In this document: piece by piece, positions 1 to 35,618 of the stretch
Numbering within the stretch: position 1 is the stretch's first letter
Layout of the letters: each line of letters opens with the position of its first letter
Assembly: GCA_945874665.1 (NCBI GenBank)
Contig: CAMCHJ010000020.1
Span: 1 to 35,618 of the forward strand
Source of the DNA: Chitinophaga pinensis
Lineage (GTDB): Bacteria; Bacteroidota; Bacteroidia; UBA7662
Direction of reading: 5' to 3'
DNA: 35,618 nucleotides
Translations under genes and position numbers: made by a program
The notes under the pieces: generated by a model
What the model was told of the DNA's origin: nothing
What the model saw: only the letters and a program-made list of their open reading frames with translations
Databases searched by the model: none

Positions 1-1749
1 AAGGTTGTTACCATTCAAATTTAAAATAGAACCGTCAAGAAGCGTTATGCCGCCACTGGATGCATTGCCTACTAATACATTGGTGCTACCACCAGTGGTG
101 CTCATCAATAAGGTGTTGGCAGTAGTTGCTTGAATGCGGAAGTAACGAATGGTGTTACCATTTCCTGTAAAAGTTTGCGTGCCAGCAGCTGTACCATTGG
201 TTTGTAGGGTGATGCTATTGGCGTCAATAGGGTTTACAACTGTACCTTGATAAGTTAAGTTGCCTGCTAACAAGATGGTGGCAAATGGTGAACCTCCTGG
301 TGCATCTATAGTGGTATTGTTTACTACGAAGTTTCCGGTGATGGTGGTGGTGTTTCCTGGGAAAGTTTTGGTGCCAGTACCGCTGAGGGTAAGGTTACCA
401 TAAGTTGTGCTTGCAGGAAGGGTAATGGCAACATCGTTGTACTGAACAGTACTTGTTGCAGCCAAAGTACCAAAAGTTGGCAAAGTGGTATTTTCAATGG
501 TGAGCTCAGCACCTCCACTTACGTCTACGGTACCAGTTACGGTAGCAGTGCTTGGAATGGTAAAATCACCGCTGCTTACCACAATTTTTGAACCGCTACC
601 AGAAACGGTCCAGTTACCAGAAATGGTGGTGGTAGCGTTGTTTGTGATGTTGAAAATTTGGGCATCTGCCGTAAAGTTAGTCGGTTCGGTGCCTGCACCA
701 CCGGCTGCATCGGTAGTCCAACTGGTTGTGTTTTGTAAACCTGTGGCAGTACCTGTTTTGGTGTAATAATTTACTACCGCAGTGCCGCTTACGCTGATGG
801 TGGGTGGTGTGGTAACGCCTCCACCTGAGAAACTCAGGTTGCCTGTTTTTGCACCACCGGTGGCTGGATTAAAACGTACATAAAAATTGGTGGATGAGAA
901 TGTGGCCGCTGAGTAAGCTACATTTACACTAGCAAAAAAGTCGGTGTTGTTAGTGCTTACTTGGAAATCGGTTGGAGCTGTTATTGTAATGTTGCCTGGG
1001 GCTCCCGTTAAATTATTGCCCGAAATACTGTAGGTTGTGGAGGACGTTGGGGTATTGATGGTGGTATTTCCAAAATTTGTTGAAGCTGGGCTTACAATGA
1101 GTTCAGGGGTTGAAGAACTTGAAACAGTTCCGGTAACTACTAAATCTTCTCCGCTTATATTGTTTATATACCATGTACCGCTCGAACCGCTTCCGCCCCA
1201 AAGCACGCATCTTATTGTGATTGTAGTACCTGCCGCTACATTTTGAAGTGCGCCAATTCCAGATAAATCAATGGCTGCTTGGGTATTACCAGTAGAAGTC
1301 GTTAATGCGCCCCAAGTGATGTCACCTCCAATATCTACAAATGAACCGCCACCAATTTGGTATTGCCATCTGCCAGTAGTTGGACCAGAGCCTGACCTGC
1401 GAATATTGTATGCCGCAATTTGAGTTAAAGAAACATTGAAACCAGCATTTGCGGTGATTTGAAAACTTGCGAAGTCGTTACCCGCCACGGCATTTGCAAA
1501 TGATGCTTCAGTTAATCCATTACCACCCCAGGCATTACTCGCTGCGGTGTTAATTGTGGTGAAACCTGCGCCTCTTGTCAAGCCACCGATTGTAACATTA
1601 CTGGCAGTTGTAGTAGCAGCTAAAGGTGAAGCGCCATAGGCTGTTAAGCCATTCATTTCCCACTCTGCTAAAGTTGTCTGTGCGTTAGCCTCTGTTAATC
1701 CGACCAAGCCAGCCAAAATCAAACAAAAGACAGTAAAATTTTTTTTCAT
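1..1749 (-). CDS. Large secreted repeat/Ig-like surface protein, 3' end outside window
   Basis: An open frame runs without a stop from the ATG at 1749 to the left edge (583 codons), so the C-terminus is missing. The first 24 residues form a Sec signal peptide (MKKNFTVFCLILAGLVG..., cleavage likely after ANA). Residues about 25-190 form a Gly/Thr/Ser-rich extracellular domain. A HYDIN/choice-of-anchor-like beta-sandwich follows (about 195-310, with FYVRFNPATGG and ISVSGTA strands). From about 310 onward there are parallel-beta-type repeats rich in Thr and Asn (motifs ITGNFVV, LAGNLTYQG, GITLLDGS). No enzyme motif is seen. Such proteins in Bacteroidota are usually exported by the T9SS and act as adhesins or sheath components, but the sorting domain would lie outside the window, so the export route is inferred. 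A promoter-like pair lies at 1856-1885. I am sure it is a gene, not of its exact role. Confidence 0.85.
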   Translation of the reverse strand, partial: MKKNFTVFCLILAGLVGLTEANAQTTLAEWEMNGLTAYGASPLAATTTASNVTIGGLTRGAGFTTINTAASNAWGGNGLTEASFANAVAGNDFASFQITANAGFNVSLTQIAAYNIRRSGSGPTTGRWQYQIGGGSFVDIGGDITWGALTTSTGNTQAAIDLSGIGALQNVAAGTTITIRCVLWGGSGSSGTWYINNISGEDLVVTGTVSSSSTPELIVSPASTNFGNTTINTPTSSTTYSISGNNLTGAPGNITITAPTDFQVSTNNTDFFASVNVAYSAATFSSTNFYVRFNPATGGAKTGNLSFSGGGVTTPPTISVSGTAVVNYYTKTGTATGLQNTTSWTTDAAGGAGTEPTNFTADAQIFNITNNATTTISGNWTVSGSGSKIVVSSGDFTIPSTATVTGTVDVSGGAELTIENTTLPTFGTLAATSTVQYNDVAITLPASTTYGNLTLSGTGTKTFPGNTTTITGNFVVNNTTIDAPGGSPFATILLAGNLTYQGTVVNPIDANSITLQTNGTAAGTQTFTGNGNTIRYFRIQATTANTLLMSTTGGSTNVLVGNASSGGITLLDGSILNLNGNNL

Positions 1750-1855
1750 TGAAAATGAAGGTAGTTCAATGGCTCGAAATTAGTTTGTGCAAGACGCCTA
1801 AACAACTTTTTGGAGTTACCAAAACGTTATCTTATTGTTGGCTCACTTTGACGGG

Positions 1856-1885
1856 CTAAAATACAAGGAATTGCTAAAATCACAA
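1856..1885 (-). promoter_or_regulatory. Predicted Bacteroidota-type promoter for the surface protein
   Basis: On the minus strand, TTG (1885-1883) is followed after 19 nt by TATTTTAG (1863-1856), one mismatch from the -7 consensus TAnnTTTG. The same 19-nt spacing is seen at the tmRNA promoter in this window. It would give a leader of about 100 nt before the ATG at 1749. The call rests on the motif only. Confidence 0.4.
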
Positions 1886-2028
1886 GGGTTATGCCTAAAT
1901 GTGAAAAAAAACGCGTCGTTTGTGTTTTTTTTTATCGAATATGACTGGCCAAGAAGGTCAAAATAACAGATGCTCTAAATAGTTTATTTAATTATCTTTT
2001 ATTTGTAATTAATTGATTTTCAAAGTTA
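1886..2028. other. AT-rich intergenic region
   Basis: This lies between two minus-strand genes and has no coding potential. A weak dyad (AAAACG/CGTTTG around 1909-1925) sits next to A and T tracts and might end transcription of the actin-like gene. The stem is too short to call as a terminator. Confidence 0.4.
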
Positions 2029-3327
2029 TTACCACATCCCCGTCTTTAAAAACTTCCCTAAACGATCGCTACTTGAGACTTGGGAAGCTTTTTGAACGTT
2101 GCTAGTCACTGAGGGAGCCGCAGGGGGGCTTGTAATGGTATTTTTATCAAGGGCTACCTCCGGCGTAACAGCGGTGATGTTTAAATCTGAGGAGGGGTTT
2201 GGGCTTGCCGCAGTGGCTGGTTTCGCTGTTGGTGTACGCGGCACTGCTTTTTGCGCGGCAGGTGTTTCACTTTTTTGGGCATGGTCGCTGTTAAGCATTG
2301 GCTTTCCACTGCCATTAGCAAAACTCACAATGGTGGTCGCATTACCGAGGTCGATGCCCATGGCTGACGATGCATCGCCATTATTGAGCTGGATGCTGTT
2401 GATACAGTAGCCCGTGGCGGCCATGACTTCTGGTGTACTTGGCACAAGTACTTCTACGATAGCTCTGAACTCTTGGTTGAATTGCGCAACTAAATCCTCG
2501 TAATAAGCGCCGCCTCCCACAAGGTAAAGCCTGTCGGCCTGCTGAAAGTCGGCATCCTGAAAAGCCTTCCGCAAAGCTGGTGAAATCACGTCTTGGTAAT
2601 ACTGCTGCAGCACCCGTTCACGGGTTTCTCGCAGGTCAACCCGTTTGCGATTGCTATACAGGAAGCCTTTTTGGAAGGCTTGGTCGAGCTGGTGCTCGTT
2701 CTGCAAATCGAGGTAATGTTTTTTACCAAGTTCGTTCATCATCAAGTTCACCGCATAGCGCAGACCGTTGGTGAAGATGGCGGTACGTTGTACAGCACCG
2801 TTTTCGGTACTCATAATGGCCTCACAGGTGCCAAAACCAAGCGATACCACAAAAAAATTGCCTTTGGCTTGGGTTAGGCCGTGTCTGAGTCCAATGATGC
2901 AACCGTGAATTTCGGGCAGCACATGCACTTTATTTACCGTTACGGGTATGTTGGAGCGAATGGCATTTGAGTAAGTGGATGGGTCAAACTCAATAACATG
3001 GTCTTTTTCAATGATTTCAACCGCTTGCTCGCGGTAGAGCTGGTAGGTGGAGGCGGGAAAACCAGTGGTTACGGTAAATTTGCTTGTACCGAGCTTGTGA
3101 GTAGCTAACAGCAATGCCGATTTTAACAGCAATTTGTATTCTAATTCACCCGGGGCTGAATTGATGTTTTTGTGTGGGGCCACGCCTTGGTTCAGGGCCA
3201 AATTGCCGATTACGTAAGCCTGTCGCTTCTCGTGTAACTTCAACCCATTGATGAGGTTTGGAGCTACTTGGCGCAACTCTGTATTGTGGCCCTCGATGAT
3301 ACTGGGGAATTGTAAAAATTCAAACAT
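2029..3327 (-). CDS. Actin-like (ParM/Alp-type) ATPase with circularly permuted motif order
   Basis: This is a 432-residue ASKHA-fold protein from the ATG at 3327; the open frame extends to a TTG at 3387, with a GTG at 3369. Residues 1-60 resemble the segment that follows the first hairpin of ParM/StbA proteins (LQFPSII, then AYVIGNLAL). A phosphate-2-like motif VVSLGFGTCE lies at 160-169, an adenosine motif LYLVGGGAYYEDL at 267-279, and the closing helix VMAATGYCI at 301-309. The phosphate-1 motif MGIDLGNATTIVSF, which opens actin-like proteins, lies instead at 323-336. A Pro/Ala/Ser/Thr-rich, probably disordered tail and a terminal DRLGKFLKTGMW follow. An in-frame TAG just upstream of the TTG excludes an N-terminal copy. 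The usual phosphate-2 Asp is Ser162. The family forms filaments that segregate plasmids or position structures. No ParR-like or centromere-like partner is seen, so function is unknown. The TTG overlaps a TAGTTTTG box, which is why the ATG was preferred. Confidence 0.82.
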   Translation of the reverse strand: MFEFLQFPSIIEGHNTELRQVAPNLINGLKLHEKRQAYVIGNLALNQGVAPHKNINSAPGELEYKLLLKSALLLATHKLGTSKFTVTTGFPASTYQLYREQAVEIIEKDHVIEFDPSTYSNAIRSNIPVTVNKVHVLPEIHGCIIGLRHGLTQAKGNFFVVSLGFGTCEAIMSTENGAVQRTAIFTNGLRYAVNLMMNELGKKHYLDLQNEHQLDQAFQKGFLYSNRKRVDLRETRERVLQQYYQDVISPALRKAFQDADFQQADRLYLVGGGAYYEDLVAQFNQEFRAIVEVLVPSTPEVMAATGYCINSIQLNNGDASSAMGIDLGNATTIVSFANGSGKPMLNSDHAQKSETPAAQKAVPRTPTAKPATAASPNPSSDLNITAVTPEVALDKNTITSPPAAPSVTSNVQKASQVSSSDRLGKFLKTGMW

Positions 3328-3384
3328 CAGTTTGTAAGGTTGGTTGGTTAAATCCGCTGCGAATGCCACGCTACATGAATAAAA

Positions 3385-3392
3385 CAAAACTA
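3385..3392 (-). promoter_or_regulatory. Candidate -7 box (TAGTTTTG) upstream of actin-like gene
   Basis: The minus-strand octamer TAGTTTTG matches TAnnTTTG exactly. No TTG is found at the expected -33 distance. If used, transcription would begin near 3380, leaving GTG 3369 or ATG 3327 as possible starts and excluding the TTG at 3387. Confidence 0.35.
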
Positions 3393-3660
3393 GCTGATGC
3401 TATGTGAATGGGAGGGTGCTTCCGATTATTTTTAGGTTAAAATTATGTGAAGTATGGAAATGAATTGACGGCCTAATGTTTGGTATCTATAGCATTAAGA
3501 AAAACAGATATTTTATATACTCAGTTTTTTTTCGGGCTATAACCTGCTTGTTAAATGGAGCAAAACCGCGCTCCTGTAGACTAATTTTTGAGCCACAAAT
3601 AAAGGAGTGCAGCGCCATTCCTTCTATGCTCTATAACGTAAAAACAGTCTTTACTTTCGG
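3393..3660. other. Intergenic region without a recognisable gene
   Basis: About 270 AT-rich bases lie between two minus-strand genes. A small dyad GGAGC(8 nt)GCTCC at about 3557-3574 lacks a clear U-tract. The 62-codon plus-strand frame here starts in non-coding sequence, has no homology I recognise and runs into the end of the neighbouring gene. Confidence 0.4.
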
Positions 3661-4875
3661 CTAATCTTGCTCGGCATAACCAGGACCTAAATAGGTAAAT
3701 GCAGGCGTCAAACCACCGTTGTTGGTGATGGTAGCGCGCTCAATCAGAGGGTGCTGTTGCGGTGAGAGCAGCAAGTGCATCACGTGCTTTACGAGGTTGT
3801 AGCTGAACTCGCGGGAAGCATCTACGGGTAATTCGCAGGGGAGGTTGTCAACGGCCATTACGTCGATGGAGCCAGAACTAAAGGCCAAAGTTTCGGCTTC
3901 GGTTTGTGGGTTGTAACCGTACACCGGGTCGGGAATGGTGCTGGCACGCAGGGTAGAAGGAATGCTGCCATCGATGTCGCAAGTAATGTCGGCTATGGTT
4001 TTGATGTTGAAACCCGCCTGCTTCATGTCTGCCTTGCTGAAGAAAACAGGGGCCTTGGGCGCCCAATAAATGGTGTTGATCATGAGGTCGGCCACCTCGG
4101 TATAAGGCGCAAAAATCGATACATATTCCTCGGGATGGGCATGAAAATGAGCGCCGTCCCAAGGCCTGTTATCGCGGTGGCGGTACATGTCTTTGCTCCG
4201 CAGCTCGCAATATACAGCTTCATTAAAATCTTCGCTGAGGAACTCCTGTGCACTCACCATGCGCAAACCGGCCACGCTTAACATCTCCACTGCACCGGCA
4301 CCCACACGGCCAGTACCTGCAACCACCACTTTCATGGGCGGAAGGTTGAGACTGGTGTAGGTGGCCCGCATTTCGGCATAATCGCGAAAGGAGTGCGCGG
4401 GTTTGAGATGGAATTTGCCAGTTCTGTGACCGTAAGTCATCAGGCCATTATGTGTGCCCACCACGCCGGCAAAATGCCCGAAAGCCACTGCTCGTTTACC
4501 ATTTTCGAAAGTAAGCAGCTCATAATCGATCATTTTGATCCGCAATTTGAGCAGTTCTTGAAGCAACTTACGGTTGTAGGGCTGCTTTTTGATGGTGTGT
4601 GAGAAAAACAAATAAGTCTTATTGGGCACCAATAAACTCACTGGCACTTCTTTTACCCCCATCAGAATGTCGCAACTGCTCAGATCTTCGCTGACTATAC
4701 AGCCTGCGCGCTGGTAAGCAGACTCCGAAAAGCAACGGATATCAGAGGGTTGCACCAAAATCTCGAGGTGTCCATACTGCTGCAGCAGCTCTTGGCAATG
4801 TTCGGGGATGAGGGGAACACGGTGGTCGGGCGGAACTTTGCCCTCGCGGAGAATGCCTAAGCGAATGGTTTGCAT
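3661..4875 (-). CDS. Saccharopine/alanine dehydrogenase-like NAD(P)-dependent oxidoreductase
   Basis: This 404-residue protein belongs to the alanine dehydrogenase/pyridine nucleotide transhydrogenase fold, closest in pattern to LYS1-type saccharopine dehydrogenase. The N-terminal substrate domain opens with LGILREGKVPPDHRVPLIP. Lys75 (in GVKEVP) and His93 (in FSHTIK) sit where the catalytic Lys and His of LYS1-type enzymes lie. GTGRVGAGA (187-195) is the Rossmann nucleotide-binding loop. ITCDIDGSIPST and GYNPQT fit the family's C-terminal half. The family's reaction is NAD(P)-linked oxidative deamination or saccharopine cleavage; the true substrate cannot be read from sequence, and a lysine-pathway assignment would be inference. 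The ATG at 4875 directly precedes the conserved N-terminus. The gene stands alone between the tmRNA and the actin-like gene. Confidence 0.85.
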   Translation of the reverse strand: MQTIRLGILREGKVPPDHRVPLIPEHCQELLQQYGHLEILVQPSDIRCFSESAYQRAGCIVSEDLSSCDILMGVKEVPVSLLVPNKTYLFFSHTIKKQPYNRKLLQELLKLRIKMIDYELLTFENGKRAVAFGHFAGVVGTHNGLMTYGHRTGKFHLKPAHSFRDYAEMRATYTSLNLPPMKVVVAGTGRVGAGAVEMLSVAGLRMVSAQEFLSEDFNEAVYCELRSKDMYRHRDNRPWDGAHFHAHPEEYVSIFAPYTEVADLMINTIYWAPKAPVFFSKADMKQAGFNIKTIADITCDIDGSIPSTLRASTIPDPVYGYNPQTEAETLAFSSGSIDVMAVDNLPCELPVDASREFSYNLVKHVMHLLLSPQQHPLIERATITNNGGLTPAFTYLGPGYAEQD

Positions 4876-4976
4876 GCTGCAAAAAAACGGCTGTTTGGCG
4901 TGAAAAGCAACGGTTTTAGCTTCTTTTTGTAGGATGACAGGCGAATGTGCCTTTAAACAGCAGCAGGGGGTAAATC

Positions 4977-5007
4977 AAAAAGGCAGTTCGTTGAAGAACT
5001 GCCTTTT
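4977..5007 (-). terminator. Rho-independent terminator of tmRNA
   Basis: On the minus strand, AGGCAGTTC and GAACTGCCT (plus-strand arms 4981-4989 and 4996-5004) form a 9-bp stem with a 6-nt loop. It is followed by TTTTTGA and begins immediately after the tmRNA 3' end. Confidence 0.85.
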
Positions 5008-5008
5008 G

Positions 5009-5375
5009 TGGAGCTGCAGGGAGTCGAACCCTGGTCCAGACAAGCTGATCTGAAGCTTTCTACATGCTTAGCCGACCGTTGATTTTCGAGAAACACCAGG
5101 TCGATGGCTTACCGCAGTGATTCCTTAGTTACTGTTGTTTCGCCCTTGGCACGCAACGGACCGCAGACTATTTTCTCATGGGTTATGCCTCCATGTGCCG
5201 GGACTGAGAAACCCATCCCAACGGAGACAACTCAAACGTAATTCCTAGAATTACGCAGCGAGTGCGTAGTTGTTTTCGCCAGTTATGGCTCGAGTGTTCC
5301 GATTTACGAGGCACCACACAAATCTCGGCATGCTTACAGCAGTATCATCGCGAGCTGTCGATTCCGGTCAGCCCC
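5009..5375 (-). ncRNA. ssrA: tmRNA (transfer-messenger RNA, ssrA)
   Basis: The 5' end GGGGCTGACCGG (from 5375) pairs with the 3' end CAGCTCC plus discriminator A (to 5009), giving a 7-bp acceptor stem with one G-U pair. The 3' T-arm sequence GGTTCGACTCC, typical of tRNA-like domains, is present. The tag frame is at 5280-5251 and encodes GENNYALAA followed by TAA, the Bacteroidota type ending in ALAA. The tag stop lies in a short hairpin (GTAATTC/GAATTAC). tmRNA rescues stalled ribosomes with SmpB and marks the nascent protein for proteolysis. The terminal CCA is not encoded (the genome gives CAA), so it must be added. The promoter is at 5375-5404 and the terminator at 4977-5007; the length of about 367 nt is normal for the family. 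Confidence 0.97.
5251..5280 (-). other. tmRNA proteolysis-tag reading frame (GENNYALAA)
   Basis: Nine sense codons GGC GAA AAC AAC TAC GCA CTC GCT GCG and then TAA are read on the minus strand inside the tmRNA. The hydrophobic ALAA end is the signal recognised by ClpXP-type proteases. Confidence 0.93.
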
Positions 5376-5404
5376 AATTTTAGCGTAAGACTGTAAAAAT
5401 ACAA
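5375..5404 (-). promoter_or_regulatory. Predicted tmRNA promoter
   Basis: TTG (5404-5402), 19 nt, then TAAAATTG (5382-5375) on the minus strand. The -7 box has one mismatch to TAnnTTTG and abuts the mature 5' end, so the primary transcript would start at or just inside the mature end, or be processed only slightly. Confidence 0.5.
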
Positions 5405-5535
5405 TTTTTTGATGGATTAATCAACAATGCAAGCTCTTTAACACCAAAGTGGCGCTGGGTCATCGCTGATTGACGCAGCAAAACCCATTCGGAGGCAGGG
5501 ACTTTAAAACACCCTCGTCTCCAACGCAGGAAGCC

Positions 5536-5570
5536 TAAAAAAAAAGCCCCGGCAAATAAATGCCGGGGCT
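5536..5570 (-). terminator. Rho-independent terminator of the T9SS protein gene
   Basis: AGCCCCGGCA / TGCCGGGGCT arms (10 bp, 6-nt AT-rich loop) are followed on the minus strand by an eight-T run. It lies just downstream of the stop of the gene ending at 5593. Confidence 0.92.
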
Positions 5571-5592
5571 TGATCATAAAAAAGGTTATTGC

Positions 5593-7566
5593 TTATTGGG
5601 CAACTACAAAGCGGTTGGTGTTGTAGCCTTTTGAAGTTTTAACTACGATCGAATAAACACCGTTCTGCAAAGAAGAGATATCAACTGGGATTACTTCGTT
5701 GCTGCTGTTGATCACAACGACTTCTGATGAAACGATACGACCAGCGATGTCAATCACCTCATAGCTGATACGGCCAAGACGCGCATCGGAAGCTACTGAC
5801 AGGTTAAGGATGTTTTTCGCAGGATTTGGATATACGTTCAGGTTGAGGTCTTTATTGATCTCATTAACGTTGATGGTGCTCGGTGCAACATTAGCCATGT
5901 TCAAGCTCATGCGGAGTGCATTACCATTGCTGAACCACTGTGTAGTGTAAAGCACAGATACAAACCAAGGCTGGGTGAAGGTAAGGTCATCAAGGAAACG
6001 AACGCGGTTTGCACCTGCGTTGGAAAACAAGTCGGCCTGTAACCAATAGTCACCAGGAGGTAGAACCCTGTTCTGTGGCGCACCAAATAATTCAGCCGGG
6101 AATTCAACACGGATGAAACCGTTGTTAATGTCTTCCTGCGTTATGACATAAATGTCAGATTCTACCAGGATTGTAGTTACGTCACCTGGCAAGCCGTTCG
6201 CTGGGTCTGGTGTGCGGATAGTAAACAATACCAAGCCACCTACCTGTGTTGAAGCAGTGCCACCCACGTTCAAACGTGCAGTAACGCTGGTTACGGTATC
6301 TTGGTTAACAAGCTCAAACAAGTTAGCCAAACCTACGTCTTGTGCAGGAGGGTTTCCAAACTGGCCAGTGCCCACAATACCTTGGCTGGCTGGAACAGCT
6401 ACAGCAGGACTGAAAGTAGAGTCGGTGATTGATAACTGACGAACAGCAGCATTATCCGCAGGCGTGATGTCGGTAGAATCAGATAGTGTTACATAGTTAA
6501 CCCGCATAAACGACAAATTCGTTGCAGGATAATTGGTCGTAATGGTCAACAAAGTATCTGTAAAAGCAGGCAATGAAGCCACCTGAGCAGAAACACCGGT
6601 GAAGAAAGTATTGTTGAGTGTATCCGCAACTGTTACATTTAAACGAACGTTTGGCTGAGCCACTTTACCGTTGTTACTAATACGCGCTTGGAATGTTAAA
6701 GGCGTTTTGTTTTGAATAGGCAAGATGCCATATTCCAAAGTACGACCATTGGCAGTATCTGGCAACATTACGGTAGTAGCGATGGCCAAATCGTTATCTG
6801 GAACTTCGGTGAGTTTAACATCGTCCAACATCCACACATAATACTGACCACTAAATAAAAAGGCGATTCGTACATTCGGGCTATTACCTATAAAGCTAGA
6901 TACGTTTACACGTACAATCGATGGGTTGGTTGTAGCTCCGTTTACTGCAATGGCGTTGTTTACCGTCAAAGTATCGCTCCAAGTAGCACCGCTATCTGTT
7001 GAGAACAATACATACGTGGCTGGCACAGTCTGTGAAGCAGCGGGACCAGCAAAACGGCGGTAGTATTGATAAAACTCCAAGCTAACGAAGGGTTGGCCAG
7101 TCAGGTTAATGATTGGGCTTACCAACAGCCCACGGTTTGGCGAAGGAAAAACGCCTAACCCCATGGTGCCTGCATTTCCGTTGTTATCCATCCAGTCTGA
7201 GTCGAATATAACAAACCCATTTGCTGTGGTTGGAGAGGCCAAAGGAGCAGCACTACCAAAAGCACCACGAGAGCCCGTAGCACGGGTTGGAACAGTTGCC
7301 GTACCACGGTATTCCCAAACACCGGTAGTATCGTGTGTATTGGTAATGTTTGTCGAACGAAAACCAAGACTTTGCCAAGCGCTTATGCCGCTGCCAAAGT
7401 TCTCAGTGAACAATACCGCGTTTTCAGTACCAACCGAAGTTTCTGGTACTGTACCTGGATTTTCTTGTGCACTTTTCAGAGCAGGTACAAAGCTCGGGCG
7501 CAACGACTGTGCCTGGACGGCTTGTCCAAACGCCAGCAAACTTGCCATCAATAGAATTTTTTTCAT
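5593..7566 (-). CDS. Secreted choice-of-anchor J-like protein with T9SS type A sorting domain
   Basis: The chosen ATG at 7566 opens a clean signal peptide (MKKILLMASLLAFGQAVQAQ); the frame continues eight codons upstream to 7590, which would spoil the signal. The mature protein is about 637 residues. Its N-terminal region (LFTENFGSGISAWQ, then RGLLVSPIINLTG, FVSLEFYQYYR and WMLDDVKL) matches the MAM/choice-of-anchor J jelly-roll pattern found in Bacteroidota exoproteins. CARDB/Ig-like beta domains follow. The last 75 or so residues form a T9SS C-terminal sorting domain (NVYPNPAKNILNLSV, VIDIAGRIV, LQNGVYSIVVKTSKG, RFVV). The protein should cross the inner membrane by Sec, pass the outer membrane by the T9SS and be anchored or released outside. 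No catalytic site is seen, so adhesion or matrix binding is inferred. It has its own terminator and a perfect -7 box. Confidence 0.9.
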   Translation of the reverse strand: MKKILLMASLLAFGQAVQAQSLRPSFVPALKSAQENPGTVPETSVGTENAVLFTENFGSGISAWQSLGFRSTNITNTHDTTGVWEYRGTATVPTRATGSRGAFGSAAPLASPTTANGFVIFDSDWMDNNGNAGTMGLGVFPSPNRGLLVSPIINLTGQPFVSLEFYQYYRRFAGPAASQTVPATYVLFSTDSGATWSDTLTVNNAIAVNGATTNPSIVRVNVSSFIGNSPNVRIAFLFSGQYYVWMLDDVKLTEVPDNDLAIATTVMLPDTANGRTLEYGILPIQNKTPLTFQARISNNGKVAQPNVRLNVTVADTLNNTFFTGVSAQVASLPAFTDTLLTITTNYPATNLSFMRVNYVTLSDSTDITPADNAAVRQLSITDSTFSPAVAVPASQGIVGTGQFGNPPAQDVGLANLFELVNQDTVTSVTARLNVGGTASTQVGGLVLFTIRTPDPANGLPGDVTTILVESDIYVITQEDINNGFIRVEFPAELFGAPQNRVLPPGDYWLQADLFSNAGANRVRFLDDLTFTQPWFVSVLYTTQWFSNGNALRMSLNMANVAPSTINVNEINKDLNLNVYPNPAKNILNLSVASDARLGRISYEVIDIAGRIVSSEVVVINSSNEVIPVDISSLQNGVYSIVVKTSKGYNTNRFVVAQ

Positions 7567-7614
7567 GATAAGTAGTATTTTCAATCTCAAATTTAAGGTT
7601 TTAAACGCTCATCT

Positions 7615-7622
7615 CAAAGCTA
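7615..7622 (-). promoter_or_regulatory. -7 promoter box (TAGCTTTG) for T9SS protein
   Basis: The minus-strand TAGCTTTG matches TAnnTTTG exactly, 48 nt upstream of the ATG at 7566. No good -33 TTG is present at about 19 nt spacing. Confidence 0.45.
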
Positions 7623-7993
7623 ACCTGTTAATGGCTGATTTTTAAAGAAAAAGGCCGTAAGACTATGGCCGTTTTCTGCTGAATTCATACTCTTGGAGGC
7701 ATGCAGGCTGCATTTTAAAACGAGGCGTCAAACCATGTATTAGTTGTAACAACTACTGTGGCAACAGTTTTTCGGACTCCGGAACGGCCTTGATGTGCCA
7801 GTAACCAGCACCTATACTACCAAACGATTTTGACAAAGGCTACATGGATGGAGCAATCGTGACTGGCATTTTTAGGCCATTCTTTTACAAACGCAATCAA
7901 GATATTTTCGATAAAAGCTCTTCCAGAGGATCGGAATCGCGCTTTTAAGTCCTAACTTGCCAGCTTGGAGGAATGGCCTAAATAGAAATGATT
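7623..7993. other. Divergent intergenic region with no clear gene
   Basis: This lies between a minus-strand and a plus-strand gene. It holds a GGCC(10 nt)GGCC dyad flanked by A/T runs near 7650-7675 and a 15-bp perfect odd palindrome (TAGTTGT A ACAACTA, 7741-7755). A plus-strand frame from a stop at 7802 (ATG 7844, 35 codons) encodes nothing I recognise. The plsC promoter probably lies here, but I cannot place it. Confidence 0.4.
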
Positions 7994-8746
7994 ATGAAAA
8001 AAATTATCGCCTACTTTTTAACTCCTTTTTACCTGTTGAGCTTTGGATTGGTATTGCTCCTTTTTCAGCCGCTGCAGTGGCTGGCATTCCATGTATTTGG
8101 GTACAAAGCACAGCAGGGGATGGTGTATCGACTTAATTGGGGCCTCATGCGCTGCATTCACATAATGGGCGGTCGGGTTGATTTTAGGCTGGATACCGCC
8201 CGCATTCCCGCCGATAAGCCACTTATCTTTGCCGCCAATCACCAAAGCATGAACGATATACCTGCGATGATCTGGTTTTTGCGGCACTACCGACCAGTAT
8301 TTATCGCCAAGCAGGAGTTAAGTAAAGGCATTCCCAGCATCTCTTACAATTATAAGTGCGGTGGAGCCATTGGCATTAACCGCAAAGATTCCGTGCAGGC
8401 GCGGCAGGCCATTGAGGCTTTAGGTAAGCGGGTGGCAAGCACGGGTGAATCGGTTTGTATTTTCCCGGAGGGCACGCGTTCGCGCGATGGCCAGCTGAAA
8501 GCGTTTCAGCCAGGTGGTATAAAAACCTTATTGCAGGCCGTTCCCGATGCCGTAATAATCCCCATTCACATTCAAAACAGCTGGAAACTGGTACAGGATG
8601 GCTTTTGGCCAGTCCCAGTGGGCATCCATTTACGTTGGCAAATGCTGTCGCCAATTGCTTGCGGCGGGTTGACGGGTGAGGAGGCTGTTGCCCAGCTCGA
8701 AAGCCAAATGCAAACGGCATCAGCCCAAGTGCGGCATAACAAATGA
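7994..8746 (+). CDS. plsC: 1-acyl-sn-glycerol-3-phosphate acyltransferase (PlsC family)
   Basis: This 250-residue membrane enzyme of the PlsC/LPLAT family transfers an acyl chain to lysophosphatidic acid, giving phosphatidic acid for phospholipid synthesis at the inner membrane. The catalytic HX4D motif is NHQSMND (residues 82-88). The glycerophosphate-binding motif is FPEGTRS (157-163), and a later VIIPIHI strand fits the family. An N-terminal hydrophobic segment (about 6-30) anchors it. The ATG at 7994 was preferred; the ATG at 7988 adds two residues. It is the first gene of a co-directional run with DUF2911 45 bp downstream, although a promoter-like box in that gap allows separate expression. 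Other lysophospholipid acyl acceptors are possible. Confidence 0.92.
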   Translation: MKKIIAYFLTPFYLLSFGLVLLLFQPLQWLAFHVFGYKAQQGMVYRLNWGLMRCIHIMGGRVDFRLDTARIPADKPLIFAANHQSMNDIPAMIWFLRHYRPVFIAKQELSKGIPSISYNYKCGGAIGINRKDSVQARQAIEALGKRVASTGESVCIFPEGTRSRDGQLKAFQPGGIKTLLQAVPDAVIIPIHIQNSWKLVQDGFWPVPVGIHLRWQMLSPIACGGLTGEEAVAQLESQMQTASAQVRHNK

Positions 8747-8759
8747 GCATTTTTATTGT

Positions 8760-8767
8760 TAACTTTG
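8760..8767 (+). promoter_or_regulatory. -7 promoter box (TAACTTTG) before DUF2911 gene
   Basis: TAACTTTG matches TAnnTTTG exactly and would put the transcription start near 8771, about 20 nt before the ATG at 8792. No -33 TTG is seen at the usual spacing. Confidence 0.4.
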
Positions 8768-8791
8768 AACATTCACCTCAAAACCAGTTTT

Positions 8792-9670
8792 ATGCGTAAA
8801 ATAGCTTTATCTACTCTGTTTATAATTTTTTCGGCCTCTATGGTCACTTTGGCTCAATTGGCCTTGCCACAGCCCAGTCCAAAGGCCAGTGTCATGTACA
8901 CCGTAGGTCTCACCGAAATGAGTGTTACCTACAGCTCACCAGCTGTAAACGGTCGCGATATCTTCGGTACCTTGGTGCCTTATGGAGAAGTTTGGCGCAC
9001 AGGTGCCAATACGGCTACCGAAATCAGTTTTAGCACCGATGTGATGGTAGCAGGACAAGCCGTAAAAGCGGGTAAATATGCGTTGTTTACCATTCCTGCC
9101 GAAAACAGTTGGACTGTAATTCTGAACACAAACGCTGGTCAGTGGGGTTCGACTACTTATAAAAAAGACCTCGACGTTATTCGCTTTGAGGTAACGCCCG
9201 AAAAAATGCCGGAATTGAAAGAGCGTTTGGGCTTTTACATCAATCATGTAAGTGCCGATGAGGCGCATGTGGTGTTGAAGTGGGACCGCACCAAAATTAA
9301 GTTCCCGGTAACTGTTGACAGCAAGGCACAAGCTTTTGCGAGTATCAACAAGCAATTTGAGAATACGCCAGGCGACTGGTATCCATTGGCCAATGCAGCC
9401 AATTATTTAACTGCCAACGGTGGCAATGCAAACGATGCTTTGATGTATGCCACCCGCGCTACCACTTTAAATCCGAAGCATTTTATGGCACATTGGGCCA
9501 AAGCCAAGGCGCATGAAGCCTTAGGTCAGGTGCCAGAGGCCATTGCCGCTGCGCAAGCAGCGAACAAGGCTGGCGCAGAAACGCCAAGCAGCTGGTACGA
9601 CATGACGAAGCCAGCAATCGACGAAAAATTAGCGGCCTGGAGCAAAATTAAGCCAGCCAAGAAAAAGTAA
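8792..9670 (+). CDS. DUF2911 domain secreted protein
   Basis: This 292-residue protein starts at the ATG at 8792, which opens a signal peptide (MRKIALSTLFIIFSASMVTLAQ); the frame is open 12 codons further upstream but those residues do not fit a signal. DUF2911 occupies roughly residues 25-180, with the family's typical strings LPQPSPKASV, VNGRDIFGTLVPYGEVWRTG and KAGKYALFTIP. The C-terminal 100 residues are helical and TPR-like (DALMYATRATTLNPKHFMAHWAKAKAHEALGQ). The function of DUF2911 is unknown; proteins of this type are periplasmic or surface-exposed in Bacteroidota. Only 3 nt separate its stop from the PIG-L gene, so the two are almost certainly co-transcribed and translationally coupled. 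Confidence 0.9.
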   Translation: MRKIALSTLFIIFSASMVTLAQLALPQPSPKASVMYTVGLTEMSVTYSSPAVNGRDIFGTLVPYGEVWRTGANTATEISFSTDVMVAGQAVKAGKYALFTIPAENSWTVILNTNAGQWGSTTYKKDLDVIRFEVTPEKMPELKERLGFYINHVSADEAHVVLKWDRTKIKFPVTVDSKAQAFASINKQFENTPGDWYPLANAANYLTANGGNANDALMYATRATTLNPKHFMAHWAKAKAHEALGQVPEAIAAAQAANKAGAETPSSWYDMTKPAIDEKLAAWSKIKPAKKK

Positions 9671-9673
9671 AGG

Positions 9674-12232
9674 ATGTTGTTAAAAAGTCTGATCAAAGAG
9701 ACGCGTTTCGGCGCGTCTCTTTTGTTTATGCTCGTGCTCAGTGTGGGGGTGTGTGCGCAGCCTGGCTTCGGTGCTGGTAGCAGCATGAGCTCTGGCGAAA
9801 TGCTGGAGCAATTGCGTAAAGTGCAAGTGTTGGGCAAGGTATTGTACGTGGCGGCGCATCCCGACGATGAAAATACCCGCTTGCTGACTTGGCTGGCGCG
9901 CGAAAAAAAGGTGGAGACGGCGTATTTGTCGCTCACCCGCGGCGACGGTGGCCAAAACCTCATTGGCAAAGAAGTGCGTGAAGGGCTTGGTCTCATCCGT
10001 ACCCAGGAGCTGCTGGCTGCCCGCCGTATAGATGGCGCACAGCAGTTTTTTACGCGGGCCAACGACTTTGGTTATTCGAAAAACCCGGAAGAAACCTTCA
10101 CCAAATGGCACCGCGACTCTTTGCTGGCCGATGTGGTGTGGGTAATCCGTAAGTTTCAGCCCGACGTAATCATTACCCGTTTTACACCGGAGCCTTCGGC
10201 TACGCACGGGCACCATACCGCCTCAGCCCAATTGGCGGTGGAGGCTTTTACAGCCGCTGCTGACCCAACGCGCTTTCCAGAGCAGCTGACGTATTTGCAA
10301 ACCTGGCAGGCAAAAAGTCTATATTGGAATACCAGCTGGTGGTTTTACGGTCGCGAAGATTTCGATAAAACCGGCTTTTTACCTGTAGATGTAGGCAGCT
10401 ACAATGCGGTCCTAGGCACAGGCTACGGCGAAATTGCCTCGGCCAGCCGCTCGATGCACAAAAGTCAGGGTTTTGGTGCCGCCCGGCAGCGTGGACAAGA
10501 AATAGAATACCTGCAAGCCTTGGCTGGCGAAACCAGTTTAACCGATTTGTTTGCAGGCATCACTTGTAACTGGCAGCGGCTGCCAGGCGGTGCTGCTGTA
10601 AGCAAGGCGTTGCAGCAGGCCGAAAAGGCCTTTGATGCTTCGGCACCATGGAAGATGCTGCCTGCGCTTTTAAATGCGCGCACGTCTTTGGAAGCCCTCC
10701 CAGCGGGTTCTTGGAAAACCCTGAAGCTTGCGCAACTCGAACAATTGCTGCTCTACACCGCTGGTATTTGGCACGAATGGGCGGCAGACCGATACAGCTA
10801 TGTACCTGGCGATTCGATGTTGCTGAACTTCAGAAGCATTGTGCGGCACCCGGTGGAGGTGAAGCTGGATGCACTCGAAATGCAGGCTTGGCGCATGGAT
10901 TTGGCCACCACCACCGAGCCGTTTGATTATGCCTCTATTGGGCGCTTTGAGGAAGGTTTGGTTTTGCCATTTAACCGGCTGCAGGAGATCAAAAATCGCT
11001 TTGTGGTACCCATTACTGTCCCCGAATCAACACCTTTTTGGCTGCAAGCGCCTGCTAACGGCTTTTTTGATATGCCAGATGTGCGTTGGGTGGGTTATCC
11101 CGAAAACCCACCTGTTTTTAGAACTAAGGTCCGTTATCAAATCAAAGTAGGTAAAAACTGGCATGTGGTACAAGGGGAGGTGCCGGCGTACTACCGCTGG
11201 ACCGATCCTGCCGACAGCGAGCGGTACAGGCCTGTAGAAATTTTACACCCGGCCTATCTTAAAATCGAAAAAGACAATTACCTCAGTGCAGGTGAAGCCG
11301 TAGAAATGCGGGTATTGGTTAGCGCCATGAGCGCCATGGCAGTAGCCGAAGTGACTTTAGAGTTGCCTGCAGGTTGGCATGCTGAGCCCGAACGGGTAAA
11401 ATTCCAACCACTGGCGGCGGGTAGCGAGCAAATGGTGTCGTTTTGGGTGAAGCCCGGCAAGGCAACAGGCAGCGGTACGGTCAAAGCATCAATTAAAATC
11501 GGTCAAAACAGCTACGACCGCAGTCTGCAGCGCATCAGTTACCCACATTTACCCATCTCCCTGATGACTCCTTTGGCCGAAGCTAAGTTGTTGAACCTCG
11601 AAATGCGGCGTGAAAAACGGCTCATTGGCTATTTGCCAGGGGCCGGCGATGATGTACCTGCCGCTTTAGAGGCTTTAGGCTATGTGGTGGAGCAAATTCA
11701 GCCAGACCAATGCCACCTCGAAAACCTCAAGCGCTACGAAAGCATTGTGGCGGGCGTGCGCATTGCCAATTTAGAAGGCCGCCTCGAAAGCAAAATGCCG
11801 GTGCTGATGGCTTACGTGGAACAAGGTGGCACCCTCATTTTCCAGTACAATACCAGTCAGGGCCTCAAAACAACCGCTTTAGGTCCGTTCCCATTGAAGC
11901 TAGGTCGCGACCGCGTGACCGTAGAAAACGCCCCAGTAACCATGCTGCAGCCGGCGCATCCGCTGCTCAGCCATCCCTACAAGATAAACAACAGTGATTT
12001 TGAGAACTGGGTGCAGGAGCGCGGCTTGTACTTTCCTGCGAGCTGGGACACCGCCTACACGCCGCTGCTGCGCATGAATGACCCTGGTGAAAAGCCCCTC
12101 GATGGCGCACTGCTGTATGCCCGCCATGGCAAAGGGGTGTACATTTATTCGGGACTCAGTTGGTTTAGGCAGTTGCCAGCCGGCGTGCCCGGGGCCTACA
12201 GGCTCTTTGTAAATCTCATTGAAGCAAAATAA
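9674..12232 (+). CDS. Large secreted PIG-L/LmbE family deacetylase
   Basis: This 852-residue protein has an N-terminal hydrophobic signal (about residues 10-29, ending VCAQ). The PIG-L domain (about 50-260) shows the zinc-site motif AHPDDE (61-66) and HGHH (178-181). Family members hydrolyse N-acetyl groups from GlcNAc-type sugars or related thiol precursors. The rest is much longer than a core LmbE enzyme (about 230 aa): a middle beta-rich region, an NPCBM/NEW3-like segment near 540-620 (VEMRVLVSAMSAMAVAEVTL, then LPAGW) and a Rossmann-like class-I glutaminase-type C-terminal domain (about 640-850). The signal suggests action in the periplasm or at the surface. Its position directly before a small membrane protein and a symporter suggests that the deacetylated product might be imported; this is inference. 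The start is 3 nt after the DUF2911 stop. Confidence 0.9.
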   Translation: MLLKSLIKETRFGASLLFMLVLSVGVCAQPGFGAGSSMSSGEMLEQLRKVQVLGKVLYVAAHPDDENTRLLTWLAREKKVETAYLSLTRGDGGQNLIGKEVREGLGLIRTQELLAARRIDGAQQFFTRANDFGYSKNPEETFTKWHRDSLLADVVWVIRKFQPDVIITRFTPEPSATHGHHTASAQLAVEAFTAAADPTRFPEQLTYLQTWQAKSLYWNTSWWFYGREDFDKTGFLPVDVGSYNAVLGTGYGEIASASRSMHKSQGFGAARQRGQEIEYLQALAGETSLTDLFAGITCNWQRLPGGAAVSKALQQAEKAFDASAPWKMLPALLNARTSLEALPAGSWKTLKLAQLEQLLLYTAGIWHEWAADRYSYVPGDSMLLNFRSIVRHPVEVKLDALEMQAWRMDLATTTEPFDYASIGRFEEGLVLPFNRLQEIKNRFVVPITVPESTPFWLQAPANGFFDMPDVRWVGYPENPPVFRTKVRYQIKVGKNWHVVQGEVPAYYRWTDPADSERYRPVEILHPAYLKIEKDNYLSAGEAVEMRVLVSAMSAMAVAEVTLELPAGWHAEPERVKFQPLAAGSEQMVSFWVKPGKATGSGTVKASIKIGQNSYDRSLQRISYPHLPISLMTPLAEAKLLNLEMRREKRLIGYLPGAGDDVPAALEALGYVVEQIQPDQCHLENLKRYESIVAGVRIANLEGRLESKMPVLMAYVEQGGTLIFQYNTSQGLKTTALGPFPLKLGRDRVTVENAPVTMLQPAHPLLSHPYKINNSDFENWVQERGLYFPASWDTAYTPLLRMNDPGEKPLDGALLYARHGKGVYIYSGLSWFRQLPAGVPGAYRLFVNLIEAK

Positions 12233-12236
12233 GGAC

Positions 12237-12404
12237 ATGGCGGAACCTGATCTCCCACCAAAAGCAGGGGCTCCGACCGACGAAGAATCGTTGGTTGGCA
12301 TGCCAAAGTTCATTAAAAGCTGGCGGCAGGCCTACGGGTTGCTGCTGCTCTGGCTGTTGTTGCTGGTGGTTTTGTTGTACTGGTTTTCGGAGGCGTGGGC
12401 GTGA
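12237..12404 (+). CDS. Small single-span membrane protein, putative symporter partner
   Basis: This 55-residue protein starts at the ATG at 12237, preceded by AAGGAC as a weak ribosome binding site; the frame opens six codons earlier, inside the upstream gene. Residues 1-25 are Pro/Asp/Glu-rich and likely cytoplasmic. SWRQAYG precedes a strongly hydrophobic helix (about 33-50), with a short SEAWA end. It has no enzymatic motif. Its stop overlaps the symporter's GTG start by 4 bp (GTGA), a sign of coupled translation. Small membrane partners next to SSS transporters are known in the DUF4212/YjcH type arrangement, but I cannot show homology to those. Function as a symporter subunit is inferred from position. 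Confidence 0.72.
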   Translation: MAEPDLPPKAGAPTDEESLVGMPKFIKSWRQAYGLLLLWLLLLVVLLYWFSEAWA

Positions 12405-14089
12405 GTTGGCTCGACTGGACCGTTTTAGGCCTTTCGCAGCTGCTCATTGTGGTATATGGGTTGTGGAAAAGCCGGCAGGACCGCGATATGCAGTCGTATT
12501 TGCGCGGCCGCAGCATGAGCTGGTTTACAGTGGGCCTCAGCATCATGGCCACGCAAGCCAGTGCCATTACGTTTTTGTCGGCACCCGGCTTGGCCTACAC
12601 CGATGGCATGCAGTTTGTTCAATTTTACTTTGGTTTGCCCATCGCCATGGTCATTTTGTCGGCCTTTGCCGTGCCGCTCTACTACCGCCTCAATGTGTAC
12701 ACGGCCTATGAGTTTTTGGAAAACCGCTTCGATTTGCGTACGCGTTCTTTGGCAGCTTTTTTGTTTTTAACGCAGCGGGGTTTGGCGGCTGGCTTCACCA
12801 TTTTTGCACCATCTTTGATTTTAAGCAGTCTGTTGGGTTGGAACATCTACTACACCAATTTGGTGATAGGTGCAATTGTGATTGTGTACACCGTAAGTGG
12901 GGGCACCAATGCTGTTGCGCGCACTCAAAAAACACAAATGGCCATTATTTTAGCTGGGATGGCATTGGCGGGATACTTCGTCTTTAACGCGCTGCCCAGC
13001 GGCTTAGGCATGCGCGAAACACTCACTTTAGCTGGTAAATTGGGTAAGTTGAATGCCATCGATTTTGATTTTGACCTGAGCAGTCGCTATAATATTTGGA
13101 GTGGATTGATAGGTGGTACTTTTTTAATGCTGTCGTATTTTGGTACCGACCAAAGTCAGGTACAGCGGTATTTAGGGGGCCAATCGATTGCCCAGAGCCG
13201 CATGGGGTTAATTTTTAATGGACTTTTAAAGATACCCATGCAGTTTGCCATCCTCTTTGTGGGGGCTTTGGTGTTTGTATTTTATATTTTCCAGGCGCCG
13301 CCCGTGTTTTTCAACCGTGTTTTGCTGGAAGAAACCCGTCAAAGTGCTGTTTCGGCTGATTTAGCGCGGGTGGAAGCCGATTTTTCAACCGCCGTTGCCG
13401 AGCGCCGCGCTGCCGCCTTTGAACTGCTCGAGGCAGGGGAGGAAGATGCCGCAGGTTTGGCCAAGCTACAAGCGGCACAAGTAGCCCTCGATGAGCTACG
13501 CGCCGAAGCCAAAACGGTTATTGCGCAAGGCAATCCTAAAGCCGATACCAACGACACCAATTACATCTTCCTCAATTATGTGTTCGACTTTTTGCCAGCG
13601 GGTTTGATTGGGTTGATTATTTCGGTGATTTTTTCAGCCAGCATGTCGAGCACCAGCAGCGAGCTCAATGCTTTGGCCAGCACTACTGTGGTAGATGTGT
13701 ACAAGCGGCTCATTAAAAAAGATGGTGATGATGCACACTACTACAAGGTGAGCCGTTGGAGTACCGTGGCTTGGGGTGTTTATGCCATTGTATTCGCCAT
13801 GTTTGCCAATCGTCTCGGCACCCTGATTGAGGCCGTAAATATTTTAGGATCCTTGGTGTATGGGACCATTCTTGGCATTTTTATGGTCGCCTTTTTCTTC
13901 AAAAAAGTAGGCGCAAAGGCTGTTTTTTACAGCGCTATTGGGGCTGAACTGCTCATTTTGGCCCTTTTCCAGTTTACTGAACTGCCCTTTTTGTGGTTCA
14001 ATGTGATTGGCTGCCTGGCGGTATTGTTGCCAGCTTTGTTGCTTCAAAGCTTGTTTTTTACGCCAAAAGTTGATTCTAACCGCGCATAA
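12401..14089 (+). CDS. Sodium:solute symporter (SSS/SLC5 family)
   Basis: A transporter of 562 residues from the GTG at 12401 (alternative GTG at 12395). It has about 13 predicted membrane spans and typical SSS features: GRSMSWFTVGLSIMATQASA near residue 30, a YTVSGGTNAVARTQKTQ segment near 170, FGTDQSQVQRYL, and the late SASMSSTSSELNALASTTVVDVYKR motif that contributes to sodium site 2. These proteins couple sodium flux to uptake of sugars, amino acids or related solutes; the substrate is not deducible. A 75-residue Ala/Glu/Arg-rich helical insertion lies at about 310-385 between spans. The 4-bp overlap with the 55-aa gene and the PIG-L deacetylase upstream suggest a functional unit, possibly for amino-sugar or N-acyl compound use. 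Confidence 0.9.
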   Translation: MSWLDWTVLGLSQLLIVVYGLWKSRQDRDMQSYLRGRSMSWFTVGLSIMATQASAITFLSAPGLAYTDGMQFVQFYFGLPIAMVILSAFAVPLYYRLNVYTAYEFLENRFDLRTRSLAAFLFLTQRGLAAGFTIFAPSLILSSLLGWNIYYTNLVIGAIVIVYTVSGGTNAVARTQKTQMAIILAGMALAGYFVFNALPSGLGMRETLTLAGKLGKLNAIDFDFDLSSRYNIWSGLIGGTFLMLSYFGTDQSQVQRYLGGQSIAQSRMGLIFNGLLKIPMQFAILFVGALVFVFYIFQAPPVFFNRVLLEETRQSAVSADLARVEADFSTAVAERRAAAFELLEAGEEDAAGLAKLQAAQVALDELRAEAKTVIAQGNPKADTNDTNYIFLNYVFDFLPAGLIGLIISVIFSASMSSTSSELNALASTTVVDVYKRLIKKDGDDAHYYKVSRWSTVAWGVYAIVFAMFANRLGTLIEAVNILGSLVYGTILGIFMVAFFFKKVGAKAVFYSAIGAELLILALFQFTELPFLWFNVIGCLAVLLPALLLQSLFFTPKVDSNRA

Positions 14090-14116
14090 AGCTAATTTAA
14101 CAGTCAAAATCTTGTT

Positions 14117-14578
14117 ATGAAAAAAGTTCTTCTTCTGCTGCTGGTGTTTTTTAGTGCAACAGCCATCCAATTACGGGCCCAAAACGCGGTTCAGTTTTTT
14201 AACTCAGAATTCGATTATTACACGACCATCGAAATGTTGAAGCAGGAAATGCAGCAACAAGGCTTGACCATTTTTGCAGAATTTAACCACTATGAAAATG
14301 CCTTGAATGTAGGCGTTGAAGTACGGCCTGTTTACGTAATTGTTTTTGGCAATCCCATTGTAGGCAGTAAACTGATGGCGGCCAATCCCGAAATAGCTTT
14401 TGAGTTACCGCTGAAATTATTGGTGCATGAAGGTGAAAGCGGCATCAAGGTTGGCTATTTGCCGCCCAGCGTGCTCAAAACGCGCTATGAAATCAAGGAC
14501 AATGAAGCTATTTTTGGTGGCATGCACCAAATGTATAACCGCTTAGCGGGTTCGGTGATGCCGTCGGGAGGGAAATAG
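14117..14578 (+). CDS. DUF302 domain secreted protein
   Basis: 153 residues with a signal peptide MKKVLLLLLVFFSATAIQLRAQ. The rest matches the DUF302 pattern: an early TIEMLKQEMQQQGLTIFAEFNH segment, then VYVIVFGNPIVGSKLMAANPE and an LPLKLLVHE strand. The family's molecular role is not established; it is a small alpha/beta domain often found in the periplasm. The gene follows the symporter by 27 bp and ends at a strong bidirectional terminator, so it is probably the last gene of the plus-strand run. Confidence 0.88.
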   Translation: MKKVLLLLLVFFSATAIQLRAQNAVQFFNSEFDYYTTIEMLKQEMQQQGLTIFAEFNHYENALNVGVEVRPVYVIVFGNPIVGSKLMAANPEIAFELPLKLLVHEGESGIKVGYLPPSVLKTRYEIKDNEAIFGGMHQMYNRLAGSVMPSGGK

Positions 14579-14590
14579 CGCTTTACAAGA

Positions 14591-14637
14591 CTAAACAAAA
14601 AAGGGGATCCAATTATTGGATCCCCTTTTTTGTTTAG
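14591..14637. terminator. Bidirectional terminator with perfect 22-bp arms
   Basis: CTAAACAAAAAAGGGGATCCAA (14591-14612, first part of the dyad) is the exact complement of 14616-14637, with a 3-nt centre. The GC-rich core GGGGATCC is flanked by A6 on the left and T6 on the right, so it terminates transcripts from both sides: the DUF302 gene (+) and the ABC-F gene (-). Confidence 0.93.
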
Positions 14638-14643
14638 AGTGAA

Positions 14644-16811
<2,168 letters not shown>

Positions 16812-16891
16812 AGGCCCTTCATTTGCAACACACCTGGTCCATGGTGCGAATTGGCCATCCCCCTAAAATTTAACAACCAAAAATTAATAAG

Positions 16892-19800
16892 ATGAAAAGT
16901 AAAGGACTGGTTCGGTCGTTAGTGATTGCTTTTGCCTTGGTATGTATTTACCAATTGAGCTTCACTTTTGTATCTAGCCGCGTAGAAAGCAAAGCCGAAA
17001 AATTCGCCAATGGCGATCAGGTAGCAAAAAAGGCGTACCTCGACAGTATTGCCGACACCAAAGTGTACAACCTTTTGGTGCGCTCGTTCACTTACCAGCA
17101 GGTAAAAGAGCAGCAGTTGAACCTCGGTCTCGACTTGCAAGGCGGTATGAACGTAGTGATGGAAGTATCGGTAGGTGATGTGGTAAAAGCCCTCAGCAAC
17201 TACAGCAAGGATGCTTCTTTTGTACGTGCCATGGAGTTGGCCACGGAGCGCCAGAGCAATAGTCAGCTCGACTTCGTTACCCTCTTTGAGCAGGCTTACT
17301 CAGAAGTAGATCCTAACGGCAAATTGGCTGCCATTTTCGCTACCCGCGAAAACCAAGGTAAAATCGATTACAACAGCACCAATGCCCAGGTAATGGAAGT
17401 GGTTCGTGCCGAGACGGAAGATGCCATTGATCGCTCTTTCAATATTTTGCGCACTCGTATCGACAAATTTGGTGTGACTTCGCCTAACATCCAGCGTCAG
17501 CAGGGTACCGGTCGTATCATCATCGAATTGCCGGGTGTTGACAATCCCGATCGCGTACGTCGCCTCTTACAAGGTACTGCCAAGTTGGAGTTTTGGGAGA
17601 CTTTTGAGTCTGGCGAAGTGCTAGAGCGCATTTTCGAAGTAAACAAGTTTTTAGCCGACAAACAGAAGTTAGAAAGCGGAAACAAAACGGGTAGTGCTAA
17701 GGCCAAAGACAGCAGCGCAGTTGCCCCTGGTGCAACCGAAAAAGCGGCCGAAAACGACTTGTTGAAGCAATTGGCTGCAGCAGATACTGCATCAGCAACA
17801 GATACAGGCGAGTTGAGCATGGACCAAGCGCGTCGTGAAAACCCGCTCTTCAATGTATTGAGTCCTGCTATCTTCCAAGGTGAAGACGGGTCTACCCGCG
17901 CCATGGAAGGACCAGTGGTAGGTACTGCTAACGTACGTGACACCGCTAAGGTAAACGCTATTTTTGCGAGCAACGAAGTACGTGCCCTGCTGCCCCGCAA
18001 TTTAAAATTAATGTGGACGGTAAAAGGTCGCGGCGAAGGCAATAAATTCATCGACCTCGTGGCCATCAAAACCCGCAGCAACGATGAGCGTGCGCCACTC
18101 GAAGGCGACGTGATTACCGATGCTCGCGAGTCTATCGACAACTTCGGTCAAGTGGAAGTAAGCATGACCATGAACGCTGAGGGTGCTAAAACATGGCGCC
18201 GTTTAACAGCCGACAATTTGGAGCGCAGCATTGCCATCGTACTTGACGATTATGTGTATTCTTATCCGAATGTAAAGTCTGAGATCAGCGGCGGCATGTC
18301 GTCAATTAGTGGAAACTTCACCCCTGAAGAAGCGAAAGACTTAGCTAACATTCTCAAGGCTGGTAAATTGCCTGCACCTGCACGCATTGTAGAAGAAGCC
18401 ATTGTAGGACCAAGCTTAGGTGCTGAGGCCATCCAAGCCGGTTTGATTTCAATCATCAGCGGTTTGTTGCTTGTATTGCTGTTTATGGTTGTGTACTACG
18501 CCAAGGCGGGTATTGTGGCCAACGTGGCCTTGTTTGCTAACATCTTCTTCATTTTTGGCGTATTGGCGTCGTTGCAAGCTGTATTAACCTTGCCGGGCAT
18601 CGCGGGTATCGTGCTTACCATTGGTATGGCCGTGGATGCGAACGTACTTATTTTTGAACGCATCCGAGAAGAATTAGCCAAGGGCAAAGCCTTGCGTCTG
18701 GGTATCATCGATGGTTTTAAGAATGCTTATTCTTCGATCATAGATGCCAACGTAACCACTTTGTTAACGGGTATTATTCTGTACTCATTCGGTACAGGTC
18801 CGATTCGTGGTTTTGCCACCACCTTAATCGTAGGTATCCTCACTTCCTTGTTCTGCGCCTTGTTCATCACCCGTTTGATCATCGATTGGTATGTGAACAA
18901 AGAGAAGCCAATGACTTTCGGTACTCCTTCAACCTTAAAAGTGTTCAGCAATTTGAACATCGACTTTTTGAGTCGCCGCAAAATGTGGTATGCCATTTCA
19001 GGTGTAGTGATTGCAGCTGGTTTGGTGAGTATGTTTACGCAGGGCTTTAACTTGGGTGTTGACTTCAAAGGTGGTCGTTCATACGTGGTTGAGTTTGCCG
19101 ATGGCAAAACATCTACAGAACTGCGTTCGGCCTTGACAGAGCCTTTCGGAAGCGCTCCAGAAGTAAAAACATTTGGTTCAGATACCAAGTTTAAGATTAC
19201 TACTTCTTACAAAATCGCTGAAAATGGTGAAGAAATAGATAACGAGGTGGCCATGAAGCTTTACGAGGGTTTGAGTACCATCATGACCAACAAAATCGAC
19301 TTCGAGACTTTTAAAGCTGAGCGTATCTTAAGTTCGCAGAAGGTTGGTCCAACCATCGCCGACGACATCAAAGCCTCGGCCATCATGTCGATCATATTCT
19401 CGTTGGTGATCATCTTCGTGTACATCCTCATCCGTTTCCGCAAGTGGAACTATGCCTTGGGTGCCTCGTTGGCCTTGTTGCACGACATTTTGTTCGTGTT
19501 GGCCATCTTCTCGCTCATTTGGCCGATCATGCCATTCAGCATGGAAATCGACCAAGCCTTTATTGCGGCCTTGTTAACCATTGTGGGTTATTCAATCAAC
19601 GATACCGTGGTTGTATATGACCGTTTGCGTGAAGACTTTTCGCTGCACCATGGCGGCGACGATGAAAAGGTGATCAACGGAGCGGTGAATACTACCTTCA
19701 GCCGTACGATCATTACCGCCTTAACAACCATTTTAGTGGTGTTTGTACTCTTCTTATTCGGTGGTGAAGTAATCAAAGGCTTCACATTTGCCTTGTTAAT

Positions 19801-19897
19801 TGGCTTGTTCGTAGGTACCTACTCATCCATTTTCATTGCCTCGGCCATCGTATTGGACACAGCTAAATTAATGGAGAAGAAGAAGTTGAAGAAGTAA
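16892..19897 (+). CDS. secDF: Protein translocase subunit SecDF (fused)
   Basis: The 1001-residue fusion of SecD and SecF uses the proton-motive force to complete Sec-dependent export on the periplasmic side. The SecD half has a first membrane span (about 8-28), the LGLDLQGG motif near 78-85, a large periplasmic P1 region with a low-complexity Ala/Ser/Lys linker (about 265-310) and five further spans with GMAVDANVLIFERIREEL near 577-594. The SecF half has NLGVDFKGG near 719-727 and GYSINDTVVVYDRLRED near 898-914. Both halves keep the conserved charged residues. The fusion is the usual arrangement in Bacteroidota. A terminator follows directly, so secDF ends its transcript. It should support export of the signal-peptide proteins seen throughout the window. 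Confidence 0.97.
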   Translation: MKSKGLVRSLVIAFALVCIYQLSFTFVSSRVESKAEKFANGDQVAKKAYLDSIADTKVYNLLVRSFTYQQVKEQQLNLGLDLQGGMNVVMEVSVGDVVKALSNYSKDASFVRAMELATERQSNSQLDFVTLFEQAYSEVDPNGKLAAIFATRENQGKIDYNSTNAQVMEVVRAETEDAIDRSFNILRTRIDKFGVTSPNIQRQQGTGRIIIELPGVDNPDRVRRLLQGTAKLEFWETFESGEVLERIFEVNKFLADKQKLESGNKTGSAKAKDSSAVAPGATEKAAENDLLKQLAAADTASATDTGELSMDQARRENPLFNVLSPAIFQGEDGSTRAMEGPVVGTANVRDTAKVNAIFASNEVRALLPRNLKLMWTVKGRGEGNKFIDLVAIKTRSNDERAPLEGDVITDARESIDNFGQVEVSMTMNAEGAKTWRRLTADNLERSIAIVLDDYVYSYPNVKSEISGGMSSISGNFTPEEAKDLANILKAGKLPAPARIVEEAIVGPSLGAEAIQAGLISIISGLLLVLLFMVVYYAKAGIVANVALFANIFFIFGVLASLQAVLTLPGIAGIVLTIGMAVDANVLIFERIREELAKGKALRLGIIDGFKNAYSSIIDANVTTLLTGIILYSFGTGPIRGFATTLIVGILTSLFCALFITRLIIDWYVNKEKPMTFGTPSTLKVFSNLNIDFLSRRKMWYAISGVVIAAGLVSMFTQGFNLGVDFKGGRSYVVEFADGKTSTELRSALTEPFGSAPEVKTFGSDTKFKITTSYKIAENGEEIDNEVAMKLYEGLSTIMTNKIDFETFKAERILSSQKVGPTIADDIKASAIMSIIFSLVIIFVYILIRFRKWNYALGASLALLHDILFVLAIFSLIWPIMPFSMEIDQAFIAALLTIVGYSINDTVVVYDRLREDFSLHHGGDDEKVINGAVNTTFSRTIITALTTILVVFVLFLFGGEVIKGFTFALLIGLFVGTYSSIFIASAIVLDTAKLMEKKKLKK

Positions 19898-19919
19898 TTT
19901 CATCAATTTCAAATAAGCT

Positions 19920-19962
19920 AAAAGGGCTGCCACGTTATGTGAGCAGCCCTTTTGCTTTTTTT
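19920..19962 (+). terminator. Rho-independent terminator after secDF
   Basis: AAAAGGGCTGC and GCAGCCCTTTT pair (11 bp) around a 12-nt loop, followed by GCTTTTTTT. It lies 23 bp after the secDF stop. The A-run on the left also lets it act on minus-strand transcripts ending at 20021. Confidence 0.9.
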
Positions 19963-20020
19963 ATAGAGGACAGGAGGTTCTTAGTTTTTATGCCTCTTTA
20001 TCTCAAGCCGCTATGCTTTT

Positions 20021-21196
20021 TTAAATAACATGCAGCAACAATCCCTTCAAATATTCGCCTTCGGGGTGGTAGATGTTGATGGGGTGGTCGTCGGCCTGCG
20101 ACAAAAGACGTATAATTCGCACTTCGCGACCGGCATCGACCGCGGCGCCGAATACAATTTTGCGAAATAAATCAGCCGTAATGTGCTGCGAGCAGCTGTA
20201 GGTGAAAAGCAAACCGTTGGGCGCAATCTTTTTCATGGCCACCATGTTGAGCTCTTTATAGCCACGGGCGGCATTGTTCACCGCTTTGGCACTTTTGGCA
20301 AAGGCAGGCGGGTCGAGTACAATGAGGTCGTACTTTTCTTCGGTTTGGCGGATGTAATCGAAGCAATCTGCGGCAATGCCCTGGTGCTTGGCTTCGGGGA
20401 AATTGAGGGTAGCAAGGGCCTCTGCACGGGCCACGGCATCTTTTGAAATGTCGACTGAATGCACTTCGGTGGCGCCACCAGCCAAGGCGTACAAACTAAA
20501 GCCTCCTGTATAACTAAAAGCGTTGAGCACTTTTTTACCAGCGCTGTGCTGTTGGGTGAGGGCTCGGTTGTCGCGTTGGTCGATGAAAAAACCAGTCTTT
20601 TGGCCATTTTCAACATCTACCAAAAATTGAATACCGTTTTCGAGCACGGCTATGGGTTGTGCGGCGGGTTCGGTGCGCCAGCCTTTTAGCAGCGAAACGC
20701 CTTCTTGGAACGAAGGATTGTCTTTTTGCTTGAGGTAGATGTGTTTAAAGTCCAACGCCAGTATGCTCTGTTCAATGTCTGCATAAATGTGCTCAATGCC
20801 TTTAATAAGCACTTGCATCACAACCGTTTCACCATACACATCTGCAATGATACCGGGCAAAAAATCACCTTCAGCATGCAGCAAACGGTAACAAGTAGTG
20901 GTTTTGGGGTTGATGATTTGCTGGCGGAGTTGGAAGGCATTCGCCACTTTGGCTTGCCAGTAAGCAGCATCGAAAGCCGGAAAGTTGCTTTTGTTGAAGT
21001 CGAAAATGCGGCAGCTGATCTGGCTCTCGGGCGAATAAAAGCCATGGCCCAACAGTTCACCTTGCTGGTTACATACGGCAACAATTTCTCCATTACTGGC
21101 CTTGGGATGCGTTTTGATGGCGCCACTGAACACCCAAGGATGGCGGTTGAGAATGGAGCGGTCGCGACCGCTTTTGAGGAAGAGTTGTGCGTACAT
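20021..21196 (-). CDS. rlmI: Class I SAM-dependent rRNA methyltransferase (RlmI-like)
   Basis: 391 residues. An N-terminal PUA domain (about 1-75, with HPWVFSGAI) binds RNA. A central linker domain ends in QKTGFFIDQRDNR (199-211), a hallmark of the RlmI/YccW group. The methyltransferase domain has the SAM-binding motif I LNAFSYTGGF (224-233), the acidic VHSVDIS end of strand 2 and the catalytic-loop motif DPPAF (295-299), then TYSCSQH (332-338). RlmI of E. coli makes m5C1962 in 23S rRNA; an equivalent role here is inferred from the family. The gene diverges from the DUF2805 gene across 55 bp and converges with secDF. Confidence 0.92.
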   Translation of the reverse strand: MYAQLFLKSGRDRSILNRHPWVFSGAIKTHPKASNGEIVAVCNQQGELLGHGFYSPESQISCRIFDFNKSNFPAFDAAYWQAKVANAFQLRQQIINPKTTTCYRLLHAEGDFLPGIIADVYGETVVMQVLIKGIEHIYADIEQSILALDFKHIYLKQKDNPSFQEGVSLLKGWRTEPAAQPIAVLENGIQFLVDVENGQKTGFFIDQRDNRALTQQHSAGKKVLNAFSYTGGFSLYALAGGATEVHSVDISKDAVARAEALATLNFPEAKHQGIAADCFDYIRQTEEKYDLIVLDPPAFAKSAKAVNNAARGYKELNMVAMKKIAPNGLLFTYSCSQHITADLFRKIVFGAAVDAGREVRIIRLLSQADDHPINIYHPEGEYLKGLLLHVI

Positions 21197-21251
21197 GCTG
21201 CGAAATTACAAAAAGGAGCAAACCCGCGAGGCAAAAGATTGTTGTAGGTAC

Positions 21252-21530
21252 ATGTTAGCAGCACTGAGCGAGCGCGATGTAGACCGCATTATTGAAATGG
21301 CCTGGGAGGACCGCACCTCATTTGATGCCATTTTTAGGCAGTTTGGTTTGCGCGAACAGGAGGTGATTGCGTTAATGCGACGCGAATTGAAGCCCTCGAG
21401 CTGGCGGCTGTGGCGCGAACGAGCTAAAAAAGTGTCAAACAAGCACGAGGCCAAGCGGTCAGATGAAATAGAAAGATTTAAGTGCACCCGACAGCGCAGC
21501 ATCAGTTTTAATAAGATATCGAAACGCTAG
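21252..21530 (+). CDS. DUF2805/TIGR03643 family small protein
   Basis: 92 residues from the ATG at 21252; a longer frame from 21102 runs antisense through the methyltransferase and is rejected. The core SERDVDRIIEMAWEDRTSFD, followed by AIFRQFGLREQEVIALMRRELKP and SSWRLWRER, is the diagnostic pattern of the TIGR03643 family, a helical helix-turn-helix-like protein. The basic C-terminal tail (KKVSNKHEAKRSDE...) fits a nucleic-acid-binding role, but this is inference; the family has no assigned function that I know of. It is divergently arranged with rlmI. Confidence 0.9.
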   Translation: MLAALSERDVDRIIEMAWEDRTSFDAIFRQFGLREQEVIALMRRELKPSSWRLWRERAKKVSNKHEAKRSDEIERFKCTRQRSISFNKISKR

Positions 21531-21579
21531 GTTTTACAGTAATTGCGCATGCTGAGCTAATTCTTGCTAATTTGGCTCC

Positions 21580-22596
21580 ATGCGATTCGTGTATTTTATA
21601 ATTTTTATTTTTGGATGTAGTGAGGCGTTAGCACAAACCAGGACATCCGTGGGTGTAACCACCAACATTAGAGCCCTAGCGGTGAACGATTCTTTGCATT
21701 GGTGGTTCGGGGGCAGCGGTGGTTGGCTGGGGCACACGGCCGATGGCGGCAAAAGTTGGGAATTGCGGCAGCCAGCGGGTTCGGCGGTAGACTTTAGAAG
21801 CATGCATGCCTTTAATCAGCAAGAGGCAGTAGCAGCCATTGCGGGACAACCCGCTCAAATTTACCGCACCCATGATGGCGGAAAACGGTGGGAGCTGGTG
21901 CACTGGCTTAATGACACCACTGCGTTTATAGATGCCATTGGGTTTTGGAACGCGCAAGACGGCCTGCTGTTTGGTGATCCGCTGCCAGATGGTAAAATGT
22001 TGCTTCTGCAAACCAGCGATGGCGGTCGAAGCTGGGAGGCGATGCCCGATAGCAGTCGGCCGAAACTCTACCCAGGCGAAGCAGCCTTTGCAGCCAGCGG
22101 TACGGCCATGCAGTGTGTTGGCGACAGTACGGTTGTAATTGTGAGCGGTGGCAGTGTAAGTAGGTTTTGGTTCAGTCATAACCGTGGGCGCAGCTGGCAG
22201 GTAGTAGTAAATGAACCAATGCAGGCTGGTCTACCCAGCCAAGGTGCCTTTTCGGTGGCTCACAACCAAGCTGACAGTAGTTGGTTAGTAGTTGGTGGTG
22301 ATTACCTGCGGGAGCAGGAGTTATCAGGAAACATAGGCATACTCAATAAGAACAAATGGTTATCGCCTAAATACCCACCAAGAGGTTATCGCGAGTGTGT
22401 TATTATGCTAAATGTAGGCGCATGGATAGCAACCGGTCCCGCGGGCAGCGATGTCAGCTGGGACGCTGGCAATACTTGGGTGCCTTTCAATGATGAAAAT
22501 GGCATGCATGTAGCAAAACCCATCGGCTTCGGTGGTTTGTTGCTGGCAGGGAAGGGTGGTAGCTTACTGCGCTATACACTCCTTCATAAACCTTGA
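21580..22596 (+). CDS. Secreted YCF48/BNR-like beta-propeller protein
   Basis: 338 residues with signal MRFVYFIIFIFGCSEALAQ. Repeated blades carry the BNR/Asp-box-like pattern (TADGGKSWELR, THDGGKRWELV, TSDGGRSWEAM, SHNRGRSWQVV, SWDAGNTWVPF), as in the YCF48/HCF136 and sortilin-type propellers. These usually bind proteins or glycans; some are annotated as oxidoreductases in Bacteroidota without a redox motif, and none is seen here. At least five Asp-box blades are visible, so a six- or seven-bladed propeller filling the chain is likely. A TAATTTG string just before the ATG may be part of its promoter. Confidence 0.85.
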   Translation: MRFVYFIIFIFGCSEALAQTRTSVGVTTNIRALAVNDSLHWWFGGSGGWLGHTADGGKSWELRQPAGSAVDFRSMHAFNQQEAVAAIAGQPAQIYRTHDGGKRWELVHWLNDTTAFIDAIGFWNAQDGLLFGDPLPDGKMLLLQTSDGGRSWEAMPDSSRPKLYPGEAAFAASGTAMQCVGDSTVVIVSGGSVSRFWFSHNRGRSWQVVVNEPMQAGLPSQGAFSVAHNQADSSWLVVGGDYLREQELSGNIGILNKNKWLSPKYPPRGYRECVIMLNVGAWIATGPAGSDVSWDAGNTWVPFNDENGMHVAKPIGFGGLLLAGKGGSLLRYTLLHKP

Positions 22597-22678
22597 GTCC
22601 ATGCTTATTTTCAAGCCCTTTAATGCGCCTTTTCTTGCTTCATAGGTTAATTGAAATGATTTTTCATTAATTTCGAGC

Positions 22679-23590
22679 ATGGCAGAAGAACTCTCGCTCG
22701 AACAACTGGCAGCTTTTGATAACCTCGAATTTTTGGCTAGTCAAGTGGTCGAAGGTTTTATTACTGGTCTTCATAAAAGTCCATACCACGGCTTTTCGGT
22801 AGAGTTTAGTGAGCACCGCATGTACAATACGGGCGAATCGACCCGCAACATCGACTGGAAACTCTACGCCCGCACCGATAAATACTTTGTGAAGCGCTAC
22901 GAGGAGGAAACCAATCTCCGTTGTCAATTGGTAATCGATACGTCGGGTTCGATGTATTTCCCCGAGGACAGCGCCAGCAAGCTGCGTTTTTCAGTCTATG
23001 CCGCCGCCGCCTTGCTGCAGCTCTTCAAACGCCAGCGCGATGCCGTGGGACTCACCACTTTTAGCGAGCAGGTTGACTTAAGTTTGAAGTCCCGCAGCAA
23101 TCCCGCGCACCACAAACTGCTGCTATCGGAGCTCGAGAAGCTTCTCAACAGCGCGCGCAATCAGCGTGGCACGCGCGCCATCACCGCCTTACACGAAATT
23201 GCCGAAACCACCCACAACCGCTCTCTGGTCATTATTTTTAGCGATATGTTTGAACCGGGCGCGCATGCCGACGCCCTTTTTGCTGCCCTGCAGCACTTGC
23301 GCTACAACAAACATGAAGTATTGCTATTTCACGTACTCGATGCGCCGCACGAAATGGCTTTTGAATACGACAACCGCCCACATGTGTTCATTGACATGGA
23401 AAGCGGGGAGGAGCTCAAGCTCAATCCGGTAGCAATTCAGCAAGCTTATCGCGAAAAAGCAGCTTCCTTCAAACAGGAACTGCTGCTCAAATGCGGTCAG
23501 TTTAAAATCGATTTTGTGGAGGCCGACATCAGCCAAGGGCTCAACCAAATACTGCTCCCTTACCTGCTAAAGCGCAGTAAGATGTATTAA
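22679..23590 (+). CDS. DUF58 domain protein (vWA-like)
   Basis: 303 residues. The DUF58 signature GESTRNIDWKLYARTDKYFVKRYEEE (from residue 52) is followed by a von Willebrand A-like domain with the metal-site motif DTSGSM (87-92) and a later IIFSDMFEPG segment. DUF58 proteins normally lie next to MoxR-type AAA+ ATPases in batI-type operons and are linked to envelope stress or protein assembly. No moxR or other bat gene is present in this window, so here it stands alone. No membrane span is evident. Its stop codon shares the TTAA tetranucleotide with the stop of the convergent minus-strand gene. Confidence 0.92.
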   Translation: MAEELSLEQLAAFDNLEFLASQVVEGFITGLHKSPYHGFSVEFSEHRMYNTGESTRNIDWKLYARTDKYFVKRYEEETNLRCQLVIDTSGSMYFPEDSASKLRFSVYAAAALLQLFKRQRDAVGLTTFSEQVDLSLKSRSNPAHHKLLLSELEKLLNSARNQRGTRAITALHEIAETTHNRSLVIIFSDMFEPGAHADALFAALQHLRYNKHEVLLFHVLDAPHEMAFEYDNRPHVFIDMESGEELKLNPVAIQQAYREKAASFKQELLLKCGQFKIDFVEADISQGLNQILLPYLLKRSKMY

Positions 23591-24012
23591 ATTTGGTGAA
23601 TGCGGCGGGTTTCTGGCGCGACAGGGACCACTTCTTCCTCCAAATCATCCGCTTGCCGGCACTTTATCCAGCGGTTTTTAATGGTGATTCCAAATACGCC
23701 TAACTCACGGGTGCGTGCCCTGAGCTTTACAGTAAGCTGTTTCAGCGAGCGGGTTTCAAACTGCATGCGGCTGCCATCATTGCCTATAATTTCGCCTTGG
23801 AGGATGCGCAATTGGCCGTTGCAATAGCCTGTTTCTGTAAAAATTAGCTTTACCCCGCGTTTATTGAGCTTTTGGATGAGGGCGTCGAGTTCTTCGGGAC
23901 TGTAAAAGGAGTTGATTTGAAACGCGATGATCTCGTTTTTTGGGGTGCTTTTTTGCTGCGCCGTCGCAAAAATCGGCAAGCAAAGCAGGCAGAAAAGCAA
24001 AAAGGATTTCAT
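23587..24012 (-). CDS. Small periplasmic protein of unknown function
   Basis: 141 residues with signal peptide MKSFLLFCLLCLPIFATAQ. The mature part has a strand/helix pattern (IIAFQINSFYSPEELDALIQKLNKRGVKLIF, then LRILQGEIIGND), reminiscent of the small repeat domains found after M56/BlaR1-type peptidases in Bacteroidota; this is a loose pattern match only. Its end is charged (DDLEEEVVP). It lies 13 bp after the esterase gene and is probably the last gene of the lptG operon. It overlaps the DUF58 gene tail-to-tail by 4 bp. Confidence 0.75.
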   Translation of the reverse strand: MKSFLLFCLLCLPIFATAQQKSTPKNEIIAFQINSFYSPEELDALIQKLNKRGVKLIFTETGYCNGQLRILQGEIIGNDGSRMQFETRSLKQLTVKLRARTRELGVFGITIKNRWIKCRQADDLEEEVVPVAPETRRIHQI

Positions 24013-24025
24013 ATCACGAATCTAA

Positions 24026-24688
24026 TTAAATTGCTAACAAGCTGGCAAGCACTTCTGATTTTAATTGCAAGAGGGCTTCGTCGGTTATTTCATGGGCACC
24101 TGAAAAGGGCAAATACCGCAAGCCAGCATGCATGGTGCGATAACGTTGCAAAGTGCTTTCCAATTGTGCGCCCGATAAAAATGGATCAGCATCGCCATAC
24201 GCCAACCAAACGGGTACACTGCTGGTGGGTAATTCGGCCTTTAAATCAGCTGGAAAGATAGCTGACCACAACACCAAAGCTGCTATTTTCGAAGGATGCT
24301 CCACCCCATAGCGGGCCGCCGTGGCACCTCCCTGCGAAAATCCGAGCAAGAGGATGCGGGCTTGAGGCATGTCGTGCTTGATTTTGGCCACCACCTGCTC
24401 CAAGTAGCTTAAGTAATCTTGTATTTCGTGCTGCCGCTGCTCTTTGGTCATCCAGCTGGCGCCCACGCGGCCACTGTTGCCTTGCAGGTAGAAGCGCGAT
24501 AAGCCTTCGGGCGCTAAAACCACTGTTTGTGTATCGACTAGAGGTGCAAATTTCTGCACCCAATAAGCGGGATTTTGGCCGTAACCATGCAGCGCCAACC
24601 ATACAAACTTCGTTTGCGACGAGGCTGATCCCAATTGGTACAGATGCGCGGTGCGTTTTACCTCAAGGCTGTGCAGCGAAGGTTCCAA
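24026..24688 (-). CDS. Alpha/beta hydrolase, phospholipase/carboxylesterase family
   Basis: 220 residues with no signal peptide, so probably cytoplasmic. The oxyanion-hole region is LALHGYGQNP (31-40). The nucleophile elbow is GFSQG (116-120, Ser118), with Asp168 (in GDADPF) and His199 (in SGAHE) completing a plausible catalytic triad. The length and spacing fit the carboxylesterase/thioesterase family (YpfH/Est-type). Substrates in this family are short acyl esters or lysophospholipids; which one cannot be told. It overlaps the DMT transporter gene by 26 bp, so translation is probably coupled. Confidence 0.88.
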   Translation of the reverse strand: MEPSLHSLEVKRTAHLYQLGSASSQTKFVWLALHGYGQNPAYWVQKFAPLVDTQTVVLAPEGLSRFYLQGNSGRVGASWMTKEQRQHEIQDYLSYLEQVVAKIKHDMPQARILLLGFSQGGATAARYGVEHPSKIAALVLWSAIFPADLKAELPTSSVPVWLAYGDADPFLSGAQLESTLQRYRTMHAGLRYLPFSGAHEITDEALLQLKSEVLASLLAI

Positions 24689-25580
24689 TTTTTTCGGATT
24701 TTTTGCGGTAGTAGTGCTTCAGGATGGCGTTGGCAAAGAGGGTGCCGAGAATCACGGCGGTGCCCACGTAGAACTGCCCCGTCATTTTTTCGCTCTCCCC
24801 AAATATAAAATAGGCGAGAATAATGCCGTAGATGGGTTCCATGTTGACCGACAAAACAAAGGTGTACGGCGTGATTTTGCGCATGAGGCGGATGCTGGCA
24901 ATGAAGGGATAGGCTGTGCAAACGATCGCCAAAATGCTCAAGTAAGTGAGGTCGCTGCCGCTCAGGGCATAACTGCCGCTGGCATAGCCCGTGCCAAGGA
25001 GCAATAGAATAGAAAGGCCAATGACCCCGCCCGCCATTTCGTACACCGACACCACAGAGGCGTTGTATTTTTGGGCAAATTGGCCGTTAATGACTGCGAA
25101 AAGGGCGGATAAGGCGGCGCTAAAAATAGCGGTGAGCATGCCGGCCAGGTAAGCCGACTCAAAGCTAAAAATCAGGTACAGTCCCACGATGGCCACCACC
25201 CCCAACAACAACTCGTACCAAATCACCTTGCGTTTGTAAAGCAGCGGCTCGAAAATGGAGGCAAAAAAAGCACCCGACGAAAAACAAGCCAGCGTTACCG
25301 AAACGTTCGAGATTTTGATGGCGTGGTAAAAAGTTACCCAATGCGCGGCGATGATCAGTCCCGTGCCGGCCAATTGTAATTGTGTTTTGCGCGGTAAGCT
25401 GAGCACGGCCTTGCTGTAGCGTGCAAAAATATACACCGCCACCAAGGCCAAAATCATGCGGTACCACACCAGTTGGAGGGCTTCGAGACTAATGAGCTTG
25501 CCCAAAATGGCGGTAAATCCCCAAATAAAAACGACGAAATGCAGCTCAATGAGAGCCGACTGGTTATTTTGGCGCAACAC
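24663..25580 (-). CDS. DMT superfamily transporter (EamA)
   Basis: 305 residues from a GTG at 25580, with about ten hydrophobic spans arranged as two EamA repeats (first repeat with FVVFIWGFTAILGKL, second opening near YELLLGVVAIVGLYL). The conserved EPIYGIILAYFIFGE near 245-260 is a typical EamA motif. Members export or import small metabolites (amino acids, purines, nucleotide sugars); the substrate is unknown. Its start overlaps the end of lptG by 17 bp and its end overlaps the esterase by 26 bp. The C-terminus is Lys/Arg-rich (YYRKKSEK), consistent with a cytoplasmic end. Confidence 0.9.
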   Translation of the reverse strand: MLRQNNQSALIELHFVVFIWGFTAILGKLISLEALQLVWYRMILALVAVYIFARYSKAVLSLPRKTQLQLAGTGLIIAAHWVTFYHAIKISNVSVTLACFSSGAFFASIFEPLLYKRKVIWYELLLGVVAIVGLYLIFSFESAYLAGMLTAIFSAALSALFAVINGQFAQKYNASVVSVYEMAGGVIGLSILLLLGTGYASGSYALSGSDLTYLSILAIVCTAYPFIASIRLMRKITPYTFVLSVNMEPIYGIILAYFIFGESEKMTGQFYVGTAVILGTLFANAILKHYYRKKSEKIGTFAAQP

Positions 25581-26646
25581 GGTAGAGGTAGAGGGCTAGA
25601 AGTCCGAAAATAAAGTTTGGGGTCCAGGAGGCCAACATTGGCGGCAGATTGCCCTTGATGGCAAATGTAAGCGAAAATCGGATCATCATGATGTAGATGA
25701 AACAAAGACCTACTCCAATGCCGAGTTGCAGTCCGATGCCGCCACGCACCTTCCGCGACGACAAACTAACGCCCATCAAAGTGAGGATAAAGGCCGCAAA
25801 AGGAATAGAAATGCGGTTGTGTTTTTCGATCAAATAAGGCTCGATACCCGCATTGCCCTTGAGCTCTTCCCGCGCAATGAGCTCGTCGAGTTCGCGGTTG
25901 TTAAGCAGGGCGGCGTCTTCTATGAGCGGGCGACTAAAATCTTGGGGGGTAAAACCCATGGCCGAGTCTATGTTGGATAAATAGGTGATGCTTTCTTCCT
26001 GGTCGGAGGGCATATTGCGTAACATACAGCCTTCCATGTGCCATTTTTGGGTTTCGCTACGCCATACGATGCGGTCACACATGAGTTTGGAACTGAGGCG
26101 GCCGGTGCGCAAATCTTCGAGGGTGAATCTAAAGCCAGCACTATCGGGCGAGGAATAGGTTTCGAGGTAGGCGAGTTCGCCGGGGCGAATTTGAAAATGG
26201 ATATTCCGCTTGTTGTAGTAATAGGTGTCTCGAATGTACTTATTCTCAAATTCGATGCGCGTTTTATTTGCTGGCGGCAACACCCAGCTGGCTAAAAACC
26301 AATTGGTGAGTCCAATAAAGCCCGCCGCTACCATGTACGGCAATAAAATCCTTTTAAACTCCACGCCACTGCTTAAAATCGCCACAAACTCACTTTTGGA
26401 GGCCAGTTTCGAGGTGAAAAAAATAACGGTGATGAAGGTGAAAAGCGGACTAAAAAGGTTTGAATAATAGGGAATGAAATTGAGGTAGTAGTCGAGCAAA
26501 ATCTCCTTCATCGGGGCATTCCTGCTCAGCATGCCATCGATTTTTTCGGTTAAGTCAAAAACCACCGCAAGGGCCACAAAAATGCCGATAGCAAAGATGT
26601 AGCTGCCGATGAATTTTTTAATGATGTACCAATCAAGTATCTTCAT
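25564..26646 (-). CDS. lptG: LPS export permease LptF/LptG (YjgP/YjgQ family)
   Basis: 360 residues. Three spans at the N-terminus (from MKILDWYIIKKFIGSYIFAIGI) and three at the C-terminus (from about residue 270) flank a periplasmic beta-jellyroll (about 130-240, with FQIRPGELAYLE and WHMEGCML strands), the layout of LptF/LptG. With the LptB ATPase such permeases extract lipopolysaccharide from the inner membrane and feed the LptC-A-D bridge. Pattern and length favour LptG but LptF cannot be excluded. The ATG at 26646 lies 7 nt after a perfect -7 box. It heads an overlapping four-gene operon with the DMT transporter, an esterase and a small periplasmic protein. Confidence 0.9.
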   Translation of the reverse strand: MKILDWYIIKKFIGSYIFAIGIFVALAVVFDLTEKIDGMLSRNAPMKEILLDYYLNFIPYYSNLFSPLFTFITVIFFTSKLASKSEFVAILSSGVEFKRILLPYMVAAGFIGLTNWFLASWVLPPANKTRIEFENKYIRDTYYYNKRNIHFQIRPGELAYLETYSSPDSAGFRFTLEDLRTGRLSSKLMCDRIVWRSETQKWHMEGCMLRNMPSDQEESITYLSNIDSAMGFTPQDFSRPLIEDAALLNNRELDELIAREELKGNAGIEPYLIEKHNRISIPFAAFILTLMGVSLSSRKVRGGIGLQLGIGVGLCFIYIMMIRFSLTFAIKGNLPPMLASWTPNFIFGLLALYLYRVAPK

Positions 26647-26653
26647 GCTTGGG

Positions 26654-26661
26654 CAAAGATA
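26654..26661 (-). promoter_or_regulatory. -7 promoter box (TATCTTTG) of lptG operon
   Basis: The minus-strand TATCTTTG matches TAnnTTTG exactly. A TTG lies 16 nt upstream, shorter than the usual 19. Transcription would start about 3-5 nt before the ATG, giving an almost leaderless mRNA. Confidence 0.5.
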
Positions 26662-26730
26662 AGGGTCTGTTGCGGTTCAATAGCTTTTTACGCGCAAAGG
26701 CCTCAAGAATTGCCCTCGAAGGATTTTATC

Positions 26731-28143
26731 ATGAAAAAAACAGCTTTTTTAGGTGCTTTGGTGCTGGTTTTAGCGGTAATGGCGCCTCTGGCATTGTGGG
26801 CGCAAGTTACTTTTATCATCAACCAAGTGCCTGCTTATACACCTGCCAACGCTAATATTTACATGGCGGGTACCATGAATGGCTGGAATCCTGCCTCGGC
26901 AGCGCATCAGTTAACCCGTTTGCCCGATAGCAGTTGGGCCATTACTTTGCCAACGCCGAGCAGCACCCTGCAGTTTAAGTTTACCCGCGGCAGTTGGGCA
27001 ACGGTGGAGGGCACGGCAACGGGCGGACCGCGGGCCAATCGGAGCTATGCGGTGGGCGGCGCCGATACTGTGCGCATCAGTATTTTAAGTTGGGAAGATT
27101 TGCATGGTGGCGGTGGCGGTGGTGGTCAAAGCACTGCCAATGCACAGGTACAAGTGCTTACCGACAGTTTTTACATGCCTCAGCTCAACCGTTATCGCCG
27201 CATTTGGGCGTATTTGCCGCCCGATTACGACAGTCTCACCAACAAACGCTACCCCGTTATCTACATGCACGACGCCCAAAACCTCTTCGACAACCTGACC
27301 GCTTTTGCAGGCGAATGGGAAATCGATGAAAGCATGAACAGTTTGTTTCAGCAAGGCGATCGTGGAGCCATCGTCATTGGCATCAACAACGGTGGGAGTC
27401 AGCGCATCAATGAGTACAGTCCGTGGGTTAATCCGCAATACGGCGGGGGACAAGGCGCAGCATATGTTGATTTTATCGTGCAAACGCTGAAACCTTATGT
27501 CGATCAGCAGTTTCGCACCGACAGTACCCGCTTGGGGACTGCCATTTGGGGCAGCAGCATGGGAGGACTCATATCGCAATATGCGGCCATGCAATACCAG
27601 TCGATATTTAGCAAGGTAGGTGTTTTTTCACCTTCTCTTTGGTTCAGCAACCAAGTGTACAGTCAGGTGAGCAGCATCGGCAAGCAGTTCCCCATGAAGT
27701 TTTTTATTTTAGCAGGTGCCCAAGAAAGCGCTTCCTTAGTGGCTCAAGTAACGCAGCTCAAAAACGACCTGCTAGCGAACGGCTTTACAGCTAGTGAAGT
27801 AGAATTGGTAGTAAAAGCAGATGGCCAGCACAGCGAATGGTTTTGGCGCCGGGAGTTTAAACCGGCTTATCAGTGGTTATTTAGCAGCGCGAGTGCACAG
27901 TTGGAGCAGGCCTTGCCTAGCATCCAAGTTTATCCCAATCCCGCTACCGATCGGGTATATGTGGCTTGGGGAGATGAAAAAATAGCATTTTATCAGCTTT
28001 TAGATGTGCAAGGGAGGGTGGTGTTGAATGGAGAAGTTCAGGCAGGCGACAGCATCTCTATTGCAACTGTTAGCCCTGGCATGTATCAACTGCGTTTAAG
28101 CAGCGGCAGTAGGCTTTATTACAGTAAGCTGGTGGTGCGTTAA
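26731..28143 (+). CDS. Secreted esterase with CBM-like N-domain and T9SS sorting domain
   Basis: 470 residues from the ATG at 26731, which opens signal MKKTAFLGALVLVLAVMAPLALWAQ; an upstream start at 26710 is less likely. The N-terminal domain (about 26-125; ANIYMAGTMNGWNP, LQFKFTRGSW) resembles starch-binding/E-set (CBM20/48-like) folds. A Gly-rich hinge follows. The esterase-D-type alpha/beta hydrolase (about 135-395) has RYPVIYMHDAQNLF and nucleophile elbow GSSMG (Ser276), with His367 in GQHSEW. Ser and His are clear; the acid is less certain because LAGAQES replaces the usual Asp-containing loop. The end is a T9SS type A domain (IQVYPNPATDRVYV, LLDVQGRVV, PGMYQLRLSSGSR). Such enzymes may remove acyl groups from polysaccharides outside the cell. 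Its stop shares TTAA with mtgA. Confidence 0.92.
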   Translation: MKKTAFLGALVLVLAVMAPLALWAQVTFIINQVPAYTPANANIYMAGTMNGWNPASAAHQLTRLPDSSWAITLPTPSSTLQFKFTRGSWATVEGTATGGPRANRSYAVGGADTVRISILSWEDLHGGGGGGGQSTANAQVQVLTDSFYMPQLNRYRRIWAYLPPDYDSLTNKRYPVIYMHDAQNLFDNLTAFAGEWEIDESMNSLFQQGDRGAIVIGINNGGSQRINEYSPWVNPQYGGGQGAAYVDFIVQTLKPYVDQQFRTDSTRLGTAIWGSSMGGLISQYAAMQYQSIFSKVGVFSPSLWFSNQVYSQVSSIGKQFPMKFFILAGAQESASLVAQVTQLKNDLLANGFTASEVELVVKADGQHSEWFWRREFKPAYQWLFSSASAQLEQALPSIQVYPNPATDRVYVAWGDEKIAFYQLLDVQGRVVLNGEVQAGDSISIATVSPGMYQLRLSSGSRLYYSKLVVR

Positions 28144-28829
28144 GGCTGGGGATAAAATTCCTTGGGTAATCGGTACATGATGCCTTGTATGCGGCCAGCA
28201 CGCGCGGCTACATATCCTGAAGGGCGGGCTGGATTGCGGCGCCGCGGATCGGGCAAACAAGCCGCAATGCGGGCGGCTTCTCTCTTACTTAGTTTTGAGG
28301 CGGGTTTACCAAACCAGGCTTGGGCGGCTGCCTCAGCGCCATAGATGCCAGGCCCCATCTCAATTACATTTAAATACACTTCTAATATCCTTTTTTTGCT
28401 CCACAACGCTTCAATTAGCACAGTAAAATAGGCTTCTAGTCCTTTGCGGACCAAATTTCTACCCTGCCACAAATACACGTTTTTGGCGGTTTGCATGCTG
28501 ATGGTACTGCCGCCTAGCTTTCTTTTTTTGCCTTTTTGATTGCGTTTGTAGGCTTTTTCGAGTGCCTCGAGGTCAAAGCCCCAATGGGTCATGAATTTTT
28601 GATCTTCACTGGCAATCACTGCTTTGGCGAGGTTCGGTGAAATTTCTTCAAAAGGCACCCAGTCCTTATACAAGCGATATTGCTGGCCTGGCATTGGTTC
28701 CTCGAGCAGTCTCAGCAGCATCAAAGGCGTTCCAGGCACAGGCACAAAGCGGTACACCAACGTAATACCAATGGTGATGCCGAACCACCACAACAACACT
28801 TTGCCAAAAAAACGGAACACGGCTTTCAT
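28140..28829 (-). CDS. mtgA: Monofunctional peptidoglycan glycosyltransferase
   Basis: 229 residues from the ATG at 28829, five codons inside a longer frame. One N-terminal membrane span (about 7-30) is followed by a family GT51 domain: AVIASEDQKFMTHWGFD with the catalytic Glu-Asp, GGSTISMQTAKNVYL, and KKRILEVYLNVIEMGPGIYGAEAAAQAWFG. It polymerises lipid II into glycan strands without a transpeptidase domain, so cross-linking relies on other proteins. It diverges from the glutathione peroxidase gene and converges on the esterase, whose stop overlaps its own by 4 bp. Confidence 0.94.
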   Translation of the reverse strand: MKAVFRFFGKVLLWWFGITIGITLVYRFVPVPGTPLMLLRLLEEPMPGQQYRLYKDWVPFEEISPNLAKAVIASEDQKFMTHWGFDLEALEKAYKRNQKGKKRKLGGSTISMQTAKNVYLWQGRNLVRKGLEAYFTVLIEALWSKKRILEVYLNVIEMGPGIYGAEAAAQAWFGKPASKLSKREAARIAACLPDPRRRNPARPSGYVAARAGRIQGIMYRLPKEFYPQP

Positions 28830-28905
28830 GCAGCAAAAATGCAAATCAAACCGGTAATAAATATGCTTTGGACGAACTTTTCATGTACTTATTGGTTATT
28901 CGAAT

Positions 28906-29472
28906 ATGTATCGCGTTTTATCCTATCTTTTCTTCCTCATTACAACGGTGAGTTGCAGCGCTCAAAGCACATCTAATCAAGGAAATAATATGTCAAGTCA
29001 GCTCGATTTTTACAGTCTCAAAGCCCAAACCCTCGAAGGCAAAGAGGTGGATTTTAGTACGTTTAAGGGGAAAAAAGTGTTGGTGGTGAATACGGCTACG
29101 GAGTGTGGCTTGACACCACAACTCGAGGGACTGCAAAAACTGCACGAGCAATACAAAGACCAATTGGTGATTGTAGGTATTCCTACCAACGATTTTAAAG
29201 GGCAAGAGCCACGCAACAATTCTGAAATTGGAGCTTTCTGTGAACGCAACTATGGCGTCGAATTTATCATGCTCGAAAAAGGCACCACGAAAGGCGGCGA
29301 TAAGCACCCAGTTTTTAAGTGGCTCACCGAAAAAGCTTACAATGGCAAGAAAGACTCCCGCATTTGGTGGAACTTCCAAAAATATTTGGTAGATGAAAAA
29401 GGGGAATTTGTAGATTATTTTTTGCCCATTACCCAGCCGGATAGCAAACGCATCACTTCAAAACTAAAGTGA
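28906..29472 (+). CDS. Glutathione peroxidase-family thiol peroxidase
   Basis: 188 residues. The N-terminus (LFFLITTVSCSAQ) is a signal with a loose lipobox ending at Cys17, so it may be a lipoprotein in the periplasm or outer membrane. The catalytic core has the active-site segment NTATECGLT with Cys67 in place of selenocysteine, Gln100 in GQEPRNN, and Trp155/Asn156 in WWNFQKYL, completing the family tetrad. Bacterial Cys-type members usually reduce peroxides with thioredoxin rather than glutathione; a periplasmic enzyme would need another donor. It lies about 70 bp before crtW, which has its own promoter box, in an apparent oxidative-protection neighbourhood. Confidence 0.92.
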   Translation: MYRVLSYLFFLITTVSCSAQSTSNQGNNMSSQLDFYSLKAQTLEGKEVDFSTFKGKKVLVVNTATECGLTPQLEGLQKLHEQYKDQLVIVGIPTNDFKGQEPRNNSEIGAFCERNYGVEFIMLEKGTTKGGDKHPVFKWLTEKAYNGKKDSRIWWNFQKYLVDEKGEFVDYFLPITQPDSKRITSKLK

Positions 29473-29531
29473 TATAGAACATATTTGAAATTTTTTACTG
29501 CGTTAAGAACAATGTCATTCTGTACATGTTG

Positions 29532-29539
29532 TAGCTTTG
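29532..29539 (+). promoter_or_regulatory. -7 promoter box (TAGCTTTG) immediately before crtW
   Basis: TAGCTTTG matches TAnnTTTG exactly and ends 3 nt before the ATG at 29543. If the start lies at the usual distance, transcription would begin at or next to the A of the ATG. No good -33 TTG is visible. Confidence 0.45.
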
Positions 29540-29542
29540 AAT

Positions 29543-30256
29543 ATGCCTGCTAGCAATACCCTTTCTTATGTACAAATCCGTTCGCAGGTCGAATCGGGTA
29601 AAGGCGTATTTATTGCTGTTTTGCTGTTGGTGCTGTGGTTCGGCTTATTGGCTTTTAATTTGCAGTATGAGGTAACGGGATTAGAGCCGATGCTGATTGT
29701 GCTCATTTTGCTGCAAACCCATTTATTTACAGGCCTTTTCATAACAGCCCACGACGCCATGCATGGCACGGTTTCGGCCAATAAAAAGGTCAATAAATTC
29801 ATCGGCGCGCTTTGTTTGCTACTATTTGCGCTCAACAGCTGGAAGCGCATGCTACCCAAACACCACGAGCACCACCGCTTTGCAGGTACTGCCGAGGATC
29901 CCGATTATGGTCCACCGCCCTTTTGGCTGTGGTTTTTTAAATTCGTAAAAACCTATGTACGCTGGTATCAGATTGTAGGTATGGCCATTTTGCACAACAT
30001 TGCTAAAATTTGGATTTCAGAAGTGAATCTGGTACTTTTTTACATTGTGCCATCTATTTTAAGCATGTTGCAGCTGTTTTATTTTGGTACTTACTTGCCA
30101 CACCGTGGTGAGCATGCGGCCGAAAATAAACACCGCTCCCGTTCTCAGTCCAAAAACCACGTTTGGGCATTTCTAAGTTGTTACTTTTTCGGATATCATT
30201 ATGAACATCATGACGCGCCGAGCACCCCTTGGTGGCTCCTTTATGCAAGTAAGTAG
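29543..30256 (+). CDS. crtW: Carotenoid ketolase CrtW-like membrane di-iron oxygenase
   Basis: 237 residues from the ATG at 29543, a length typical of CrtW. It belongs to the fatty acid desaturase superfamily, with several membrane spans and three histidine boxes: HDAMH (70-74), HHEHH (107-111) and HYEHH (219-223). FGTYLPHRGEH, AGTAEDPDYGPPPFW and the terminal APSTPWWLL are patterns seen in CrtW beta-carotene ketolases, not in acyl-lipid desaturases. CrtW adds 4-keto groups to beta-ionone rings, giving canthaxanthin or astaxanthin-type pigments. No other carotenoid gene (crtB, crtI, crtY, crtZ) is in the window. Its end overlaps the start of the TonB-dependent receptor by 14 bp. Confidence 0.85.
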   Translation: MPASNTLSYVQIRSQVESGKGVFIAVLLLVLWFGLLAFNLQYEVTGLEPMLIVLILLQTHLFTGLFITAHDAMHGTVSANKKVNKFIGALCLLLFALNSWKRMLPKHHEHHRFAGTAEDPDYGPPPFWLWFFKFVKTYVRWYQIVGMAILHNIAKIWISEVNLVLFYIVPSILSMLQLFYFGTYLPHRGEHAAENKHRSRSQSKNHVWAFLSCYFFGYHYEHHDAPSTPWWLLYASK

Positions 30257-32666
30257 TCTGTTGCTACTGCTGCTTTTTCCTGTCTTTGCCATCGCCCAAA
30301 CGGGAGAGATCAAGGGCATCGTGAAAAACAAAAACTCCAATGAGCGTATTCCTTTCGCCAACGTGGTGATTCAAAATACCACCATAGGCACAACCACCGA
30401 CATCGATGGTAAATACAGCATCGGCAAGCTCAAGCCTGGCTTTTATAACATCCAGGTGAGCTACCTCGGCTTCAAAACCCAAACGGTGTTCGAAATACAG
30501 GTGGTTAATTCTCGGCCGGCCATTGTGAACATCGAAATGGAAGAAGATGCGCGCAGCTTGCAAGCCGTTGAAGTGCAGGCCTCGGCCTTTACCCGCACCG
30601 AGGAGAGTCCAGTTTCGTTGCGTACCATCGGCGCCGCTGAAATTCAGCGGAACCCTGGCGGTAACCGTGATATTTCACGGGCCATCCAGAGTTTACCGGG
30701 GGTATCGAGTGGCGCCAGTTTCCGAAACGACATCATCATTCGTGGTGGCGCACCCAACGAAAACCGCTTTTATTTAGATGGGGTGGAGGTGCCAACCATT
30801 AATCACTTTGCTACGCAGGGGAGCTCGGGTGGACCGGTAGGGATCATCAATGTGGACATGATTCGCGAAGTAGATTTTTACTCCGGTGCCTTTCCTTCAA
30901 ACAGGGGCAACACCTTAAGCTCTGTTTTTGAGTTCAAGCAAAAAGACCCGCGCACCGATAAAGCCGCTTTCAGAGGAATCATTGGCGCCAGCGACATTGG
31001 GTTGATTGCGGAAGGACCGATCAACGAAAAGATATCTTACATCGTTTCGGCCCGTCGCAGCTATTTGCAGTTTTTGTTCAACGCCATTGGCTTGCCTTTT
31101 CTACCCACCTTTAACGGCTTTCAGGGCAAGGTGAAGTATAAAATCGACAATCAAAACGAGATTTACTTCGTAGGCTTGGGTGCCATCGACCAATTTGCGT
31201 TGAATACAGGCCTTAATTTGAGTTACGATCCAGCCGTTAATCCTGGTGTCGATAGTCAGCAAGTAAAAGAGCAGCGCTACATCCTCGCCAACCTCCCCGT
31301 AAATACCCAGTGGAATTATACCAACGGTTTGGTGTACAAGCGCTACCGTAAAAACGGCTACCATACCTTTGTGTTGAGTCGCAATATGCTCAACAATGTG
31401 AGCTACAAGTACCTAGACAACGACGAAAGCCAAATCAAGCTGCAAGACTTCAAAAGCCAGGAAAGCGAAAATCGTTTCCGTTACGAAAACAACATCAGAA
31501 CCACCGACGGCTGGAAAATCAATTATGGGGTAAACATCGACCGCGCCCGTTATTTTGTAGAGAACAATACCAACGACTTGGTGGGGGATTCTATCGTAAA
31601 CCGCAATTTTAGCAATGAGATTTTTTTAACACGTTATGGCTTTTTTGGGCAAGTATCGAAGGGATTGTTTGGCGAAATACTGGTGCTCAGCGCAGGTTTG
31701 CGGGTAGATGGTAACAATTTTGCAGAGAGCATGCAAAATCCATTAGACCAGTTTTCACCGCGCTTTTCGCTGTCATACAACTTTGCCCCCAAGTTTAGCT
31801 TTAATGCCAATGTAGGACGCTACTACCAGTTGCCGGCTTATACTGTTTTGGGATTCCGCGACAATGCAGGAAGTTTGGTGAACCGCGACAATGGTGTAAA
31901 ATACATTGGTGTTGACCATTACGTGGCAGGCTTCGAGTATTTTGGGAAAAAGAACTTCCGCAGCACCTTGGAAGGCTTTTATAAGAACTACTTCCAATAT
32001 CCCTTCTTGCTCGACCAAGGCGTGAGTTTGGCCAATTTAGGAAGCGATTTTGGGGTGATAGGCAATGCGCCGGTGATGAGCATCAACAATGGCAGGTCGT
32101 ACGGACTCGAATATCTCGCTCAGCAAAAGCTCAACAAAGGCTTTTACGGTATTTTCTCCTACACATGGGTACGCTCAGAGTTCCAGAATGGTACGGGTGA
32201 GTTTATACCTTCGGCTTGGGACAACCGCAATATCTTTACCCTTACTGGCGGTAAAATCTTCAAGAAAAACTGGGAATTGGGTGTGCGCTACCGCTACGTA
32301 GGCGGTGCGCCTGTAACGCCTTTCAACGAGGCCCTTACACTCACTCGCACCGTTTGGGATGTGCAACAGCGACCTATTCTTGATTTTGGCAACCTCAACA
32401 CCTTGCGCGGCGGACCTACCCAGCAACTCGATATCCGCATCGATAAAAAATGGAATTTCGAAAAGTGGGCCTTTAATTTTTACATCGATGTACAAAACCT
32501 ACTCAACCAACAGTCAACGGCTTTAGATTTTATTGTAGCGCAAATCGACCCCGCCACTGGCCAGCCGGTTGTAGACCCGAACGACCCAACGCGTTACCTC
32601 GGCGACCGCATCCCCAACCAAGCGGGTACACGCTTACCAACGATTGGCATTATCATTGACTTTTAG
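30243..32666 (+). CDS. TonB-dependent outer-membrane receptor
   Basis: 807 residues from the ATG at 30243, which starts a signal peptide MQVSSLLLLLLFPVFAIAQ; the frame is open 14 codons further up, inside crtW. A CarboxypepD_reg-like beta-sandwich (about 20-105; GIVKNKNSNERIPFANVVI, GKYSIGKLKPGFYNIQVSYLGF) precedes the plug (about 120-225; ISRAIQSLPGVSS, IIRGGAPNENRFYLDGVEV) and a 22-strand barrel to the C-terminal Phe. It imports a ligand across the outer membrane using TonB energy. No SusD partner follows, so it is not a classic SusC. The ligand cannot be read from sequence. Its start overlaps crtW by 14 bp and a bidirectional terminator follows. Confidence 0.93.
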   Translation: MQVSSLLLLLLFPVFAIAQTGEIKGIVKNKNSNERIPFANVVIQNTTIGTTTDIDGKYSIGKLKPGFYNIQVSYLGFKTQTVFEIQVVNSRPAIVNIEMEEDARSLQAVEVQASAFTRTEESPVSLRTIGAAEIQRNPGGNRDISRAIQSLPGVSSGASFRNDIIIRGGAPNENRFYLDGVEVPTINHFATQGSSGGPVGIINVDMIREVDFYSGAFPSNRGNTLSSVFEFKQKDPRTDKAAFRGIIGASDIGLIAEGPINEKISYIVSARRSYLQFLFNAIGLPFLPTFNGFQGKVKYKIDNQNEIYFVGLGAIDQFALNTGLNLSYDPAVNPGVDSQQVKEQRYILANLPVNTQWNYTNGLVYKRYRKNGYHTFVLSRNMLNNVSYKYLDNDESQIKLQDFKSQESENRFRYENNIRTTDGWKINYGVNIDRARYFVENNTNDLVGDSIVNRNFSNEIFLTRYGFFGQVSKGLFGEILVLSAGLRVDGNNFAESMQNPLDQFSPRFSLSYNFAPKFSFNANVGRYYQLPAYTVLGFRDNAGSLVNRDNGVKYIGVDHYVAGFEYFGKKNFRSTLEGFYKNYFQYPFLLDQGVSLANLGSDFGVIGNAPVMSINNGRSYGLEYLAQQKLNKGFYGIFSYTWVRSEFQNGTGEFIPSAWDNRNIFTLTGGKIFKKNWELGVRYRYVGGAPVTPFNEALTLTRTVWDVQQRPILDFGNLNTLRGGPTQQLDIRIDKKWNFEKWAFNFYIDVQNLLNQQSTALDFIVAQIDPATGQPVVDPNDPTRYLGDRIPNQAGTRLPTIGIIIDF

Positions 32667-32684
32667 TGACAACAGCAAACAAAA

Positions 32685-32712
32685 AAGCCAGCATTTAAAA
32701 GGATGCTGGCTT
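32685..32712. terminator. Bidirectional terminator between receptor and Lacal_2735 gene
   Basis: AAGCCAGCAT (32685-32694) pairs with ATGCTGGCTT (32703-32712). T runs on the plus strand (T7) and on the minus strand (from A6) let it stop both the receptor transcript and the convergent minus-strand gene. Confidence 0.9.
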
Positions 32713-32715
32713 TTT

Positions 32716-32883
32716 TTATGCGCTTAAACTGGCGATTTGGTCGGCAATTTGCGCTGCCTCCGCCGTCTTTAAGTCTGATGCCTTGCGGTTGCTCTTGCTC
32801 AGCTCAAAGGCTTCTTTCAGCAACTTCGCATGTTGCTCTTGCAATTGCTCGAGCTTTGATTTTTTCTTGAATAGTCCAAACAT
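32716..32883 (-). CDS. Lacal_2735 family small protein
   Basis: A 55-residue protein read on the minus strand from the ATG at 32883 to TAA at 32716-32718. It begins MFGLFKKKSKLEQLQEQHAK and contains KLLKEAFELSKSNRKASDLK, the recognisable pattern of the Lacal_2735 family of short, helical, Lys/Glu-rich proteins in Bacteroidota. It looks like one or two amphipathic helices, cytoplasmic, with no cysteines or membrane span. Function is unknown. The terminator directly after its stop is shared with the receptor gene. Confidence 0.88.
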   Translation of the reverse strand: MFGLFKKKSKLEQLQEQHAKLLKEAFELSKSNRKASDLKTAEAAQIADQIASLSA

Positions 32884-33073
32884 AGCTAACTAACAGCCAT
32901 ATGTGCCTAAAAGTTTGGTACAGCATTGAGTTTGGTCAGACCTGGTGCTGGTTAATTTTTTTGATGCCAAACTGAAAAACCTTGTTTCCTTGCTTCTAGC
33001 AACGGGCTAAACAGACTCAGTTAGTGGCTTGGGTCATTTAATGGTGTAATGGAAAGAGAAGAGGAGGACATGC
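32884..33073. other. Intergenic region, no gene seen
   Basis: AT-rich sequence upstream of the Lacal_2735 gene and downstream of the DUF3052-like gene. It contains a short direct repeat AGTTTGGT (near 32909 and 32928). I see no clear promoter or terminator. Confidence 0.35.
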
Positions 33074-33532
33074 TTACCCCCGCGTCCGTTCCTTCCCCTC
33101 ACTCGTCAACGCCATCTCCTTGCTGCGCGTCAAGGTTTTGATGTGCTGCACCCGCCGAAAGCGCAGGGAGCTCCAGTCGTTATCAATAGCCACTTGGCGC
33201 ACGGGTTCGAAGCCGAGCTGGCCGAGTACTTCCCAGCCGGTATCGCGGTTGAACTCGCAGCGGTAGCGCTTGCTGCTGCCTTTGGGGTAGCAGAGCCACA
33301 AGATGCCGTCGCTGGCCAGATGATCGGCCAGTTGAGCAGCAGCGGCATCGAGGGCGGCTTTGGTCATCACGAAGGCCATGGCAAAATCGAGGGGGGCAGG
33401 GCCTTCCGGATTTGGGCGCAGTTGGCTGTTGGCAGCTAACCAAACCATTCCCTCTTCAAATTCAGCTGGGGCATGCAACACACAACTGTGCGTATGGCCT
33501 TTAAAGTTGAGTTTTTTGAAGAGCGCGTCCAT
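33074..33532 (-). CDS. DUF3052-like protein
   Basis: 152 residues, cytoplasmic, with no signal. The pattern ILWLCYPKGSSKRYRCEFNR followed by DTGWEVLGQLGFEPVRQVAIDNDWSSLRFR is typical of DUF3052-like proteins in Bacteroidota, and the C-terminus has IKTLTRSKEMALTSEGKERTRG. The first half (HSCVLHAPAEFEEG, LDFAMAFVMTKAALDAAAAQL) looks like an alpha/beta domain. The molecular role is unknown. The start codon overlaps the stop of the HAD-like gene by 1 nt (TGATG in frame offset), so the two are translated together. Confidence 0.82.
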   Translation of the reverse strand: MDALFKKLNFKGHTHSCVLHAPAEFEEGMVWLAANSQLRPNPEGPAPLDFAMAFVMTKAALDAAAAQLADHLASDGILWLCYPKGSSKRYRCEFNRDTGWEVLGQLGFEPVRQVAIDNDWSSLRFRRVQHIKTLTRSKEMALTSEGKERTRG

Positions 33533-33909
33533 CAGCCTTCATTTTCTTCCTTGGTCCAAGGCACAAAGTTGTTGATGTCGGTAAGCGCCGCATTCCAATC
33601 GCCCCGGAAGCCAATGGCGCGGTCGTCGAGGTAGATATCGGCCATGGGCTTGCCGAAGGTCCATATTTTGTCGTACGGAATTTCGTGCTCTGCCAAATAG
33701 GCTTTCATGGCCGCGTCTTGGTCGATTTCGTCCTTCTTGCGGAACATTTTATTGCTGCGGGTGCTGAAAATGTAAATTTTGTAGCCTTTGTCGCGCAAGG
33801 CCTGCATGGCTTCGCGGGTGCCAGGCACAGGCGGGTCGTATATGGCGCCGCCGTTCCAGCCTTTGCTGTAGGCGTGGATGACGCCGTCGAAATCTATTGC
33901 TATGGTCAT
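33532..33909 (-). CDS. HAD-superfamily small phosphatase-like protein
   Basis: 125 residues. The N-terminal IAIDFDGVI holds the DxD nucleophile pair (Asp6, Asp8), FSTRS (48-52) is motif II, Lys87 in FGKPMADIY is motif III, and LDDRAI (94-99) supplies the motif IV aspartates. It lacks a substantial cap domain, so it should act on an exposed or macromolecular substrate, like other minimal HAD proteins; substrate unknown. An in-frame TAA lies just upstream, which fixes the ATG at 33909. A 147-bp heptamer array begins only three bases upstream of this start codon, so the repeat occupies its leader or promoter region. Confidence 0.88.
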   Translation of the reverse strand: MTIAIDFDGVIHAYSKGWNGGAIYDPPVPGTREAMQALRDKGYKIYIFSTRSNKMFRKKDEIDQDAAMKAYLAEHEIPYDKIWTFGKPMADIYLDDRAIGFRGDWNAALTDINNFVPWTKEENEG

Positions 33910-33912
33910 GGG

Positions 33913-34059
33913 GATTTAGGATTTATGATGGGCGATTTAGGATTTATGATGGGGGATTTAGGATTTATGATTTATGATGGGGGATGTATGATTTATGATT
34001 TATGATGGGCGATTTAGGATTTATGATGGGCGATTTAGGATTTGCGATTCGCGATTTGG
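33913..34059. repeat. Tandem heptamer repeat (GATTTAN, 21 units)
   Basis: Exactly 21 consecutive 7-bp units, with types GATTTAG, GATTTAT and GATGGGC/G plus a few variants (GATGTAT, GATTTGC, GATTCGC, GATTTGG). Much of the array is a higher-order 21-bp unit GATTTAG-GATTTAT-GATGGGC. It lies three bases upstream of the HAD-like start codon. Slippage by whole heptamers would change spacing between that gene and its promoter. The repeat contains no open frame into the gene. Confidence 0.95.
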
Positions 34060-34088
34060 GTTAGCGATTCAAGGCGAAGATAGGGGGT

Positions 34089-34165
34089 AAAAAACAAAGC
34101 TTCCGGGTATTATCGAGGCATCTGATTTTGGGTAGATATGGCCATCGATAATCGCCGGAAGCTTT
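34089..34165 (-). terminator. Rho-independent terminator of LamG/T9SS gene
   Basis: AAAGCTTCCGG (34096-34106) pairs with CCGGAAGCTTT (34155-34165), and an inner ATTATCGA/TCGATAAT pair extends the stem after a small internal loop. On the minus strand it is followed by TGTTTTTTACC. It lies downstream of the stop at 34180. Confidence 0.85.
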
Positions 34166-34179
34166 TGAAATGAGATGGC

Positions 34180-35618
34180 TTACTGCTTTATCAGGCGCAG
34201 TTTAGCGTGGTTGGCGACTTCGAGTAAATAGTGCCCGCTAGACAAGCCATCGGCCGAAAGTACATTGTTGCCGGCTTGTAATTGGCCTTTTTGCAGCACG
34301 CGGCCTTGCAAATCGAGGAGCTGGTAGCTCAAAGCGGCACTGTTTTCGGGCAGTTGCACGGTCCAGGCATCGCTGGTCGGGTTTGGATACACTTTGAGGA
34401 CCGGCAACGACTGTTCGCCAACGCTTGTAGTATTGATTACGGTAAGTACCGCCGCCACGGAGGTATCGGCGCAAGGCGCGCGCTGTACCACACAACGGTA
34501 ACTGTAGCCTGTTTGCGTTAAGCTCAAATTGCTGAACTGCAAGCTGGCCGAGGTAGCACCGCTCACGCCAATACCATTTTGTAGATTGACAAAACCGCTG
34601 CCGCTGTTAACCTGCCACTGGAAGCCCGCCAAGCTGTCGTAGCTACTCACAGTAAATGTGGCGGGTTCGTTCATTCGTCCAGAAGTGGCAATGGGATTGT
34701 TTTCGAGCATGGCATTACAAGTAACACTCAGCACCACCACATCAGAGGTGTCGCTACAATTGCTGCCGGCTACCACACAGCGAAAACTCGCTTGGTTGAG
34801 GTCAAAATCGATGTTGTTGATGCGCAATGTATCGCTGGTTACCCCGCTAAAGCGCGTGCCGTTGGTCAAGGCCGTAAAACCAGTGCCCGTGTTCATTTGC
34901 CAGGCGCGGGTGGGTGTGGCGCCGGGACCGCTGATCACCAAACTGCTGTTTTGGTTGCGCTGCACTTGCACATTGGTAGGTTGCTGTGCAATCACCGCGT
35001 CACAACCCGTAAACAGCAATTGTACTTCGGTGCTGTCGAGGGCGCGGTTCCACCAACCGATGTCGTCTATTTTTCCTACGAAATTACTTCCTGTACCGAT
35101 ACCTCTGCCGATCCAAAGTGGCAAATTGGCGCTGGTAACGGCCGTGTGTGTAAACACATTGGTAGCCACTGGAACACCATTTTTATACAAAGTCATATTA
35201 GGAGCCGCATACACACACACATAATGCTCCCAAGTGTTGAGCACCACGGGCGTTTGTGCCCAAATCCAATTCGATTGCTGTTTATTGGTGCCGAAAGATG
35301 TGATAGTGTTAGAATTTTGCAGCAAAGTGATAAAATTGCCAGCAGTACTCAAGCCAGTCATGATGGCTACCGTGCCTCCAGTTTTATTCAACCAAGCGCT
35401 AAAACTAAATGATTGGGTTGGGTTAAGCGTAAAACTAGGCGCCACATTGGTTAAATGGCCATTCATGCCAAACTCGTAGGCGCTGTTGGGGGTGCCAAAA
35501 CGGTCTGTGGTGGCGGTAACCGTGCCCGACTGTGTGAGGTGGTTGTTGCTGCCGCTGGCATCTAAAATATTGCCGCTAAAGCCATAATAAGCTACCAAGC
35601 CATTGGTGGGTACGCTGC
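34180..35618 (-). CDS. Secreted LamG/Ig-like protein with T9SS sorting domain, 5' end outside window
   Basis: The frame stays open through the right edge (the codons before TTG 35598 read SVPTNGL, in frame with a LamG start), so the N-terminus and signal peptide are missing; at least 478 residues are present. A LamG/concanavalin-like domain (LVAYYGFSGNILDASGSNN, then WEHYVCVYAAPNMTLYKNG, IDDIGWWNRALDSTEVQLLF) comes first. Two Ig-like repeats follow, each with an SFRC(V) or SYRCVV core and Cys pairs. A T9SS type A domain closes the chain (LKVYPNPTSDAWTV, LLDLQGRVL, SGHYLLEVANHAKLRLIKQ). Such proteins are exported to the surface and often bind glycans; no catalytic site is seen. A strong terminator follows. 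Confidence 0.92.
   Translation of the reverse strand, partial: SVPTNGLVAYYGFSGNILDASGSNNHLTQSGTVTATTDRFGTPNSAYEFGMNGHLTNVAPSFTLNPTQSFSFSAWLNKTGGTVAIMTGLSTAGNFITLLQNSNTITSFGTNKQQSNWIWAQTPVVLNTWEHYVCVYAAPNMTLYKNGVPVATNVFTHTAVTSANLPLWIGRGIGTGSNFVGKIDDIGWWNRALDSTEVQLLFTGCDAVIAQQPTNVQVQRNQNSSLVISGPGATPTRAWQMNTGTGFTALTNGTRFSGVTSDTLRINNIDFDLNQASFRCVVAGSNCSDTSDVVVLSVTCNAMLENNPIATSGRMNEPATFTVSSYDSLAGFQWQVNSGSGFVNLQNGIGVSGATSASLQFSNLSLTQTGYSYRCVVQRAPCADTSVAAVLTVINTTSVGEQSLPVLKVYPNPTSDAWTVQLPENSAALSYQLLDLQGRVLQKGQLQAGNNVLSADGLSSGHYLLEVANHAKLRLIKQ

Follow-up and report, generated by a model that had tools for sequence, protein, structure and literature searches.

The window analysed here, a stretch of 35,618 nucleotides from Chitinophaga pinensis (contig CAMCHJ010000020.1), carries on its minus strand a gene of 432 codons (2029..3327; ATG at 3327, stop codon at 2029-2031) for an actin-like protein of 432 aa, the permuted order of which is indicated by the open reading frame, by homologues and by a structure model. 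Residues 1-318 (2374..3327), as delimited by structure alignment, make up the actin core, whose first element is the strand that normally follows the first hairpin and whose last is the C-terminal helix. Within this core lie a phosphate-2-like motif (VVSLGFGTCEA, residues 160-170, 2818..2850), in which the canonical Asp is replaced by Ser162 and the second Asp by Glu169, an adenosine-site motif (LYLVGGGAYYEDL, residues 267-279, 2491..2529) with an invariant GGG, and a closing helix at residues 299-314. The core is followed by a relocated phosphate-1 hairpin (residues 322-337, 2317..2364; predicted strands 322-327 and 331-337), which includes MGIDLGNATTIVSF at residues 323-336 as the last ordered piece of the protein, and by a disordered Pro/Ala-rich linker (residues 340-420, 2068..2310), which is confined to the clade of the window protein and has a pLDDT below 50 through most of its length. 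The chain ends in the peptide DRLGKFLKTGMW (residues 421-432, 2032..2067; all of these features are on the minus strand), which is strictly conserved at the protein level and for which a short helix is predicted with low confidence. The reading frame, its coordinates and the motifs at residues 160-169 (VVSLGFGTCE), 267-279 and 323-336 are as the original prediction had placed them, in the order phosphate 2, adenosine, closing helix, phosphate 1 and Pro/Ala-rich tail.

The two ends of the ordered part can be read against the plasmid ParM of Persephonella, a canonical relative with the N-terminus MKVAFDLGFGWTKVCTDTGECFKFPTW; MGIDLGNATTIVSF and the N-terminal piece of the window protein, MFEFLQFPSI, correspond to pieces of this start that have been swapped. 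An in-frame TAG at 3400-3402 (minus strand) had been taken to exclude a hidden N-terminal copy of phosphate 1, and the 24 in-frame codons that precede the ATG are indeed free of such a motif. Directly upstream, at 3661-4875 (minus strand), lies a gene for a protein with an alanine dehydrogenase/PNT N-terminal domain, which adjoins the permuted-actin gene throughout the window clade, whose three members are the window protein, L028, and L029. A further gene at 5593-7590 (minus strand) codes for a protein that carries a sorting tail for type IX secretion (Por_Secre_tail).

Predicted fold and profile evidence

AlphaFold2 models of the window protein (pLDDT 80.8, pTM 0.76) and of a Salinibacter homologue whose chain ends after the hairpin (pLDDT 93.0, pTM 0.91) both have the two-domain actin fold that had been proposed, with Z scores of 21-28 against actin, MreB, and ParM. 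In the model of the window protein the core is mostly above 90 pLDDT and the linker mostly below 50, which bears out the disordered tail expected after the hairpin. The closest fold was ParM 6ixw by Foldseek (E 8e-15) and Dh-cParM1 by structure alignment (Z 27.6 over 301 residues, rmsd 2.9). Model residues 1..317 were paired with residues 23..360 of ParM, 24..356 of actin, and 22..326 of MreB, and in both models residues 1 to about 318 match ParM from residue 21-23 onward; apart from the first ~20 residues, the whole of a canonical actin is thus represented in this stretch, behind which the permuted protein has its extra hairpin. The N-terminus was said to begin where the segment after the hairpin normally lies, and residue 1 does align with approximately residue 20 of canonical actins. 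Both hairpin strands are present in both models with ten-residue mean pLDDT values of 84-95; this confidence, the strand assignment, and the invariant residues of the hairpin indicate that it most likely lies within the nucleotide site.

With regard to sequence profiles, matches of natively ordered homologues to the Pfam model ALP_N (PF17989) begin at profile position 17 or 19, and at protein residue 3-4, and extend to the last position (17-148); when the hairpin is moved to the front, the match covers positions 1-148, with a gain of 7-10 bits in the two of the tested proteins for which ALP_N gives a match. The first profile positions are thus supplied by the C-terminal end, and a full-length PF17989 N-terminal domain in normal order was not found. 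The gain obtained by rejoining the hairpin therefore holds for these homologues and not for the window protein itself, which stays below the reporting limit of ALP_N in native and re-ordered form. Among 296 genomes searched with ALP_N, all 11 matches begin at position 16-21 of 148, and no canonical (i.e., normally ordered) ALP was detected. A profile of the family also matches the Hsp70 protein BiP in permuted order (316-339 to BiP 18-41, 97-177 to 146-234, and 251-287 to 335-373), with the hairpin piece alone being weak (2.6 bits). When the phage G and Persephonella ParM sequences were duplicated head to tail, the family-profile match stopped short of the hairpin, whose signal is probably too short to be picked up at such distance.

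Distribution and conservation of the family

Full-length homologues of identical order occur at 74% identity in the same genus and at 57% in the same family, and both also share the upstream alanine-dehydrogenase-like gene. A sample of 395 genomes of the phylum contained 23 with a copy (window genome counted), and one scan of 84,980 species gave 83 relatives; the 80 of these that were listed all come from Bacteroidota or close neighbours and include isolates of Roseivirga, Cyclobacterium, Belliella, Chitinophaga, Fodinibius, and Salinibacter. Fetching 80 loci provided 79 intact homologues from Bacteroidota, Balneolota, Rhodothermota, and Ignavibacteriota, every one of which has the pattern G-[ILVM]-D-[ILVM]-G-N-x-x-[TS] exactly once, near the C-terminus. 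No phosphate-1-like pattern was found in the first 60 residues of these 79 proteins, nor was such a motif found in three frames within 400 bp upstream of the 79 loci. In a 38-row alignment, P8 and S9 on the N-terminal side and G324, D326 (the phosphate-1 Asp), G328, and N329 on the C-terminal side are invariant. The order is conserved in other Bacteroidota, and the normally ordered homologues that might have spoken against a permutation did not turn up: all 79 intact homologues are permuted, and the phylum sample holds no normally ordered ALP. As the order is common to Bacteroidota, Balneolota, Rhodothermota, and Ignavibacteriota, the permutation is, on this distribution, old. Between the window protein and a 76% identical relative, dN and dS are 0.10 and 1.1 for the core and 0.08 and 0.67 for the hairpin, values which indicate that both are under purifying selection. 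The gene is present in 3 of 60 relatives of the window genome and absent from most, so the permuted actin is accessory. At one locus (L064:5731-7122), the usual start is preceded by an open frame of ~85 residues (MGLMGWIRHTF...), a possible N-terminal extension, and the homologue has a long tail ending in PVRR.

The phosphate-2 site departs from the canonical D-x-G-x-x-T-x-D, as 78 of 79 homologues have S-x-G-[FY]-G-[TS]-x-E; the first position is Ser in 78 and Gly in one, and the second Asp position is Glu in all 79. The Asp carried here by canonical relatives is therefore not conserved in the family. In ParM and actin, this first Asp participates in hydrolysis. The Ser weakens the claim of an active ATPase and leaves that of an actin fold intact; ATP hydrolysis is probably altered, and nucleotide binding with slow or no hydrolysis would be expected from the replacement. 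In the profile alignment, the invariant E139 is aligned with the catalytic-site Glu of Hsp70.

Relation to known actin-like proteins

The permuted actin shares its fold, its adenosine and core motifs, the invariant phosphate-1 residues, and its core size with the ParM/ALP group (pCBH ParM 6ixw, Dh-cParM1 8x1i, Ta0583 2fsj, Alp7A 5ec0; PF17989), but differs from it in having a C-terminal rather than an N-terminal phosphate-1 hairpin, in having S..E instead of D..D at phosphate 2, and in being chromosomal with a bactofilin partner gene. MreB, FtsA, and MamK have the actin fold in common with it, but their order is canonical and profile matches are weak or absent; the MreB profile PF06723 matched the window protein over 21 residues (E 0.025), and an FtsA profile matched 1 of 38 members (E 0.005). 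The window genome encodes an intact MreB elsewhere, which makes the permuted protein an additional actin, and has two weaker actin-fold matches that are probably DnaK and FtsA. CorM (9rmi) and BeeR (8r2n), which belong to recently described bacterial actin-like families, are similar in fold, but they align in normal order, with model residue 1 falling at their residue 59. Membership in FcmB, another such family, was rejected, as the FcmB model matches 9 of 38 members weakly and far below cut-off; the paper describing FcmB mentions neither a permutation nor a bactofilin (PMC12645912). No NCBIfam model was found to fit the window protein. A plasmid or phage origin was likewise rejected, as tblastn against plasmids and phages gave matches of 22-24% identity only and two viral-contig scans were empty. 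With neighbour genes taken as the candidates for a partition adaptor, the neighbour found was a bactofilin, and there was no close plasmid or phage match.

A linked bactofilin with a terminal Trp

Of the 79 loci, 69 have a bactofilin gene immediately downstream of the actin gene in the same orientation, often overlapping it or a few bases apart, and no other neighbour was conserved across distant genera at the 79 loci. Eight representative neighbours score over the curated cut-off of the bactofilin domain PF04519. Trp is the last or the last but one residue of 68 of the 69 linked bactofilins (with endings such as VAW, RTW, SWF, GWI, KLW, and IEW), and the sole exception ends in LLF. Most genomes additionally have one unlinked bactofilin. 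A Trp at either of these positions was seen in none of 33 unlinked bactofilins, nor in the unlinked ones of 13 further searched genomes (a few of these genes are also among the 33). The shared ancestry of the domain is by itself unlikely to account for the Trp ending, since the preceding tail varies in length and composition. Bactofilins are known with an M23 peptidase partner (PMC10945521); those described here differ in being paired with a permuted actin and in having a Trp-ended tail, which the unlinked bactofilin of most genomes lacks. The linked bactofilin is absent at 10 loci, and several of these lineages, including some Balneolaceae and Litoribacter, are without any Trp-ended tail or tail of the type found in the window protein, so the partner is not obligatory. 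Overall, the bactofilin is very probably a functional partner in the family. In three Balneolaceae loci (L069, L071, and L067), the linked bactofilin is short and keeps a terminal KLW or RLW, with that of L069 matching domain positions 36-96 only; in two Melioribacteraceae loci, a bactofilin without terminal Trp lies ~1.2 kb downstream (L076:8178-8582 and L089:8169-8573).

The window protein, L028, and L029 form one clade (SH-aLRT support 100%) that has no bactofilin gene beside the actin; the only bactofilin in the window genome is located elsewhere and ends in ASA. In this clade the actin itself has a tail of ~90 residues, disordered up to a short helix, that ends in DRLGKFLKTGMW or KRIHKFLISGTW, with KFLKTGMW as the last residues of the window protein. 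Between the window protein and L028, the last 12 codons show no amino-acid change while synonymous changes are saturated; the tail end is thus under strong selection although the linker diverges. This strict conservation, together with the Trp-ended bactofilin partners, supports a docking peptide, for which we see the evidence as evenly poised. A second protein with KFLxxGxW was considered as a partner and rejected; each of the three clade genomes has a single copy of the DNA pattern, which lies in the permuted-actin gene, and two relatives without the gene have none.

Discussion

The predicted fold, the profile match restored in homologues by the rejoined hairpin, and the order conserved across Bacteroidota together uphold the proposed circular permutation, and the protein is almost certainly an actin-like protein of the ParM/ALP type that has been circularly permuted in nature. 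Its chain is opened right after the first β-hairpin (phosphate 1); the hairpin itself follows subdomain IA's C-terminal helix and most likely still completes the sheet and the nucleotide site from there. The best reading of the family is a chromosomal two-part cytoskeletal module in which a Trp-ended tail, carried by either partner, would serve for docking. The genes for the permuted actin and a Trp-ended bactofilin form a two-gene unit in most genomes that have the actin; the actin would bind ATP and form or cap a filament, and this filament would be anchored to, or position, a bactofilin scaffold via the flexible Trp-ended tail. In the window clade, the linked bactofilin is gone, and the actin itself has such a tail. 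Given the Ser at phosphate 2, slow or no ATP hydrolysis would be expected and, with it, a stable scaffold in place of a filament with fast turnover; the likeliest role would be a stable scaffold with bactofilin, e.g., in cell shape or in positioning of an envelope complex. We consider this reading as a whole (a permutant with a bactofilin-anchored filament or cap, a Trp-ended docking tail, and a stable scaffold) quite probable, while we lean only slightly towards the permuted actin being a filament former. A bolder version, which we regard as possible but doubtful, holds that the family represents a distinct cytoskeleton of the Bacteroidota superphylum, in which a hydrolysis-altered permuted actin copolymerises with, or is templated by, bactofilin via the Trp-ended tail, this tail having moved from bactofilin (in trans) to actin (in cis), where in the window clade it starts directly behind the hairpin that binds the nucleotide.

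The most serious competitor is a permuted actin that does not polymerise and acts as a nucleotide switch or adaptor, similar to Hsp70 or PilM, clamped on bactofilin. The Asp to Ser replacement at phosphate 2, the resemblance of short profile stretches to Hsp70, and a partner that already provides a polymer would all fit such a switch; however, the top whole-domain folds are ParM, Ta0583, and CorM, filament formers among them, and not Hsp70, and ~300 residues align with ParM, which makes a switch rather unlikely. That the protein is a chromosomal ParM which segregates DNA with an unrecognised adaptor appears very improbable: while Dh-cParM1, a chromosome-encoded ParM, and other ParMs are the closest folds and the profile matches partition proteins of phage G and Persephonella, no plasmid or phage homologue exceeds 24% identity, viral contigs gave none, and the only neighbour conserved across distant genera is bactofilin.

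For the tail of the window clade alone, a membrane-targeting helix would be the alternative to a protein-docking peptide. FtsA has a disordered linker and a short C-terminal helix, and the clade resembles it in combining an actin core, a disordered linker, and a short C-terminal helix with a net charge of +2 to +3. The hydrophobic moment is, however, not above that of shuffled sequences (37% and 59% of shuffles reach it), and the terminal Trp is shared with bactofilin tails that are not basic amphipathic helices, so we judge membrane targeting to be unlikely. A local rearrangement or assembly error as the source of the order has virtually no probability, given that independent genomes agree, including named isolates of Roseivirga, Cyclobacterium, Chitinophaga, and Salinibacter, and that core and hairpin are under purifying selection.

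No naturally occurring circular permutant is known to us from the actin/Hsp70 superfamily, and the open-access literature searched contained neither a description of a circularly permuted actin-like, ParM, or other superfamily protein nor a report of a bactofilin linked with a ParM-like protein. A conserved permutant shows that new termini next to the nucleotide site are compatible with the two-domain hinge. The pairing with bactofilin would directly connect, at the genetic level, an actin-like protein with a polymer that needs no nucleotide, and is open to test in cultured Chitinophaga, Cyclobacterium, Roseivirga, and Salinibacter. Two Salinibacter-like genomes (G201 with loci L010 and L026, and G249 with loci L013 and L027) each encode two permuted actins, each with its own Trp-ended bactofilin.
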